Origin: Poseidonibacter lekithochrous
Lineage (GTDB): Bacteria > Campylobacterota > Campylobacteria > Campylobacterales > Arcobacteraceae
Direction of reading: 5' to 3'
DNA length: 64,000 nucleotides
Assembly (NCBI RefSeq): GCF_018861145.1
Contig: NZ_JAHKQT010000032.1
Coordinates: 62,001-126,000, forward strand
Both the position numbers and the translations under genes were made by a program. Shown piece after piece: positions 1 to 64,000 of this stretch. Position 1 is the stretch's first letter; every line of letters starts with the position of its first letter. Below the pieces are notes generated by a model. The model was not told the DNA's origin, searched no databases, and worked only from the letters and a program-made list of their open reading frames with translations.

Positions 1-40
1 GACTATATGATTAATGCAAGTAAATAAAATAGGAGAACTA

Positions 41-391
41 ATGAAATTAGCAAAAAGTTTACTAATAGCATCAGCAATTAGTGGTTTAATAGCAACAAGT
101 AGTTTTGCAAATGATGATTTAGTTAAACAGGGTGAAAAAATCTTTATGACAAAAGATTTAGGTAACTGTTTAGCTTGTCATGCGGCAAATGGAAAAAATG
201 TAGATGGACCTGGAAGTATGGGACCAAAATTACAAGCTTTACAATATTGGCCGGATGAAGCATTATATCAAAAGATATATAATCCATATACAACTAATCC
301 AATTTCAGCGATGCCTGCATTTGGTAAGAATGGTTGGTTAAGTGATTCACAAATAAAAGCAGTAGTTGCTTATTTAAAAACAATTAAATAA
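41..391 (+). CDS. soxX: SoxX, monoheme cytochrome c subunit of SoxAX
   Basis: Small c-type cytochrome of the periplasmic SoxAX complex, which attaches thiosulfate oxidatively to the SoxY carrier. The protein is 116 residues with a signal peptide ending near SSFA (residues 20-23), a CLACH heme motif (C43, C46, H47) and a likely distal ligand M91 in the ISAMPAFG segment. An upstream in-frame ATG at 14 exists, but the ATG at 41 has an AGGAGA ribosome binding site directly ahead and gives a clean signal peptide, so I start there. It is the first gene of soxXYZA. Its promoter lies outside or at the window edge. Confidence 0.93.
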   Translation: MKLAKSLLIASAISGLIATSSFANDDLVKQGEKIFMTKDLGNCLACHAANGKNVDGPGSMGPKLQALQYWPDEALYQKIYNPYTTNPISAMPAFGKNGWLSDSQIKAVVAYLKTIK

Positions 392-410
392 TATTATAAA
401 AGGAAATAAA

Positions 411-860
411 ATGAACAGAAGAAATTTTTTAAGCTTAGGATTAGGTGCATTGGCAGTTTCAATGGCTCCATCAACTTTAAGTGCTATTAACTTTAGAGAT
501 ACAAAACCAAAAGCATGGACTGAAACTAAAGTAGATGCAGCTATAAAAGAACTTTTTGGTGATGCAGCTAAAGGTGAAGGTAAAATTAAATTAAAAGCTC
601 CAGATATTGCAGAAAATGGTGCAGTTATTCCTGTAACAGTTTCTACAAAATTAAATGCTAAAACAGTAGCAATTTTCCAAGATGCAAATCCAGAGAGTAC
701 AGTTGCAGTATTTACAGTTCCTGAAAATGGAATAGTTGACTATTCAATAAGAATTAAAATGGCTAAAACAGGTACAGTTACAGTTGTAGCATTAGTTGAT
801 GGAAAATTAATTTCTACATCAAAACTTGTAAAAGTTACAATTGGTGGATGTGGAGGTTGA
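411..860 (+). CDS. soxY: SoxY, thiosulfate carrier subunit
   Basis: Substrate carrier of the Sox pathway: the C-terminal cysteine holds the sulfur intermediate while the other Sox enzymes act on it in the periplasm. The 149-residue protein has a twin-arginine leader (RRNFL at residues 3-7, hydrophobic stretch, Ala-rich cleavage zone) and ends in the diagnostic GGCGG carrier motif, with the cysteine at residue 147. It lies 19 bases after soxX and 67 bases before soxZ, its obligate partner. Tat export fits folding with SoxZ before transport, a known feature of SoxYZ. Confidence 0.96.
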   Translation: MNRRNFLSLGLGALAVSMAPSTLSAINFRDTKPKAWTETKVDAAIKELFGDAAKGEGKIKLKAPDIAENGAVIPVTVSTKLNAKTVAIFQDANPESTVAVFTVPENGIVDYSIRIKMAKTGTVTVVALVDGKLISTSKLVKVTIGGCGG

Positions 861-927
861 TTTAATTCAACACTTACATAAATATTAATAAATTAAATAA
901 TGAATAGAAACTAAAAGGAAAAATATT

Positions 928-1233
928 ATGGCAAAAAAAACTAGAATTAAAGCAAAATTAAAAAAAGGTATTGTAACTGTTAAAGCATTAGCATCTCATG
1001 CAATGTTAAGTTACCAAGAAGCTGAAAAAGCTAAAAAAGAAGTTAACTTTATTACTTATATGGTTGCAAAAGTTAATGATAAAATTGTTTATGAAGTATC
1101 AACAAGTCAATTTTTATCTAAAAACCCATACATGAAATTTCAATTTAAAGGTGCTGAAAAAGGTGATAAAATTGAAATTACTTGGACAGATTTAAAAGGC
1201 GAAACTCAAACGAGTTCGGCAAAAATTAAATAA
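928..1233 (+). CDS. soxZ: SoxZ, sulfur carrier partner of SoxY
   Basis: SoxZ is a small beta-sandwich protein that forms the SoxYZ carrier heterodimer. The 101-residue product has no signal peptide of its own, as expected if it is exported as a passenger of the Tat-targeted SoxY. Length and position match the family, and the C-terminal half (about residues 70-98), with its FKGAEKGD and ITWTDLKGE segments, is typical. The start has an AAAAGGAAAA ribosome binding site. The gene lies between soxY and soxA in the usual order. Confidence 0.94.
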   Translation: MAKKTRIKAKLKKGIVTVKALASHAMLSYQEAEKAKKEVNFITYMVAKVNDKIVYEVSTSQFLSKNPYMKFQFKGAEKGDKIEITWTDLKGETQTSSAKIK

Positions 1234-1270
1234 TTACTTAATCGTAATTAACAAAATCTAAGGAGAGATC

Positions 1271-2206
1271 ATGTTATTTAAAATTGTAAGAGCTACAGCT
1301 TTAGCTGCACTAGTTACTAGTGCAGCAGTTGCTGGAGACTTTAATAAACAAGCAGAAAAAGATAGAGAGGGTATTGTAAAATACTTTGAAGCAAAATTTT
1401 CAGATCCTGAAAAAAATAAAAACACATTTTTCCCATACTCTACAGATGATGAGTTAAAGAATAATTATATTAAAAATATTAAAGGTGATGAATTTTCAAA
1501 AGGTAATTATGCATTTTCAAAAAATGGTAGATTATCTTATGATGAAATTAAGGAGTTCCCACCAACTGAAGAGTTTGTAGAAAAAGGTGAAGAATTATTT
1601 AATAAACCTTTTGCAAATGGAAAATCTTTTAAAGATTGTTTTCCTAAAACAGATATTGTTGGAGACTATCCATATTATGATGAAAAAAGAGCTCAAGTTA
1701 TATCTTTAACTCAAACTATTAATGAGTGTTTGACTTCAAATGGTGAAAAAGTATGGAATGAGAAAAAAGGTAAGATGGCACATTTACAAGCATTTTTAGC
1801 TCAAGAATCTTTAGATGCTGAAAAAAGAGTTGATATTAAAATTGAAAGTAAAGCTGCAGCTGCAGCTTATGAAAGAGGAAAAGAATATTATTTTACTCAA
1901 AGAGGTTATTTAAACCTTTCATGTGCAACGTGTCATATTCAAGGTGCGGGACAAAGAGTTAGAAATGAATCTCTATCACAATCATTAGGACAAACAACTC
2001 ATTTTCCTGTTTATAGATTAAAATGGGCTGCATCTGACAAAAATAATGATGGACTAGGTACTTTAGAGCGAAGAATGTCTGGATGTATTAAAGATCAAGG
2101 ACAAGTTCCACCAAAAAATACTTCAGAAACAATGAAAGAATTATTATACTTTATGGCATATATATCAAATGGTTTACCAGTTGATGGCCCAGATATTAGA
2201 AAGTAA
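1271..2206 (+). CDS. soxA: SoxA, catalytic c-type cytochrome of SoxAX (monoheme type)
   Basis: Catalytic subunit of SoxAX, joining thiosulfate to SoxY. The 311-residue protein has a Sec signal peptide (about residues 1-21), one heme motif CATCH (C218, C221, H222) in the C-terminal domain, and C272 in RRMSGCIKDQG, which corresponds to the cysteine (persulfide) ligand of the active-site heme. The N-terminal domain has no CxxCH. C123 and C153 remain, consistent with a disulfide where diheme SoxA proteins carry a second heme, so this is a monoheme type. An AAGGAGAG ribosome binding site precedes the ATG. It is followed almost immediately by a small secreted protein. Confidence 0.95.
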   Translation: MLFKIVRATALAALVTSAAVAGDFNKQAEKDREGIVKYFEAKFSDPEKNKNTFFPYSTDDELKNNYIKNIKGDEFSKGNYAFSKNGRLSYDEIKEFPPTEEFVEKGEELFNKPFANGKSFKDCFPKTDIVGDYPYYDEKRAQVISLTQTINECLTSNGEKVWNEKKGKMAHLQAFLAQESLDAEKRVDIKIESKAAAAAYERGKEYYFTQRGYLNLSCATCHIQGAGQRVRNESLSQSLGQTTHFPVYRLKWAASDKNNDGLGTLERRMSGCIKDQGQVPPKNTSETMKELLYFMAYISNGLPVDGPDIRK

Positions 2207-2218
2207 AAGGTGAAAATT

Positions 2219-2644
2219 ATGAAAAAATTAACATTAAAAGTACTTACATCTATTACGCTTTTAAGTTCTGGATTTTTAAGTGCTAATGCAAGTGATTATT
2301 CAAAAATTGACGTAGAGAAAGTATGTAATGTAAAAACTAATGGAATTGAAAACGTTATTGAAACTGCAAAAAAATACAATAACATTGCTATTAAAGAAGG
2401 TTTAGAATTTAGAAGATTAACAGTTAATAACTCTGGATTAATTGCCTCTGTTGAAGAAGCAATTAAGACAAAAGCTAAAGAAGTTAATCCCAAAGATTTT
2501 AAAGGAAAAGCATCAAAAACTAAATTAGAAACAAATTTTGCAGCACATAGATCTTGTAAGTTTGCAATTAGAGCATTACAACAAGCCCAAGAAGCAAAAT
2601 CTACTTGGAGATTAGCAATTCCTGGTGATGGTTATTCATACTAA
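2219..2644 (+). CDS. small secreted Sox-cluster protein, possible SoxAX-binding (SoxK/SAXB-like) subunit
   Basis: A 141-residue secreted protein directly behind soxA. It has a Sec signal peptide (hydrophobic residues 7-20, cleavage near SANA), two cysteines in the mature part (in KVCNVKT and HRSCKFA), and a helical body with an EFRRLTVNNSG segment followed by a C-terminal AIRALQQAQEAK-STWR segment. SoxAX-binding proteins have a comparable plan: about 100 residues, an E-W-R-D-T-like helix and a C-terminal A-x-x-Q-A helix. The resemblance is only suggestive. A GTG at 2210 is in frame, but the ATG at 2219 has a better-spaced AAAGGTG site. A role in thiosulfate oxidation is inferred from position. 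Confidence 0.6.
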   Translation: MKKLTLKVLTSITLLSSGFLSANASDYSKIDVEKVCNVKTNGIENVIETAKKYNNIAIKEGLEFRRLTVNNSGLIASVEEAIKTKAKEVNPKDFKGKASKTKLETNFAAHRSCKFAIRALQQAQEAKSTWRLAIPGDGYSY

Positions 2645-2671
2645 AAATTAGTATTTTTAAATTTAAAACAT

Positions 2672-2705
2672 AAAAAGTCAAGAATAAAGTCTTGGCTTTT
2701 TTTTT
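2672..2705 (+). terminator. terminator or attenuator hairpin inside the sox cluster
   Basis: An 11-bp stem (AAAAGTCAAGA pairing with TCTTGGCTTTT, one G-T wobble) with a five-base loop is followed by a run of T residues. It lies between the small secreted protein and the rhodanese gene, both on the plus strand. It could end the soxXYZA transcript or reduce expression of the downstream rhodanese-soxB part. I see no clear separate promoter after it. Confidence 0.7.
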
Positions 2706-2726
2706 ACAAAAATTAAAGGAATTAAT

Positions 2727-3380
2727 ATGAAATTACTTAATAAATTACTTATTTCAACTGCATTTACAGGACTTTTTGCCATATCAGGTATAGCTGCTGA
2801 AGAAACATCAAGTTTTGTAGCCATTTCAAAAGGTGTTAAATCAATTGATATGGAATTAAATGGTGAAAAATTTACCATTATGAGAAATCAAACTGCAGGA
2901 AATAAAATTTCTACATTATATGACACTACATTTAGAGGAATTCCTCAACCAATTAGTTTGGCTGTTGGTTTAGAAACTTTAGGTGAGTTAGAGTTTATTG
3001 ATTATATGAAGAAAGCTCAAACTGATGAAAATATTGCAATTATAGATTCTAGAAAGCCAGGTTGGTTTGAAAGATTAAGAATTCCAGGTGCTATAAATGT
3101 TCCATTTACAAACTTTGATGAAAAAGAAACTGCTATTGAAATGATGGAAGATGAAATGGGTGTTGTTCTAAATGATGATGGTACTTTAGATTTTTCAAAT
3201 GCAAAAACATTAGCATTATATTGTAATGGTTACTGGTGTGGACAAACTCCAGGTATGGTTAAAAATGCAGAATTCGCATTATTAAAAATGGGATATCCAG
3301 TTGAAAAGATTAAATACTACAGAGGTGGTATGCAAGCTTGGACTTCATTAGGTTTTACTGTTGTAGGATCTGGGAAATAA
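2727..3380 (+). CDS. periplasmic rhodanese-like sulfurtransferase in the sox cluster
   Basis: A 217-residue exported protein with a signal peptide (about residues 1-24) and one rhodanese domain from about residue 85. Family marks are IIDSRKPGWFERLRIPGAINVPF (substrate-entry half) split here as IIDSRKPGWF and RIPGAINVPF, and the active loop CNGYWCGQTP with C166 as the predicted persulfide cysteine and a second cysteine C171. Then follows the YYRGGMQAW motif. It probably moves sulfane sulfur in the periplasm during thiosulfate oxidation; substrate and partner are unknown. A close paralogue lies on the other strand at 12037-12714. It lies 22 bases before soxB. Confidence 0.88.
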   Translation: MKLLNKLLISTAFTGLFAISGIAAEETSSFVAISKGVKSIDMELNGEKFTIMRNQTAGNKISTLYDTTFRGIPQPISLAVGLETLGELEFIDYMKKAQTDENIAIIDSRKPGWFERLRIPGAINVPFTNFDEKETAIEMMEDEMGVVLNDDGTLDFSNAKTLALYCNGYWCGQTPGMVKNAEFALLKMGYPVEKIKYYRGGMQAWTSLGFTVVGSGK

Positions 3381-3402
3381 AAACTATATAATAGGAAGTA
3401 AT

Positions 3403-5166
3403 ATGAGTAAATTAAGTAGAAGAGAATTTATATATATGATGTCAGTACTTGGTGCTGCTCCCGTATTTGCAAATTCTCACACTAGAATGGCAAACACAAA
3501 TAAGTTAGAGGATTATTATAAATTACAGAATTTTGGAAATGTTAGACTTCTTCATATGACAGATTCTCATGCTCAACTATTGCCTGTATATTTTAGAGAA
3601 CCAAGCGTAAACTTAGGTTTTCATGAAAACTATGGTAAACCACCTCATATTGTAGGTGAGAAGATGTTAGATTATTATGGTATTAAAGGTAATAAGAGGT
3701 TAGAATATGCATTTTCATCAGTAAACTTTGAAAAACATGCAAAAGTTATGGGTAGAGTTGGTGGTTTCGCACAACTTAAAACTGTAATTGATCACTTAAG
3801 AAATAACTTTGGTGCTGAAAAAACACTTATGTTAGATGGTGGAGATACTTGGCAAGGAAGTGCAACAGCTCTTTATACTCGTGGTAAAGATATGGTTGGT
3901 GCAATGAACTTACTTGGTGTTGATATTGCTGTTGGACACTGGGAGTTTACATATAAAGCTGAAGAAATATTAGCAAACGTAAAAGAACTTGATGCAGAAT
4001 TTTTAGCGCAAAATGTTTTTGTAAAAGAAGATGCATTAATGGAAGGTGCAGAAGCTTATGATGAAGATTCAGGATTAGCTTTTAAACCTTATACAATTAA
4101 AAAAATGGGTAATGCTAGAGTTGCAGTTATTGGACAGGCCTTCCCTTATACTACAATTGCAAATCCTCAAAGATTTATTCCAGATTGGACTTTTGGAATT
4201 AAAGATGAAGAGATGCAAGACTTAGTTGATACTATAAGAGATGAAGAAAAACCTGATGCAGTTATTGTTCTTTCTCATAATGGTTTTGATGTTGATCAAA
4301 AGATGGCAGAAGTTTGTACTGGGATTGACTTTATTATGGGTGGACATACTCATGATGGCGTTCCAGAAGCAGTTCCTGTTAAAAATGAAGAAGGTACTAC
4401 TTATGTATGTAATGCTGGATCAAATGGTAAATTTTTAAATGTTCTTGATTTAGATATTCAAAATGGAAAGATTGTAGATCATAAATTTACACTTCTTCCA
4501 ATTTTCTCTGATTTAGTGCCAGAGGATAAGGATATGAAAGCATATATTGAAAAAGTTAGATTACCTTATATAAAAGATTTAAATAGAACTATTGCAACTA
4601 CAGAGGAAACTCTATTTAGACGTGGTAACTTTAATGGTTCTTGGGATCAGATTATTTGTGATGCTTTAATTGATGTAAAAGGTGCAGATATTTCATTATC
4701 TCCTGGATTTAGATGGGGTACAACAGTAATGCCTGGTCAAGATATAACATTTGATGATTTAATGACTCAAACTGCTATGACTTATCCAGAAACTTATGCA
4801 AGAGATATTACAGGGCAAGGAATCAAAGACATTTTAGAAGATGTTGCTGATAACTTATTTAATGCAGATCCTTTCTACCAACAAGGTGGGGATATGGTTA
4901 GAACTGGTGGTATTTCATATACAATTGATCCAAAAGCTAAGATGGGGAATAGAATTTCTAATCTTCAACTTACAAAAAATGGGGCTAAACTTGAAGCTAG
5001 TAAATCTTACAAAGTTGCAGGTTGGTCTACTGTTGGTGCTAAATCACCAGGTGAACCTGTTTGGGAAACAGTTGAAACTTACTTAGGAAATGTAAAACAT
5101 ATTGCAAACTTAAGAGTTGATACTCCTGATATTATAGGTGTTAAAAACAACCCTGGAATCGTTTAG
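3403..5166 (+). CDS. soxB: SoxB, thiosulfohydrolase
   Basis: SoxB hydrolyses the terminal sulfone of SoxY-bound thiosulfate to sulfate in the periplasm, using a dimanganese centre. The 587-residue protein has a Tat leader (SRREF at residues 5-9) and the 5'-nucleotidase/metallophosphoesterase fold: HMTDSH near residue 48, LDGGDTWQG, VGHWEF (the SoxB version of the GNHE motif), LSHNGF and GGHTHDG. The C-terminal nucleotidase-like domain follows. Length is normal for SoxB. It is the last sox gene here and is closed by a strong terminator. Confidence 0.97.
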   Translation: MSKLSRREFIYMMSVLGAAPVFANSHTRMANTNKLEDYYKLQNFGNVRLLHMTDSHAQLLPVYFREPSVNLGFHENYGKPPHIVGEKMLDYYGIKGNKRLEYAFSSVNFEKHAKVMGRVGGFAQLKTVIDHLRNNFGAEKTLMLDGGDTWQGSATALYTRGKDMVGAMNLLGVDIAVGHWEFTYKAEEILANVKELDAEFLAQNVFVKEDALMEGAEAYDEDSGLAFKPYTIKKMGNARVAVIGQAFPYTTIANPQRFIPDWTFGIKDEEMQDLVDTIRDEEKPDAVIVLSHNGFDVDQKMAEVCTGIDFIMGGHTHDGVPEAVPVKNEEGTTYVCNAGSNGKFLNVLDLDIQNGKIVDHKFTLLPIFSDLVPEDKDMKAYIEKVRLPYIKDLNRTIATTEETLFRRGNFNGSWDQIICDALIDVKGADISLSPGFRWGTTVMPGQDITFDDLMTQTAMTYPETYARDITGQGIKDILEDVADNLFNADPFYQQGGDMVRTGGISYTIDPKAKMGNRISNLQLTKNGAKLEASKSYKVAGWSTVGAKSPGEPVWETVETYLGNVKHIANLRVDTPDIIGVKNNPGIV

Positions 5167-5187
5167 TATTTCTTAAATAAATATATG

Positions 5188-5220
5188 AAAAAGTATAAAG
5201 AATTATCTTTATACTTTTTT
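5188..5220 (+). terminator. rho-independent terminator after soxB
   Basis: A perfect 14-bp stem (AAAAAGTATAAAGA with its complement), a four-base loop ATTA and a T-run. It begins 21 bases after the soxB stop codon. It separates the core sox genes from the cytochrome-thioredoxin gene at 5281. Confidence 0.85.
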
Positions 5221-5280
5221 AATGTAATAAGTAGTTTTGATAATTTTAGACTATTTATTAAATTGAAAAAGGAATAGGTA

Positions 5281-6096
5281 TTGTTTAAAAAAGAGTTTTT
5301 ACTAATATTTATAATTCTTATTAGTAATTTAAATGCAAATGTAAATTATCAAAAAGGTCAAGAAATATTTTTAGAAAAATGTTCATCTTGTCATGGTGAA
5401 TATATTGATATGAAATTACTAAAAACTAATTTTTTTGAAAAAGAAAATAAACTTTTAAAACTAAGAACTCCAACTGTAAATATGCTAGCTTATGCAATGA
5501 TAGATAGTCCAAAGCATATAGGTAATAGAGAAGATCCTGAAATGCAACAAATTGAGATAGAAGAGTTTTTAAAAAGTTATCTTAAAAATCCTGATTTAAA
5601 CAATAGTATTTGTGAGCCATCTATTATTAAATATTATGATGAAAAAGAGTTTGTAGATTATAAATTAAATGATGATGATATATCTAATCTATCAATTTAC
5701 TTTATGGATTATAAAAATCAAAGATTAAAAAAGAATCCAAAAAAAGTAAGAGTATTATCAAATAACTTTAAAGAAGAAGAGTTATTAAAAGAAGCAAAAG
5801 ATTTAAATAAAAAAATATTAGTTTATGCAACTTCAAAAACTTGCCATTTTTGTAAAAAGATGGATAAAGAAGTACTTAGTTTAATAGATGTCGAAGAAGA
5901 AGTACAAAAAGATTTTATATTTTTAAAAGTTGATATAGAAGATGTATCTTTGCCTTTTAATCTATCAAAAGGTTACAGAGGAATGACTCCAACTTTTTTT
6001 GCTCTTAATAATGATGGAAAACTTAAAAATAAATATCCAGGGTCTTGGAATAAAAAAGACTTTTTATTGATATTAAAGGAAAATAAAAATAAATGA
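5281..6096 (+). CDS. secreted cytochrome c-thioredoxin fusion (SoxW-like)
   Basis: A 271-residue exported protein joining two redox modules. After a signal peptide (about residues 5-19) comes a cytochrome c-like domain with CSSCH (C34, C37, H38). From about residue 160 there is a thioredoxin-like domain with active site CHFC (C188, C191) and the conserved cis-proline at P237 in RGMTPTFF. SoxW-type thioredoxins maintain Sox proteins in the periplasm, and a role in reducing Sox or heme cysteines is likely but inferred. The TTG start is supported by AAAAAGGAA seven bases upstream. The stop overlaps the next start by four bases (ATGA). Confidence 0.85.
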   Translation: MFKKEFLLIFIILISNLNANVNYQKGQEIFLEKCSSCHGEYIDMKLLKTNFFEKENKLLKLRTPTVNMLAYAMIDSPKHIGNREDPEMQQIEIEEFLKSYLKNPDLNNSICEPSIIKYYDEKEFVDYKLNDDDISNLSIYFMDYKNQRLKKNPKKVRVLSNNFKEEELLKEAKDLNKKILVYATSKTCHFCKKMDKEVLSLIDVEEEVQKDFIFLKVDIEDVSLPFNLSKGYRGMTPTFFALNNDGKLKNKYPGSWNKKDFLLILKENKNK

Positions 6097-6542
6097 AAGA
6101 TTTTGGAAAAGTAATTGAAATTTTTAGCGCTACAAAAGATTCATCAGGACTTCCTAGACCTATTGTAAAAGAACTAGATATTATAAAAGGTTTTGGAATT
6201 AAAAATGATAAGTTTGCAGGAAAAGATGAAGATAAATCAGTAATGATTGTAGGAATGAAAGCTTATGATATTTCAAAAGAAAATGGAATAGATTTAGAAT
6301 TTGGAAGTTTTGGTGAGAATATATTATTTGATTTTGATCCACATGAATACAAAGTAGGGACTATTTTAAAAGTTGGTGAGGTTGAGTTAGAGATAACACA
6401 AGCTTGTACAATCTGTAACCACTTGAGCATTTTTGGAAAAGAGTTACCCTTTTTAGTAAAACATCATAGAGGTTTATATTGTAGAGTTTTAAATGATGGT
6501 AAAATAGTAAAAAATATTCAAGTTACAAAAAAGGACAATTAA
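6093..6542 (+). CDS. MOSC-domain protein
   Basis: A 149-residue cytoplasmic protein consisting of a single MOSC domain, the fold at the C-terminus of molybdenum-cofactor sulfurases. It shows GSFGENI near residue 71 and the family cysteine in ITQACTIC (C105, with C108 nearby). Stand-alone MOSC proteins are thought to bind or carry sulfur or molybdenum cofactor, but the substrate here is unknown. Four-base overlap with the cytochrome-thioredoxin gene and one-base overlap with the DsrE-like gene show tight translational coupling, so a sulfur-related task is a fair inference. Confidence 0.82.
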   Translation: MKDFGKVIEIFSATKDSSGLPRPIVKELDIIKGFGIKNDKFAGKDEDKSVMIVGMKAYDISKENGIDLEFGSFGENILFDFDPHEYKVGTILKVGEVELEITQACTICNHLSIFGKELPFLVKHHRGLYCRVLNDGKIVKNIQVTKKDN

Positions 6543-6979
6543 TGAAAAAAATAATCTTAATTCTATTAGTTACTATTTTCTCATATGCTGAATCTACATT
6601 TTCAGATCCACAACCAACATTTGAGAACCCACGAAAACTAGTTGTTAGATTGTATGATGCCAATGTTGAAAAAACAAATCATATTATTGGTACTATTTAT
6701 AATATTTTAAAAGAGTATCCAGCTGAAACTTTAAAAGTTGTAGTGATTACTTATGGTCCAGGTATGCGGCATATTAAAAAAGATGGTGATGCTAATACTA
6801 TTAAAAGAATTCAATCTTTAATGGAATATGATGTAGATTTTTATGGATGTAGAAATACCATGGAAAGTATGAAATGGACTGAAGATGATTTTATAGATGA
6901 TATTATTTATGTTCAAGCAGGTATTGTTGAAGCAATTGAAAAACAAGTTGATGGGTTTATTGGTATAACACCTTATTAA
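6542..6979 (+). CDS. secreted DsrE-family protein
   Basis: A 145-residue protein with a signal peptide (residues 1-16) and a DsrE/DsrF-like fold: VVVITYGPGMR near residue 66, then FYGCRNTMESM with C103 at the position where DsrE proteins carry their sulfur-binding cysteine, and a C-terminal VQAGIVEAIEKQVDGF helix-strand segment. Secreted members of this family often lie in sulfur-oxidation loci. The role is probably sulfur transfer or binding in the periplasm, inferred from the fold, the cysteine and the neighbours. Confidence 0.8.
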   Translation: MKKIILILLVTIFSYAESTFSDPQPTFENPRKLVVRLYDANVEKTNHIIGTIYNILKEYPAETLKVVVITYGPGMRHIKKDGDANTIKRIQSLMEYDVDFYGCRNTMESMKWTEDDFIDDIIYVQAGIVEAIEKQVDGFIGITPY

Positions 6980-7015
6980 AAGATGTAATTTATAAATAAA
7001 AAAGAGGAGTTCCTT

Positions 7016-7798
7016 ATGATAAAAAAATTTTTAGTTGTAGTAATGTTATTATCTACAAGTTTTTTGTTTTCAAAAACTATTACAAAGCAAGAGTGTAATG
7101 AAAAAGGTGAAGGCTATATTTATGCAGGAGATGAGTGTATAAATTATGCAATGTTTGAAGGGGATGATAATGATAAGTTAATTATTATAGTTCATGGAAC
7201 ATGGGATGAAGGAAGTAATGTACTTGGTCGTTATGCACCATTTGCAGAAAATTTAAATATGTCTACTGATATAAGTACTATTGCAGTAGCACTTCCTGGA
7301 TATTCTGGCTCTTCTTTAAATAAGTTAAAATCTATTGGAAGTAAAGAATATAATCATCAAGCAGCTACTAAAGAGTATGTAGCGTTTTTAGAAAAATTAG
7401 TAATTGCGTTAAAAGATAAATATGAAAGTAAAGAAGTTACTTTAATAGGTCACTCTGCGGGTGCAATGATAAGTGGATCGTTAGCAGGTTTAAATAATAG
7501 CTTATTAAAAAATATTGTATTAGTAGCAGGAAGATATGAGAGACCTGCTTATGCAAATGAAAAACATCTTTTAGCTATTGATGTTTTAGATAAGATGAAT
7601 AAAAATGCTCAATTTGTAATGATTTATGGAACTAAAGATGAAATATCAAAACCAAGTGTTACAAAAGATTTTTATAAGAAAATGAAAAAGCAAGGTTTAA
7701 ATGTAAAACTTGTTGAAGTAAAAGGGGCAGTACATATTGATTTAGATATGACAGATACTAGTATAGAAGCAATTAGCTCATTATTTGAAGAAGAGTAA
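7016..7798 (+). CDS. secreted alpha/beta hydrolase
   Basis: A 260-residue exported protein (signal peptide about residues 1-19) of the alpha/beta hydrolase fold. Visible are an oxyanion-side IVHGTWDEG (near residue 59), the nucleophile elbow GHSAG with S147, a probable acid D208 in IYGTKDE, and H240 in GAVHIDLD. Substrate cannot be read from the sequence. It lies 36 bases after the DsrE-like gene with its own AGAGGAG ribosome binding site, so it may be the last gene of the accessory sulfur operon without being part of sulfur chemistry. Confidence 0.8.
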   Translation: MIKKFLVVVMLLSTSFLFSKTITKQECNEKGEGYIYAGDECINYAMFEGDDNDKLIIIVHGTWDEGSNVLGRYAPFAENLNMSTDISTIAVALPGYSGSSLNKLKSIGSKEYNHQAATKEYVAFLEKLVIALKDKYESKEVTLIGHSAGAMISGSLAGLNNSLLKNIVLVAGRYERPAYANEKHLLAIDVLDKMNKNAQFVMIYGTKDEISKPSVTKDFYKKMKKQGLNVKLVEVKGAVHIDLDMTDTSIEAISSLFEEE

Positions 7799-7875
7799 AC
7801 TTATTAAATATTTAATATATACATAGGTGCATTTATAGTAATATAGTGAAATCAAAACTCATTATAGGACTATAA

Positions 7876-9036
7876 ATGGACAAGAAAAAACAACTCATAT
7901 TTAACTTAAATAATTTTTTATTATCAACTTCTCATACCTTAGATTTTATAGAGTCACAATATAATAATACAAAAGAAAACCATTCAAAAAGAATTGCTTT
8001 TTTATCTTTGAAAATAGCACAAAAACTTAATCTTAATCCTAAAGAGATGTTTGATTTATGTGCTTATAGTTTATCTCATGACATTGCTTTAAATGAAACA
8101 AAAAATAAAGATGAAGAGTATGCAAAATTAAGTGAAATGAAAATAAAAGAATACCCTTTTCTCTCTACTTACAAAGATATATTAAAGTATCAAAATGAAA
8201 ATATTGATGGAAGTGGAATTTTTGGATTAAAAGATGAGGAAATACCTCTGTTGTCTAAAATATTAAGATTCTCTCATATTTTAGATGAAAAGTTTGATTT
8301 ATCAAAAAAAGATATCCAAAATAGAAAAGATATTATAAATTTTGTAAAAAAGAATAATAATACTTTGTTTGATAAGAGTATATCAGATATATTTATTGAA
8401 ATAAGTTCTAATATCGAATTTTGGTTAGATATTCAAAATGAAAATGATATTTTACAGTTTATTTTTAATAATTTACATGATTTTACAACAGCACTTGATT
8501 TTGAAGAGGTATTAAATATAACAAAAACATTTTTAAATATTCTAGAACAAGATTCAGTTCTAATTTCTAATTGTGAGAAAATGTGTGAATTTTATGAATT
8601 TGAACATAAAGACAAATATACTTTTTTAATTGCCGCCTCAATGAGTAAAATAGGAAAATTTTTAATACCTCTAAATATTTTGGATAAAAAAGATGCATTA
8701 AGTGAAAATGAATATGAAGAGATTAAATCTTACCCTCATTATAATAAAAAAATACTAAGTAATATTATGGGATTTAATGATATTGCATTATGGAGTTCTA
8801 AAATACAAGAATTACTTAATGAGAGTGGTTACCCTTATAATTTAAGTGCAAAAGATATGAGTTTAAAAGATAGGTTATTAGCTACTGTAAATATTTATAC
8901 TTCCTTAACACAGAAAAAGAGTTTTAGAAATGCATATTCAAAAAGTGAAGCTCTTGATATTTTAAGAGATATGGTAAAGAAGAAAAAAATTGATGCTTCA
9001 ATTGTTAATGATATTAAAACAGTATTAGTAAAATAA
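7876..9036 (+). CDS. degenerate tandem HD-GYP protein
   Basis: A 386-residue cytoplasmic protein with two HD-GYP-like halves and no sensor or receiver domain. The first half (about residues 30-180) keeps the HD pair (H68-D69), H36 and a DGSG motif (111-114) but has YQNE where HHE is usual. The second (about 240-380) keeps the outline (KFLIPLNILDK, SYPHYNKKIL, SGYPYNL, then a helix ending in DMVKKKKID) but has SMSKIG where the HD motif should be. Cyclic-dinucleotide phosphodiesterase activity is therefore uncertain and the protein may be mainly a binder. Monocistronic. Confidence 0.72.
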   Translation: MDKKKQLIFNLNNFLLSTSHTLDFIESQYNNTKENHSKRIAFLSLKIAQKLNLNPKEMFDLCAYSLSHDIALNETKNKDEEYAKLSEMKIKEYPFLSTYKDILKYQNENIDGSGIFGLKDEEIPLLSKILRFSHILDEKFDLSKKDIQNRKDIINFVKKNNNTLFDKSISDIFIEISSNIEFWLDIQNENDILQFIFNNLHDFTTALDFEEVLNITKTFLNILEQDSVLISNCEKMCEFYEFEHKDKYTFLIAASMSKIGKFLIPLNILDKKDALSENEYEEIKSYPHYNKKILSNIMGFNDIALWSSKIQELLNESGYPYNLSAKDMSLKDRLLATVNIYTSLTQKKSFRNAYSKSEALDILRDMVKKKKIDASIVNDIKTVLVK

Positions 9037-9049
9037 TAAATTGCTAAAA

Positions 9050-9082
9050 TTATTATTTTATTAAAAAAGAATAAAATAATAA
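9050..9082 (+). terminator. A/T hairpin after the HD-GYP gene
   Basis: A perfect 13-bp inverted repeat of A and T only (TTATTATTTTATT and its complement around a seven-base loop) begins 13 bases after the stop codon. It is a plausible transcript end but has no G-C core and no following T-run, so it could also be chance in AT-rich DNA. Confidence 0.4.
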
Positions 9083-9091
9083 TAAAAATTC

Positions 9092-9120
9092 TTGTAATAT
9101 TAAGCTTTAATAGGTATTAT
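9092..9120 (+). promoter_or_regulatory. putative sigma-70 promoter of the chemoreceptor gene
   Basis: TTGTAA at 9092-9097 and TATTAT at 9115-9120 are separated by 17 bases, matching a vegetative promoter in shape. They sit 34 bases before the predicted ATG at 9155. Confidence 0.5.
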
Positions 9121-9154
9121 ACAAGTATAAGATTTAAAAATAATGGAGAGTGTC

Positions 9155-12025
9155 ATGTTTAAAAGTATGTCTATAAAAGTAAAGTTATTAATATTAGCAT
9201 TATGTACAATATTATTAGTATCTTTATCTGTAGCAGTTCAAGCTATTTATTCTATAAATGAATTTTCTCATGAAAATGTTGAGAAGTATAAAAAAGATTC
9301 ATATACTAAAAAAGAAGAAGAGTTAAAGAACTATGTTTCTCTTGCTATGAAAACAGTTGAAGCTTACCATAAAAGAACATCTATTGATAAGATAAAAGTA
9401 GAAGTTCAAGAAGACTTGAAAATGCAAACGAACTTTTTATTTTCTATTTTAGAAGGGGAATATAATAAGTTAAAAGATACTTTATCTGAAGATGCTTTGA
9501 AATATAGATTAAAAACAATTGTTGAAGAAAGTAGATATGGTGAGACTGGTTACTTTTGGATTAATGATACTGATGCAGTAATTGTTATGCATCCTTTTAA
9601 ACCACAATTAAATGGCAAAGATCTTGTTAACTATAAAGATGAAGGTGGAAAAAAGATTTTTAAAGAGTTTGCACAAGTTGCAAAAACAAAAGGTGAAGGC
9701 TTCGTTGATTATGTATGGCCAAAGCCTGGATTTGATGCACCACAATCAAAAGTCTCTTTTGTAAAGTTATTTAAAGAATATAATTGGGTAATAGGAACAG
9801 GAGAATATGTTTCTGATGTTTCTGCAAAGATTAAAGAAGAAGCATTAAGTACTATTAATAAAATGAGATATGGGAAAGATGGATATTTCTGGATTAATGA
9901 CTCTTCTCCTAAAATGATTATGCATGCGATAAAGCCAAATTTAGATGGACAAGATTTATCAAATGTGCAAGATAAAGCAGGAAAGTACTTATTTAAAGAA
10001 TTCGCAGTTGTAGCAAATGAAAATCCTGAAGGTGGATTGGTTAAATATATGTGGCCAAAACCTAGTTTTGAAGCTCCTCAACAAAAATTTTCTTATGTAC
10101 AGAGATTCCCTCAATGGGATTGGGTAATTGGAACTGGTGTTTATGTTGATGATATTGAAGCTGATATTTCTTTAATGCAAAAACAAACTTCGGAAAAAAT
10201 AAATGACATTATAATGGGGATTGTGATATTTTCTTTAATCGCTATAGTATTAATATACATTATGTATTCATACTTAATTAGTAAAGCAATTATTAAACCT
10301 CTTTCTTTTTTAAATGAAACTATTAAAAACATGAATAATCCAGGTTCTGATATTAAAGAAATTGAAAAATCATCTAATGACGAGGTTGGAGAACTTGTTG
10401 ATAGTTTTAATGGATATATTAGAAAATTAAGAGAAGGTATCGAGTCAGATGCAATTGTTATTGCCGAAGTTGATGAGGTAATCTCAAAAGTTAATAAAGG
10501 TTTCTATGTATATAAAGTTGAAAAAAATTCTATAAATCCTCAAGTTCAAGATTTAAAGAATTCAATTAATTCTATGATTGAAAAAACAAATGAAAATTTA
10601 ACTATTTTAAATAATACTTTATTAAGATATGGAAATTCAGATTTTACTGTTGATTCAAATAACAACTCAAGTGAAATAAGTGGTATTGTTTCATCTATTA
10701 ATTCAAGTACAAGACTAATTGGGGTTACCGTATCAGAATTCTTATCAATGATCGTATCAAGTGGTAAAAAACTAAATGAAGATACAAATATTTTATCAAG
10801 TTCTGCTAATAGTTTGTCAAGTTCAGCAAATGAACAGGCTGCATCATTAGAAGAAACAGCAGCTGCTTTAGAAGAAGTTACATCTATTGTTAAATCAAAT
10901 GTTCAAAAAGTACATGAAATGTCATCTTTAGCTAGTGATTTACAAACTTCTTCTAGTGAAGGTCAAGACCTAGCTTCACGAACTACTCAAGCAATGGATG
11001 ATATTGATAAACAAGTTAGTTCAATTAATGATGCAATTACAGTAATTGATCAAATAGCTTTCCAAACAAATATTCTTTCATTAAATGCTGCTGTTGAAGC
11101 AGCAACGGCTGGAGAAGCTGGAAAAGGATTTGCAGTAGTTGCAGCAGAAGTTAGAAATCTAGCTAATAGATCAGCTGATGCTGCTAAAGAGATTAAAGGT
11201 ATTGTTGAAACTGCAACATCAAAAGCAAATGAAGGAAAAGTTATTGCTAATGAAATGATTGGTGGATATACAAAACTTAATAATAATATTAATAAAACAT
11301 TAGAATTAATAGAAGATGTTTCAACTGCAAGTGCTGAAGAAGAGAGTGGAATTATTCAAATTAATGATGCTATAAATACTCTAGACAGAGCAACACAAGT
11401 AAATGCAAATTCTGCAACAACTATAAGTAATTTAGCAAATGAAGTTCTTTGTTTATCTGAGAACTTATTAAAAATTGCAGATAGAGCAAAATTTAATGAA
11501 TCAAGTGCTGGAGCAATTGCGGATATTGATTTAGTATTTAAAATTTCTAAATTAAAAAATGATCATATACAGTTTAAAAATACAAATTTTGAAAAAATTG
11601 GAAATACAAAAAGTGCTTGGACTGTTACAAAACCAACTGATTGTGATTTAGGTAAGTGGATGACAGAACAAGAACAAAACTCAAAAGAGTTTACTAAGAA
11701 TTCAAATTGGAAAAACTTAAAACAATATCATAATGATGTTCATAGTAATGTTCAAGATTACATAAATGAAACGTGTAAAGAAAATTCAGATAATAATCTA
11801 TTAAATAAATATTCTATAGATTTAGATAAAGCAACACGAGAAGTATTTAAATCTCTTGAGCAAATAAAAAAAGATAATGTTGTTGAAAAAGAAATAGAGA
11901 AAACAATTAAGTCTTCAGAAATAATAGAAGAAAAACCTGTAATTAAAAGACCATCATCTCCTGTAACTTCAAAAGTAGTTGAAGCAAAAGTATCAAAAGA
12001 TGATGACGAGTGGGAAAGCTTTTAA
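9155..12025 (+). CDS. methyl-accepting chemotaxis protein with two Cache modules and a CZB domain
   Basis: A 956-residue chemoreceptor. A membrane helix (residues 10-30) is followed by two repeated periplasmic Cache modules, each with GYFWIND and a later WVIGTG segment (131-216 and 240-328), a second membrane helix (350-373), a HAMP-type linker, a second linker segment and the signalling hairpin near 630-670 ([18 protein letters not shown]). A chemoreceptor zinc-binding domain follows (about 800-880) with NDHIQF, DCDLGKW and HNDVH, giving the expected three His and one Cys. The protein ends in DDDEWESF, like tethers for methylation enzymes. The ATG at 9155 follows GGAGAG and is preferred over 9143. 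Ligand unknown. Confidence 0.93.
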
Positions 12026-12036
12026 AAGCTTTCTCC

Positions 12037-12714
12037 TTAATTAGGTTTTATTGTAGTTAAGCCTAAACTTAACCAAGATTGAATTCCACCTCTATACCAT
12101 TTAAGTTTTTCTTCTGGGTAACCAATTGAGATTAAATTTTTCATAGATAGAGGTGATTGTCCGCACCATACACCATTACAAAATAGTAATAATTCTTTTG
12201 CATTTGTAAAATTATAAGTACCATCCTCTCTAACTTCAACTCCAATTGTTTCAAGAGCATCTATAAAATCATCAGGATATTGACCTTTGTTTAAATGAAT
12301 AAATGGAATGTTTATCGCACTTGGGATTGTTTGATTTATATACCAATCTACAGTTCTTGAATCTACTAAAAGCATGTTTTCATTATCATTTGCTTTTTCC
12401 ATAAATTCTAAAACTTCTACTTCTCCATATGTTTCAATTTTGGGTGAAAACTTTATCGGAGATATTTTCCCTAAATATTTAATAACAGTCGTTTTACAAT
12501 TCTCAGGTACTGATGCATCAACTAAATTACCACCTAAAATATTTTTTGGTGAGAATTTTACACTTTTACAATTTTCAGGAGTTTCCCTTTTTATTACAAT
12601 ATTTTTTTCTTCATCATTTACATCAGTATATGTAACTTCAACACCTATACTTTGTAAATCAGCTGCGCTTAAAAGTAAGCTTGTAAGTAAGCTTGATAAT
12701 ATAATTTTTTTCAT
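12037..12714 (-). CDS. second periplasmic rhodanese-like protein
   Basis: A 225-residue exported protein (signal peptide about residues 1-17), clearly paralogous to the rhodanese of the sox cluster at 2727-3380. Shared landmarks are VDSR, the IPSAINIPF segment, NAKELLLFCNGVWCGQSP (C179 and C184) and WYRGGIQSW. It has an N-terminal part with two extra cysteines (C49, C73) not aligned with the first paralogue. It stands alone on the minus strand, converging with the chemoreceptor gene; a palindrome at 12014-12033 overlaps the chemoreceptor stop. Sulfane-sulfur transfer is inferred. Confidence 0.85.
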   Translation of the reverse strand: MKKIILSSLLTSLLLSAADLQSIGVEVTYTDVNDEEKNIVIKRETPENCKSVKFSPKNILGGNLVDASVPENCKTTVIKYLGKISPIKFSPKIETYGEVEVLEFMEKANDNENMLLVDSRTVDWYINQTIPSAINIPFIHLNKGQYPDDFIDALETIGVEVREDGTYNFTNAKELLLFCNGVWCGQSPLSMKNLISIGYPEEKLKWYRGGIQSWLSLGLTTIKPN

Positions 12715-12800
12715 TTTAATCCTTTCCTTTTTAATATTATATATTAATAATTTGAAAGTTGACTAAAATACATTGATATAATAATTATATAAAATTTAGG

Positions 12801-12806
12801 TATAAT
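12801..12806 (+). promoter_or_regulatory. putative -10 element upstream of trhP
   Basis: A consensus TATAAT preceded by a T-rich stretch and AGG, in the divergent spacer between the rhodanese gene and trhP. No good -35 box is visible, as is common in Campylobacterota, where the upstream region is mainly a periodic AT signal. Confidence 0.4.
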
Positions 12807-12854
12807 TGCGAAATTTTTAAAAAATATAAAATATAAATATTATTAAGGAATATT

Positions 12855-14135
12855 ATGAATAATAAAAAAGTAGAATTATTATCTCCAGCTGGAAATCTAG
12901 AAAAATTAAAAATTGCTATAAATTATGGTGCAGATGCTGTATATGCTGGAGTTAGTCACTTTAGTTTAAGAATTAGAGCAGGAAAAGAGTTTACTTTTGA
13001 GACGTTTAAAGAAGGAATTGATTATGCACATGCTCGTGGAAAAAAAGTATATGCAACAATTAATGGTTTTCCCTTTAACTCACAAATTGATTTACTAAAA
13101 AAACATATTGAAAATATGGCAAAGTTAAAACCTGATGGTTTTATTGTTGCAGCTCCAGGAGTTGTTAAGTTATGTAGAGAAATAGCTCCAGATATTGATG
13201 TTCATTTATCAACACAAGCAAATGTATTAAATTATTTAGATGCACAAGTATTTTGGGATTTAGGTGTAAAAAGAATTGTTGTTGCACGTGAAATTTCATT
13301 AAAAGATGTAATCCAAATTAAAAAACATTTACCTGAAATGGAAATTGAAATTTTTGTTCATGGTTCAATGTGTTTTGCATATTCTGGAAGATGTTTAATT
13401 TCAGCTGTTCAAAGTGGAAGAGTTCCAAATAGAGGTTCATGTGCAAATGACTGTAGATTTGATTATACTTTATATGCTGAAAGTGAAAACCAAAATACAT
13501 TATTTAGACTTGAAGAAGATCCAGGTGTTGGTACTTATATCTTTAATTCAAAAGATATGAATTTAGCTTCACATATTCAAGAAATTCTTGATTCGGGTGC
13601 AGTTGATTCACTTAAAATTGAAGGAAGAACAAAATCTCCATATTATGCTGCAGTTACAGCAAATGCTTATAGAGAAGCAATTGATGATTATTATGCAGGA
13701 ACATTTGATGCAGATAAATATCAAAGAGAATTACATACAACAAAAAACAGAGGTTTTACAGATGCTTATTTAGTGCATAGACCATTTGATAAATTAGATT
13801 CACAAAATCATGAATATGCAATATCAAAAGGTTCATATGAAGTTACAGGATTAATTACTGAAGATGAAAAATACTTTATGTGTAAATATAAAGTTTACCC
13901 AAATCAAGATATAGAAATTTTCCCTCCTAGAAATAGTAAAATTCAAGAGTGTGATAATGAAATTGGAAAGATTTTCAAAAAAGAAGATGGAGTTTATTAT
14001 ATTAATTTCAAAAAAATCTTAACAGAAACTAATAAAGAGATGGAGTCAGTACATAGTGGTAATACAAATAAGATTCAACTACCAGGAACTTTACCGTATT
14101 TAACAATGTTAAGAACTGAAAATACTGAAATATAA
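12855..14135 (+). CDS. trhP: U32-family tRNA hydroxylation protein TrhP
   Basis: A 426-residue member of the peptidase U32 family, of which the bacterial YegQ/TrhP branch acts in 5-hydroxyuridine formation at tRNA position 34 using prephenate. Seen directly: the start motif ELLSPAGNLEKLK (residues 7-19), YAGVSHFSLR, HLSTQANV, FVHGSMCFAYSGRC and the four family cysteines C173, C180, C196 and C200, then SLKIEGR. Other U32 branches (RlhA, UbiU/UbiV) are less likely because of length and the RGSCANDCR pattern. AAGGA precedes the ATG. Confidence 0.86.
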   Translation: MNNKKVELLSPAGNLEKLKIAINYGADAVYAGVSHFSLRIRAGKEFTFETFKEGIDYAHARGKKVYATINGFPFNSQIDLLKKHIENMAKLKPDGFIVAAPGVVKLCREIAPDIDVHLSTQANVLNYLDAQVFWDLGVKRIVVAREISLKDVIQIKKHLPEMEIEIFVHGSMCFAYSGRCLISAVQSGRVPNRGSCANDCRFDYTLYAESENQNTLFRLEEDPGVGTYIFNSKDMNLASHIQEILDSGAVDSLKIEGRTKSPYYAAVTANAYREAIDDYYAGTFDADKYQRELHTTKNRGFTDAYLVHRPFDKLDSQNHEYAISKGSYEVTGLITEDEKYFMCKYKVYPNQDIEIFPPRNSKIQECDNEIGKIFKKEDGVYYINFKKILTETNKEMESVHSGNTNKIQLPGTLPYLTMLRTENTEI

Positions 14136-14149
14136 TTGTGTAAACGTAT

Positions 14150-15457
14150 ATGATTTTTTTTAGAGTTTCTCAAAATATTAATATTAAAACAACTGATGGC
14201 ACTTTAGTAAACTATTATAAGTTTAAAATGCCATCAAATTTAGAAAATGATACGGTTTATATTACAAGTGAAAAAGACTTTATAGATTTAAAAAAAGTTT
14301 TCAGAAATGTAGATAAAGATAAATATACTACGAGACTTTTAAAAGAGAATAGAGTAAGAGATTTAAAATCTTTTCCTCTTGAATTAGGAATTAGTAATAA
14401 AGATGAATATTTAAAATCTTTAGAATTCAAAAACAGTACGGAAAAAAATCTTGTAAGAAATGAAGAAGAAATATTGTCTTTATTTGATAAATCCCCAAAA
14501 GTCGATATGTATAAGCAATTAAGAAAGAAGATTAAAGGAGAAATATCTATTGTAATCCTTGGTGGAGTTGGCCGAAATATTAGTGAAATAATTTCTTCTT
14601 GTACTGCTTTACGAATTTTATATAATAAATTAAATGAAGTTTATAAAAGTGTTAAAATGGATATTTATATTAATGCTTCAAATAATAGTTTTTATTCACG
14701 AGATAAACAGATTTATTTAAAACAAAAGTTTATAAATAATGTATTGCCTTTAAGTATTACAAGTAAAAAACTTTGCACTTATGATTATTTTATAGATAAT
14801 AGTTCTGTTATGGAAAAATCTGCATATTTTGATACTTTAAATATTGTAGATGCGTGGTTATATAAATTTGGTATAGATTATAAATCTGTATCGTCTTTAA
14901 TAAAACATAATGAATTAAATATTGATAATTTAAAAGTTTCAAAGAATTTAGAAGAAAAATTGAAAGCATTAAAATTAAAAGGTAAGATCCTTTTATTTCA
15001 TCCTTTTTCAGCAAGTGCAAATAAAACAATTCCACAACATATTGCCTCTTTAATGTTGAAGAAATTGTTATCAAAAATGGATGATTATACAATAATTTCA
15101 ACTTTAAATATAGATCCAAAAGTTGTTGATGATAGATTTGTAAATTTATCAAAAGAGTCTAAAACAATAAATGATTTTATCTATATAGTTTCTAGTGTGG
15201 ATTCAATTATTACAACGGATACTTCAACTTTTCATATCTCAGATGCTTTTATGATTCCTACAATTGTTTTATCTACAGATAATCATATTGACAAAAAAAC
15301 TAAGTATTATAAACATCTTAAAACTGTTAAAATTAAAGACAAATCAAAGTCTTTATCTAAGTTTATTTATGATGATGATTCTTTAACTTTATATAAGTAT
15401 AAATCATGGCAAAGTGTGAAAATATCGAAGATTATAAAACTATTAGATACTTTTTGA
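14150..15457 (+). CDS. glycosyltransferase family 9-like protein
   Basis: A 435-residue cytoplasmic protein whose C-terminal half resembles the ADP-heptose:LPS heptosyltransferases (GT9): ILLFHPFSASANKTIP (about residue 280), and TTDTSTFHISDAFMIPTIVL near residue 360, the GT9 TxD(T/S)xxxHxA-like donor-binding stretch. The N-terminal about 140 residues do not match anything I recognise and make the protein longer than a usual GT9 enzyme. Acceptor and donor unknown; surface glycan or flagellin glycosylation are both possible. Lies 14 bases after trhP. Confidence 0.62.
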   Translation: MIFFRVSQNINIKTTDGTLVNYYKFKMPSNLENDTVYITSEKDFIDLKKVFRNVDKDKYTTRLLKENRVRDLKSFPLELGISNKDEYLKSLEFKNSTEKNLVRNEEEILSLFDKSPKVDMYKQLRKKIKGEISIVILGGVGRNISEIISSCTALRILYNKLNEVYKSVKMDIYINASNNSFYSRDKQIYLKQKFINNVLPLSITSKKLCTYDYFIDNSSVMEKSAYFDTLNIVDAWLYKFGIDYKSVSSLIKHNELNIDNLKVSKNLEEKLKALKLKGKILLFHPFSASANKTIPQHIASLMLKKLLSKMDDYTIISTLNIDPKVVDDRFVNLSKESKTINDFIYIVSSVDSIITTDTSTFHISDAFMIPTIVLSTDNHIDKKTKYYKHLKTVKIKDKSKSLSKFIYDDDSLTLYKYKSWQSVKISKIIKLLDTF

Positions 15458-15494
15458 TATAATCGTGTTTTTATATAAAAACAAGGATTTAAGA

Positions 15495-15989
15495 ATGAAT
15501 TTCGTATCAATTATTATGGGTAGTAAATCTGACTATGAAATTATGAAGCATTGTGCTGATACTTTTGAAAAGTTTAATGTAAGATATGAACTTATTATAT
15601 CTTCAGCTCACAGGTCTCCTGCTAGAACTAAGTCATATATCAAAGAAGCAGAGGAAAAAGGCGCTGTTGCTTTTATTGCAGCTGCTGGTATGGCTGCACA
15701 CTTAGCTGGAGCACTTGCAGCAGGTACAACTAAACCTGTTATTGGCGTTCCAATGAAAGGTGGAGCAATGGATGGTATGGATGCAATGCTTTCTACTGTT
15801 CAAATGCCAGCTGGTATGCCTGTAGGAACTGTAGCGCTTGGAAGATCAGGTGCAATTAATGCGGCATACTTTGCAATGCAAATACTTGCAATTTCTGATA
15901 AAGAATTAGCTATAAAATTAAAAGAAGATAGAATAGTTCAAGCTAAAAAAGTTGAAACGGATTCTAGAGAAATAGAAGTGATTCTATAA
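15495..15989 (+). CDS. purE: PurE, N5-carboxyaminoimidazole ribonucleotide mutase
   Basis: Purine biosynthesis enzyme that moves the carboxyl group from N5-CAIR to CAIR. The 164-residue protein shows the class I signature: IIMGSKSDYE at the start, SSAHRSP (with the catalytic His), AAAGMAAHLAG and GVPMKGGAMDGMDA, SGAINAAYFAMQIL. An upstream in-frame start at 15465 would add ten residues, but the ATG at 15495 has AAGGA seven bases upstream and begins the conserved fold. No other purine genes are nearby. Confidence 0.95.
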   Translation: MNFVSIIMGSKSDYEIMKHCADTFEKFNVRYELIISSAHRSPARTKSYIKEAEEKGAVAFIAAAGMAAHLAGALAAGTTKPVIGVPMKGGAMDGMDAMLSTVQMPAGMPVGTVALGRSGAINAAYFAMQILAISDKELAIKLKEDRIVQAKKVETDSREIEVIL

Positions 15990-16027
15990 TAAAACACAGA
16001 TCAAATTTATAATTAGGAATTAAATAG

Positions 16028-16966
16028 ATGGTTACATTTTCACAAATTCTATTAAAATTACAAGAGTTCTGGGCTAATCAAGGATGTAATATTGTACAAC
16101 CTTATGATATTCCAGCTGGTGCTGGTACTTTTCATCCTGCAACACTTTTAAGAAGTTTAGATTCAACACCTTGGTCAACTGCATATGTTGCGCCTAGTAG
16201 AAGACCAACTGATGGAAGATATGGAGAAAACCCAAATAGGTTAGGTGCTTATTATCAGTTCCAAACTTTAATCAAACCAAGTCCTGATAATATTCAAGAC
16301 TTATATTTACAATCTTTAGAGTTTTTAGGTTTAGATTTATCTAAGCATGATATTAGATTTGTAGAAGATAACTGGGAATCTCCAACTCTTGGAGCTTGGG
16401 GACTTGGTTGGGAAGTTTGGCTTGATGGTATGGAAGTTACTCAATTTACTTACTTTCAACAAGTAGGAGGACTTCCTTGTGATCCTGTTGCCGTTGAAAT
16501 TACTTATGGAACGGAAAGACTTGCAATGTATTTACAAGGTGTTGATTCTGTATTTGACATTGTTTGGAATGAAAATGCACATGGTGTTACAACTTATGCT
16601 GATGTTCATAAAGAAAGTGAATATGAATTTTCTAAATATAGTTTTGAAGTAGCAGATGTTGATATGCTATTTAAACATTTTGATGATGCATTTAATGAAT
16701 GTAAAGTTTGTTTAGAAAATGAACTTCCTCTTCCTGCATATGATCAATGTATGATTGCTTCTCATGCTTTTAATACTTTAGACGCAAGAAAAGCAATTTC
16801 TGTAACTGAAAGACAGAACTATATTTTAAAGGTGAGAGAATTATCTCAAGGTTGTGCTGTTCTATATAAGAGCCAAGAACCTCAAAGATTAGCAAGAGTT
16901 AATACTAAGTCTTCTTTGGATGCTTTAGAAAAATTAAAAACAAATAATCCAGAATTATTTGTTTAG
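16028..16966 (+). CDS. glyQ: GlyQ, glycyl-tRNA synthetase alpha chain
   Basis: Catalytic alpha subunit of the bacterial alpha2beta2 glycyl-tRNA synthetase. The 312-residue protein has the conserved start ([17 protein letters not shown]), [41 protein letters not shown] and [15 protein letters not shown]. The beta chain gene glyS is not adjacent, which is usual for Campylobacterota. It begins the run glyQ-NIF3-flgZ-waaA-pseudouridine synthase. Confidence 0.97.
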
Positions 16967-16975
16967 GATTTATTC

Positions 16976-17731
16976 TTGAAAATTCTTGATATATACACTT
17001 TTTTAGATGAATTATCACCTTTTGCCTTGCAAGAGAAATGGGACAATGCAGGTTTACTTGTAGGTTCTTTTGATGATGAAATAAAAAAAGTATATATTAG
17101 TATTGATTTAGATGAAGAATTAGTTGAAGAAATAGAAGAAAACTCTTTAATTATTACTCATCATCCTTTAATTTTTAAAGGATTAAAAAGAGTTAATTAT
17201 GACTCTTATAGTACAAAGTTATTACAAAAGTTAATTAAAAAAGATATATCTTTAATTTCTATGCATACTAATATAGATAAAACACATTTGAATAAATATG
17301 TTGTTAGTGAAGTTTTAGGTTTAAAACTTGAAAACACTGATGAGTTTATATCTTATGCAAGTGTAAATATGAAGTTTAATGATTTAGTAAAATATATATC
17401 AACAAAATTAGATTTAAAAACTGTCAAAACAGTTAGATGTAATGACTTTATAAAAAATGTAGCAATAGTTACAGGTTCAGGTATGTCTTTAATTGATGAA
17501 GTTAAAGCTGATTGTTTCTTAACAGGTGATATTAAATATCACGATGCCATGGAAGCAAAAGCTAGAGGTATTTCATTAATTGATATAAGACATTATGAGA
17601 GTGAAAGATACTTTAGCAACTTGCTAGAAGGACTTCTTTCAGAATATTTGAAAAAAAATAAATTAACAGCTATAATAACAGCTTCAAAAAATCCATTTGA
17701 GTTTTTTATAGAAGGAGAAACGATTGAATAA
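16976..17731 (+). CDS. NIF3-like dinuclear metal-binding protein
   Basis: A 251-residue member of the NIF3/YbgI family, hexameric proteins with a dinuclear metal site; sometimes called GTP cyclohydrolase I type 2, but the physiological reaction is unsettled. Family marks: EKWDNAGLLVG near residue 20, IITHHPLIFKG with metal-binding histidines, SMHTNIDK, TGSGMS, LTGDIKYHDAM and IDIRHYESE near the C-terminus. TTG start with a TAGGAT-type site; ten bases after glyQ. It overlaps flgZ by eight bases. Confidence 0.88.
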   Translation: MKILDIYTFLDELSPFALQEKWDNAGLLVGSFDDEIKKVYISIDLDEELVEEIEENSLIITHHPLIFKGLKRVNYDSYSTKLLQKLIKKDISLISMHTNIDKTHLNKYVVSEVLGLKLENTDEFISYASVNMKFNDLVKYISTKLDLKTVKTVRCNDFIKNVAIVTGSGMSLIDEVKADCFLTGDIKYHDAMEAKARGISLIDIRHYESERYFSNLLEGLLSEYLKKNKLTAIITASKNPFEFFIEGETIE

Positions 17732-18452
17732 GTATTTACAGGATTTAATTAAATTATCAAAATTTGATACAGCAATTAGTATGTTTGAGCCAAAGATTGA
17801 AAATGAAAAGGCAAAATTAGCAACATTTGTTGAAACAGCAGAAGATATTAAAGCATCAATTAATACTCTTTATTTAGAGGTTGATGATATAAAATCAAAA
17901 AGAACAAAGAATAATATTCATTTATCTGAGTTAAAATCTAAGTTAGAGAGTATTTCTAAGAAAAATGATAATATTCATACAGAAAAAGAATTAAAAGCTT
18001 TACAATTAGAAGAAGAGATTTCTAAAGAACAAATTTCTTTTGCAAATGAAGAGATAGTTAGATTAGATACTTTAGCTGAATCTAAAGAAGAAAACTTAAA
18101 AGATTTACAAGAAAAATTAACTGAAGAAGAAGAGTCAATTAAAGATATTCAAGTTGCAGTTGATAACACTATTGAAGAAATTAACAAAGAAAGAAATGTT
18201 GTATATCAAGATAGAAGTGAATTATTAGAGAAATTTGATAATAAAATTTTAACATTCTATGAAAAAATAAAAAGATGGGCAAAAGATTCTGCTGTTGTTC
18301 CTGTAAGAAAACAAGCATGTTACGGTTGTTATATGAAAATTAATGACAAAACTTATGCTGAAGTGATTAAATCAGAAGAAATTGTTAACTGTCCACATTG
18401 TGGAAGAATTCTTTATAAAGAACCAGAAACTGAAGAGACTAAAGAGGCATAA
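17724..18452 (+). CDS. flgZ: FlgZ-like zinc-ribbon coiled-coil protein
   Basis: A 242-residue protein with a long coiled coil (about residues 20-185) and a C4 zinc ribbon (C199, C202, C223, C226). This is the plan of H. pylori HP0958/FlgZ, which stabilises the sigma factor RpoN and binds flagellin mRNA. From memory, the gene order matches H. pylori, where glyQ, a NIF3 gene, flgZ and waaA are neighbours. The TTG start follows GAAGGAGAA and overlaps the NIF3 gene. If this lineage lacks RpoN, as I recall for Arcobacter, the protein must have another task; related CdsZ proteins exist outside the phylum. Confidence 0.8.
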   Translation: MNKYLQDLIKLSKFDTAISMFEPKIENEKAKLATFVETAEDIKASINTLYLEVDDIKSKRTKNNIHLSELKSKLESISKKNDNIHTEKELKALQLEEEISKEQISFANEEIVRLDTLAESKEENLKDLQEKLTEEEESIKDIQVAVDNTIEEINKERNVVYQDRSELLEKFDNKILTFYEKIKRWAKDSAVVPVRKQACYGCYMKINDKTYAEVIKSEEIVNCPHCGRILYKEPETEETKEA

Positions 18453-18453
18453 C

Positions 18454-19605
18454 TTGAGCCTTTTTAGTATATTTTATTACTTACTATTGTTTGTAATTTA
18501 TATACTAGCTATTCCATATTTAATTTTTAAATCTAAAAACCCTAAATATAAACAAGCAATCCCCTCAAAATTTTTTCTTCGTAATAATCCTAGATTCAAA
18601 CAAGATGGTATTTGGTTTCACTCGTGTTCAATGGGTGAAACAAAAGCTATTAAACCTTTGATTGATTACTATAAAGATGAGGCCAATGTTTCGGTAATTA
18701 CTAATACAGGTTTTGAAGAAGCTTTAAAAATTACTTCAAATGTACGTTATTTACCTTTTGAAATATTTTTACCATTTTGGATAAGTAGACAAAAGGTTTT
18801 AGTAGTTATGGAAGCTGAACTATGGTTTATGTTATTTCTTTTTGCTAAGAAAAAAGGTGCAAAAACTTTTTTAATAAATGCAAGAATTTCTGATAAATCA
18901 TATAATTCTTATAAAAGATTTTCTTTCTTTTATAAAAGAATTTTTAAGAATATTGATAAAGTTTTTGCACAAAGTGATATAGATAAAAAAAGATTAGAAC
19001 AACTTGGTGCTTCAAATGTTGAAGTAATAGGTAATATTAAATTAGCTCAAGAGCCAAAAATAAATAATATATTTACAAAAGGTACTAAGCCTTTAATAAC
19101 AGCAGCGAGTACTCATGAAAATGAAGAAAAGTTAATACTTGAAGCATATGATAAAAAACAAGGACAATTAGTAATAGTTCCCCGTCATCCTGAAAGGTTT
19201 GAGAATGTTGATTTATTAATCAAAGAGTATATAAAAGGTAAGTCTTTAACTTATCATAGGTATTCAATACAAGAAGATTTTAAATCTGATATAATATTAG
19301 TAGATAAAATGGGTATTTTAAATGATATCTTTGCTATATCAGATGTAGTAATTTTAGGTGGTGCATTTGAAAAAGTTGGAGGACATAATCCAATTGAACC
19401 TGCATTTTTCAAATGCAAGTTAATTAGTGGTAAAAATATATTTAATCAAAAACCACTTTTTGAATGTGTAAAATATTTTTATTTAGTTGATAATGATGAA
19501 TTAAATAAATATTTAAATAATATAAAGAATCTAAGAAAAGCAGTTTTAACAAAAACTGGTTCAATAGATCCAATAATAAAGGAAATAAATGCCTGCAAGA
19601 GATAA
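18454..19605 (+). CDS. waaA: WaaA/KdtA, Kdo transferase
   Basis: Membrane-anchored 3-deoxy-D-manno-octulosonic acid transferase adding Kdo to lipid A precursor, an essential step of the LPS inner core. About 383 residues: an N-terminal membrane anchor (about residues 5-24), then WFHSCSMGETKA, TNTGFEEA, VMEAELWFM, INARISDKSYNSY, VIGNIKLA, and near the end LGGAFEKVGGHNPIEPA. I start at TTG 18454, six bases after AAGAGG and just behind the flgZ stop; an ATG at 18382 would read through flgZ in another frame and add an unrelated N-terminus. Confidence 0.93.
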   Translation: MSLFSIFYYLLLFVIYILAIPYLIFKSKNPKYKQAIPSKFFLRNNPRFKQDGIWFHSCSMGETKAIKPLIDYYKDEANVSVITNTGFEEALKITSNVRYLPFEIFLPFWISRQKVLVVMEAELWFMLFLFAKKKGAKTFLINARISDKSYNSYKRFSFFYKRIFKNIDKVFAQSDIDKKRLEQLGASNVEVIGNIKLAQEPKINNIFTKGTKPLITAASTHENEEKLILEAYDKKQGQLVIVPRHPERFENVDLLIKEYIKGKSLTYHRYSIQEDFKSDIILVDKMGILNDIFAISDVVILGGAFEKVGGHNPIEPAFFKCKLISGKNIFNQKPLFECVKYFYLVDNDELNKYLNNIKNLRKAVLTKTGSIDPIIKEINACKR

Positions 19606-20341
19606 AGCATACAAACTATTAGCAATTCAAGAAGGAATTTCAAATTCTAAAGCAAAAGAGTTAATAGATAAAGGCTTGGTAAGAGTTGGTGGAAAAAAAG
19701 TAATGATTGCACGTGGTGAGATTAGTGGTGATACACATTTCATTGTAAAAGATATTGCTCCAATAAAAGTAATTTTTCAAGATAATGATATTTTAGTAGT
19801 AGATAAACCTGCCTTTTTAACAGCTGATGAAGTTGCTAAAAAATATCCTGATGCAATTTTACTTAATAGACTTGATAAAGAAACAAGTGGTGTAATGATG
19901 TTTGCAAAAAATGAATTATTCCAAAATAGAGCAATAAAAGAATTTAAACATAATAAAGTTTATAAAGAGTATGTTGCTATTGTTGAAGGTAAGGTTATTG
20001 AAGAAATTGTTATTGATAAGCCAATTCTTACTACAAAAGATAGAGGAATGGCCAAATCAAAAATTGATGTTAAAAAAGGTAAACCAGCAAAATCAACTGT
20101 TTATCCAATGTTAGTTGAAGGTAACAAATCAAAAATAAAAGTTGTGATTGAATCTGGGCGTACTCATCAAATTAGAGTTCATTTAAACTCAGTTGGTTTA
20201 CCAATAATTGGTGATGGGGTTTATGGAAGAACTGCAACAAATGTTACAAGAGTATTATTACATTCAAAAGTTACAAAAATCTTTGATTATGTATTTGAGT
20301 CTAAAGAACCAAGAGAATTTAAAGTATACGAGTTTAATTAA
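19589..20341 (+). CDS. RluA-family pseudouridine synthase
   Basis: A 250-residue RNA pseudouridine synthase. An S4-like N-terminal segment (about residues 5-60: GISNSKAKELIDKGLVRVGGK) is followed by a compact catalytic domain with LLNRLDKETSG (catalytic Asp in RLDKETSG), VYKEYVAIVEG, SGRTHQIRVHL and IGDGVYG. The usual His before RLD is Asn here. Target RNA and position cannot be told. Overlaps waaA by 17 bases. Confidence 0.87.
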   Translation: MPARDKAYKLLAIQEGISNSKAKELIDKGLVRVGGKKVMIARGEISGDTHFIVKDIAPIKVIFQDNDILVVDKPAFLTADEVAKKYPDAILLNRLDKETSGVMMFAKNELFQNRAIKEFKHNKVYKEYVAIVEGKVIEEIVIDKPILTTKDRGMAKSKIDVKKGKPAKSTVYPMLVEGNKSKIKVVIESGRTHQIRVHLNSVGLPIIGDGVYGRTATNVTRVLLHSKVTKIFDYVFESKEPREFKVYEFN

Positions 20342-20515
20342 AAATTAAGTGAATAAACATAAGATCAAAATATCAAAAGTCCTATTTAAAGGGATTTTGG
20401 TATATATATAAATATATAAAAACTAAAACTAATCTTAAAAATTACATATTTAATCTATCTTGAAGTATAAAAAACGTATAATCCACAAAATTTAAAAAAA
20501 TCTAGGAGTTGAGCT
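20342..20515. other. spacer between the pseudouridine synthase and ffh
   Basis: AT-rich 174-base spacer. It contains an imperfect 10-bp hairpin (CAAAAGTCCT against AGGGATTTTG, about 20374-20398) that may end the upstream operon but lacks a T-run, and a TATAAT at 20477-20482 that is a fair -10 box for ffh. I see no small RNA or 4.5S RNA signature. Confidence 0.4.
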
Positions 20516-21868
20516 TTGTTTGATTCAATAACCGGTTCAATAAAAAATGCTGTTAATAAAATAAGACATAAAGATGATGTAGCTTCATTAAAAAAGGCAA
20601 CATTAGAATTAAAGAAATCTTTATTAAAAGCTGATGTACATCATAAAACAACAAAAGAATTAGTAACAGCAATTGAGCTTGAAACTAAAAGAGTTGGTAT
20701 TGGACAAGATTCATTTATTAATGCATTAAAAAGTGAATTAGTTAAAGTATTAACAACTCAAGGAAACCAAGGTTTCGTTTACTCAAACACTCCTCCTACT
20801 ACGATTTTAATGACAGGACTTCAAGGTTCTGGAAAAACGACAACTACAGGTAAATTAGCTACTTATTTAAAACAAAGAAAGAAAAAAGTTTTAGTTGCAG
20901 CTGGTGATTTACAAAGACTTGCAGCTGTAGAGCAGTTAAAACAAATTGCAACACAAATTGAAGTTGATGTGTATTTTGATGATAATGAAAAAGATCCTAT
21001 TAAAATTGCTCTTGGAGCAAAAGAGAAAGCTACAAAAGAACATTACGATGTTTTATTAATTGATACGGCAGGTCGTCTTGCAATTGATGAAGAATTAATG
21101 ACTCAATTAAAAGATGTAAGAGATGCAGTTAATCCAGATGAAATCTTTTATGTTGCAGATTCATTAACAGGACATGATGCTACAAAAACAGCATCTTCAT
21201 TTAAAGAGCAAATTGGAATTGATGGTGTAATTCTTTCTAAATATGATGGTGATACTAAAGGTGGGGTTGCTTTATCTATTGCTTCTCAAGTTGGTGTTCC
21301 ATTAAGATTTATAGGTACTGGTGAAAAAATGCCTGACCTTGAAGTATTTATTCCAGATAGAATAGTTTCAAGATTACTTGGACTTGGAGATATTGAAGGT
21401 TTAGCTGAAAAAACATCTGCAGTAATTGATGAAAAGAAAGCCAAAGAAGTAAGTAGAAAAATCAAAAAAGGTGAATTCAACTTTAATGACTTTTTAGACC
21501 AACTTGCAATGATGAGTAAATTAGGTTCTATGAAATCAATTATTGGAATGATTCCAGGTCTTTCACAAATGGCGGGACCTTTAAAAGATATGGACTTTGA
21601 AAACTCTGATGAAATAAAAAGAATTAAAGCCTTAATAGGTTCTATGACTGAAAAAGAAAGAATTGAACCTTCTTTAATGAATCCAAGTAGAAAGAAAAGA
21701 ATTGCAAAAGGTTCTGGACTTTCTGAAGTACAAATAAATAAAATTTTAAAACAATTTAAGAATGCTTCAAAAATGGCTAAGAAATTATCATCAAAAGGTG
21801 GAATGAAAGGCTTACAAAATATGATGTCTCAAATGGGGCCTGGTGGAATGCCTAAGTTACCAAGGTAG
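20516..21868 (+). CDS. ffh: Ffh, signal recognition particle GTPase
   Basis: Protein component of SRP, targeting membrane proteins co-translationally. The 450-residue protein has the N domain, the G domain with GLQGSGKTTTTGKLA (about residue 101), DTAGR, TKGG and a C-terminal Met-rich M domain ending in GGMKGLQNMMSQMGPGGMPK. The TTG start is chosen because AGGAG lies eight bases upstream and the N domain begins there. It heads ffh-rpsP-khpA-rimM, an order common in bacteria. Confidence 0.97.
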   Translation: MFDSITGSIKNAVNKIRHKDDVASLKKATLELKKSLLKADVHHKTTKELVTAIELETKRVGIGQDSFINALKSELVKVLTTQGNQGFVYSNTPPTTILMTGLQGSGKTTTTGKLATYLKQRKKKVLVAAGDLQRLAAVEQLKQIATQIEVDVYFDDNEKDPIKIALGAKEKATKEHYDVLLIDTAGRLAIDEELMTQLKDVRDAVNPDEIFYVADSLTGHDATKTASSFKEQIGIDGVILSKYDGDTKGGVALSIASQVGVPLRFIGTGEKMPDLEVFIPDRIVSRLLGLGDIEGLAEKTSAVIDEKKAKEVSRKIKKGEFNFNDFLDQLAMMSKLGSMKSIIGMIPGLSQMAGPLKDMDFENSDEIKRIKALIGSMTEKERIEPSLMNPSRKKRIAKGSGLSEVQINKILKQFKNASKMAKKLSSKGGMKGLQNMMSQMGPGGMPKLPR

Positions 21869-21955
21869 TAAATTATAAATAGTGTTGAGCTGTGAACTCA
21901 CTTGGAGTTTAGATTTCAATACTATAATAAAAGTATAAAAAAAAAGGAAAAAAAC

Positions 21956-22183
21956 ATGACAGTAATTAGATTAACAAGAATGGGAAGAAACAAAAAACCA
22001 TTTTACAGAATCGTTGTAACAGACTCAAGAAAAAGAAGAGATTCAGGATGGATTGAATCAATTGGTTACTTTAACCCAGTTGCAGAGCCAAAAGTATTAA
22101 AAATTGACCAAGAAAGATATGATTACTGGTTAAGTGTTGGTGCTAAACCTTCTGAAAAAGTTGCAAAATTAGCAGCTAAATAA
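21956..22183 (+). CDS. rpsP: ribosomal protein bS16
   Basis: 30S ribosomal protein S16, 75 residues, starting [20 protein letters not shown], with [15 protein letters not shown]. The frame can be extended upstream to 21902, but the ATG at 21956 follows AAAAAGGAAAA and starts exactly at the conserved N-terminus. A TATAAT at 21923-21928 might provide a promoter of its own. Confidence 0.96.
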
Positions 22184-22200
22184 TTAGTTGATTAATAGCT

Positions 22201-22440
22201 ATGATTACTGATTTTATTGAAAACTATGCAAAACTGATTGTTAGTGTGCCTGAAGATGTAACTGTAAGTCAAAAGTTAATTGATGAAACTTTTGCTGAGA
22301 TTACAGTTGAGGCAAATAGTTCAGATATTGGTAAACTTATTGGGAAAAATGGTAACATGATTAATGCTTTAAAAACTATGGCAAATGGTTGTAAAGCAAA
22401 AGATGGTGTATCATATAAAATTCAAGTTATTGCAAAGTAG
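22201..22440 (+). CDS. khpA: KhpA-like KH-domain RNA-binding protein
   Basis: A 79-residue protein consisting of one type II KH domain, with the RNA-binding GxxG loop in GKLIGKNGNMINAL. In many bacteria it lies between rpsP and rimM, as here, and acts as a small RNA chaperone. The spacing of 17 bases after rpsP and 9 before rimM supports one transcript. Confidence 0.9.
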   Translation: MITDFIENYAKLIVSVPEDVTVSQKLIDETFAEITVEANSSDIGKLIGKNGNMINALKTMANGCKAKDGVSYKIQVIAK

Positions 22441-22449
22441 TCTGGGAAT

Positions 22450-22980
22450 ATGAACAATAATATATACGTAGCTAAATTAGGAAAAACTGTAGGATTAAAG
22501 GGGCATTTAAAGCTTCATATAGACTCAGATTTTCCTGAACAATTTAAAAAAAATGCAATTTTTATAAGTAACCGAAAAGTTACTTTAAAAGTTGTTGAAT
22601 ACAATGCAGGTCGAGATATAGTTTTATTTGAAAACTATGAAAATATTGATCTTGCAAAAAAACTTATAAATCAAGAACTTTTTGCATCACCTGAACAAAC
22701 AAGAGAAAGTTGTAATTTAAAAGAGAATGAATTCTTTTGGTTTGATTTAATTGGATGTACAGTGTTTGAAAATGATTTAAAACTAGGTTTAGTAAAAGAT
22801 ATACATAGGTATCCAATTAGTGATTATCTTGAAATTCAGACTGATGAATCTTTAGTTACTAAAAATCTTCCTGAAACTTTTTTATTACCACATATCTTTG
22901 ATACATATATTACAAGTGTAAATATACAAGATAAAGAGATAAAAGTTAAAGATGCTTATTCTATTTTAGAAAACTCTTAA
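22450..22980 (+). CDS. rimM: RimM, 16S rRNA processing factor
   Basis: Ribosome maturation factor acting on the 30S head, 176 residues. It has the N-terminal VAKLGKTVGLKGHLKLH motif and a C-terminal PRC-barrel beginning near FWFDLIGCTVFE, ending with the LLPHIFDTYI-like segment. It is in its usual place after rpsP and the KH gene. The stop converges with a minus-strand gene ten bases away; a small 7-bp hairpin (22977-22994) overlaps both ends. Confidence 0.92.
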   Translation: MNNNIYVAKLGKTVGLKGHLKLHIDSDFPEQFKKNAIFISNRKVTLKVVEYNAGRDIVLFENYENIDLAKKLINQELFASPEQTRESCNLKENEFFWFDLIGCTVFENDLKLGLVKDIHRYPISDYLEIQTDESLVTKNLPETFLLPHIFDTYITSVNIQDKEIKVKDAYSILENS

Positions 22981-22990
22981 AAGTCTTCTT

Positions 22991-23983
22991 TTAATAATTA
23001 CATCTTTTATCAAATTCTTCTTTCGTTAATTCAACTTTATACGAATTAACTATACCTTTTTCTTGTAATTTCTTATATAATTCATTTCTAAGTGTATTGT
23101 CTTCAAATGGTCCATAATATATCTCTATTCTATTTAACTCATCTCTACAAAGCTTTATATTGCTACTAATAGCAGTAATTCTATCTAAATAAGATTTATA
23201 TAGTTCACCTTTTATTTTTGCAACATTAATTAAAGGAATAAATTTATTTTCTTCTTTTACAATTACTTCTAGTTCTTTAGTGTTTTTTTGATCTTCTTGA
23301 AGAACTATTTCTTTTTCTATTACTTCTTTCTTTATTAACTCTTCTTTTTGCATTTCTAGTAAATTTTTACTATCTATCATTTCATTTCTTAATACAATAG
23401 CTTCATTCTTCAGTAATTCTAGTTCTTTTTTTTGTTTTTCTAATGCAATTTTCTTATTTTCTAATTCTTCTTTCTCTTTAGATATTTTTTCTTCTTCCAA
23501 AACTAAAGCTTCTTTCTTTTTCTTTTCTTCTTCTAGTTTTATTTTTTTCTCTTCTTCTAGTTTTTCTCTTCTATTATTTTCTTCTTCTGCAATTATATTT
23601 TTATTTGTAAGCAATAAGAGCTGTTTATTCAACTTCTTTGAGTTGATATCACTTATATTAAAACTATTTTCTTTTATTATGGGGTTTTGTTGTTCTATTA
23701 TTTTTGTATTCTTTGGTTCTTCTTTTTCTTCAAAAAAACCCATAAAAAATAGTATAGCTCCCACTATTAAAACTAATAATAAAAATCCTACTAAGCCAAA
23801 TAATATTTTATTTAAAAATGGAACTTTTTTTTGTTTTTTTATTTCTTTATCTTCCGATTGATTATGATCATGTATTTTTTGAGCTTTATCATTAGACTCA
23901 TCTATTTTAACAGAATTATTAGTTTCCTCTTCTATATTAAGAGTTTCTTCTTTTATTTCTTCAATAGTGTCATCTTGCATCAT
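22991..23983 (-). CDS. membrane-anchored coiled-coil protein with a SPOR-like C-terminus
   Basis: A 330-residue protein I do not recognise as a named family. It has an acidic cytoplasmic N-terminus (residues 1-50), one membrane helix (about 56-80), a long Glu/Lys-rich coiled coil (about 115-250) and a C-terminal domain with IEIYYGPFEDNTLRNELYKKL, written in parts: IEIYYGPF then EDNTLRNELYKKL. The GPF followed by a helix and strand recalls SPOR peptidoglycan-binding domains. Inside-out topology with periplasmic C-terminus is inferred. Third gene of the minus-strand flgG operon, so an envelope task linked to the flagellum is possible. Confidence 0.6.
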   Translation of the reverse strand: MMQDDTIEEIKEETLNIEEETNNSVKIDESNDKAQKIHDHNQSEDKEIKKQKKVPFLNKILFGLVGFLLLVLIVGAILFFMGFFEEKEEPKNTKIIEQQNPIIKENSFNISDINSKKLNKQLLLLTNKNIIAEEENNRREKLEEEKKIKLEEEKKKKEALVLEEEKISKEKEELENKKIALEKQKKELELLKNEAIVLRNEMIDSKNLLEMQKEELIKKEVIEKEIVLQEDQKNTKELEVIVKEENKFIPLINVAKIKGELYKSYLDRITAISSNIKLCRDELNRIEIYYGPFEDNTLRNELYKKLQEKGIVNSYKVELTKEEFDKRCNY

Positions 23984-23994
23984 GTACTCTTTTT

Positions 23995-24405
23995 TTAGGA
24001 TTTTCTTTTTTCTTTTTGTTTAGCTAATATTTTTTCTTTATTTTTTTGATAATAATCTCTTCGATACTGTCTTAATTCTTCTTTCTTCTTTTCTCTATAT
24101 TCTTTATCATATTCTAATCTTTTCTCTTTATTTTCAGCATAATACTCTTTTTTTCTATTTTTGTATTCATTTATTTTTGCAACAATTAACTCTTTTCTAT
24201 CATCAACATGAGCTTTTTGAGCCTTTGCTATTTCTTTAATTTTACTCTTAAAGTTTTCACTATTAAATTCTTTTGAATAATCAATTTCTTTAATTTTAGA
24301 TTTACTTTTATTTGTAAATTTCTTCTTTAAATAATATTCTTTCTTCTTTTTTTTATGTTTTAAGAAGTTTTTTTCTCGAAGTTTTTTTAACTCTTCTAAA
24401 TTCAT
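23995..24405 (-). CDS. highly basic Lys/Glu/Tyr-rich protein of unknown function
   Basis: A 136-residue protein of extreme composition, mostly Lys, Glu, Arg and Tyr, with no signal peptide or membrane segment. The C-terminal half repeats a pattern like YYxxNKEKxxxY (KEYYAENKEKRLEYDKEY, then RDYYQKNKEKILAKQKEK), predicting a long charged helix. Similar repeats occur in diverse nucleic-acid-associated proteins, but I cannot assign a function. It lies 15 bases after flgG and 11 before the membrane coiled-coil gene, all on the minus strand. The intact frame with tight operon spacing argues for a real gene. Confidence 0.6.
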   Translation of the reverse strand: MNLEELKKLREKNFLKHKKKKKEYYLKKKFTNKSKSKIKEIDYSKEFNSENFKSKIKEIAKAQKAHVDDRKELIVAKINEYKNRKKEYYAENKEKRLEYDKEYREKKKEELRQYRRDYYQKNKEKILAKQKEKRKS

Positions 24406-24420
24406 CTATTATCTATTTAC

Positions 24421-25209
24421 CTAACTTTTTAATCTATTTACTGTATCTAGCATACTATCAGTTGTAGTTATTGCCTTAGAATTAGCTTCATACGCTCTTT
24501 GTGCTGTAATTAAATCAACCATTTCATTTACAAGCTTTACATTTGAAAGTTCAATCATTCCTTGTCTAATCCCTCCAAACTGATCTGTAGTTGGATTTTC
24601 TACTTGTACTGCTCCTGATGCATCACTTTCCATGTATAAAGATTCTCCTAGAGGAATAAGACCTGCTGGATTTATAAAATCAGCAAGTTCAATTTGACCT
24701 AACTCTTGTGATACACCAGTTGAAGGATCTGTAGCACTTACTATTCCATCCGTTCCAATAGTAACATCAGTAACATTATCAGGAACTACTATTTGTGGTT
24801 CTAATTCATATCCATTACCATTCACAATAGTACCTTCTGAATTTAATTTAAAAGCACCATTTCTTGAATATGCTGTTTCTCCACTAGGTAGTGTAATTTG
24901 AAAGAAACCATTTCCCTCAATTGCTAAATCCAAAGTATTTGATGTTAATTTCAAATCACCTTCAGAAAAATTTTTTTGTATTCCTGAGATTCTAACACCA
25001 AGCCCTGTATCAATTCCAGTAGGATTTCTTGTTGTTTGTGATGTTTGTCCTGCTGTATAGTTTAACGTTTCATACATTAGGTCTTGAAATTCAGCTCTAT
25101 CTTGTTTAAAACCACTAGTATTTACATTTGCAATATTATTTGATGTAACATCAATCTGATGTTGCATTGCATTCATTCCTGTAGCTGCTGTGTAAAGTCC
25201 TCTAATCAT
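24421..25209 (-). CDS. flgG: FlgG, distal rod protein
   Basis: Structural protein of the distal flagellar rod. The 262-residue product begins MIRGLYTAATGMNAMQHQ, with SNNIANVNTSGFKQDRAEF, the central FFQITLPSGETAYSRNG strand region and the C-terminal SNVKLVNEMVDLITAQRAYEANSKAI helix, all typical of FlgG at standard length. It is the first gene of a minus-strand operon, divergent from cheY; a TATAAT box reading left lies at 25242-25247. Confidence 0.96.
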   Translation of the reverse strand: MIRGLYTAATGMNAMQHQIDVTSNNIANVNTSGFKQDRAEFQDLMYETLNYTAGQTSQTTRNPTGIDTGLGVRISGIQKNFSEGDLKLTSNTLDLAIEGNGFFQITLPSGETAYSRNGAFKLNSEGTIVNGNGYELEPQIVVPDNVTDVTIGTDGIVSATDPSTGVSQELGQIELADFINPAGLIPLGESLYMESDASGAVQVENPTTDQFGGIRQGMIELSNVKLVNEMVDLITAQRAYEANSKAITTTDSMLDTVNRLKS

Positions 25210-25241
25210 AGTTTTTCCTTTAGAGTTTTATATATTTTATC

Positions 25242-25247
25242 ATTATA
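25242..25247 (-). promoter_or_regulatory. putative -10 element for the flgG operon
   Basis: Read on the minus strand this is TATAAT, 33 bases ahead of the flgG start. In epsilon relatives flgG is often sigma-54-dependent, but I see no GG/GC-type sigma-54 element in the 164-base divergent spacer. Confidence 0.45.
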
Positions 25248-25324
25248 TTTTAAGATGAATTAAAATTAGATAAATCTTAAAAATTATTTTTTACATATTA
25301 AGTGAAAATTTAAAACAAATCATA

Positions 25325-25330
25325 TATAAT
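25325..25330 (+). promoter_or_regulatory. putative -10 element for cheY and the flagellar operon
   Basis: TATAAT 44 bases before the cheY start, in the divergent cheY-flgG spacer. A second weaker TATAAT-like match lies nearer the gene (about 25351). No clear -35 box is visible. Confidence 0.4.
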
Positions 25331-25373
25331 AAGTGATATATTAAAATTATAATAAATAATAAAGGGTTAAGTA

Positions 25374-25745
25374 ATGAAAATTCTTATAGTTGATGACAGT
25401 TCTACAATGAGAAGAATTATTGGGAATGTAGTTCAACAATTAGGTTTTAAAAAAGAAGATTTTGATGAAGCTGAAGATGGTGTAAAAGCTTGGAAACTTC
25501 TTGGTGAATCTCAATATGATGTAATCTTAACAGATTGGAATATGCCTAATATGAATGGTTTAGAACTAGTTAAAAAGACTAGAGGTGAGGGGTCTCACAT
25601 GAAAACACCAATTATTATGATTACTACTGAGGGTGGTAAAGGAGAAGTTATCACAGCTTTAAAAGCTGGTGTTAATAACTATATTGTTAAGCCTTTTAAT
25701 GCAGAAATTTTAAAAGAAAAGCTTGATGGAGTATTAAAAAAATAA
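25374..25745 (+). CDS. cheY: CheY, chemotaxis response regulator
   Basis: Single-domain receiver of 123 residues that carries the phosphoryl signal from CheA to the motor switch. The acidic pocket (VDDSS), the phosphorylation site in LTDWNMPNMNGLE, ITTEGG (Thr) and VKPF (Lys) are all intact. It is followed 14 bases later by a CheZ-like gene and then rod genes, fitting a role at the switch. AAAGGGTTAAGTA precedes the ATG. Confidence 0.94.
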   Translation: MKILIVDDSSTMRRIIGNVVQQLGFKKEDFDEAEDGVKAWKLLGESQYDVILTDWNMPNMNGLELVKKTRGEGSHMKTPIIMITTEGGKGEVITALKAGVNNYIVKPFNAEILKEKLDGVLKK

Positions 25746-25759
25746 TATAAGGTTTTAGT

Positions 25760-26806
25760 ATGAGTATGAGTCAAGAAGAAATCGAAGCTTTAATGAACGG
25801 TTTAGAAATAGTTGATGATGAAGATTCTATTGTTGAAGAAGAAACACCAATAGTCTTAGAAGATGCACCTGTTGTAAATACTGATGAAATTGAAGAATTG
25901 ATTTCTCAAAATGAAAAAACAAGTACAAAAGAAACGCAAGAAGTATCTGAATTAACTGAAACTTCAACTAATGAAATTGTAAATAATACTAATAGTAACT
26001 CAGGAACAATGGATAATGATGATATTGATGCCTTACTTAAAGATTTAGAATTAGTTGAAAGTAAAGAAGAAAAACCTGAGGATGATTTATTTGATGACCT
26101 TACTAGTGCTAATGTTGAACCTTTAGCTACTAGTGATTTGACATCACAAAATTTTGATGATGTTTCCGCAGATGAAGAAGGTATTGTTGAATCTACTACT
26201 GCAAAAACTTTAGACAAAAATCAAGATGATAAAGAAGAAATAGGTAAAGACTGGGCAGATACAAAAATAAATGAAGGAATGTTCCCTTTTCCTGCAGATA
26301 ATGATACAAAAGTGGTAAATCAATTAAGTCAAGTAGCAAATGATTCTGAAGAAAAAGTATCTCAAATTTTTGATGTTTTAAGTTTAACTTTAGATAATAA
26401 TAATGATGTAAGATCTAAACTAGCTGATTTTGATAAATTTTTAGCTTCAGACTTAGAATTATTAACTTCATTAAGTACTAAATTCCCAAATATTGAAATA
26501 TTTAATGCTCAGAAAAAAGAAGCGGAGAGAATATCTAATAATATAAAAGAGATTTCAGATATAGTAAATGCAGAAGATATGAAAATTTTTGAAGCAATGG
26601 AATTAATGCAATTTAATGATATTAATAGACAAAAGATAGAAAGAGTTATGTCGGTTATTAGAAAATTATCTCTTTATTTAAATAATTTATTTGAAGATGA
26701 TGGAACAAGTCAAGAAATTGCAGTTGCTAAACATATTCATGGGGATAGAAACCATGATTTAATTGGCGAAGATTTAGATAAACTTATAGATGAATTTTCA
26801 AAATAA
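25760..26806 (+). CDS. cheZ: remote CheZ-type CheY-P phosphatase with FliM-like N-terminal peptides
   Basis: A 348-residue protein with a disordered acidic N-terminal half and a helical C-terminal half. Three N-terminal peptides resemble the CheY-binding tail of FliM: SQEEIEALM (4-12), TDEIEELI (41-48) and DDIDALL (87-93). In the helical part, FNDINRQKI (285-293) places D287 and Q291 with the same spacing as the catalytic Asp and Gln of CheZ. The C-terminus, GEDLDKLIDEF, resembles the CheZ tail helix that holds CheY-P. Direct adjacency to cheY supports signal termination. Remote CheZ proteins are known in Helicobacter and Campylobacter. Identification is by motif, not overall similarity. Confidence 0.72.
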   Translation: MSMSQEEIEALMNGLEIVDDEDSIVEEETPIVLEDAPVVNTDEIEELISQNEKTSTKETQEVSELTETSTNEIVNNTNSNSGTMDNDDIDALLKDLELVESKEEKPEDDLFDDLTSANVEPLATSDLTSQNFDDVSADEEGIVESTTAKTLDKNQDDKEEIGKDWADTKINEGMFPFPADNDTKVVNQLSQVANDSEEKVSQIFDVLSLTLDNNNDVRSKLADFDKFLASDLELLTSLSTKFPNIEIFNAQKKEAERISNNIKEISDIVNAEDMKIFEAMELMQFNDINRQKIERVMSVIRKLSLYLNNLFEDDGTSQEIAVAKHIHGDRNHDLIGEDLDKLIDEFSK

Positions 26807-26816
26807 AAGGTAAATA

Positions 26817-27536
26817 ATGAATCAAGGTACATATCCATTAGCTGCATCAATGGTTAATCAAATTAATCGTTTAGATCAAATTAGTAATAATTTAGCAAAT
26901 AATAATACTCATGGTTTTAAACAAGATGGTCTAACGGAAACTACTTTTAATCATTATTTACAAAGAGCGCAAGATGAAGGCTTTACTCCAACAAAAATAA
27001 ATACAGTTACAAATAATATACCTAAAATTGATGCTATGTATATAGATGGTGAAGTTGGAGCAATTGCAAGTACTGGCAATAAACTAGATTTTGCTTTAGA
27101 ACAACCTGATACTTTTTTTAAATTTCAAGACCAAAACGGAGATATTGTTTATACAAGAGATGGAGCATTTAAAAACTCAGATGGTTTCTTAGTAGATTCA
27201 AATGGGAATACTATCTTAAATGCTGATAATGGTCCTATTGAAGTTAATGGTAATGTAAGAGAGCAGCTTGGAATTACACAAGTACCTTTTTCAAATTTAG
27301 AAAAAGTTGGAAATAATAGTTTTAAATTAAAAGATGACAATGAGTTTGCTATTTATGATAATAATGATGGTTTAATCGTAGAAGGTGCAATAGAAAAATC
27401 AAATGTAAATTCAGTTACAGCAATGGTTGAATTAATAGATGCCCATAGAAGGTTTGATCAATCTCAAAAAGCAATAAAAACTATTGATGAATTAAATGGA
27501 AAAGTTATTGAAAAAGTAGGGAGTAATACTAACTAA
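26817..27536 (+). CDS. flgF: FlgF-like proximal rod protein
   Basis: A 239-residue flagellar rod protein of the FlgF/FlgG family: N-terminal MVNQINRLDQISNNLANNNTHGF (shown in parts: LDQISNNLANNNTHGF), central DIVYTRDGAFKNSDGFLVD and C-terminal SVTAMVELIDAHRRFDQSQ. A clear FlgG is encoded nearby, so FlgF is the better name. It is shorter than FlgG and lies directly ahead of flgB with a one-base overlap. Confidence 0.83.
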   Translation: MNQGTYPLAASMVNQINRLDQISNNLANNNTHGFKQDGLTETTFNHYLQRAQDEGFTPTKINTVTNNIPKIDAMYIDGEVGAIASTGNKLDFALEQPDTFFKFQDQNGDIVYTRDGAFKNSDGFLVDSNGNTILNADNGPIEVNGNVREQLGITQVPFSNLEKVGNNSFKLKDDNEFAIYDNNDGLIVEGAIEKSNVNSVTAMVELIDAHRRFDQSQKAIKTIDELNGKVIEKVGSNTN

Positions 27537-27943
27537 TGGATGCAAGTAGTATAACAAGTACACTTTTTGATAATTTTAACTTTAGAGCTGAAAGACAAAA
27601 AGTAATTTCAAGTAATATAGCAAATATAAACACACCAAATTATAAAACAAAAGATTTAACATTTGAAAATGAATTAAAGAATGCACAAGATGCACCAATT
27701 CTAAAATTATCGCAAACACAAGGTAATCATTTTTCAAATGTACAAAGTAACAATAATATTTTAGGACCATCATTAATTCAAGTGAAAGGTTTACAGGAAC
27801 AAAATGATGGTAACAATGTAAATTTAGATACTCAAATGAGTGAAATGTCAAAAAACAAAGTTTTATTTGATGCTGTTCAAGCAGCTATAAAAAAAGATTC
27901 TACATTATTTAGATCAGTAATTGAATCATCTGCTAAAAATTAA
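27536..27943 (+). CDS. flgB: FlgB, proximal rod protein
   Basis: Rod component joining the MS-ring region, 135 residues. Conserved parts are RQKVISSNIANINTPNYKTKDLTFE near residue 20 (split: ISSNIANINTPNYK) and the C-terminal VNLDTQMSEMSKNKVLFDA segment. Its usual partner flgC lies about 17 kb downstream with fliE rather than next to it, so the rod genes are divided between operon parts. Confidence 0.92.
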   Translation: MDASSITSTLFDNFNFRAERQKVISSNIANINTPNYKTKDLTFENELKNAQDAPILKLSQTQGNHFSNVQSNNNILGPSLIQVKGLQEQNDGNNVNLDTQMSEMSKNKVLFDAVQAAIKKDSTLFRSVIESSAKN

Positions 27944-27959
27944 ACAGGATAAGTAATAT

Positions 27960-29687
27960 ATGGATCAACTTGTAAAATTTGTAAATAATTTGAATTCTGC
28001 GCAAAGAGCTGTAATAATTGGAGGATTTTCTTTGTTATTCGTTCTTTTAATTGGATTATTAGTCTATTCAAATATAAAAGCCGAAGACAAAAAATTAAAT
28101 TATACAATTGCTTCAAATTTAACTAAATCTCAAGTTATGTTAGCAAGTGATGAGCTTGAAGCTTCAGGAATACAATTTTCAGTAATTGGAAGTGGAAATA
28201 ATCTTACTTTAAAAACTTCAAAAGAGTTTATCAATATAGCAAAAATAAAACTTGTAACTAGTGAAGCTTCTACAAGCCAACATGTTGGATGGGAGATATT
28301 TGAGAAATCTTCTTTAGGTACTACAAATTTTGAAAATAAAGTTAAATATTTAAGAGCTTTAGAAGGTGAGTTATCAAGGTCTTTAGAGTCTTTATCTGGT
28401 ATTTTAAGAGCAAGTGTAAAAATTGCAATACCAAAAGATTCTATTTTTACTGAAAGAAAATCTGATACTACTGCTTCTGCTGTATTATCCTTAAAACCAG
28501 GTGTTTTTTTAACACAAAAACAAATTGATGGTATTAAAAACTTCATAGGCTCTGCTGTTACTGATTTAAAACAAGAAAATATAAAATTAATAGATCAAGA
28601 TGGATCTTTACTCCAACAATCTTCTGATGATATGGATAATATTAAATCTTTAAATCAGAATAAATATAAAGATAAAATCGAGAATGATTATGAGAAAAAA
28701 ATAGTAGCACTATTAGAACCTTTTGTTGGATTAGGAAGAGTTGTAGCTCGAGTTAATGTTGACTTAGATTTTATAAAAAAGAATATTGAAGAAGAAATAT
28801 ATGATCCTGAAGGAACAATACGAGCGCAACAAGTAATTGAAAATACAGCTAACTCTCAAGGAACGACAGCAAATACAGGTGGAGTTGCTGGAGTTGATAA
28901 TAATATTCAAGAACCAGGTGGTACAAATGGTACTGGGAGTTCAAATTCTTCTAGTGAAGGTACTAATACAGTAACTAACTATGAAATCTCAAAAAAGATT
29001 ATAAAACAACAAGATAATAATTATTCAAAAATAAATAGAATAAATGCAGCTGTTACTTTTGATTCAAGTGTATTAATAGATATAGAAAATAAAGAAGAAT
29101 TTTTATCTTCAATTGCATCAATTGTCCAAGATACAATTGGATATGACCAAAAACGTGGGGATAAAATTACTGTAAAAGATTTTAAGTTTATTGGAGTAAA
29201 AGCTCTTGATGAAGTAAAGCAACAAGTAGATGAGAATGGAAATGTAATATCTGTAGATAATTCTAGTCCTGTTGATACTCTAACTATGATAAAATCAATA
29301 TTAAAAGAGTTTAGTGAATACTTCCAATATTTAATTGCTGCAATATTACTATTTGTTTTTTATAAAAAATTTATAGTAAATCATGAAGTTGTAATTTTAG
29401 GTGATAAGAATATTGCTACTGAAAATAACAATATAGATATAGAAGATAGTAATTTAACAAATTATGAAAATGAATTTGATCTTGATTCTGCACAAGGAAG
29501 GTTAAAATCAAAAATCAAAAGTCAAATTATAAATAATATTGATGGCTTAGATGAAGAATCTGCAGCAAAATATGAAGTGTTTATTGAAGAATTAGATAAA
29601 GAGATTAATAGTTACCCAGAAGAAATTGCTAGAATGATTGAATTACTTCTTTCCGAAGGTAATAAAAATTTTAAGCAAGGAAAATAG
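27960..29687 (+). CDS. fliF: FliF, MS-ring protein
   Basis: Builds the inner-membrane MS-ring that houses the export gate. The 575-residue protein has two membrane helices (about residues 17-40 and 448-468), the ring-building domain with VGWEIFEKSSLG and LEGELSRSLESL, a Gly/Ser/Asn-rich periplasmic insert (about 305-335) and a cytoplasmic tail that would bind FliG. It is followed three bases later by fliG. Confidence 0.96.
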   Translation: MDQLVKFVNNLNSAQRAVIIGGFSLLFVLLIGLLVYSNIKAEDKKLNYTIASNLTKSQVMLASDELEASGIQFSVIGSGNNLTLKTSKEFINIAKIKLVTSEASTSQHVGWEIFEKSSLGTTNFENKVKYLRALEGELSRSLESLSGILRASVKIAIPKDSIFTERKSDTTASAVLSLKPGVFLTQKQIDGIKNFIGSAVTDLKQENIKLIDQDGSLLQQSSDDMDNIKSLNQNKYKDKIENDYEKKIVALLEPFVGLGRVVARVNVDLDFIKKNIEEEIYDPEGTIRAQQVIENTANSQGTTANTGGVAGVDNNIQEPGGTNGTGSSNSSSEGTNTVTNYEISKKIIKQQDNNYSKINRINAAVTFDSSVLIDIENKEEFLSSIASIVQDTIGYDQKRGDKITVKDFKFIGVKALDEVKQQVDENGNVISVDNSSPVDTLTMIKSILKEFSEYFQYLIAAILLFVFYKKFIVNHEVVILGDKNIATENNNIDIEDSNLTNYENEFDLDSAQGRLKSKIKSQIINNIDGLDEESAAKYEVFIEELDKEINSYPEEIARMIELLLSEGNKNFKQGK

Positions 29688-29690
29688 ATA

Positions 29691-30692
29691 ATGTCTGAAA
29701 ATAATGATGTACTAAAAGGTATGTCTATGATGGATAAAGTAGCCAGATTCTTTGTTTTAATTGGTGAAGAATCTACTGTTAAGATTTTCCAACACCTACC
29801 AAAGGAATTAGTAGAAGAAATCTCTACTGCTATTACTCAAATATCTTCTATTAATAAGGATGTATCCTTAGCAATTTTAGAAGAGTTTCATTTATACACG
29901 AGATCAAAAAGTTTTATTAGTTCAGGTGGATATGATTTTGCAAGAGATATTTTATATAAGTCTTTAGGAAAAGGTGAAGCAGATGAAGTTTTAGCAAAAC
30001 TTTCAAGAATGAAATTAGCTTCACAGTCTTTTACATATTTAGATGCAATAAATCCTAAGCAGTTATCAGATTTTATTAAAGAAGAATCTCCTCATACTAT
30101 TGCTGTAATCTTATCACATATGGATTCTTCAAAATCTGCAGATGTTTTAATGCAATTAGAAGAGGAAACTAGAGTTAAAGTTACAATGCAAATGGCAACT
30201 ATTAAAGATGTTTCTCCAGATGTTGTAAGAACAATCTCTGTTATTTTAGAGAAAAAACTTGAATCACTGCTTTCTTCTATTGTTGATGTTGGTGGTGTAA
30301 AAGTTGTTGCTGATATGTTAAATAAATTAGGTCCAAAATCGCAAGATATTTTAAAAAATATAAATGGTATTGATACTTCACTTGCAACTAAAATAAAAGA
30401 GAATATGTTTGTATTTGAAGATTTATTAAATCTTGAAGCAGAATATATAATGAAAGTATTACAAAATGTTGATACTGGAGATGTTGCTGTTGCCATGAAA
30501 AATGCTCCTGAAGAAGATTTAGAGAAAATTACAGGCGCAATGTCACAAAGAGCAAGAGATAGATTCTTAGAAGAATTTGAAATGCTTAATAAAGTTAAAA
30601 TAAAAGATATAGAAAATGCACAAAGAAAAATGCTTGATGTTGCGCAAAAAATGATAGAGGATGGCGTAATTGATAGAGACATGGATGAATAA
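29691..30692 (+). CDS. fliG: FliG, rotor switch protein
   Basis: C-ring protein that contacts FliF and the stator. The 333-residue product shows the N-terminal domain (KVARFFVLIGEE), the middle domain with EESPHTIAVILSHMDS (EHPQ-type motif is EESPHT here) and the C-terminal torque helix region MFVFEDLLNLE with charged residues, then MSQRARDRFLEE. Standard length. It overlaps fliH by one base. Confidence 0.96.
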   Translation: MSENNDVLKGMSMMDKVARFFVLIGEESTVKIFQHLPKELVEEISTAITQISSINKDVSLAILEEFHLYTRSKSFISSGGYDFARDILYKSLGKGEADEVLAKLSRMKLASQSFTYLDAINPKQLSDFIKEESPHTIAVILSHMDSSKSADVLMQLEEETRVKVTMQMATIKDVSPDVVRTISVILEKKLESLLSSIVDVGGVKVVADMLNKLGPKSQDILKNINGIDTSLATKIKENMFVFEDLLNLEAEYIMKVLQNVDTGDVAVAMKNAPEEDLEKITGAMSQRARDRFLEEFEMLNKVKIKDIENAQRKMLDVAQKMIEDGVIDRDMDE

Positions 30693-31336
30693 TGGCAAAT
30701 GATAACGTATATTCAAACGCAAAAGTAGTTAATAATAGTAATAACAATGTCGAAAAATATGAGTTAGGTACATTTATTAACAATAATACGCCAAAACCAG
30801 TTTTAGATGACAGAGAATTAAATGGTAAAGTTGATCCTTTACTAGTAGAAGTAAGAAATTTAAGTTCTCAATTATCATTACTTACAGATAAAGTTACAAA
30901 TATTGAAAATGATGGTATCTCTGGAAAAGATATTGATGCACAAGTAGTTCAAGCTATAAAAGATTTAAAACACTATGCAGCATTTTTTGAACAAGCTACT
31001 TTTCAGATGGAATCAAAGTTATTAAAAACTTCTATTTCAATTGCTCAAAAAATAATTAGTGTTGAAGTTGGTGAAAATTCTGCAAATATGGCAAAACAGA
31101 CAATTACTCATTTATTAGAAAAAATTAAAACTGCTTCAAAAGTTCAAATACATTTAAATCCAAAAGATTATGAATTATTAAAAGATCAATTAAATTTAGA
31201 AAGTTTTATTGAGCTTCGACAGGATGCTAATGTATCAGCTGGTGGTGTTGTAATTGCTAGTGATTTAGGAAATTTTGATGGTAATATAGAAGCAAAAGTT
31301 GCTTCTATGCTTGAAACACTTGATATGGTAATTTAA
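30692..31336 (+). CDS. fliH: FliH, export ATPase regulator
   Basis: Peripheral stalk-like partner of FliI. The 214-residue protein has a variable N-terminal half, a helical FFEQATFQMESKLLKTSISIA region and the conserved C-terminal domain with VQIHLNPKDYELLK and ASAGGV-type ending VSAGGVVIASDLGNFDGNIE (given as VSAGGVVIASDLGN). It is the last gene before a promoter-bearing spacer. Confidence 0.88.
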   Translation: MANDNVYSNAKVVNNSNNNVEKYELGTFINNNTPKPVLDDRELNGKVDPLLVEVRNLSSQLSLLTDKVTNIENDGISGKDIDAQVVQAIKDLKHYAAFFEQATFQMESKLLKTSISIAQKIISVEVGENSANMAKQTITHLLEKIKTASKVQIHLNPKDYELLKDQLNLESFIELRQDANVSAGGVVIASDLGNFDGNIEAKVASMLETLDMVI

Positions 31337-31377
31337 TTAAAATTAACTACTTAAATACAAATACTCCACAATTATGA

Positions 31378-31383
31378 TATAAT
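31378..31383 (+). promoter_or_regulatory. putative promoter of the fliN-flgD-flgE operon
   Basis: A consensus TATAAT with TATGA just upstream (extended -10 style) lies 33 bases before fliN in the only sizeable spacer of this part of the cluster (31337-31416). No sigma-54 GG/GC pair is seen. Confidence 0.5.
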
Positions 31384-31416
31384 ATCAATAAATAATTTAT
31401 TTAAAAAGTATAAGAT

Positions 31417-31704
31417 ATGGAAATTAGTGAAAGAGATTATGATATATTAGTTGACACAGAAATTGTTGTTGATGTAATGTTAGGTAATTCAAATATTAGC
31501 GTAGCAGAGTTTCTAAAACTAAGTGATGGTGATATAATTTCTTTAAATAAAGCAGCTGGTTCAGGTGGGGATATATATGTAAACTCACGTATAGTTGGAA
31601 CTGGCGATATTATTGTAATCGAAGATAAGCTTGCTGTTAGAGTTCAAGATACTATGGACTCTGATAATGTTGTAAGATATTTCTTCGAAGAAAATATGAC
31701 ATAG
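31417..31704 (+). CDS. fliN: FliN, C-ring protein
   Basis: C-ring subunit, 95 residues, made of a single SpoA domain: VDTEIVVDVMLGNSNISVAEFLKLSDGDIISL at the start (key part VMLGNSNISVAEFLKL), IYVNSRIVGTGDIIVIEDKLAVRV later. A second SpoA-containing protein, FliY, is encoded at 38887. No FliM is present in the window. Confidence 0.93.
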   Translation: MEISERDYDILVDTEIVVDVMLGNSNISVAEFLKLSDGDIISLNKAAGSGGDIYVNSRIVGTGDIIVIEDKLAVRVQDTMDSDNVVRYFFEENMT

Positions 31705-31713
31705 GAGTTTATA

Positions 31714-32400
31714 ATGGCAACAGATAATATAGCAGTTAATTCAAGTACAGGTTTGGATGGTAATTCATATACAAGCTCGATTAGTAACGATGAATTAACG
31801 AACGATGATTTTTTAACACTTATGATAACAGAGTTAAAGTTACAAGATCCAACAAGTCCAACTGATTCAGCACAAATGCTTCAGACTCAAATGCAAATGT
31901 CAACAATCAATACTAATCAAGACATGGTTACTGCAATGCAATCTTTACAACAATCCTTTTCTCAAACTGCATTAAGTAATGCATCTAATATTATTGGAAA
32001 AAATATTGAGGATGGAAACATTAGTGAAAATGGTATTAATAAAGCGTATACAGTTACATCTGTTGAAAGTGTTGATGGTCAAGTTCTAGTTAGGGCTCAA
32101 GAAATGCTTTATCTTGAAAGTAAGATTAAATTAACAGATCCTGACGATAGTTCAAATGATATTTTATTGGATTATAATACAGCAGGTGAAATTATTGATG
32201 CAAATGGAAATAAAACTGGATATAAAGTTGCTTTAAATAATCCAGGAGATCCAATTATTAAAGATTCATCATTAGTTATATATGACGCAGATAATACTGA
32301 AGTTTCAGATCATAATTATGCATTAGCTGGTCTTAGCTCAGCTGTTTATTCTGATGAACTAACTGACATCCCTTTTTCTCAAATTACTAAGATATTCTAA
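31714..32400 (+). CDS. flgD: FlgD, hook cap protein
   Basis: Scaffold for hook polymerisation, 228 residues, secreted by the flagellar export system. The conserved start region reads LTNDDFLTLMITELKLQDPTSPTDSAQM (core FLTLMITELKLQDP), followed by a Gln/Met-rich helix and a C-terminal beta domain. It directly precedes the first hook gene by nine bases. Confidence 0.93.
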   Translation: MATDNIAVNSSTGLDGNSYTSSISNDELTNDDFLTLMITELKLQDPTSPTDSAQMLQTQMQMSTINTNQDMVTAMQSLQQSFSQTALSNASNIIGKNIEDGNISENGINKAYTVTSVESVDGQVLVRAQEMLYLESKIKLTDPDDSSNDILLDYNTAGEIIDANGNKTGYKVALNNPGDPIIKDSSLVIYDADNTEVSDHNYALAGLSSAVYSDELTDIPFSQITKIF

Positions 32401-32409
32401 GAGTTTAAA

Positions 32410-33891
32410 ATGATTGGTGGACTTTGGAATGGACTTTCTGGTTTAAATATTTTTGATAAAGCATTAAGTGTTGAATCAAATAATATTACAAATGTAAGTA
32501 CTGTTGGCCATAAAGCTGATGATATTAGATTTGAAGATCTTATGTATCAAAATGGATATGGAAATGGTTCTGCTGTTCAATCTATAGATAAAAGAACAAT
32601 TCAAGGCGGATTACAAGTTACTGGAAATTCATATGATGTTGCAATTGATGGTAAGGGATATTTTATTGTAGAAGAAAGAGAAACAGGAGATACAGCATAT
32701 ACAAGAGCTGGAAATTTTCAAATGAGTGAAGACGGACTTTTACAAACTGCTAATTCTTTAAAAGTTTTAGGTATGACTCCTCAAACAACTTCTATAGTTA
32801 CTTCAAATGAAAATGAAACAACATTTACAAATGAGTATAATACATTTATAGCAAGTCAAACTATCTCAAATGAAAATAGTCAAAGTGTTCCTGCGGATAA
32901 TTTTATAAAAACTATAAATACAAAAGCAACAAATTACTTAGTAAGTGCACAAGATAGTGGTATTTCAGGTAGTGGTTATAAAAGTGCTGATTCCAAAATA
33001 TCAGATATTGATGCTTTAATGAGTGATTATAATAGTAAATTAGAAACTTATTCATTATCTGCTGATTCAGAATCGACAGTATCGATTTCTCAAATAACTA
33101 CAATTGATTATAGTAACTTAACTACAAATTTAGTTGATGAAAATGATTCTATTAATGTATTTGTAAATAACTCAAAAATAAGCCAGCAGTTTGATACGGA
33201 TATTCAAACAACACTAAATAAGTTTTCTGATAAATTATCAAATGTTAAAGGATTAACTTCAACTGTTGATACAACTACAGGAATTGTAGAAATTATGTCT
33301 TTAATTCCAGGAAAAGAAGTTACTATTTCTGAAGCTTCAATAAATAATAATTACTCACTGATTACAAATACACAAGTTGCAAGCTTGGGTTCAGGGCAAG
33401 GATTAGTTGATAGTTCAAGAACTGCTTTAAAAAATGCACTTGAAACTGCTGATGCGAAGTTAATTGATATTACTAGTGAAATATCTTTAAATGAAGATAC
33501 TTTAGTATTAAATGAAATACAAATGAAACTAGATAACTTAGATTTAGTTGAAGAATCTTTTGGGAGTGTAATTATTGATGATGGGAATATTTATTTAAAA
33601 GATGGGAACAATTCATTTTTAGTTGGTAAAATTGAAACGGCTACATTTAAGAATGAACAAGGGTTAGATCCTTTAGGTGATAATTTATATAGAAATACCG
33701 CTGAATCTGGGATAGCTTTAAAGGCTGATGATATGAATACTTTAATTAGTAGTAGTTTAGAATTAAGTAATGCTAATATTAGTACTTCTCTTACTAGTTT
33801 ATTAGTTTATCAAAAAGCATATGAAGCAAATTCAAAATCAATTACAACATCTGATGAAATGTTAACAACAGCTATGGATTTAATCAAATAG
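32410..33891 (+). CDS. flgE: FlgE-type hook protein, first copy
   Basis: Flagellar hook protein of 493 residues. Conserved N-terminal rod/hook helix (GGLWNGLSGL, ESNNITNVSTVGHKADDIRFEDLMY) and C-terminal ANISTSLTSLLVYQKAYEANSKSI flank a variable centre. It is followed by a longer second copy at 33975, and both have FlgE-type ends. Which one builds the main hook cannot be read from sequence; the first, shorter copy follows flgD directly. Alternative: a hook-related rod or junction variant. Confidence 0.85.
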   Translation: MIGGLWNGLSGLNIFDKALSVESNNITNVSTVGHKADDIRFEDLMYQNGYGNGSAVQSIDKRTIQGGLQVTGNSYDVAIDGKGYFIVEERETGDTAYTRAGNFQMSEDGLLQTANSLKVLGMTPQTTSIVTSNENETTFTNEYNTFIASQTISNENSQSVPADNFIKTINTKATNYLVSAQDSGISGSGYKSADSKISDIDALMSDYNSKLETYSLSADSESTVSISQITTIDYSNLTTNLVDENDSINVFVNNSKISQQFDTDIQTTLNKFSDKLSNVKGLTSTVDTTTGIVEIMSLIPGKEVTISEASINNNYSLITNTQVASLGSGQGLVDSSRTALKNALETADAKLIDITSEISLNEDTLVLNEIQMKLDNLDLVEESFGSVIIDDGNIYLKDGNNSFLVGKIETATFKNEQGLDPLGDNLYRNTAESGIALKADDMNTLISSSLELSNANISTSLTSLLVYQKAYEANSKSITTSDEMLTTAMDLIK

Positions 33892-33902
33892 CTGCGTGTT
33901 TT

Positions 33903-33951
33903 CATATTAGTATTTGAATTCAAATATTAATATGTGAACATAAAAGTTCAC
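33903..33951 (+). other. two consecutive hairpins between the tandem hook genes
   Basis: Hairpin one (33903-33934) is a 14-bp stem, CATATTAGTATTTG against its near-perfect complement (one G-T pair), around an EcoRI-like AATT loop. Hairpin two (33934-33951) is GTGAAC/GTTCAC with a six-base loop. The pair fills most of the 83-base spacer and lacks a long T-run, so a processing, stability or attenuation role is more likely than a simple terminator. Confidence 0.55.
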
Positions 33952-33974
33952 TATTTTATTCAAAAGGATAAATC

Positions 33975-36065
33975 ATGATCGGAGCACTATGGACAGGAAT
34001 CTCAGGATTATCGTCACAACAAACAGCTTTAGACAATGAGTCAAATAATATTGCAAATGTAAATACAGTAGGTTATAAAGCCTCAAGAATATCTTTCGCA
34101 GATCAAATGTACCAAGATGGTATTGGTAAAGGATCAAAGATAGTTGATGCAGAAAAATTATATACTCAAGGAAACCTAAAGCTAACAGGTGTATCTTATG
34201 ATATGGCACTTAGCGGTGATGGATTCTTTACCGTTACAGATGCAAGTGCTAGTGGAACAACAGAAAACTACTATACTAGAGCCGGAAACTTTAGAATGGG
34301 AGAAAATGGAACACTTCAAGATGCAAATGGGAATGAAGTTCAAGGTTGGGCAATGAGCGCAATTGATACAGATAATGATGTAACTTCGACAAACTCAAAT
34401 ATCAGTATGTTCACAAATGATTATACGAAACTATTAACTTCAAAAATTGTATCACATTCAAATTATGTAGAAACATTTACAGCAAAAGCAACTGATTATG
34501 CAGCAAGTGCTGAATCTGATTCTGAATCAGTATTTTCAGGTGCAGGATTAAAAACAAAATCAGCGAAAATATCAGATGTAGAAGCAGCAATAAGTAATTA
34601 TACAAGTTGGTTACAAAAATTACAAGATACACCAGATGGCGCATCAATTTCATCAGTGGCACAAAGATCGGAAATAAATTTTGAATCAGGTAGTGACTCA
34701 ATAATTAGTAAAGAAGGTGATGAAATTTATGTATATATAGATGGAAATAAAATATCACAATCTTATATACCAACTACTGCTGATACTGAACTTATAGCAG
34801 AACTTGAAGCTATAGAAACTGCTGATCCTGGTTCGACTGGACTGACAGTACCTTATGATGCTGCAGATGAAGCAATAGTTGCTGAATATAATCAAGCAGC
34901 AAGTAAAATTGCAACATATAAAGGTCTTGCCGATACAATTTCTGAAATATCAGGTTTAGTTGCATATATGTCAAGTGAAGTTGGAGGAACTACTTCTGAT
35001 ACATTAGAAGAAGATGATACTTTTGGCTTATCTACTAGCACAGCAGATATGATGAAAGGTATTATTCAAATAAAATCTTTAATACCAGGTGAAGAATTTA
35101 TAATTTCTGAAGTAGGAGAAGTATCTGGAAGTTCAACTATTCAAGGTGATTTCCAAACTAGTGTAAACTCACTAACAGGAAGTGGAACAGGAGCAGTTGA
35201 ATCAGCAAGAGACGCTTTATCACAATTAATAAGTGGAAAACAACAAGATGTTTATACTACTAGTGCTTTAAATTTTGATGCTACTACTCCGGCAACTTCA
35301 TTTGAATTTGCTATATCAATCTATGACGAAGATGCTGGGGAATCAATTCCTGTACCTAATGATAATGGTACACCTCTTCTTAGCGCTCCAATTACTATTA
35401 CTGCAACGACTGTTGATGAGTTTGTTACTGATTTTAATACTCAAGCAGCTACGGCTACTCCAGTACTAACTGATTATGTTGAAGCTGTTAATGTTAATGG
35501 TAATTTAGTAATAAGAACTAAAGATTCAAACTATGATGCTGAATTTAGTACAACTTTAACAGATGCAACAAATACTGAAACACTTACTAAAAATAATGAT
35601 TTAAGTGGAAAATCAGGAGCTGGAGCAGAATTTATTGAGATGGTTACTAAGGTAGATCAAACATCATCTCAAAATTCATTACAATTAAGATTAGATACTT
35701 TAGGAATATCTGATTCTGCATTTGGGGAATTTTCAGTTGATAGTAATGGTTTAATTACAATGACTCAAGATGGAGCAGAAATTGCTGTTGGACAAGCATC
35801 AATTGCATTATTTACAAATAACATTGGACTAGAAGCAATAGGTGATAATTTACTTGCTAAAACAACACAGTCAGGTGATCCTATTTATAACTTAAATAAT
35901 GACAAAGCAGCAACAATCGAAAGTCAAACACTTGAGTTAAGTACTGCTGATTTAAGTGAAAGTTTAGTAAACCTTATGGTTTTCCAAAGAGCTTTTGAGG
36001 CAAATGCTAAATCAATTACTACAGCAGATGAAATTTTAACGACTCTTATTGGTCTTAAAAGATAA
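33975..36065 (+). CDS. flgE: FlgE-type hook protein, second longer copy
   Basis: Hook protein paralogue of 696 residues. It opens IGALWTGISGLSSQQTALD, then ESNNIANVNTVGYKASRISF and ends LSESLVNLMVFQRAFEANAKSITTADE. The centre (about residues 230-560) is much longer than in the first copy and rich in Thr, Ser, Asp and Ala, as expected for surface-exposed hook domains. An AAAAGGAT site precedes the ATG and the gene is closed by a terminator. Large Campylobacterota hook proteins are known, so this copy is a good candidate for the main hook. Confidence 0.88.
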   Translation: MIGALWTGISGLSSQQTALDNESNNIANVNTVGYKASRISFADQMYQDGIGKGSKIVDAEKLYTQGNLKLTGVSYDMALSGDGFFTVTDASASGTTENYYTRAGNFRMGENGTLQDANGNEVQGWAMSAIDTDNDVTSTNSNISMFTNDYTKLLTSKIVSHSNYVETFTAKATDYAASAESDSESVFSGAGLKTKSAKISDVEAAISNYTSWLQKLQDTPDGASISSVAQRSEINFESGSDSIISKEGDEIYVYIDGNKISQSYIPTTADTELIAELEAIETADPGSTGLTVPYDAADEAIVAEYNQAASKIATYKGLADTISEISGLVAYMSSEVGGTTSDTLEEDDTFGLSTSTADMMKGIIQIKSLIPGEEFIISEVGEVSGSSTIQGDFQTSVNSLTGSGTGAVESARDALSQLISGKQQDVYTTSALNFDATTPATSFEFAISIYDEDAGESIPVPNDNGTPLLSAPITITATTVDEFVTDFNTQAATATPVLTDYVEAVNVNGNLVIRTKDSNYDAEFSTTLTDATNTETLTKNNDLSGKSGAGAEFIEMVTKVDQTSSQNSLQLRLDTLGISDSAFGEFSVDSNGLITMTQDGAEIAVGQASIALFTNNIGLEAIGDNLLAKTTQSGDPIYNLNNDKAATIESQTLELSTADLSESLVNLMVFQRAFEANAKSITTADEILTTLIGLKR

Positions 36066-36084
36066 GATGCAAATATAAATATTT

Positions 36085-36117
36085 AAATAAAGTAGGGTAT
36101 ATCCTGCTTTATTTATT
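36085..36117 (+). terminator. terminator after the second hook gene
   Basis: A 12-bp stem (AAATAAAGTAGG against CCTGCTTTATTT, one G-T wobble) with a six-base loop and a short T-rich tail, 20 bases after the stop codon. Confidence 0.65.
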
Positions 36118-36132
36118 ATAAATAGGATAAAT

Positions 36133-36462
36133 TTGGAAAATTTTTTATTATTAATAATTATTGGTATTTTATTACTTTACTTCTTTTCTAGTGCAAATGT
36201 TTATAAGTCACTCTATAAAAAAGTTAATGAAGAGAAAAACTTAGTAGAAAAAGAATTAAAAAAACTTGAAGATGTTATTTCAAGGTATGAAAAACAAGTG
36301 AAAACTAGTGCTTCAACTCTAAAAACTAACCATGATAATTTACAAGTTGCAAGAGATGATTTACAACAACTTCGTCTTGAAAATATGAATCAAAAACATC
36401 AAATTGATGACTTAGAGAAAAGAAACGAAGAACTTTATGCTCAAGTTAATACAATGGTTTAG
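36133..36462 (+). CDS. small membrane-anchored coiled-coil protein
   Basis: A 109-residue protein of no family I recognise. An N-terminal membrane helix (residues 4-20) is followed by a charged coiled coil (about 28-105: VEKELKKLEDVISRYEKQV and later LRLENMNQKHQIDDLEKRNEEL). TTG start with AGGATAAA ahead. It lies between the second hook gene and a secreted TPR protein in a purely flagellar neighbourhood, so a motor accessory role is a reasonable guess only. FliJ is missing from the cluster, but the membrane helix speaks against this being FliJ. Confidence 0.6.
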   Translation: MENFLLLIIIGILLLYFFSSANVYKSLYKKVNEEKNLVEKELKKLEDVISRYEKQVKTSASTLKTNHDNLQVARDDLQQLRLENMNQKHQIDDLEKRNEELYAQVNTMV

Positions 36463-36470
36463 GAAAAAAA

Positions 36471-38474
36471 TTGAAAAGAAATTTAGTATATAAAATAGTA
36501 TTAAGTTATATTTTATTATGTAGTAATTTATATGCTAAAAAAGATTTAATCGAATCTCAACCTGAGATCATATTTCAATTTGATAAGTTGAAAAAATCTC
36601 AAGAAAACTTTAGTCTTCAAGTAGATTTTAATAAAGCAGTTTTACTTTTAAGTAAAAATGAATATAAAAAATCAATTGAAATTTTTGAAACAACTGCCAA
36701 AATATTACAGGTGCCATCTTATTTAAATATTGGAATTGCTTATTATAAATTAAACTCAATTGATAACGCAATAGTTTATTTAAATAAAATATATGAAAAT
36801 GAATTAAATGCTAATGATCATACTTTTTCTTATATTTCATCATGTTATTATTTGTATCAGATTTCAAAAGATAATAAATACTTAGATACTATTATAAAAG
36901 TTACAAGTAAATATAAAAAACTTTCAGAACATTCAAAACGAATGCTTGCAGATACTTATATTATTTTAAAAGAGTATGAGAAGTCTTTAAAGGTTTTAGA
37001 ATCTATGGAATTTGCCTTGGATTTGAAAAAAGCTTTACTTCACTTAAAACTTAAAAATTATAAACAAGCCACTATATTTTTAAAAAGAGCAAAAGAAACA
37101 ACTGTAAATCCAAATATTTTAAATAAAGTTTTGTGGTTTAGTGTTTTTACAGATTTAAAATCTAATAATTTAGAGCAATTAAAAGAGAATTTAGATTTAG
37201 TAAATAAAAACAGTAGAACTTTTAAAGCAAATTTAGAACTCCCCTTAGAAATATATTTTAATAAGAATAAATATACGCCAAAAGAGTATTTAGATGCAGT
37301 TGTAAATCTTAAATCGGAAAGAAAAGTAGATTTTATCTATTATTTTGCACCTTTTATTTTTTCAGATACACAAGAAGTAATTTATGATTCGGCAAAAGGT
37401 TTTTTATTTAGCTCAGATGATAATATAAATTCATTAAGTGAAATGGTTGAGTACAATGCCAAATTTTTAGATATTGTTAGAGATGATCCAATTTTAAGAG
37501 TTGTAAAATTAAAGAAAATATTAAAAAAAGATACAAAATCATATGTATATTATAATTTAGGATTATCTTATGCCCAAATAAATGATTTTCATAATGCTTA
37601 TAAGTATTTTGAAAAAGCTTATAAATTAAATCCTGGGAATAAATTGTATGCAAGTATGAGTTTAATTACTGCACAAAATTTAAAAATTAAAGTAAAAGAT
37701 AAGGAATATATAGAAAATACAATTAAATCTGAAAAAGGTTTATATAATTATTTTGGAAAAGAACTTTATAAGATATTTATAAATCCTCAATATAAAACTT
37801 CATATAAATTTGTATCTTATGAAAGTACAATATTTTATAAAGCAATAAATTTTTTACAAAATTTAGAAGAAGGACTCTCTATATCTAATCATACCTTATT
37901 AAATGAATATAATAAAGATCCTTTGATTTATTTAATTAGATTGGTACAAAGAGAAAAGAATGAGAATGATTTTACATACTATTCAAGATTACAAGATAAT
38001 ATACCTTTAACTTTAAATAATAATTTTTTAGAAGGTCCTTTAATAGTTACAAAATATTATGTTGATATTTTAAAAGGTTTAGGTTTATTTGCAAAAGCAG
38101 ATTTAAATATGACTACTAAAAACTCTCCTTCTTATCTTCGAACAAAAGCGTTAACTGACTTACATTTTGATGCTTCGGATGAAACAATTAAGATATTAGA
38201 ATATTTGCAAAAAGAGTATAAGTTAGAAGATAAATACTCAATGTATTTGATGGTTGCAGCACTATTAGAATCAGGAAGATACAATGATGCATCTGTTCAA
38301 ATATCATTAATAAAAGCAATTTTAAATGACGCTGGTGCAGATTTTTTAACAGCAGTTCAATTAATCCAAGATCTAAAGATATCAAGTGCAAAGCAATACT
38401 TAAAGGAACCATATTTAGACTCTTTTATTGACTTTAAACTAATTGGTTTTGATGAATACCTAGAATCTCTTTAA
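36471..38474 (+). CDS. secreted TPR-repeat protein in the flagellar cluster
   Basis: A 667-residue protein with a signal peptide (about residues 6-22, ending NLYA) and many helical-repeat units; clearest TPRs are SYLNIGIAYYKLNSIDNAIVYLNKIY (core NIGIAYYKLNSIDNA) near residue 85 and YVYYNLGLSYAQINDFHNAYKYFEKAY near residue 358 (core YNLGLSYAQINDFHNAYKYF). A periplasmic scaffold is the likely place of action. In Campylobacterota, periplasmic TPR proteins (PflA, with PflB) position the stators, so this may be a motor scaffold, but another TPR protein at 49384 is the better PflA candidate. TTG start, nine bases after the coiled-coil gene. Confidence 0.7.
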   Translation: MKRNLVYKIVLSYILLCSNLYAKKDLIESQPEIIFQFDKLKKSQENFSLQVDFNKAVLLLSKNEYKKSIEIFETTAKILQVPSYLNIGIAYYKLNSIDNAIVYLNKIYENELNANDHTFSYISSCYYLYQISKDNKYLDTIIKVTSKYKKLSEHSKRMLADTYIILKEYEKSLKVLESMEFALDLKKALLHLKLKNYKQATIFLKRAKETTVNPNILNKVLWFSVFTDLKSNNLEQLKENLDLVNKNSRTFKANLELPLEIYFNKNKYTPKEYLDAVVNLKSERKVDFIYYFAPFIFSDTQEVIYDSAKGFLFSSDDNINSLSEMVEYNAKFLDIVRDDPILRVVKLKKILKKDTKSYVYYNLGLSYAQINDFHNAYKYFEKAYKLNPGNKLYASMSLITAQNLKIKVKDKEYIENTIKSEKGLYNYFGKELYKIFINPQYKTSYKFVSYESTIFYKAINFLQNLEEGLSISNHTLLNEYNKDPLIYLIRLVQREKNENDFTYYSRLQDNIPLTLNNNFLEGPLIVTKYYVDILKGLGLFAKADLNMTTKNSPSYLRTKALTDLHFDASDETIKILEYLQKEYKLEDKYSMYLMVAALLESGRYNDASVQISLIKAILNDAGADFLTAVQLIQDLKISSAKQYLKEPYLDSFIDFKLIGFDEYLESL

Positions 38475-38524
38475 CTTATTTTATAAAAAAAAACTATTTC
38501 TTAAATAATTTATTTGTTTTGTGC

Positions 38525-38530
38525 TATAAT
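38525..38530 (+). promoter_or_regulatory. putative promoter of the flaG-fliY-motAB operon
   Basis: TATAAT preceded by TTTTGTGC in the 92-base spacer after the TPR gene, 36 bases before the flaG-like start, which has a strong AAAAGGAGA site. Confidence 0.5.
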
Positions 38531-38566
38531 ATATAAAACTAGTAACTTTTTATAAAAGGAGATATT

Positions 38567-38875
38567 ATGGAAATAGGTAGAGTCGCAGATATTGATAATG
38601 CAAAATTAAATAATATTGAAAAAGTTCAGAAGATTAATAATGTTGATGATAAGAATAAAGTAATTCAAGATGATGAATATAAAAAAACTTTAGGAAGTGA
38701 ACAAGTTTTATCTAAAAATGAAGTTATGTTAGACAATGTAAAGTTTGGTTATAACAAAAGTTCAAAAGATTTTTTTATTAAAATTACAAGAGCTGAAGCT
38801 GAATATAAATATCCAACAGAAGATATGATGAAAGTAAAAGCTTTTATTCTTCAAGAATTAGAAAATAGAAAGTAA
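38567..38875 (+). CDS. FlaG-like small protein
   Basis: A 102-residue protein with a variable N-terminus and a conserved-looking C-terminal stretch, VKFGYNKSSKDFFIKITRAEAEYKYPTEDMMKVKAF, here given as its core FGYNKSSKDFFIKI then KYPTEDMMKVK. That order (aromatic strand, charged strand, then P-T-E-D-M-M helix) recalls FlaG, which has an I-P-P-E-E-M motif and affects filament length. Similarity is loose. It opens the fliY-motA-motB operon. Confidence 0.5.
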   Translation: MEIGRVADIDNAKLNNIEKVQKINNVDDKNKVIQDDEYKKTLGSEQVLSKNEVMLDNVKFGYNKSSKDFFIKITRAEAEYKYPTEDMMKVKAFILQELENRK

Positions 38876-38886
38876 GGGTTAAATAA

Positions 38887-39762
38887 TTGGCATCAGATTT
38901 ATCTAACATATTCAAAGATGAATTATCTAATACATTAGAGCAACTTTTATCAAAAAATTCACAAGTTGAAGCAGTAAGTGAACTTAATGCTCAATTATTT
39001 AATTCTACACAAGTAATCGAAGGTTCAGTTAGATTCGAATTTAAAGATATTACTTCTACTTGGAATTTTTATATTCCAACAATAAGTGCTACAAAGTTTG
39101 AATACTTTATGCTTGGTGGAATGGGTGATTTAAAAGAACATATAGATGATGAAATTACTGATGCTGTAAATGAAATAATATCTAATATTTGTGGAAGTTT
39201 TTGTACCTCTGTTAATGCACAAGGCTTTTTTGATGTATCTTCAATAAAATCTGAAGTTAAAAGTGCAACTATCTTAGAAGGTGGAGTTTTATCTTCAAAA
39301 AAGAATGCTTATGAATTTACTATTTCACTTGATGAAGATAAACTACCCGTTATCATCTCTTTTGATGAAATAATTTTACCTTACTTTTCTGCAATTACAG
39401 GGAAAAATGCTGAGCCTATTTCAAATATTTCTTCCATATTAAGTAATGAAAAAGAAATTAAAGAAGATACTTCTGTAAATACAACAAATATTCAAACTCC
39501 AAAAAATTTGGAACTTTTATATAATATAAAGTTAAAGTTAAGTGTGAGATTAGGAACAAAAGTAGTATTATTAAAAGATATTTTAAGTTGGGATATTGGT
39601 GAAATAATTGAACTTGAACAAATGGTTAATGAACCCTTAGAAATTTTAGTTAATGGTATTAAAATAGGTGAAGGTGAAGCAGTTATTGTTGAAGGAAAAT
39701 TTGGCCTTAAAATTAAAAGTATTGGTAATGATAATATAAAATTAAACCAAATAGGATTATAG
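38887..39762 (+). CDS. fliY: FliY, C-ring protein with CheC-like and SpoA domains
   Basis: A 291-residue switch-complex protein. The N-terminal part (about residues 1-170) is CheC-like with D92-x3-E96 followed by S99-N100 and G103, so the usual catalytic Asn at E+3 is Ser. A linker (about 180-205) leads to a C-terminal SpoA domain (LLYNIKLKLSVRLGTKVVLLKDI, core LKLSVRLGTKVVLLKD). TTG start. FliY together with FliN is the Campylobacterota pattern. A CheC-type phosphatase activity looks doubtful here, and the neighbouring cheY-cheZ pair could supply that function. Confidence 0.85.
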   Translation: MASDLSNIFKDELSNTLEQLLSKNSQVEAVSELNAQLFNSTQVIEGSVRFEFKDITSTWNFYIPTISATKFEYFMLGGMGDLKEHIDDEITDAVNEIISNICGSFCTSVNAQGFFDVSSIKSEVKSATILEGGVLSSKKNAYEFTISLDEDKLPVIISFDEIILPYFSAITGKNAEPISNISSILSNEKEIKEDTSVNTTNIQTPKNLELLYNIKLKLSVRLGTKVVLLKDILSWDIGEIIELEQMVNEPLEILVNGIKIGEGEAVIVEGKFGLKIKSIGNDNIKLNQIGL

Positions 39763-39765
39763 TTT

Positions 39766-40521
39766 ATGGATAAAAGTACAGCAGGTGGATTAGGTGGAGG
39801 ATGGGCTCTTGTTGCCCTAGCTATTATTCTAGGTGGTGTTGGTTTTGGGCCATATCTTGATGTACCTTCTGTAATAATTGTTATTGGTGGTACAATAGCT
39901 GTTACAGCAGGACAATTTGAAGCTTCTGATTTAAAAAGAGTTACTCCTGCTATTAAAGTTGCATTTAATGAAGTTACTGTTGAACCTTTACCAGAACTAG
40001 TCGAAAAAATTACTTTTTATGCTACTGAAATCAAAAAACATGGCGTAATGCAGATTGAAAAAAAAGTTATGGAAGAGACTAACCCTTTTTTTAAAGAAGC
40101 TTTTCAACTTTTAGTTGATGGAACAAAAGCTGAAGTATTAACTCCTTTACTTGAAACAAAGTTAGAGTACATGGGAAAGAGACATGGACGAATGATATCT
40201 TTATTTGGAAATGTTGGTGGAACAGCAGGAGCGATGGGTATGATTGGTACATTAGTTGGATTAGTTGCAATGCTTGCAAACCTATCAGATCCAGCAGCAG
40301 TTGGTCCTGCAATGGCAGTTGCTTTATTAACAACAATGTATGGAGCTTTAGTTGGTACATTATTTGCAGGAATCATAGAGAGTAAACTTAAGCAAAAGCA
40401 TGATAAAGAAGTTGATGCCTGTGAAGTAATCATTTTAGGTGCATCAATGATTGCAGCTGAAGAATCAATTGGTAATATTAAAATGCAGTTAAATTCAATT
40501 TTAACTGATGTTGAAGAATAA
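39766..40521 (+). CDS. motA: MotA/PomA-type stator protein
   Basis: Four-helix stator subunit of 251 residues. Membrane helices lie near residues 13-33, 35-52, 147-170 and 178-202, with the Pro/Thr/Ala-rich helices 3 and 4 (GGTAGAMGMIGTLVGLVAML, PAMAVALLTTMYGALVGTL). The cytoplasmic loop holds charged residues for contact with FliG (EYMGKRHGRM). With the next gene it resembles sodium-driven PomAB more than proton MotAB, an inference from the partner. Confidence 0.93.
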   Translation: MDKSTAGGLGGGWALVALAIILGGVGFGPYLDVPSVIIVIGGTIAVTAGQFEASDLKRVTPAIKVAFNEVTVEPLPELVEKITFYATEIKKHGVMQIEKKVMEETNPFFKEAFQLLVDGTKAEVLTPLLETKLEYMGKRHGRMISLFGNVGGTAGAMGMIGTLVGLVAMLANLSDPAAVGPAMAVALLTTMYGALVGTLFAGIIESKLKQKHDKEVDACEVIILGASMIAAEESIGNIKMQLNSILTDVEE

Positions 40522-40533
40522 GAGTTATAGTTT

Positions 40534-41307
40534 ATGGCAAAAGATAAATGTCCTGAATGTGAGAAATGTTTACCAGGTTGGTTAGTTCAATTTGGTGATT
40601 TAATGTCACTATTATTAACATTTTTTATTCTTTTATTATCAATGGCTGTAATGGACAAAAAGAAAGTTGAAGAGTATTTTGAAGTAATGAGAAAAGCTAT
40701 GGGTTTTCTTGATAAAAATACTTCAGTAGAAGAACAAACAGAAAAAAATTCAACAGATGATAGCAGTTCTGATTCAGATGAAGAAAGTGATTCTGAAACA
40801 ACAGCAGAAGAAGCTGCAGAAGAAGTATCTGAACTTATTGATGAAGTTAATTCAAATAGTATTAATGAGAGTGAAGAGATTAGTATTGAACAAGGAAAAA
40901 ATGAATTTACTCTTGATATTCCTTCAACAATTATGTTTGAAGATGGAGAATATAATTTAACTAATCCTGCTGCTAAGAGATTTATTTCCAAGATTGCTAG
41001 AGTAATTAGAACAATGCCACAAACTTTTAATATTGAAATAATTGGACATACAGATACAAATAGAATAAAAAATGCGAATATACCACGTGATGCATGGGAT
41101 ATTTCAGCTTTACGTTCAATTTCAGTTGTAAAAGAATTAATAAAGAATAGAATAGATCCTAGTGTCTTAAAAGTTTCTGCATATGGCTCTTATCATCCAA
41201 AAAGTGATAATTCTGCTGATAACAGAAGAGTTGAAATGAGATTCTTTGCACAAGATAATCAAAATGATATTTTAGATGAAGAAAGTTTCTTTGATAGGTT
41301 GGAATAA
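40534..41307 (+). CDS. motB: MotB/PomB-type stator protein
   Basis: Stator subunit of 257 residues with one membrane helix and an OmpA-like peptidoglycan-binding domain. The helix carries the ion-binding aspartate D22 in FGDLMSLLLTFFILLLS; the N-terminus is KCPECEKCLPGW with C6, C9 and C12. A Ser/Asp/Glu-rich linker (about 65-115) leads to the OmpA domain with IEIIGHTDTNR and DNRRVEMRF. The DLMSLL helix and the MDKKKV that follows resemble Vibrio PomB, so sodium coupling is possible. Stator and rod-binding gene flgJ overlap by one base. Confidence 0.94.
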   Translation: MAKDKCPECEKCLPGWLVQFGDLMSLLLTFFILLLSMAVMDKKKVEEYFEVMRKAMGFLDKNTSVEEQTEKNSTDDSSSDSDEESDSETTAEEAAEEVSELIDEVNSNSINESEEISIEQGKNEFTLDIPSTIMFEDGEYNLTNPAAKRFISKIARVIRTMPQTFNIEIIGHTDTNRIKNANIPRDAWDISALRSISVVKELIKNRIDPSVLKVSAYGSYHPKSDNSADNRRVEMRFFAQDNQNDILDEESFFDRLE

Positions 41308-41603
41308 TGGAATTAAATAGTTCAAATTTAGTAGATGTATCTACTTTACAAAATAAAGATTTTAAAAATATTAAAACAGATAATTTAGAAGATAAAGAAC
41401 TTAGAGAAGTTGCAAATAGTTTTGAATCATTTTTTCTAAATCAAATAATGGATGTCTCATTAAAGTCTACTAAAATAGCAGGAGAAGGTCCAGGTTCTGA
41501 TATTATAAAAGGAATGTATTTACAAAATATTGCCGATAGTTCTGCTGGTACTTTTGGAATAAGTGATATGTTATATGAATTTTTAAGTAAAAATAATAAG
41601 TAA
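41307..41603 (+). CDS. flgJ: FlgJ-type rod-binding protein without muramidase
   Basis: A 98-residue protein containing only the rod-binding domain: ELREVANSFESFFLNQIMDVSLKSTK and later GSDIIKGMYLQNIADSSAGTFGISDMLYEFL (key parts FESFFLNQIMD, GISDMLYEF). The C-terminal glycosidase domain of enterobacterial FlgJ is absent, as in many other bacteria where a separate enzyme opens the peptidoglycan. Confidence 0.82.
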   Translation: MELNSSNLVDVSTLQNKDFKNIKTDNLEDKELREVANSFESFFLNQIMDVSLKSTKIAGEGPGSDIIKGMYLQNIADSSAGTFGISDMLYEFLSKNNK

Positions 41604-41613
41604 GGAAAATTTT

Positions 41614-41991
41614 ATGATAAATGAAATAATACAAAGAATGTCTGAACTTGTTAAAAATTTACAAATATCTATTGAACTTGATATGCAAGATGTTAAAGAT
41701 GCTAAGCATGAAGCTTTGTTAAGTAGAAATGATGAAAAACATCAAATGATTAATGAAATAACTGAGTTAAAAGCTACACTAAATCAAGAGTTAATTACAA
41801 AAATGCAAGAAGGTGTTGATGTAAATATTTATAGATTAAAGGTTGATAACTTAGAAATTGAGTTAAAAAACCTTTATGATTTAAATAAAAAATTAGCTTC
41901 AATAGTTTTACCTGTTCAACAAATGTATAAGGAATTAGTAGAAGAAATTACTGCTGCTAATGGAGGAAATATATTTGATGTTAAAGTTTAG
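41614..41991 (+). CDS. flgN: FlgN-like export chaperone
   Basis: A 125-residue all-helical protein, Leu/Lys/Glu-rich, with a long coiled-coil (about residues 10-110). Size, composition and position between flgJ and flgA/flhF fit FlgN, chaperone of the junction proteins FlgK and FlgL; flgL is in this cluster. FliJ, also a small coiled coil, is the alternative since no other FliJ is seen. Overlaps the next frame by 14 bases. Confidence 0.55.
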   Translation: MINEIIQRMSELVKNLQISIELDMQDVKDAKHEALLSRNDEKHQMINEITELKATLNQELITKMQEGVDVNIYRLKVDNLEIELKNLYDLNKKLASIVLPVQQMYKELVEEITAANGGNIFDVKV

Positions 41992-42370
41992 TATATTAAT
42001 TTTTTTTTTAACAACTAATGTTTTTGGAATAAGTGTATTAATATCAAAAGAAGCAATAGGATTTAAGCAAAAACTTGAGCCTTCAAATTTAAGATTAATG
42101 AAGATTTCAAAACTAAAAAAAACTTGTATCCCTTTAACTTTAACTCAAGTTCAAAATAATGAATATAGAACTACTCATTATATAAATGAAAAATCTATCA
42201 TATGTCAAAATGATGTCAAAATATATAAAAAAGAGTCAGTAATTTTTAATTTTGGTGGGCTTGAAATAGAAAAAAGAGGTAAAATTATTTACCAAAATGA
42301 TGATTTTATTCGTATAAAAAAAGAAAATGGCAAAATAGAAAAAATATATAAAGATGGACGATTAAGATGA
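41978..42370 (+). CDS. flgA: short FlgA-like secreted protein
   Basis: A 130-residue exported protein with a signal peptide (residues 1-16, ending VFG). The C-terminal half (VIFNFGGLEIEKRGKI then NDDFIRIKKENGKI) resembles the SAF-type C-terminal domain of the P-ring chaperone FlgA, and HYINEKSIICQNDV resembles the preceding linker. It is shorter than usual FlgA. I start at ATG 41978 because GGAGG lies 11 bases upstream and the signal peptide begins there; an in-frame ATG at 41960 lacks this. It overlaps flhF by four bases. Assignment is tentative. Confidence 0.5.
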   Translation: MLKFSILIFFLTTNVFGISVLISKEAIGFKQKLEPSNLRLMKISKLKKTCIPLTLTQVQNNEYRTTHYINEKSIICQNDVKIYKKESVIFNFGGLEIEKRGKIIYQNDDFIRIKKENGKIEKIYKDGRLR

Positions 42371-43518
42371 ATATGCTCTCTTTTTTAGGAGAAACACCTA
42401 CTATTGCACTTCGTTTAGCACAAGAAGAATGTGGTGAGGATGCAATTGTAATATCAACTAAAAAAATATCAAATGCAAATGAAAATGGGCAAAATATGTA
42501 TGAAGTTGTTGTTGCAATCGAAGAAGAAAGTAGCAAAAACAATCATACTTATACTAAACAAGCTACAACAAAAGCTATTCCTCCTAATAAACCTATGCAA
42601 GCTAATGTGTATGATTTTAGAGAAGAAATTCTTAAGATGCAAAAGGCACTAGAGCAAGTAAAACAATCTATTTGGGAACCAAAGAGTCAACTTTATGATT
42701 TAACTATTCCTCATGAATTTATCGATATGTATACATTATTTGAGAAAAATGAGTTTGATCAAGAAATGACATATACAATTATGAAAAAAACTATCAAACA
42801 ATTACCTGTATCATTAAAGTCAAATCCCGCGAAAATTAATGATTTCTTTAAATTAGTATTAAGACGAATAATACCAATTAAATTTGAAGTGCCTTTGCGA
42901 AAACATCAAAGAAAAATAATTATGATGGTAGGGCCTACGGGTGTTGGAAAAACTACTACTATTTCAAAATTAGCAGCTCGATATGCTTATAAACTAGGAC
43001 AAAATTATAAAGTAGGTATTGTAACATTAGATTCGTTTAGAGTAGGTGCTATTGAACAGTTACAAGCATATACAAATATAATGAGATTGCCTTTGGAAAT
43101 TGTAAAAAAACCAGAAGATTTATCAGAAGCACTTTTACGATTAAAAGATTGTAATTATATTTTTATAGATACTGCTGGTTCTAGTCAATATGATATTGAT
43201 AAGATTGAGTTAATAAATGAATATCAAAAAAAAGTAGAAGAATTACCTATTGAAAAAATATTAGTTCTTCCTGCAAATGTTAAGCAGAGTGATTTACTCG
43301 ATATTTATACTAATTATTCTAGATTAAATATTGACTATTTAACTTTTACAAAACTTGATGAAACTAAAAGTTTCGGAAATTTAATATCTTTTTCTCATAA
43401 AACAAAAAAATCAATTACTTACTTTTCGATTGGACAAAATGTTCCAGATGATTTAATTGTTTCAGATTCTTCTTTTTTAATTGATTGTTTTATGAAAAAT
43501 AAATGTGTGAGGAAATAA
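42367..43518 (+). CDS. flhF: FlhF, SRP-type GTPase for flagellar placement
   Basis: Signal-recognition-type GTPase that sets the site of polar flagella, 383 residues. Short basic B domain at the start (LSFLGETPTIALRLAQEECG), N domain near residue 120, then G domain with GPTGVGKTTTISKLA (from about residue 188), TLDSFRVGAIEQL and IDTAGS. Followed three bases later by flhG, its regulatory partner. Confidence 0.95.
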   Translation: MNMLSFLGETPTIALRLAQEECGEDAIVISTKKISNANENGQNMYEVVVAIEEESSKNNHTYTKQATTKAIPPNKPMQANVYDFREEILKMQKALEQVKQSIWEPKSQLYDLTIPHEFIDMYTLFEKNEFDQEMTYTIMKKTIKQLPVSLKSNPAKINDFFKLVLRRIIPIKFEVPLRKHQRKIIMMVGPTGVGKTTTISKLAARYAYKLGQNYKVGIVTLDSFRVGAIEQLQAYTNIMRLPLEIVKKPEDLSEALLRLKDCNYIFIDTAGSSQYDIDKIELINEYQKKVEELPIEKILVLPANVKQSDLLDIYTNYSRLNIDYLTFTKLDETKSFGNLISFSHKTKKSITYFSIGQNVPDDLIVSDSSFLIDCFMKNKCVRK

Positions 43519-43521
43519 TTA

Positions 43522-44340
43522 TTGTTCAATACTATTTCTTCTCAAGCTAGCAAATTAATTAGCTTAACGCGTAAAAAAAAACACTTAGATTCAAAAACTA
43601 AATTAGTAACAATTACTTCAGGAAAAGGTGGAGTTGGTAAGTCAACTTTCACCGCAAATATTGCTTTTTTACTTGCTCAAAAAGGTTTAAAAGTTGCAGT
43701 TTTAGATGCTGACATTGGTTTGGCTAATATGCAAGTATTATTTAATATAAAGCCTAAATATACATTTTTTGACTATATTGATGGTAATAAATCCTTAGAT
43801 GAAGTAATTCTTAATACTTCATATGAAAATATATATTTACTTGCTGGAAAAAGTGGATACCAGTACTCAAATCATTCAAATTCTTTTGTTTTTTCAAGAG
43901 TAGTAGAAGACGTTATTTCTCTAGATAAATATGATATTTTGCTTATAGATACAGGTGCAGGATTAAATGATTTTGTTAAAGAATTTTTATCTATTTCAGA
44001 TAATATAATTGCTTTAACAACAACTGATCCTAGTGCTTTGACTGATGTTTACTCTTTAATGAAAATGTTGTCATTTAATAAAAAGAAATTAATGTTATGT
44101 TTTAATCATACAAAAAATTATAAAATTGGCGAAACTATTGCTAACTCTTTAGTAAATTTGGCTAAGAAAAATAGGTTAAAAGAGGATTTTATGGTAGAAT
44201 ATATAGGTAACGTTTCTACGTCTGCAAATATTTCTACAACTGGAAGGTTAAGAAAACTGTTTACAAAAGAGTTTCTTGAAGATGATTCTACTAAACAACT
44301 GCAAGACGTAATAAGATATTTACTAAAAAATATTTATTAA
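43522..44340 (+). CDS. flhG: FlhG, MinD-type ATPase controlling flagellar number
   Basis: A 272-residue ParA/MinD-family ATPase. Deviant Walker A SGKGGVGKST (residues 33-42), Walker B region LLIDTGAG, and DADIGLANMQ. With FlhF it restricts flagella in number and place. The final basic amphipathic segment (LRKLFTKEFLE, LQDVIRYLL) would bind membrane. TTG start. Gene order flhF-flhG followed by a small membrane protein is kept with Campylobacter and Helicobacter. Confidence 0.94.
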   Translation: MFNTISSQASKLISLTRKKKHLDSKTKLVTITSGKGGVGKSTFTANIAFLLAQKGLKVAVLDADIGLANMQVLFNIKPKYTFFDYIDGNKSLDEVILNTSYENIYLLAGKSGYQYSNHSNSFVFSRVVEDVISLDKYDILLIDTGAGLNDFVKEFLSISDNIIALTTTDPSALTDVYSLMKMLSFNKKKLMLCFNHTKNYKIGETIANSLVNLAKKNRLKEDFMVEYIGNVSTSANISTTGRLRKLFTKEFLEDDSTKQLQDVIRYLLKNIY

Positions 44341-44406
44341 GGTATGGTTAGGTGCAGGCATTTTACATGTTTAATGCTTTATTATTGTTATTAAAAGTTG
44401 AGATTT

Positions 44407-44736
44407 ATGGTTGTTGAACGTTTCTCTCAAAGTGTAATAAATAGTGGAATTTTCCGTTTATTTATTGCATCAGGCTTTTTCGCTACTGTAATATTCTTTG
44501 TTGTAAATGCAGACTTTTATACCCCTCTAGAAATGATTTTTGGTATAATTGGAATAACAATAGTTTTAAAAGGCATATCTAATATTATGCTTTCCATGAT
44601 TATTTCATTTTTTAATTTAGAAAATAAAGAAAATGAATTAAACTTTAAATATAACGAAGAAAAAATTGAATCAATGTTAAGCGAACTTAATGTTCAAGAG
44701 ATTTTATCTTCTAATAATAAATCGAATGCTAGTTAA
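44407..44736 (+). CDS. small membrane protein after flhG, FlgV-like by position
   Basis: A protein of about 109 residues with two membrane helices (IFRLFIASGFFATVIFFVVNA and, after a short loop, MIFGIIGITIVLKGISNIML) and a charged cytoplasmic tail. In Campylobacter and H. pylori a gene of this kind follows flhG and, as I recall, encodes the motor accessory FlgV, with fliA next. Here fliE follows instead. The start is uncertain: TTG at 44398 or ATG at 44407; I choose the ATG because AAAAG lies nine bases upstream. Function is inferred from position only. Confidence 0.6.
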   Translation: MVVERFSQSVINSGIFRLFIASGFFATVIFFVVNADFYTPLEMIFGIIGITIVLKGISNIMLSMIISFFNLENKENELNFKYNEEKIESMLSELNVQEILSSNNKSNAS

Positions 44737-44744
44737 GGAATAAT

Positions 44745-45041
44745 ATGATGAATATATCTTCAATATCAAATGCTATAAGTCCTCTTGGTTTAAATAACAA
44801 TGAACAAAAAATCAATAATGATACTTCATTCCAAAATATGTTAAGTGATGCTATTGGTGAGGTAAATAAAGAGCAAGTAGAAGGTTATAAAGCAATGGAG
44901 GGAATTGCTACAGGGAAAGTTACAAACTTACAAGAAGCTGTTCAGCAAATTGAAGAAGCAGAACTATCTATGAAGTTAGCACTAGAAACTAAAAATAAAG
45001 CAGTTAGTGCATATAAACAAATTATGAATATGCAAATATAA
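44745..45041 (+). CDS. fliE: FliE, MS-ring/rod junction protein
   Basis: Adapter between the MS ring and the rod, 98 residues. Conserved are the FQNMLSDAIGEVNKEQ helix and the C-terminal AVQQIEEAELSMKLALETKNKAVSAYKQIMNMQI region (core SMKLALETKNKAVSAY). ATG with TAAGGAA site. It precedes flgC by nine bases; the fliE-flgC pair is usual. Confidence 0.93.
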   Translation: MMNISSISNAISPLGLNNNEQKINNDTSFQNMLSDAIGEVNKEQVEGYKAMEGIATGKVTNLQEAVQQIEEAELSMKLALETKNKAVSAYKQIMNMQI

Positions 45042-45050
45042 GGATAAATT

Positions 45051-45512
45051 ATGGGTTTTTTTGATGGTTATAATGTATCTACTTCAGGAATGAGTGCACA
45101 AAGAACTAGAATAAATGTAGTAAGTGCAAATATTGCAAATGCAAAAACAACTCATACTCAAGAAGGTGGTCCTTATAAAAAACAACAAGTTGTTTTTGAA
45201 GATGTATTATTAAACCAAACAAAAAAGATAGGTTCAAATGATATTGAAACTACTAATAATAAAAATACTGCTCCTGAACTAAGAGGTGTTGGTGTTAAAG
45301 CTATATTAGATTCTGAATCAAAACCTGTTTTAAGGTTTGAACCAACACATCCTGATGCAAATGAAGAAGGATATGTAGCATATCCAGATATTAATCCTGT
45401 TATTGAAATGGTTGATTTAATAGAAGCTATGAGATCATATGAAGCAAATGTTGCTTCGTTCAATACTCATAAAAATATTGATTCTAAGACATTGGATATA
45501 TTAAAGGTTTAG
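45051..45512 (+). CDS. flgC: FlgC, proximal rod protein
   Basis: Rod subunit of 153 residues with the FlgC signature: FDGYNVSTSGMSAQRTRINVVSANIANA (core SGMSAQRTRINVVSANIAN), GYVAYPDINPVIEMVDLIEAMRSYEAN near the C-terminus. Three bases ahead of the fliK-like gene. Confidence 0.95.
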   Translation: MGFFDGYNVSTSGMSAQRTRINVVSANIANAKTTHTQEGGPYKKQQVVFEDVLLNQTKKIGSNDIETTNNKNTAPELRGVGVKAILDSESKPVLRFEPTHPDANEEGYVAYPDINPVIEMVDLIEAMRSYEANVASFNTHKNIDSKTLDILKV

Positions 45513-45515
45513 CTT

Positions 45516-47570
45516 ATGACAAAACAATTAGATATCTTATCAAGTGAAACAAAAAATGTTACAACAAGCTCTACAAGTACAAATAAGGAAGTAAAACAAG
45601 AAGCTTCATTATTCGATAAGTTATTAGGTGGGGCTGTTAAAAATGCATCAAACGAAAAAGCTGATTCATCATTATCTTCGGTAAGTACAAATAAAGAAGA
45701 AGCTAAAAATCCTATAACTACAGAAAATTCATCAAAAGTAAATGATGATAAAGATTCAATACCTCAAAAAAGTTCATCTTTACTTGATAGATTAGTTCTT
45801 GAAGCAAAAAAAGATGTAGTAAAAAATACTCAAACATCTCAAGTATCTCAAATTACACAACAAACAACATCTGAATCAAATATGGAATCATTAGAATCTT
45901 CAGAAATAAATATAAAGACTGAATTAAAAACGAATGAAACAGTAAAGATAGTTAATAATAAAGAAGAGATAAAAAATAGTGATGTAGTAAAAAAAGAAGA
46001 AGTAAAAAATATAGAGACTCCTAAAATAAATCAACAGACGCAACAGAGTGGTTCAATACTAACAACACAAACAACAATAGATTCAGATGATACAAATATA
46101 AAGACTGAATTAAAAACAAATGAAACAGTAAAGATAGTTGATAATAAAGAAGAGATAAAAAATAGTGATGTAGTAAAAAAAGAAGAAGTAAAAAATCTAG
46201 AGATTCCTAAGATAAATCAACAGACACAACAGACTACTTCAATACCAACAACACAAACATTACAATCCCAAGAAATTCTTGAAACAGTAAAAGTTTCACA
46301 AGTAAATATAGAACTAGATGAAACAAATATAAAGACTGAATTAAAAACAAATGAAACATCTCAAATCATGCAACAATCTAAAACACCTGAACTATTAGAA
46401 TCAACATTAACTACTTCAACAACACAAGTTCAGGAAAGTACAGATGAGATTAAATCATCACAAATAAGTATAGATTCTGAAGAAATAAATATAAAACCAG
46501 AATCAAAAACAAATGAAAATAATAATACAAAATTAGGAAAAGATTTAGCTTCATTAAATAAGGAAAGTATAGTAAATGAAAAAATAAATATTTCTAAAGA
46601 TGAAATAGAGTCTTTGCTAACAAAACAAAAAGAAGAACCAAAATCTTTAATGGATAGTTTAATTGATAAAACTAAAAAACTAAAAAATGAAACTTCATTA
46701 AATGAAGAAGAATCAAAAATATTAAAAAATACAAATACATCTAATAATTCAAAAGAAGTAATTAGTAATATTTACTTAAGTTCTCAAAAAAACAATATAA
46801 ATAATAATGCATTATCAAATAAAAATGAAGCTATTAATTCAGTAAAAAATGCAACAAGTACTGAAGAAGTTAAAGTTAATGCTAAAAAATTAGATTTAAA
46901 TTTAAAAGATATTAGTTTAGAAACTAAAACGGCAGAAGTGAATAAGGATACAGTAAATTTAATTGATAGAAAGAATAGTCTTGATAAAATTATTTTAAAT
47001 AATAATGCAAGACATAATGAAATTACAAACTTAATTACAAAATCAGTTGAAGCAAGTAAAGCAATAATGGAAGATAGTGTAGATAGTGAAAATGAAGTTT
47101 CATTAACGGTAAATCCGGTATTAGCACAAAGTATTCAAACAAAGATTATAGGTGCTAGACAACAAATGTCAAGTATGATGTCAGATATTGCTAGACAAAT
47201 GTATGAAAACTATAAACCTCCCGTAACAGCATTTAGAATAAATTTAACTCCTGGAACTTTAGGAAATATAGCAATTGTTATGAAAAGTGATAAAGATAGT
47301 GGAATAAATATAAGTTTAAATATCTCTAACACTGCAACTCTTGATGCTTTTGTAGATAGTCAAAATAGTTTAAAAAATGCTTTAAATAAAACATTTGAAG
47401 ATGGAACTGAATTTAATTTAGATTTTAGTTCAAATGATCAAAATAGTAATAATTCAGATGATAAAGAAGATAGGAATCAAGCATTTGATAATTCGTCTAA
47501 TACACAAAGTATCTTAGAATCAAGAGAGAAAAACTTAGAATCAGAAGATAGAAATTTAGATTATATGTAA
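45516..47570 (+). CDS. fliK: FliK-like hook-length control protein with internal repeats
   Basis: A 684-residue protein, longer than most FliK. The N-terminal two thirds are Ser/Thr/Asn/Lys/Glu-rich and disordered, with a tandem duplication of 62 residues (about 133-194 and 195-256) built on IKTELKTNETVKIV and two further partial copies. The C-terminal domain (about 540-640) has FRINLTPGTLGNIAIVMKSD and LNISNTATLDAFVDSQ, like the FliK specificity-switch domain. It acts as a secreted ruler and signals FlhB, encoded two genes downstream. Overlaps fliR by one base. Confidence 0.82.
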   Translation: MTKQLDILSSETKNVTTSSTSTNKEVKQEASLFDKLLGGAVKNASNEKADSSLSSVSTNKEEAKNPITTENSSKVNDDKDSIPQKSSSLLDRLVLEAKKDVVKNTQTSQVSQITQQTTSESNMESLESSEINIKTELKTNETVKIVNNKEEIKNSDVVKKEEVKNIETPKINQQTQQSGSILTTQTTIDSDDTNIKTELKTNETVKIVDNKEEIKNSDVVKKEEVKNLEIPKINQQTQQTTSIPTTQTLQSQEILETVKVSQVNIELDETNIKTELKTNETSQIMQQSKTPELLESTLTTSTTQVQESTDEIKSSQISIDSEEINIKPESKTNENNNTKLGKDLASLNKESIVNEKINISKDEIESLLTKQKEEPKSLMDSLIDKTKKLKNETSLNEEESKILKNTNTSNNSKEVISNIYLSSQKNNINNNALSNKNEAINSVKNATSTEEVKVNAKKLDLNLKDISLETKTAEVNKDTVNLIDRKNSLDKIILNNNARHNEITNLITKSVEASKAIMEDSVDSENEVSLTVNPVLAQSIQTKIIGARQQMSSMMSDIARQMYENYKPPVTAFRINLTPGTLGNIAIVMKSDKDSGINISLNISNTATLDAFVDSQNSLKNALNKTFEDGTEFNLDFSSNDQNSNNSDDKEDRNQAFDNSSNTQSILESREKNLESEDRNLDYM
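45911..46510 (+). repeat. tandem duplication within fliK
   Basis: A unit starting TATAAAGACTGAATTAAAAA occurs at 45911 and again at 46097, 186 bases (62 codons) apart, and the two units are nearly identical over about 165 bases. The start of the unit recurs at 46328 (231 bases on, with an insertion) and degenerately near 46490. All spacings are multiples of three, so the reading frame is kept. Confidence 0.85.
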
Positions 47571-48319
47571 TGGAAGCATTTTTATCTTTATTAAATGAAG
47601 ATATTGTTTATCAATTTCTACTTTTATTTGCAAGAATTATAGCATTTGTTGCTTTTATGCCTGTTTTTGGTCATACTGCAGTTAGTTCAACTATAAGAAT
47701 AGCTTTTGCTTTTTATATCACAATCTTTATTTTTCCTTTAGTAAATGTAACAACTTCTGTAACAGAAGACACCTTTATTCTTGCATTAATTTCAGAAATT
47801 ACATTAGGACTTGTTGCTTCAATGTTTATAAATATTATATTCTCATCAGTAAGGGTAATAGGAGAGTTTATTGGTTTTGCAACGGCTTTGTCAATGGCTA
47901 CAATGTTTGATCCAGCTACTGGTTCACAAGAGGGTCTTATATCAAGATTATTATATTGGATTACTATTGTGTTGTTTTTCCAAACAGGAATGTATGAAAT
48001 GACTTTAGTAATTTTGATAAAAAGTTTTTCAATGATTAATTTAGGTACTTTTGATATCTTTTCATATGATGGAATACAAATTGCAATTGATGAAATAAAA
48101 AGAATGTTTGCATTCGCTTTTGCATTCGCATTACCACTATTTTTTATTGGATTTATAATGGATATTTATTATGGATATGGAACTAAATCTATGCCAGCCT
48201 TTTCTCCCTTTGTTATTACATTTCAATTGAAATTTGGATTGATTTTTATATTTTTAATTCTTGGTATGGAAGTTTTTACAGAAGCTTTTACAAATTATTT
48301 TATTTCAAAATTTGAGTAG
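47570..48319 (+). CDS. fliR: FliR, export gate protein
   Basis: Membrane component of the flagellar type III export gate, 249 residues with about six hydrophobic helices. Typical parts are LLFARIIAFVAFMPVFG, ITLGLVASMFINIIF and GFATALSMATMFDPATG. FliP and FliQ, its usual gate partners, are not in the window. Confidence 0.94.
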   Translation: MEAFLSLLNEDIVYQFLLLFARIIAFVAFMPVFGHTAVSSTIRIAFAFYITIFIFPLVNVTTSVTEDTFILALISEITLGLVASMFINIIFSSVRVIGEFIGFATALSMATMFDPATGSQEGLISRLLYWITIVLFFQTGMYEMTLVILIKSFSMINLGTFDIFSYDGIQIAIDEIKRMFAFAFAFALPLFFIGFIMDIYYGYGTKSMPAFSPFVITFQLKFGLIFIFLILGMEVFTEAFTNYFISKFE

Positions 48320-48330
48320 GGAGGTTTATA

Positions 48331-49380
48331 ATGGCTGATGAAGATGAAAAAACCGAAGAACCTACCCAGAAGAAAATAGATGATGCAAAAGCAGAAGGAA
48401 ATGTAAATAAATCTGCAGAAGTAACTGGCGCTGCAATATTAACATTAGGATCTATGTACCTACTATTTTTTTCTTCTTATTCTATGAGTGAAATAAAAAA
48501 AATGATGATGTTTACTTATGGATTTATAGGTGAAGATATGGATGCTTCTGTTTATTATTCTCTAACATACACCATTGTAACTACTTTTTTGTCAGCGTTA
48601 ATGCCTCTTTTTGCTTTGATAATGGTTTTAGTATTTGCTACAAATTGGATGCAATTTGGTTTTGTAGTAACTCCTTTAAAATTCGATCTTCAAAAATTAG
48701 ATCCAATAAAAGGTTTTGGAAATATTTTTGGTTTAAAAAAAGGTATTGAAGCTTTAAAGCTAACTGCTAAACTTACAATTATTGTAGTTGTCATGTTCTT
48801 ATTGTTTTTATTTACACATAAAGTATTTTTATCTATGATGGATTTAGAAACATCTGCATCAATTGCTGCTATGATACAGATGACATTTTATTTTCTGGCT
48901 GCAATATTATTTATTATAATTATTTTTGCTATAATGGATTTTTATTTTACAAGACATTATTATATGAAATCTTTACGTATGAGTAAACAAGATATAAAAG
49001 ATGAATTTAAGAATATGGATGGGGATCCTCAAGTAAAAGGACGTATTAGAAGAATTCAAATGGAAATGTCTAGAAAAAGAATGATGGCCGATGTTCCTGA
49101 TGCAGATGTTGTAATTACAAATCCAACACATTATGCAATTGCTTTAAAATATGATAAAGAAGTGGATTCTGCACCTAAAATGATTGCAAAAGGTATTGAT
49201 TTTATTGCTGTAAAAATAAAAGATATTGCAAAAGAAAATAATATACCAATAATAGAAAACCCTGCTTTAGCAAGAGCCTTGCATGATCAAATAGAACTTG
49301 AACAGCAAATTCCAAGAGAATTTTATAAAGCATTAGCAGATATATTTTCTTATGTATATGAATTAAAAAAGAAAAGGTAA
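48331..49380 (+). CDS. flhB: FlhB, export specificity switch
   Basis: Export gate protein of 349 residues with four membrane helices and a cytoplasmic autocleaving domain; the NPTH motif (264-267) is intact. N-terminal EKTEEPTQKKIDDAKAEGNV is classic. It changes export from rod-hook to filament substrates on a signal from FliK, encoded just upstream. Confidence 0.96.
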   Translation: MADEDEKTEEPTQKKIDDAKAEGNVNKSAEVTGAAILTLGSMYLLFFSSYSMSEIKKMMMFTYGFIGEDMDASVYYSLTYTIVTTFLSALMPLFALIMVLVFATNWMQFGFVVTPLKFDLQKLDPIKGFGNIFGLKKGIEALKLTAKLTIIVVVMFLLFLFTHKVFLSMMDLETSASIAAMIQMTFYFLAAILFIIIIFAIMDFYFTRHYYMKSLRMSKQDIKDEFKNMDGDPQVKGRIRRIQMEMSRKRMMADVPDADVVITNPTHYAIALKYDKEVDSAPKMIAKGIDFIAVKIKDIAKENNIPIIENPALARALHDQIELEQQIPREFYKALADIFSYVYELKKKR

Positions 49381-49383
49381 AGT

Positions 49384-51378
49384 TTGAAAATTATAATACT
49401 TCTATTAATTTTATTAAATCTTCTTTATGCAAAAAAAGATTTTTATTATAGTTTTATAAATTCTTCTGGAGCACAAATTTCTGAAAAAAGAAAACAAACT
49501 ATTAGTGATGGTTTTGACATAATTGAAAATGCAAAACTTTTAGCAAGAGATGGCAAAATTGATGAAGCATATACTTTAATTAAAACATATAAAGCAAAAA
49601 ATAAGATGAATGTTTTAGATTCGGATTTGATTATTCTATATTCTGAATTATCTTTAAAAAAAGAATCAAAAAGATTTTCATTAGAAGCAGAAAAATTACT
49701 AGAAAATGCTATTAATTCCTCTTCAATAAATCAATTTGATTTAGCAAAAGCATACATGTTATTAGTTGAATTAAAACTAAAAATTAATAAAACAAAAGAT
49801 GCTAAATATTTTGCTGAAATCATTATAAATAATTTCGATGATGAACTTACTAAAACATATGGTAAGATTCAACTTGCAAAAGTTTATAAATATCAAAAAT
49901 CTTATGATAAATCAATTAATATACTTTATACTATTTTAACAAAAACAAATGATAAAATGGTGGCTACTGTTGTTGCTGATGAGCTTTTTGATGTATATAT
50001 TGCCAGTGAAGATTTTGAAAAAGCAAATAAATTAATTTCAAATGTATTAAAAAATAATATAGAATATTATGCAAATGATTCATATTTAGCTAATCAAAAA
50101 GTTACTAAACTTATTAAATCTAATATGCCAGAGCATGCGGCTGATATATTAAAAGAGTTATTAAATAAAACTACAAAAGAAGAATCTATTGAAGATTTTA
50201 AATTTAAGCTTGCAAATACTTATATGCTTATGTATGATAGAACAAATTTTTATTTAGAAAAAGCAAAAGAATTATATAAAGATATTATAAGTGACTATTC
50301 TCAAGGTTCATATGCAAAAAAATCTAAAATGACTATTGATGAAATTCTTATGAGACAAGGAAGAGTTAAACCTTCTGTAATTGCAGCAAAATATCAAACA
50401 TCTGAATCAATGCAGCAAAAAGCTTTATTACAAGAATTAATAAATGATAAAGATGATAAAAAATATAAGCTTATTTTACGATCTGAAAAGATATATAAAA
50501 AGATATCAAATTCAATTACAAAAAGATTTGGATATGAATCAATAGAAGCAATTTTCGATGAAGTAAATATTGAAATGATTAAAGAATTCTTAAATACTGA
50601 AAAGTGTTTTGATTTAAATAAGGTATTAAAAACTTCGAGAAGTGAAACTTTAGAAAAATTAATAGAAGATGAAACTATTAAGTTTAAATTTTTCGAATGT
50701 TTAATTGAAGTACCTTATGAAAGAGCTTATTTGCAAGTTAAAAATACTTTTAATGCAAGTAGAGATCCTAATATATATTTATATTTAGAGAGAATGGCAT
50801 ATTCTTTAAAATTGATTGATGAGGCATTAGATTATTCTTCAAAAGTTGAAATGGTAGATAATAGAGATGTTTTAGTAAAAGAATTTTTATATAGATATCA
50901 AATTCTGAAATCAAAAGGAGATAGCCTTTCTTTAGATAAGTTTTTCTCTTACACAAGTAAAAACTTAGATTTTATTGAATTAAATAAAAATAATCCTGTA
51001 ATTGTAGATTTTTACCATGATTACTATTTATATTTATTTAAGAAAAATGATATAAAAAGAGCAAATGAAGTTTTAAATAAATTATATTTAAAACAAAAAG
51101 AATTAAAAGCAAATATTTATTCTCCTTTTGTAGAGATTGAATTGTCAAAGGTATCTAAAAATGAGAATAAGCTTCAAGAATCAATCAATTATTTATTAGA
51201 ATCAAAAGAAAATACGAGAAGATTAAAACCAAATGATGAAGTGAAAATCTATTATGATATTTTAAAATTATATGAAAATACAGGAAATAAAATTAAAAAA
51301 GATGAATATATACAGAAATGTAAAGATGTAAAAGATACAAAAGATAGTTTATATAAAAAAATGTGTGATGAAATGTAA
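49384..51378 (+). CDS. PflA-like periplasmic TPR protein
   Basis: A 664-residue protein with a short signal peptide (residues 1-16, ending LLYA) and a helical-repeat body; IENAKLLARDGKIDEAYTLIK near residue 47 and IQLAKVYKYQKSYDKSINILY near residue 160 read as TPR-like units. Size, secretion and place between flhB and fliI point to a periplasmic motor scaffold of the PflA type, which in Campylobacter and Helicobacter positions the stator ring. I compare it with PflA from memory of its architecture, not an alignment. TTG start. One-base overlap with fliI. Confidence 0.62.
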   Translation: MKIIILLLILLNLLYAKKDFYYSFINSSGAQISEKRKQTISDGFDIIENAKLLARDGKIDEAYTLIKTYKAKNKMNVLDSDLIILYSELSLKKESKRFSLEAEKLLENAINSSSINQFDLAKAYMLLVELKLKINKTKDAKYFAEIIINNFDDELTKTYGKIQLAKVYKYQKSYDKSINILYTILTKTNDKMVATVVADELFDVYIASEDFEKANKLISNVLKNNIEYYANDSYLANQKVTKLIKSNMPEHAADILKELLNKTTKEESIEDFKFKLANTYMLMYDRTNFYLEKAKELYKDIISDYSQGSYAKKSKMTIDEILMRQGRVKPSVIAAKYQTSESMQQKALLQELINDKDDKKYKLILRSEKIYKKISNSITKRFGYESIEAIFDEVNIEMIKEFLNTEKCFDLNKVLKTSRSETLEKLIEDETIKFKFFECLIEVPYERAYLQVKNTFNASRDPNIYLYLERMAYSLKLIDEALDYSSKVEMVDNRDVLVKEFLYRYQILKSKGDSLSLDKFFSYTSKNLDFIELNKNNPVIVDFYHDYYLYLFKKNDIKRANEVLNKLYLKQKELKANIYSPFVEIELSKVSKNENKLQESINYLLESKENTRRLKPNDEVKIYYDILKLYENTGNKIKKDEYIQKCKDVKDTKDSLYKKMCDEM

Positions 51379-52682
51379 TGGATATTGAAGATCTAATTAA
51401 AAATATCGATTCAACAAATCTTTCAATTGCTTTTGGAAGAATAAAAAACATTTCAACAACAACAATTACTGCAATTGGTCTAGAAGTAGCTGTTGGAGAT
51501 ATCGTAAAAATTGAATCCGTACAACATAACTCTACAGTTTTAGGTATGGTTGCGTCAATTTCTAATGATGAATTCACTATAGTTCCTTTCTCTTTTATTG
51601 AAGGATTTAGAATCTATGACAAAGTTTATTTACAAAAAGAAGGACTTTCCGTAAAATGTGGATATGGACTTTTAGGACGTGTAGTAAATGCATTGGGCGA
51701 GCCAATTGATGATGCAGGAAAAATAAAAGATTTAGTAGAAAGTTCAGCAATAAATAAACTTTCAATGCCTCCTTTAGAACGTGGAATAATTGAAGAAAGA
51801 TTTTCAACAGGGGTTAAATCTATTGATTCAATGTTGACATCAGGAAAAGGCCAGAAAGTAGGAATATTCGCAGGTTCTGGTGTTGGTAAATCAACACTTA
51901 TGGGAATGATCGTAAAAGGTTGTGAAGCTCAGATTAAAATTGTTGCACTAATCGGAGAAAGAGGACGTGAAATTCCTGAATTTATTCATTATAATTTAGA
52001 TAATAATTTAGATAATACTGTAATTATTGCAGCTACATCTGATGAATCAGCATTAATGCGTAAATATGGAGCTTTTACTGCAATGGCAATTGCAGAATTC
52101 TTTAGAGATAAAGGACATGATGTTTTACTTATGATGGACTCAGTTACAAGATTTGCAATGGCTCAAAGAGAAATAGGATTAAGTACAGGAGAACCACCTG
52201 TTAGTCGCGGGTATCCACCTTCAGTATTCTCTCTACTTCCACAACTAATGGAGCGAGCGGGTAATAATAAAAAAGGGTCAATAACAGCTTTTTTCACAGT
52301 ATTAGTTGATGGTGATGATATGAATGATCCAATTGCAGATCAAAGTAGATCTATTTTAGATGGGCATATTGTGCTAACTAGAGAATTAACAGAGCAAGGA
52401 TTTTATCCCCCAATTAACTTGTTAAAATCAGCCTCAAGAGTAATGGATAAAGTAGTTGATAAAGAGCATTATAATGACTTTTTAAAGTTAAAAAGAGTAT
52501 TATCTTTAATAAAAGAGAACGAAGTTTTAGTTCGTGTAGGTGCATACAAACAAGGTATGGATCCTGAATTAGATAGTGCGATGGAAAAAAAAGAAAAGAT
52601 CAGAGAATTTTTAGTTCAGGGAACTGATAAAAAATATGATTTCAATGAAATTGTATCAATGCTTAGAAAGGTTTTAAAATGA
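51378..52682 (+). CDS. fliI: FliI, flagellar export ATPase
   Basis: Hexameric ATPase of the flagellar type III export system, 434 residues. Walker A GSGVGKST (166-173), LIGERGREIPEF, LLMMDSVTRFAMAQREIGL and PVSRGYPPSVFSLLPQLMERAG are all typical. It lacks a neighbouring fliJ and overlaps flgL by four bases. Confidence 0.97.
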   Translation: MDIEDLIKNIDSTNLSIAFGRIKNISTTTITAIGLEVAVGDIVKIESVQHNSTVLGMVASISNDEFTIVPFSFIEGFRIYDKVYLQKEGLSVKCGYGLLGRVVNALGEPIDDAGKIKDLVESSAINKLSMPPLERGIIEERFSTGVKSIDSMLTSGKGQKVGIFAGSGVGKSTLMGMIVKGCEAQIKIVALIGERGREIPEFIHYNLDNNLDNTVIIAATSDESALMRKYGAFTAMAIAEFFRDKGHDVLLMMDSVTRFAMAQREIGLSTGEPPVSRGYPPSVFSLLPQLMERAGNNKKGSITAFFTVLVDGDDMNDPIADQSRSILDGHIVLTRELTEQGFYPPINLLKSASRVMDKVVDKEHYNDFLKLKRVLSLIKENEVLVRVGAYKQGMDPELDSAMEKKEKIREFLVQGTDKKYDFNEIVSMLRKVLK

Positions 52683-53809
52683 TTAATCAAACAGATCAAA
52701 CGTTATTTAGATTAGCTAACTTAAATGCAGAGCAAACAAGAATATCCTATCAAATGGCAACAGGAAAAAAAATTGATAATGGTAGTGAAGATGCTTCAGG
52801 ATATTCAAGAGAAATATTTGTAGATGATAGAATTAGAACCTATGAGGGTATAAAATACCAAATTGAAAGAACAACTGTACAAAATAATGCTTCTGATTCA
52901 GCAATAGGTGAAATGAAGAAGTTACTTGAAGTAGTTAAAACAGAATTGATTAGAGCAAGTACTGATACTACAAGTGATGAAGGAAGAAAAGCAATAGCCT
53001 TAAATATTGCTGGTATTAAGGAAAATCTTTATGATTTAGCTAATACACAAATTGAAGGTGAATATTTATTCTCTGGTTCAGATAGTTCAGTAAAGCCATT
53101 TGCTAATGACTCTGATGTTATATCATATCAAGGAGATAATTCTTTAAGAAAAATTGCGGTTGATGATGGTTCTTATAGAGAACGTGGAGTTACTGGTTAT
53201 GATGTAATGACTTATCCTTCTAGTACTGCAACGTTTGGGGAAGCTTTTAGTTTTAAAGATACACAGAGTAATACAATTATTGATCAAGATGGTTCAATAT
53301 GGGAATTAAATGCAGGAAAGACAGATATCCAAAAACTTGATGAAGAAGGTAATTTATCAATTCCTTTAGAATCAAAGCCTATCTCATCAAATGATGGATT
53401 AACTCCTACTACTTATACTATAGCTGATATTGGTTCAACTATTGGTGTAGATGAGGGAATAAAATTTGAAGATAGATCAAGTATTTTTGATTTACTTGAT
53501 ACTATAACAGAAAGTTTAAATAATAGTGATATGGATACTCTATCTGAAAGCCAAGAAATTTTTTCTGGTGCTTATGATTCTTTAAATGTTGCACATGCTA
53601 AATTGGGTGCTAAAAATCAAATATTTGAACTTTCATTAGAAAGAGTTTCATCAAAATTAACACAATATAATATTTTGTCTCAAGAAATTGGTGCAGTTGA
53701 TTTAGCTGCAGTTGCTATTGAATCCAAATCACTAGAGATAACTTATACAGCACTATATTCAACGATACAAAAAACAAATGAATTATCATTAGTAAATTTT
53801 CTAAAATAG
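52679..53809 (+). CDS. flgL: FlgL, hook-filament junction protein
   Basis: Second junction protein, a flagellin-like protein of 376 residues. N-terminal RLANLNAEQTRISYQMATGKKIDNGSEDASGY (core RISYQMATGKKI) and IEGEYLFSGSDSSVKPF, and the C-terminal helix ending in STIQKTNELSLVNFL. FlgK, its partner, is not in the window. It may rely on the FlgN-like chaperone at 41614. Confidence 0.88.
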   Translation: MINQTDQTLFRLANLNAEQTRISYQMATGKKIDNGSEDASGYSREIFVDDRIRTYEGIKYQIERTTVQNNASDSAIGEMKKLLEVVKTELIRASTDTTSDEGRKAIALNIAGIKENLYDLANTQIEGEYLFSGSDSSVKPFANDSDVISYQGDNSLRKIAVDDGSYRERGVTGYDVMTYPSSTATFGEAFSFKDTQSNTIIDQDGSIWELNAGKTDIQKLDEEGNLSIPLESKPISSNDGLTPTTYTIADIGSTIGVDEGIKFEDRSSIFDLLDTITESLNNSDMDTLSESQEIFSGAYDSLNVAHAKLGAKNQIFELSLERVSSKLTQYNILSQEIGAVDLAAVAIESKSLEITYTALYSTIQKTNELSLVNFLK

Positions 53810-53826
53810 TTAAATAAAAGTAATAC

Positions 53827-55938
53827 ATGAACATAAGAAAGATATTTAGTAAAGATTTATTTGTTGTTGCAATATTTGTATCAATATTAACGATTATTAT
53901 TGTTCCATTATCAAAAGGGATTTTAGATTTTTTTCTAATAATCTCTTTGTCTTTGTCTTTACTTATTTTACTTATTTCTTTATATATACAAAAGCCTGCA
54001 GACTTAACTACGTTCCCTACAATAATATTAATTTTAGCACTTTTTAGACTATCCCTAAATATAGCAACTACTAGATCTATTTTAAGTGAAGGACATAATG
54101 GTCCAGAGGCTGTAAGTTCGATAATTTCTGCTTTTGGGGATTTTGTTGTTGGTGGGAATATGGTTATTGGTGTAATCATATTTATTATCCTTGTACTTAT
54201 AAACTTTATGGTTGTAACAAAGGGTGCAACGAGAGTTGCTGAGGTAACTGCAAGATTTACACTTGATTCAATGCCTGGAAAGCAAATGGCTATCGATGCA
54301 GATTTAAATGCTGGTTTTATTGATGACAAACAAGCACAGCAAAGAAGAAAAGAGTTAATCTCGGAAGCAAACTTTTATGGAGCAATGGATGGGTCTTCAA
54401 AGTTTGTAAAAGGTGATGCTGTTGCTGGTATTATCATTACTTTAGTAAACTTAATTGGTGGATTACTTATAGGATTATTTCAACATGATATGACAGTAGC
54501 TGAAAGTGGTGAGATATATACGATTTTAACAATTGGTGATGGATTAGTTGCACAACTTCCAGCACTTATTTTATCAACTGCAACGGCTATTATTATTACC
54601 AGATCTAATATGGATGAAGAAAAATTTGCTGATCAATCTATTAACCAATTAGTTAAAGATAGTAAGTCCTTAATTTTAGTTGGAATTGGCATGGTATTAT
54701 TTTCATTAATACCAGGGTTTCCTACTGGAATTTTAGTTGTAATGGGCTTATTATTAGTATTTATTGGTTATACAATTGGAATGATTAATGAGCAAAAAGA
54801 TAATGCAATTACTAGGTTTTTTAAACCAGAAACTGCAAAAGCAAAAGTTGATGATAATATAGATACTCTTAAAGATAGAAAGAAAAAAGCAGCAGTTCCA
54901 AATGAAGAACAATCTATTGAAACTATAATGAAACTTGAAGTTTTAGAATTAAAATTAGGTATTAGATTATTACAATTAGTACAAGGAAATTCAGAATTAC
55001 TTGATAAAATTAAAGCTATTAGAAAAACTATTGCAACAGAATTAGGATTTGTAATTCCACAAATTAGAATTTCAGATGATGCAACATTAGCTCCAAATGA
55101 ATATCGATTATTCTTAAAAAGAATACCCCTAGTTAGTGGGAAAGTTGAAATTGAGAAACTTCTTGCAATGGGTGGTTTAGGAAATGAAAAGCTTCAAGGT
55201 TTAAAAGTAAAAGAACCTGTATTTAATTTGGAAGCTACATGGATTAAACCAGAATTAAAAGAAGAAGCATTAATGAAAGGCTTTACTGTTGTTGATGCTC
55301 CTACAATTATTTCAACACATATTTCTGAAATAATAAAAAAACATGCTGAAGATATTATTACAAGACAAGATATTGTTGATATTATTGACAGACTTAAAAA
55401 AGATTTCCCTATTGTAATAGAAGAAGCTATGAAAGTAACTTCTTATGGTGCTTTATTAAAAGTATCAAAAGATTTATTACATGAAAAAATCCCTATTGTT
55501 GATATGCTTACAATTATTGAAGCCATTGCAGATATTGCAGAGTTTACAAAAGCTCCTGATATTTTACTTGAACATGTTAGATCTAAACTATTTAGATTAA
55601 TCACTGAAAAGTTCAAAGATACGGATGGTGTTTTACATATTATTACAATCAAGCCTGAGTTAGAACAGCAGTTTATTGGTAAACTCCAAGAGCAACACGG
55701 AGTTTCTCAATTAATGCTTTCAATTGCAGAGATTAACAATTTAGTTACTAAAACAAAAGAGTTATTAGATGAAATTGAAGTTAAAGGTTTTTCAAAAGTA
55801 ACCATGGTTGTAGACCCTGTTTTAAGAAAAAGAATATCAGAAATTTATGAAAAATTTGGATTACAAGTTGCCGTATTATCCCATGCAGAACTTGATTCAA
55901 AAGCTAATTTTGCAATAGAAGGAACATTAAATTTTTAG
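53827..55938 (+). CDS. flhA: FlhA, export gate protein
   Basis: Main export gate ring, 703 residues: seven or eight N-terminal membrane helices, the FHIPEP-type loop with FTLDSMPGKQMAIDADLNAGFID (core LDSMPGKQMAIDADLN) and a large cytoplasmic domain from about residue 345 that docks chaperone-substrate complexes. In C-terminus PFRAP-type helices end at AIEGTLNF. Followed three bases on by a BatD-like gene, so they are likely cotranscribed. Confidence 0.97.
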   Translation: MNIRKIFSKDLFVVAIFVSILTIIIVPLSKGILDFFLIISLSLSLLILLISLYIQKPADLTTFPTIILILALFRLSLNIATTRSILSEGHNGPEAVSSIISAFGDFVVGGNMVIGVIIFIILVLINFMVVTKGATRVAEVTARFTLDSMPGKQMAIDADLNAGFIDDKQAQQRRKELISEANFYGAMDGSSKFVKGDAVAGIIITLVNLIGGLLIGLFQHDMTVAESGEIYTILTIGDGLVAQLPALILSTATAIIITRSNMDEEKFADQSINQLVKDSKSLILVGIGMVLFSLIPGFPTGILVVMGLLLVFIGYTIGMINEQKDNAITRFFKPETAKAKVDDNIDTLKDRKKKAAVPNEEQSIETIMKLEVLELKLGIRLLQLVQGNSELLDKIKAIRKTIATELGFVIPQIRISDDATLAPNEYRLFLKRIPLVSGKVEIEKLLAMGGLGNEKLQGLKVKEPVFNLEATWIKPELKEEALMKGFTVVDAPTIISTHISEIIKKHAEDIITRQDIVDIIDRLKKDFPIVIEEAMKVTSYGALLKVSKDLLHEKIPIVDMLTIIEAIADIAEFTKAPDILLEHVRSKLFRLITEKFKDTDGVLHIITIKPELEQQFIGKLQEQHGVSQLMLSIAEINNLVTKTKELLDEIEVKGFSKVTMVVDPVLRKRISEIYEKFGLQVAVLSHAELDSKANFAIEGTLNF

Positions 55939-55940
55939 CC

Positions 55941-57401
55941 ATGTTTTTAATTAAGTATTTTATTTTATCAACTATTTTTTTATTATCACTGTTTGCAAAT
56001 GTACAACTTAGTATTCCAAAAGATGTTGTACGAGGTGAAGCTTTATACTTTTCTGTTGAGATTACTGGAAATAATATTTCTTTTCCTAATTTGAAAACTA
56101 TAGATTCTTATGCTGTTCAGGAAGTATCAAGTTCAACGTCAACAAATATAATAAATAGTCAAATTATAAAAAAAATTAAAAAAGTCTATTCTTTATATCC
56201 TACAAAAGATTTTATATTTCCTGCTTTAAAATTTGTAGTAGATGGAAAGGATTATTTCTCAAAAAAACAAAATATAGTATTAAAAAATCCAGAAAAAACT
56301 ATTTCATCAAATTTTGAATTATCTTTAAAAGCTAATACAAATGAGCTATATGTAAATGAGAACTTTATATTAACTCTGTTTTTTAAATATAAAAAGAATG
56401 CAAATATAGTTGATTTATCTTTTGAAAAACCTAGTTTTGATAATTTCTGGTATAAGCAATTGGATAATTCAAAACAATATCAAGAAGGCGAATTTGTTAT
56501 ACAAGAATTAAATTTTTTATTATTTCCTCTTAAAAGTGGTACTTTAAAAATAAATCCATTAAAAATAAATGCACAAATAATTGAAGCTAATAAGTCATTT
56601 TCTTTCTTTTCAAATCCTACCTCAAATGTAAAAATTTATTCAAATGGATTAGAGTTTAATGTTAAAGATTTACCTTCAAATATAAATTTAATCGGAAAAT
56701 TTGATATTAAAACACAAGTTGATAAAGTAAAAATCAATCAAGGAGAAGCGATATCTTATAAGCTAGAGATTAATGGATATGGTAATATTGATGATATTAG
56801 TGATATAAAACTTGATTTAAAAGATGCCACAATTTATGAAAACAAACCAGTTATAATTGCAAAGTATGCAGATAATAAGTATAAAGGAACATATACTAAA
56901 GTATTTTCAATTATTCCAAATAAATCAATGACCATCCCAAAGATAAATTTAGAGTATTTTGATAAAGAGTTAGAAAAAGTTGTTTTAAAACAAAGTGATG
57001 AAATTAATATTGAAGTTTTAGAAGATAAGATAGTAAAACAAGTAGAATTAATACAAAAACCTGAAGTTAAAATCAAAGAAAAAGAAGTGGTAAAAATAAT
57101 AGAGAAAAACTCTACTAAAGATAGGGTGATATTCTTTTGCTTAGGTCTTATTGTAGGAATATTAATATTAGGTTTATATTACTATGTTATAAAATATAAG
57201 AATAAAAATAAATCTTCTGATACAGCTTTATTAAAGAAAATAAAGAAGTTAAAAAATAAAGATGAATTATTGAAGGTTTTAGCCGTTTACATAAACATAG
57301 ATTCTTCTTTAGATAAATTAATTTTCAAATTAGAAGAAAAAAATGATATCAAATTACTAAAAAAAGATATCATAATAAAAATAAAAGAATTAAAGTTATA
57401 A
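55941..57401 (+). CDS. BatD-like membrane protein behind flhA
   Basis: A 486-residue exported protein: signal peptide (residues 1-19), a long beta-rich extracytoplasmic region starting VQLSIPKDVVRGEALYFSVEI, one membrane helix near residues 396-418 (VIFFCLGLIVGILILGLYYYV) and a short basic cytoplasmic tail. This layout and the N-terminal motif match BatD/oxygen-tolerance family proteins. Those usually accompany the von Willebrand factor proteins BatA and BatB, which are absent here. The three-base gap to flhA and 11 bases to the adaptor-like gene imply one transcript, so a flagellar link is plausible but unproven. Confidence 0.7.
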   Translation: MFLIKYFILSTIFLLSLFANVQLSIPKDVVRGEALYFSVEITGNNISFPNLKTIDSYAVQEVSSSTSTNIINSQIIKKIKKVYSLYPTKDFIFPALKFVVDGKDYFSKKQNIVLKNPEKTISSNFELSLKANTNELYVNENFILTLFFKYKKNANIVDLSFEKPSFDNFWYKQLDNSKQYQEGEFVIQELNFLLFPLKSGTLKINPLKINAQIIEANKSFSFFSNPTSNVKIYSNGLEFNVKDLPSNINLIGKFDIKTQVDKVKINQGEAISYKLEINGYGNIDDISDIKLDLKDATIYENKPVIIAKYADNKYKGTYTKVFSIIPNKSMTIPKINLEYFDKELEKVVLKQSDEINIEVLEDKIVKQVELIQKPEVKIKEKEVVKIIEKNSTKDRVIFFCLGLIVGILILGLYYYVIKYKNKNKSSDTALLKKIKKLKNKDELLKVLAVYINIDSSLDKLIFKLEEKNDIKLLKKDIIIKIKELKL

Positions 57402-57412
57402 GGATAAATTAG

Positions 57413-58120
57413 ATGAAAATATTGATATTATGTTTTATATTATTCAACGCAGTCTTTGCAGCAGAGTATTATGCAAAATTGGAGCCAATTGAAAGTTACA
57501 AAGTTAAAGCAGCCGTTGCAGGAAAAGTAATTTTCTCAAATACTGATATAGAAGGTTTTAATGCAAATAATTCAACTATTGTAGAATTAGATTCTACAGT
57601 TAATCAAATGGATTTACAACAATCTCGAAGTAAATTAAAATTTATTGATGAGATGATTACTATTGAAACGAATAATTATAATAGATTAAAAAAAGTTTCT
57701 TCTAAATCTGCCTTTGAAAAAGATACTCAAAAATTAAAAGTTATAAATCTTAAGTCCTCAAAAGCTGACATGATTATAAAGATCGAGAATTTAAAAGATA
57801 CTATTAAAAATAAAAAATTAATTGAAAAATCAAATTATATTTCGATGATTTCAGTTAAAGAAGGAGATTATGTTAGTCCTGGAACTTTACTTTATGAATC
57901 AAAAGATTTATCAAAAGCAAAGCTAGAAATTTTTGTACCTATTTTAGAAGCTGAAAAATTAAAAGATAAAACTGTTTATCTTGATGGTTCAAAAAGTGAT
58001 GTAAAAATAAATAAAATTTTTAATATTGCTGATAGCCAAAATATATCTTCATATAAAGTAGAGCTTTTAGTCCCTAATGTAAAAACTTTTTCAAGATTGG
58101 TGAAAATTGAATTCAAATAA
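57413..58120 (+). CDS. small periplasmic adaptor (HlyD/RND membrane-fusion-like) protein
   Basis: A 235-residue exported protein with a signal peptide (residues 1-16), a barrel-sandwich half-motif (YKVKAAVAGKVIFSN near residue 30), a helical hairpin (about 62-135) and a second lipoyl-like half with SVKEGDYVSPGTLLYESKDL (about 145-165), which is the plan of periplasmic adaptor proteins but much shorter, without a complete membrane-proximal domain. No transporter or outer-membrane channel is next to it. It overlaps the molybdopterin gene by 14 bases and follows the BatD-like gene. Confidence 0.62.
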   Translation: MKILILCFILFNAVFAAEYYAKLEPIESYKVKAAVAGKVIFSNTDIEGFNANNSTIVELDSTVNQMDLQQSRSKLKFIDEMITIETNNYNRLKKVSSKSAFEKDTQKLKVINLKSSKADMIIKIENLKDTIKNKKLIEKSNYISMISVKEGDYVSPGTLLYESKDLSKAKLEIFVPILEAEKLKDKTVYLDGSKSDVKINKIFNIADSQNISSYKVELLVPNVKTFSRLVKIEFK

Positions 58121-59813
58121 AAAAGTAGCATGTCCTATGGACTGTTACGATGCTTGTCAAGCAGAAGTGATTGAGGGTAATGTTAAAGGCACAAAAAATA
58201 ATGTAGTGACTAATGGAAAGTTATGTGTAAATTTTGCGCAGTTATTAAAACAGGATTATTTAAAGAGTGCAATTTTTGATAAGAGTGAAATTTCTTTAGA
58301 TGAGTCTTTAAAAATATTAAGTGAAAAATTAGAAAATACTGAGCCTTCAAAAACTTTATTTTATACAGGTAGTGGAAATCTAGGAGTTATGCAAAACTCA
58401 ACAAAAAACTTCTTTACTCAATATGGATCTGTTTTAACAAAAGGAAGTTTATGTGACGGTGGAGGTGGATTAGGGATTGAGCAAGGAAGACAAGCTGTAA
58501 TTAATCCACCAATTGAAAAACTTATTAACTCAGATATTATTATTGTTTGGGGACGAAACTTTTCAGTAACTTCTTCACATATGTACAATCTTGTAAAAGA
58601 TAAAACATTTATTACTATTGATCCTATAAAAACAGATATTGCAAAAAAATCTAAAATTCATATGCAGATTAATCCTAAAACAGATTATGAATTAGCATTA
58701 TTATTAACACGATTTACACATATGCAAGATATGGAAGATGAAGAGTTTTTAGAAGAACATACAGAAGGTTCTGATTGGTTCTTTGATATTACTAGAAATA
58801 GACCTGTAGTTTCTTATGAAGCAACTACAGGAGTGCCATTATCACAAGTTAATGAGCTTTTAGAATTAGTTGAAAATAAAAAAGTTTCAATAGTTGTAGG
58901 ACTTGGTGTTCAAAAGTATTTTGAAGGTGCACAAATAATGAGATGTATAGATTCTTTTGCTGCATACTTGGGTGTTCATAAAAAAGATTCAGGTGGTGTT
59001 TGGTACTTAAGTGATTCTTCACATGGTTATGAAAATCAGTTAAAAATTGAAGGAAAAAATAAAAAAGTTTCAGTAGCTGAAGTTGATTTTTCTTCTTATG
59101 ATTTAGTATTTATACAAGGTGGAAATCCTGTAGTTTCTGCACCAAACACTAAAAGTGTAATTGAAGGTTTAAAAAACAGCTTTGTAGTTTGTTTTACGAC
59201 TACTTATAATGATACTTGTGAATATGCTAACTTAGTTATACCTTCTTCATCTTTTCTTTCTAAAAGAGATGTAAGGCTATCTTATGGACATGAATATAAA
59301 GCAATCTCAGAAATAGTTGAACCTTCACTTGAAAATACTGTAAGTGAATATGAATTAGCAACATATTTAATAGAAAGATTTGGCTTTAAAGCAATGAAAT
59401 CAGAAGATGAAATTATTGATTATTATAAAAATACAATAGTAGTTCATGAAGATTTTGAAACATTTGAATTTATTGAAGAGTTAGATATTGAACCTTTATA
59501 TAAAAATAAAACTTCTTCAAACTTTTATTTAATTACAGGGAAGAGTAAAAACTCTTTAAATTCTCAATTTACAATTGATAATCATGTGTATTTACATCCT
59601 TCAAGTGGTTTTTCTACTGAAGATAATGTAAAAATCACTTCACCTTATGGGGAAGCCATATTTACTGTTAAAATTAGCGAAGATATTAAAGAAGAGTGTG
59701 CATTTTTTTACACAGGAAATAAGAAAACAAACTATTTAACACCAAATAAAGCTGATGAAGAATCATTTTCTGCAATGTTCCAAGAGGTTTTAATAGAAAT
59801 TGAATTATCGTAA
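58107..59813 (+). CDS. compact molybdopterin oxidoreductase of the DMSO reductase family
   Basis: A 568-residue enzyme without signal peptide, so cytoplasmic. Cys pattern C9-x3-C13-x3-C17 and C40 in GKLCVN would hold one [4Fe-4S] cluster. The region GSLCDGGGGLG (about residue 115) could provide a cysteine molybdenum ligand, and IIVWGRNFSVTSSHMYN and FIQGGNPVVSAPNTKSV match cofactor-binding segments. It is shorter than most family members. The substrate cannot be told: formate dehydrogenase-like and anaerobic dehydrogenase-like branches share the CPMDC start. TTG start within the previous gene; MFS gene overlaps by 14 bases. Confidence 0.8.
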   Translation: MNSNKKVACPMDCYDACQAEVIEGNVKGTKNNVVTNGKLCVNFAQLLKQDYLKSAIFDKSEISLDESLKILSEKLENTEPSKTLFYTGSGNLGVMQNSTKNFFTQYGSVLTKGSLCDGGGGLGIEQGRQAVINPPIEKLINSDIIIVWGRNFSVTSSHMYNLVKDKTFITIDPIKTDIAKKSKIHMQINPKTDYELALLLTRFTHMQDMEDEEFLEEHTEGSDWFFDITRNRPVVSYEATTGVPLSQVNELLELVENKKVSIVVGLGVQKYFEGAQIMRCIDSFAAYLGVHKKDSGGVWYLSDSSHGYENQLKIEGKNKKVSVAEVDFSSYDLVFIQGGNPVVSAPNTKSVIEGLKNSFVVCFTTTYNDTCEYANLVIPSSSFLSKRDVRLSYGHEYKAISEIVEPSLENTVSEYELATYLIERFGFKAMKSEDEIIDYYKNTIVVHEDFETFEFIEELDIEPLYKNKTSSNFYLITGKSKNSLNSQFTIDNHVYLHPSSGFSTEDNVKITSPYGEAIFTVKISEDIKEECAFFYTGNKKTNYLTPNKADEESFSAMFQEVLIEIELS

Positions 59814-60981
59814 GTTATTTGCTAAACATAAAATAATTCGTGATTTATCACTAGTTCAATTTATTGCATATTTTGGAGCATGGTTTTCAAATGTTGCAAT
59901 TTATACAATGCTTGTAGATTTTGGTTCTTCTGAATTAGCAATTGCAACAGTTACTGCTATGCATTTTTTACCAGCTGTTCTAATGGCTCCTTTTTCAGGA
60001 GCTATTATAGATAGATTTAAAATCAAACCTTTGATGCTTTCTTTATTAGTTGTTGAATTTATAATGACCTTACTTTTTTTAACAATAGAAAACGAAAGTC
60101 AAATATGGCTTTTAATGATATTTATATTTATTAGAATGAGTGCTGCTTCGATATTCTTCTCAACAGAAATGTCGCTTTTAGCAAAACTTCTAAAAGGTGA
60201 GGCCTTACAAAAAGCAAATGAAATACACTCTATTATTTGGTCCTTTTGTTATGCAGCTGGAATGGCAGTTAGTGCATTAATTGTAAATTATATAGGTATA
60301 AAAGCTGCTTTTATAGTTGATTCTTTATTTTTTCTTGTAGCTTTTATCGCCTTTTATAGAATAGACTTTGTTGTAAAGGCAAGTATTGTTCAAGATAAAA
60401 TATTTACTTTAATTAAAGATGGCTTCTTATATATAAAAGAGAATAAAATTATTATGCATTTGATATTTTTACATGCAAGTGTTGGTTTAACATCTTTTGA
60501 TACTTTAGTTACATTGCTTGCTAAAAGTGAATATAAGTATGTTATATCTGTGCCTTTAGCAATTGGCATATCAAATGCTACAAGAGCAGTAGCATTAATG
60601 ATAGGGCCATTTCTAATCTCAAAATATGTTAATAAAAATAACTTGCATTATTTATTATGTCTTCAAGGAATAATGATAATGATATGGGGATTAACACAAT
60701 TTAATTTTTACATTTCACTTATCTCTTTATTTTTCGTAGGACTTTTTACAACAGTACTTTGGTCATTTACTTATGCATTATTACAAGATAAATGTGAAGA
60801 AAAATATTTAGGTCGAGTTATATCATATAATGATATGTTTTTTATGATTTCGTGTATTCTAACTACCTTGTTTATCGGATTAATGGCAAGTTTAAGTTCG
60901 CTTGCTATAATTACTATTCTATTAGGCCTAGGTTTTATTATTTTTGCCTATTACTATACTAGGATATTAAAATGGATATAA
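59800..60981 (+). CDS. MFS-family transporter
   Basis: A 393-residue inner-membrane transporter with about twelve hydrophobic helices and the motif FSGAIIDRFKIKPLM between helices 2 and 3 (MFS motif A-like). A second landmark is LGRVISYNDMFFM near residue 340. It resembles drug or solute exporters of the MFS_3 type; substrate unknown. TTG start 12 bases after AGAGG, overlapping the molybdopterin gene by 14 bases, so the two are translationally coupled. Confidence 0.84.
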   Translation: MNYRKLFAKHKIIRDLSLVQFIAYFGAWFSNVAIYTMLVDFGSSELAIATVTAMHFLPAVLMAPFSGAIIDRFKIKPLMLSLLVVEFIMTLLFLTIENESQIWLLMIFIFIRMSAASIFFSTEMSLLAKLLKGEALQKANEIHSIIWSFCYAAGMAVSALIVNYIGIKAAFIVDSLFFLVAFIAFYRIDFVVKASIVQDKIFTLIKDGFLYIKENKIIMHLIFLHASVGLTSFDTLVTLLAKSEYKYVISVPLAIGISNATRAVALMIGPFLISKYVNKNNLHYLLCLQGIMIMIWGLTQFNFYISLISLFFVGLFTTVLWSFTYALLQDKCEEKYLGRVISYNDMFFMISCILTTLFIGLMASLSSLAIITILLGLGFIIFAYYYTRILKWI

Positions 60982-61196
60982 ACGAAAAAATATTATTACT
61001 TGCAATATTAAAGAAAAAAGATGATGAAACATTAATGGATGTAGTATCAACTTTGGAAAATACTCAACTTTTTACATTAAAAGAAGGCAAAAAACTTCTT
61101 AAAAAATTAAAAAGTGAAGAGTTTCTTACTGAGGGTCATCTAACATTAAAAGGTGATTTAATAGCAAAAGAAGTAGAGCAAGAATTTAAAATATAG
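60972..61196 (+). CDS. 74-residue protein of unknown function
   Basis: A small charged protein (Lys/Leu/Glu-rich) beginning ten bases inside the MFS gene. Helical throughout, ending with FLTEGHLTLKGDLIAKEVEQEF, which looks like a recognition helix and wing of a small winged-helix fold, but the similarity is weak. The coupling to the MFS gene supports that it is expressed. Confidence 0.55.
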   Translation: MDINEKILLLAILKKKDDETLMDVVSTLENTQLFTLKEGKKLLKKLKSEEFLTEGHLTLKGDLIAKEVEQEFKI

Positions 61197-61224
61197 CACT
61201 ACAAAATAAACAAAAAGGAAATTA

Positions 61225-61788
61225 ATGATTTTAGACTATAAAGATATTAATGATTTAAATAGATACAAAATAATGTCGGATACTGTTATTCCAAGACCGA
61301 TTGCTTGGATTGTTACTGAAGATGAAGGTGTATTAAATGCAGCTCCTTTTTCATATTTTGTACCAATCTCAACTAATCCTGCTTTAGTTATTGTTGCAAT
61401 TGGACAAAAAGAAGATGGAACTCCAAAAGATTCACTTGCTAATATTTTAAAGAATAAAAAAGCAACTATTTGTTTTGCAAATAAAGATAATGCGTCATTA
61501 GTTCAAAAGTGTGCAATTCCTTTAGGTAAAGATGAAAGTGAAATAGAAAAATTTGATATTGATGTAAGTGAAGTTCTAGAGAGTTTCCCTCCAAGAATTA
61601 CTTCGTCTCAAAGTGCACTTTTATGTGAATATTATAGTACTGTAGATATTCCAGGGGTTACAACGCCTGTAATTTTAGAGATTAAGCAACAATATTTAGA
61701 AGAGGGTAGATTAACTGAGAGATTTCATGTTAATATTGAAAATGTTGGTAGATGTGGAGCTACTTTTAAAGCTTTAGTAGACTTATAA
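61225..61788 (+). CDS. flavin reductase-like FMN-binding protein
   Basis: A 187-residue protein of the FMN-binding split-barrel (DIM6/NTAB) family: VIPRPIAWIVTEDEGVLNAAPFSYF (core PRPIAWIVT, NAAPFSYF) near residue 22 and the ALVIVAIGQKEDGTPKDSLAN strand-loop where FMN phosphate is bound. It may reduce or bind flavin; reaction unknown. AAAAGGAAA site ahead of the ATG. A terminator-like hairpin follows. Confidence 0.8.
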   Translation: MILDYKDINDLNRYKIMSDTVIPRPIAWIVTEDEGVLNAAPFSYFVPISTNPALVIVAIGQKEDGTPKDSLANILKNKKATICFANKDNASLVQKCAIPLGKDESEIEKFDIDVSEVLESFPPRITSSQSALLCEYYSTVDIPGVTTPVILEIKQQYLEEGRLTERFHVNIENVGRCGATFKALVDL

Positions 61789-61806
61789 GCTTTAGGAAAT
61801 TTAAGT

Positions 61807-61831
61807 ATTAAAAGGCATAAAGCCTTTTAAT
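61807..61831. terminator. bidirectional terminator between the flavin reductase-like gene and mscL
   Basis: A perfect 10-bp stem ATTAAAAGGC/GCCTTTTAAT with loop ATAAA, in the 49-base spacer between convergent genes, with T-rich sequence on the plus-strand side. Confidence 0.7.
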
Positions 61832-61837
61832 TAATTT

Positions 61838-62275
61838 TTATACTTCTGTGTTCCCACAGTGAGCACATTTTTTAGCTGCAATTGGAATTTCCATAGCACA
61901 ATCACCACAAACTTTTGTAGTTGGTTCTGCTGGAACTTCTTCCTCTTTCTTTTGCATTTTATTGTAAGATTTAATAAACATAAACATTACAAATCCTAAG
62001 ATTACAAATGAAATTGTATCATTCATAAATAAACCAATTTTAATAGCAGGTGCTCCTGCTTCAGTTAACTTAGCCATTGTCTCATAAGTTTTACCATCAA
62101 GTGCAACAAATAATTGAGAGAAATCTACATTTCCTAATAACATACCAACTGGTGGCATAATAACATTTGCAACTAGTGATTTAATTAATGTAGCAAAAGC
62201 AGCACCAAAAATAAATCCTACTGCCATATCTACCATATTTCCTTTAATAAGGAATTCTTTGAATTCTTTTAACAT
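61838..62275 (-). CDS. mscL: MscL, large mechanosensitive channel with a C-terminal zinc ribbon
   Basis: Osmotic safety-valve channel. The 145-residue protein has the MscL start FKEFLIKGNMVDMAVGFIFGAAFATLIKSLVANVIMPPVG (core NMVDMAVGFIFGAAF), the second membrane helix near 83-103 and a short periplasmic loop. Instead of the usual C-terminal helical bundle it ends in a zinc-ribbon-like C4 module, CGDC (122-125) and CAHC (136-139). A TATAAT reading left lies at 62302-62307. Confidence 0.94.
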   Translation of the reverse strand: MLKEFKEFLIKGNMVDMAVGFIFGAAFATLIKSLVANVIMPPVGMLLGNVDFSQLFVALDGKTYETMAKLTEAGAPAIKIGLFMNDTISFVILGFVMFMFIKSYNKMQKKEEEVPAEPTTKVCGDCAMEIPIAAKKCAHCGNTEV

Positions 62276-62301
62276 ATAAAGTCCTTTGAATAATTTTCGT
62301 G

Positions 62302-62307
62302 ATTATA
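62302..62307 (-). promoter_or_regulatory. putative -10 element of mscL
   Basis: TATAAT on the minus strand, 27 bases ahead of the mscL start codon. No convincing -35 box. Confidence 0.4.
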
Positions 62308-62414
62308 TTGTAAAATTCTTATAATTAGATTAATTAGTTAATAACTTATATATTGTATCAAAATTAGTAGTTTATAATAGAAATAATTTGATTGAATATT
62401 AATTAAGGTAGGTA

Positions 62415-62454
62415 AAAAGTACAAATATAAGAAAAATCTTATATTTGTACTTTT
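62415..62454 (-). terminator. strong terminator hairpin after the DUF5718-like gene
   Basis: A perfect 18-bp inverted repeat (AAAAGTACAAATATAAGA and its complement around AAAA) directly behind the minus-strand stop at 62461. On the minus strand the stem is followed by a T-run, so it works for that gene. Confidence 0.8.
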
Positions 62455-62460
62455 GATGAT

Positions 62461-63294
62461 TTATTGAACTACTTGATGTAATTTTGAACATTTACTTAAA
62501 AAAGTATCCATTCCACACATATCATTATACATATCATCAAATGAGTGAAAGTGTGCATCATAAACATAAACAAAGATTTCATCACCTTTTTGTAAATAAT
62601 TAGTTTTTCCAAATTCAGCATAGGCTGTAGCTCCTGCGGCTATTAAAATACCTTTTGCATCTTTTGCATTTTTTGTAAATTGTGTTAATTCTTCTAATGG
62701 ACCACAATCTTCTTGTGTATTTAATTTATTAATCATCCACTCTTTTAATTGATTAAAAAAGTAGCTATATGATTTTACAGAGGATGTCATTCCATAATCA
62801 TGTACAATTCCATTTCTTTTTATAAATGAGGCAATATGATATTTACTTAAAATTCCATCTTCTGTAAAATTATCTATTTCAATAAGTTCTTGAGAAATAC
62901 CTTTTGTATTCTTTCCCCAATTTTTCTTAGTGCTTAATTTATTTCCATCTTGAATTCTAATTGAACAGTCATTAAAAGCTGAAAAGTATTTTGGAATAAT
63001 ATCTATAAACTTCCCATCTTCATATACAAAATCACAAATTAAAGCAACTTCGGCTTCTACTTGAAGCTTTTCAGCTTCTCTTCCATGCGTTAATATAGTT
63101 TCATCACAAATAGGATAGGTCCCTAAAAAACTATTATGATCTTTTATATAAAAAGGAAACATCCCTTTTGGAGCATCTTTTTCATCAGTTTTAATTACAT
63201 CAAATTCATCTGCTTCTCCAGCTTCACCTAAGTGATTTGCAAAGTTTCCTGCAACTGCAAAGCCTAAATAATCTTTTAAATCATCTAATAACAT
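62461..63294 (-). CDS. DUF5718-like protein
   Basis: A 277-residue cytoplasmic protein I link to DUF5718, a family I recall from Campylobacterota. It starts LLDDLKDYLGFAVAGNFANHLGEAGE and has MFPFYIKDHNSFLGTYPICDETI (core FYIKDHNSFLGTYP), VEAEVALIC and a late GILIAAGATAYAEFGKTNYLQKGDEIFVYVY (core LQKGDEIFVYVY). The H-x2-E near residue 21 and E-x-E near 80 recall the fumarylacetoacetate hydrolase fold, where such acids bind a metal. No substrate can be assigned. No neighbour explains its role. Confidence 0.6.
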   Translation of the reverse strand: MLLDDLKDYLGFAVAGNFANHLGEAGEADEFDVIKTDEKDAPKGMFPFYIKDHNSFLGTYPICDETILTHGREAEKLQVEAEVALICDFVYEDGKFIDIIPKYFSAFNDCSIRIQDGNKLSTKKNWGKNTKGISQELIEIDNFTEDGILSKYHIASFIKRNGIVHDYGMTSSVKSYSYFFNQLKEWMINKLNTQEDCGPLEELTQFTKNAKDAKGILIAAGATAYAEFGKTNYLQKGDEIFVYVYDAHFHSFDDMYNDMCGMDTFLSKCSKLHQVVQ

Positions 63295-63442
63295 CTATTA
63301 TCCTGTATATATTATTTATTTTATATTTATATAAAAAAGAATATATCATAATTTCTAATGCTAGAAGTCAAATATTAAAGCTAGTTTTTTCGTATAAGAT
63401 TTTTTTTAGGAGAGGTTTACTAAAAAGAGGAATGTAGAGTTT

Positions 63443-63472
63443 AATTATAAAGGCCTAAGCCTTTATAATTAG
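63443..63472. terminator. hairpin at the end of the fumarase-type gene
   Basis: A perfect 13-bp stem TAATTATAAAGGC with loop CTAA, overlapping the minus-strand stop codon at 63469-63471. It lacks a clear T-run, so its strength is uncertain. The rest of the 174-base spacer (63295-63468) holds only AT-rich sequence. Confidence 0.5.
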
Positions 63473-64000
63473 ATAGTTCTCCATTTTGCAGGACCCGTAG
63501 TATGTATTGAAACACCTTCTGTATCAACAGCAACTGTAACAGGCATATCAACTACATCAAACTCATAAATAGCTTCCATTCCCATTTCTTCAAATGCAAG
63601 TACTTTTGAATCTTTGATTGATTGAGAAATTAAATATGCAGCTCCACCAGTTGCAATTAAATACATAGATTTGTACTCTTTAATTAAATCAATTGTAGGT
63701 TGTTTTCTTTCAGCCTTACCAATCATACCCATGATTCCAATTTCCATCATATCTTTAGTAAATTTATCCATTCTTGTAGAAGTAGTTGGTCCCGCAGGTC
63801 CTACTTTTTCGTCTCTAACTGGATCAACTGGTCCAACATAGTAAATAAATCTATCTTTTAAATCAACACCATTTGGAAGTGGCTTACCAGCATTTTTATA
63901 CTCAACGATTTTTTTATGAGCAGCATCTCTTGCTGTTAAAATTTTTCCAGTTAATAATAAAGTATCACCTGATTTAAATTGAGATAAATTTTCTTTTGTT
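63469..64000 (-). CDS. class I fumarate hydratase / tartrate dehydratase beta-type protein (partial, cut by the window end)
   Basis: The frame stays open to the window edge, giving 176 visible residues; the N-terminus is outside. It reads KSGDTLLLTGKILTARDAAHKKI, then GVDLKDRFIYYVGPVDPV, VGPAGPTTSTRMDKFT, TGGAAYLISQSI and ends SIHTTGPAKWRTI. These are marks of the beta subunit or C-terminal domain of iron-sulfur class I fumarase and tartrate dehydratase, where TSTRMD lies at the active site. Whether a separate beta subunit or the end of a fused enzyme cannot be decided. An internal ATG at 63771 is not the start because the conserved region extends upstream of it. Confidence 0.9.
   Translation of the reverse strand, partial: TKENLSQFKSGDTLLLTGKILTARDAAHKKIVEYKNAGKPLPNGVDLKDRFIYYVGPVDPVRDEKVGPAGPTTSTRMDKFTKDMMEIGIMGMIGKAERKQPTIDLIKEYKSMYLIATGGAAYLISQSIKDSKVLAFEEMGMEAIYEFDVVDMPVTVAVDTEGVSIHTTGPAKWRTI

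Follow-up and report, generated by a model that had tools for sequence, protein, structure and literature searches.

A CheZ phosphatase of the Arcobacteraceae with a FliM-like tail that may dock CheY-P beside its active site

The 64,000-nucleotide stretch of DNA analyzed here (the window) carries on its plus strand, at 25760..26806, an open reading frame for a 348-residue protein that is well supported by sequence comparison as the CheZ orthologue of Campylobacterota. The tail of this protein contains several copies of a peptide resembling the N-terminus of FliM, one of which is conserved throughout the phylum, and this suggests that CheZ catches CheY-P by imitating the motor. We think it probable that the disordered tail mimics FliM and would dock the phosphorylated form of the neighboring CheY (CheYz-P) beside the active site. 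The genome is a 3.0 Mb Poseidonibacter-like genome of the Arcobacteraceae (Campylobacterota), with Poseidonibacter ostreae among the named relatives (67% identity).

The assignment of the gene as cheZ is based on the reading frame, a match to the NF041271 (Phos_CheZ) profile and the family orthologues, which were found in 92 of 101 Arcobacteraceae genomes. NF041271 aligns to residues 136-346 of the product with an E-value of 2e-30 and 105.9 bits; the profile's cut-off of 350 bits is not reached by the product, and is reached in just 23 of 298 genomes of the phylum, while matches to the profile are present in 249 of the 298. The Pfam CheZ model (PF04344) gives the product a sub-threshold 11.4 bits against a cut-off of 30.7, and a Pfam CheZ search of its own genome gave no match, which we attribute to the remoteness of the Campylobacterota CheZ family. 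The CheZ of Helicobacter pylori is a known phosphatase, and yet none of the 121 Campylobacterota genomes tested reaches the PF04344 cut-off; the shortfall reflects a limit of the two models, whose cut-offs are not a defining trait of CheZ.

The original prediction assigned CheZ active-site spacing to D287 and Q291, and the comparisons made here agree with it. The site (D287...Q291, DINRQ; 26618..26632, plus strand) was located by conservation and by profile alignment with DLTGQ of E. coli CheZ, and both residues are invariant in an alignment of 37 Arcobacteraceae sequences. When a profile of 32 Campylobacterota CheZ cores was compared by hhalign with eight beta/gamma-proteobacterial CheZ sequences, MQFNDINRQKIERVM aligned to AQDFQDLTGQVIKRMM, pairing D287/Q291 with D143/Q147 at a probability of 94.7% and an E-value of 6e-8 in this one comparison. 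The D-x3-Q site falls in the second helix of the CheZ hairpin and can be aligned with that of E. coli; together with the NF041271 match, this bears out the CheZ-like identity that had been proposed. The hairpin itself (residues 181-312; 26300..26695, plus strand) was defined by AlphaFold and by the profile match to E. coli-type CheZ; the single-chain model shows two long helices, 181-241 and 246-312, at high confidence (pLDDT mostly >90), with a short helix predicted ahead of the core (residues 160-171; 26237..26272, plus strand; AlphaFold model). A Foldseek search of the PDB gave no significant match to the CheZ model and returned generic helical hairpins only, CheZ being absent among the 50 matches listed, and a profile search reaches 1kmi only at an E-value of 0.8. 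As Foldseek did not retrieve CheZ, the fold comparison lends no independent support to the assignment. The alignments nevertheless support D287 and Q291 on the hairpin as the residues that would perform the dephosphorylation chemistry, as in other CheZ proteins.

The tail begins with the FliM-like peptide SQEEIEALMNG (residues 4-14; 25769..25801, plus strand), identified by a FliM matrix, orthologue comparison and an AlphaFold helix. The scoring matrix was built from FliM tails, comprising Campylobacterota tails and the tail of E. coli FliM. On this matrix SQEEIEALM (residues 4-12) scores 20.5 bits, and the CheY-binding C-terminal peptide of E. coli CheZ, SQDQVDDLL, which served as a positive control, scores 16.2 bits. 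The FliM tail reads SQ[DE]EIDALL and is likewise N-terminal and helical; FliM, however, is a rotor protein, and the copy in CheZ has Met in place of the final Leu, with further copies after it. All 105 full-length CheZ orthologues of the phylum open with the peptide, as MSMSQEEIEALMNG in Arcobacteraceae and as MTQEELDALM in other families, and it is conserved in many genera, including those where cheY is not adjacent. Within Arcobacteraceae it shows synonymous codon variation with hardly any change of amino acid, which indicates that selection acts on the peptide at the protein level. The eight beta/gamma-proteobacterial CheZ sequences examined lack it and have the C-terminal peptide only. Across the 3.0-Mb genome a strict FliM-like 9-mer occurs four times, and FliM, which starts MAEFLSQDEIDALL, and CheZ are the sole proteins that start with it. 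The two other occurrences, which we take to be coincidental, lie inside unrelated enzymes, one a tyrosine recombinase and the other a UDP-sugar dehydrogenase.

Two further FliM-like peptides lie within the linker, both identified by the FliM matrix, conservation and an AlphaFold helix: peptide A, NTDEIEELISQ (residues 40-50; 25877..25909, plus strand), and peptide B, DNDDIDALLKDL (residues 85-96; 26012..26047, plus strand). The 9-mer of peptide B, DNDDIDALL (residues 85-93), scores 14.6 bits, and that of peptide A, NTDEIEELI (residues 40-48), only 8.8 bits. Shuffles of residues 13-175 gave a mean of 0.039 motifs against the 2 seen (P ~5e-4), for a pattern that was chosen post hoc. A tight regular expression under-counts internal sites, and the site counts given here come from the matrix instead. 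In the linkers of 56 Arcobacteraceae orthologues, which are related and so are not independent trials, the matrix finds 110 internal sites scoring 8 bits or more where shuffles predict 15.9, an approximately sevenfold excess; 53 of the proteins have such sites (14.1 expected), and at 11 bits 38 sites remain against 2.2 expected. Reversed linkers are a harsher control, since the motif is nearly palindromic, and carry 39 sites against the 110 read forward, so that the shuffles overstate an excess that is nonetheless real. At 14 bits the counts are 17 forward and 3 reversed, and with one orthologue per genus at least one internal site is present in 15 of 17 forward and 6 of 17 reversed linkers. 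The number of internal sites per Arcobacteraceae CheZ ranges from 0 to 5, whereas 49 orthologues from other families of the phylum contain a single site in total, with 1.2 expected by chance. Near relatives are 0.95 identical to the window protein across peptide A and 0.73 across peptide B, compared with 0.31-0.61 across the neighboring linker. Of 35 Arcobacteraceae members, 30 retain the hydrophobic core of peptide A and 34 that of peptide B; these counts may be inflated, since aligners tend to pile motif-like segments on one another where a linker aligns poorly. On these alignments the two peptides are islands of conservation within a fast-evolving linker, and internal FliM-like peptides are, as far as sequence tells, an Arcobacteraceae feature. 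In several Arcobacteraceae CheZ linkers another segment recurs, of the approximate form IDDILAGIDGITD(D/N)EP; we found it at loci L135, L140, L147, L155, L156, L158, L161 (twice) and L162.

The protein ends with a CheY-binding-type peptide of the ordinary CheZ kind (residues 336-347; 26765..26800, plus strand; pattern and AlphaFold helix), in which residues 336-346 read GEDLDKLIDEF; the predicted CheZ-like C-terminus is thereby confirmed in sequence. Its 9-mer IGEDLDKLI scores 5.8 bits on the FliM matrix, and the C-terminal pattern is matched in 104 of 105 orthologues, with a variant in the remaining one. AlphaFold places short helices at 5-12, 41-57, 86-97 and 336-347, on the four peptides and amid low-confidence linker; such isolated helices in the model are the behavior expected of peptides that would fold on a partner. 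The original prediction of three FliM-like peptides stands in so far as all three are present in the expected places, but they are not equal in standing, and we prefer to describe one ancient peptide, two of Arcobacteraceae type and the ordinary C-terminal CheZ peptide, making four. The prediction is borne out in part, the binding of CheY-P by these peptides and the gathering of several such molecules being putative. Conservation of the N-terminal peptides among orthologues had been set in advance as one of the tests of that prediction, and the outcome was favorable for the first across the phylum and for the other two within the family.

The likely substrate and docking partner of CheZ is encoded directly 5' of it by cheY (CheYz; 25374..25745, plus strand). 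cheY lies directly upstream of cheZ in 42 of 42 named Arcobacteraceae loci, one copy (L129) being matched in part only. The locus runs from flgG, on the opposite strand, through cheY and cheZ to a flagellar rod/hook-type gene and more flagellar genes, including ones that read by sequence as fliF and fliG. The alpha4-beta5-alpha5 face of CheY-P is the face used by FliM and by the C-terminal peptide of CheZ. Among the residues with which E. coli CheY contacts FliM, CheYz keeps K92, Y106, V108, K109, F111 and K119 and differs at A90, K91 and T112; FliM-type helices (20.5, 14.6 and 8.8 bits) thus coexist with a CheY that retains most residues of the matching face. Arcobacter genomes have five CheY proteins each, among which CheYz has independently been proposed as the motor- or FliM-binding one; the same study proposed that the cheYZ pair is what remains of the ancestral F3 system (PMC9321776). 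On the minus strand, window positions 22991-23983 encode a 330-residue protein without a confident family match, in which one transmembrane stretch is likely and a long, charged region has coiled-coil character.

We propose that CheZ would use D287 and Q291 to dephosphorylate CheYz-P, the form of CheY that serves the flagellar motor, and that the first peptide, joined in Arcobacteraceae by one or more internal ones, may bind the alpha4-beta5-alpha5 face as a short helix. Docking in this manner would raise the local concentration of CheYz-P at the active site and keep the bound molecules off FliM meanwhile. The tail might also act as a specificity filter, directing the phosphatase to the motor-visible receiver among several CheY proteins. 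An extended form of the proposal, which we put forward tentatively and rate as somewhat unlikely, is that in Arcobacteraceae a multivalent tail built upon the phylum-wide N-terminal mimic concentrates CheYz-P or keeps it sequestered, and makes the phosphatase response both steep and receiver-specific. Each chain would then offer four putative docking peptides, or eight per dimer if the protein dimerizes like E. coli CheZ.

Chance resemblance to FliM in an acidic, disordered tail containing Ile and Leu is highly improbable as an explanation: the brevity of the internal motif and the abundance of D and E in the linker speak for it, but the first peptide recurs in every orthologue with synonymous variation at 20.5 bits, and no protein of the genome other than FliM shares it as a beginning. 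The internal peptides call for more caution. It is plausible, if on the doubtful side, that only the N- and C-terminal peptides dock CheY and that the internal ones, as amphipathic stretches in the acidic linker, are kept for another reason, such as length, solubility, helix bundling or a different partner. Their absence outside Arcobacteraceae, their varying number, the weak score of peptide A and the presence in several species of the IDDILAGIDGITD repeat in the same linker all fit this reading, against which stand the excess over both shuffled and reversed linkers and a conservation well above that of the surrounding linker.

The partner of the N-terminal peptide could also differ from the one we favor. 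We regard as unlikely, though worth weighing, that it docks receivers other than CheY (CheV, the CheA receiver, or the receiver of a partner such as ChePep), placing or regulating CheZ rather than speeding dephosphorylation. Localization of H. pylori CheZ depends on ChePep (PMC11237671; PMC5447363), and H. pylori CheZ lacking its N-terminal region is reported to keep both its phosphatase function and its role in biofilms (PMC11237671, which cites earlier work for the phosphatase function). The peptide is moreover kept in many genera of the phylum beyond those with an adjacent cheY. Against this, it is near-identical to the peptide of FliM, whose known partner is CheY, and in Arcobacteraceae cheZ adjoins cheY. 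Given the H. pylori result, an essential role of the peptide in catalysis is unlikely, and tuning of capture, specificity or placement is the more likely function. FliM mimicry with docking of CheYz-P remains our preferred reading.

Compared with known systems, the orthologous H. pylori CheZ (HP0170-type, NF041271) shares with this protein the D..Q active site, the C-terminal peptide and a FliM-like N-terminus, there MTQEELDALM, but its tail is short (median linker ~64 residues outside Arcobacteraceae) and free of internal FliM-like peptides, and its gene adjoins trhP, not cheY (PMC9321776). In E. coli and other beta/gamma-proteobacteria, CheZ (PF04344) shares the catalytic residues and the C-terminal CheY-binding peptide, and has no FliM-like N-terminal peptide or tail in the eight sequences examined. 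FliY of Bacillus subtilis is a CheY-P phosphatase with an N-terminal CheY-binding motif (PMC8809382; PMC340952), and so a precedent for the combination proposed here; unlike CheZ, it is a motor component of unrelated fold (CheC/FliM-like plus FliN-like). We rejected a FliY identity for the product, which has no CheC-like or SpoA (FliN-like) domain; the SpoA proteins of the genome are encoded elsewhere. A FliY-like protein of the same genome (291 residues, SpoA domain; window ~39513-39722, L121:874-1749) differs from B. subtilis FliY in having no N-terminal motif for CheY binding.

The function of the N-terminal region in Campylobacterota CheZ proteins, H. pylori CheZ included, has been called unknown (PMC11237671), and the literature searched contained no description of a CheZ with a FliM-like tail, although the peptide may have been noticed earlier. 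Its presence throughout the phylum gives a directly testable idea, that of a phosphatase competing with the motor while wearing the motor's own docking peptide, and the Arcobacteraceae proteins, with their 0 to 5 internal peptides, form a natural series on whether multivalency tunes signal termination.

Related sequences occur in other contexts. A 684-residue protein at window positions 45516-47570 has an isolated FliM-like 9-mer, SKDEIESLL, at residue 360 (15.8 bits). The genome also encodes a second CheZ, a 117-residue mini-CheZ, HQDLYRQKIERV (L125:1378-1731, minus strand; G000 contig C43), whose gene adjoins a chemoreceptor gene and which has a C-terminal EDELEALI but no N-terminal peptide. 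In other genera, the longer proteins that correspond to it (L058-L062, 152-163 residues) still start with MTQEELDALM or MTQEELDAMM.
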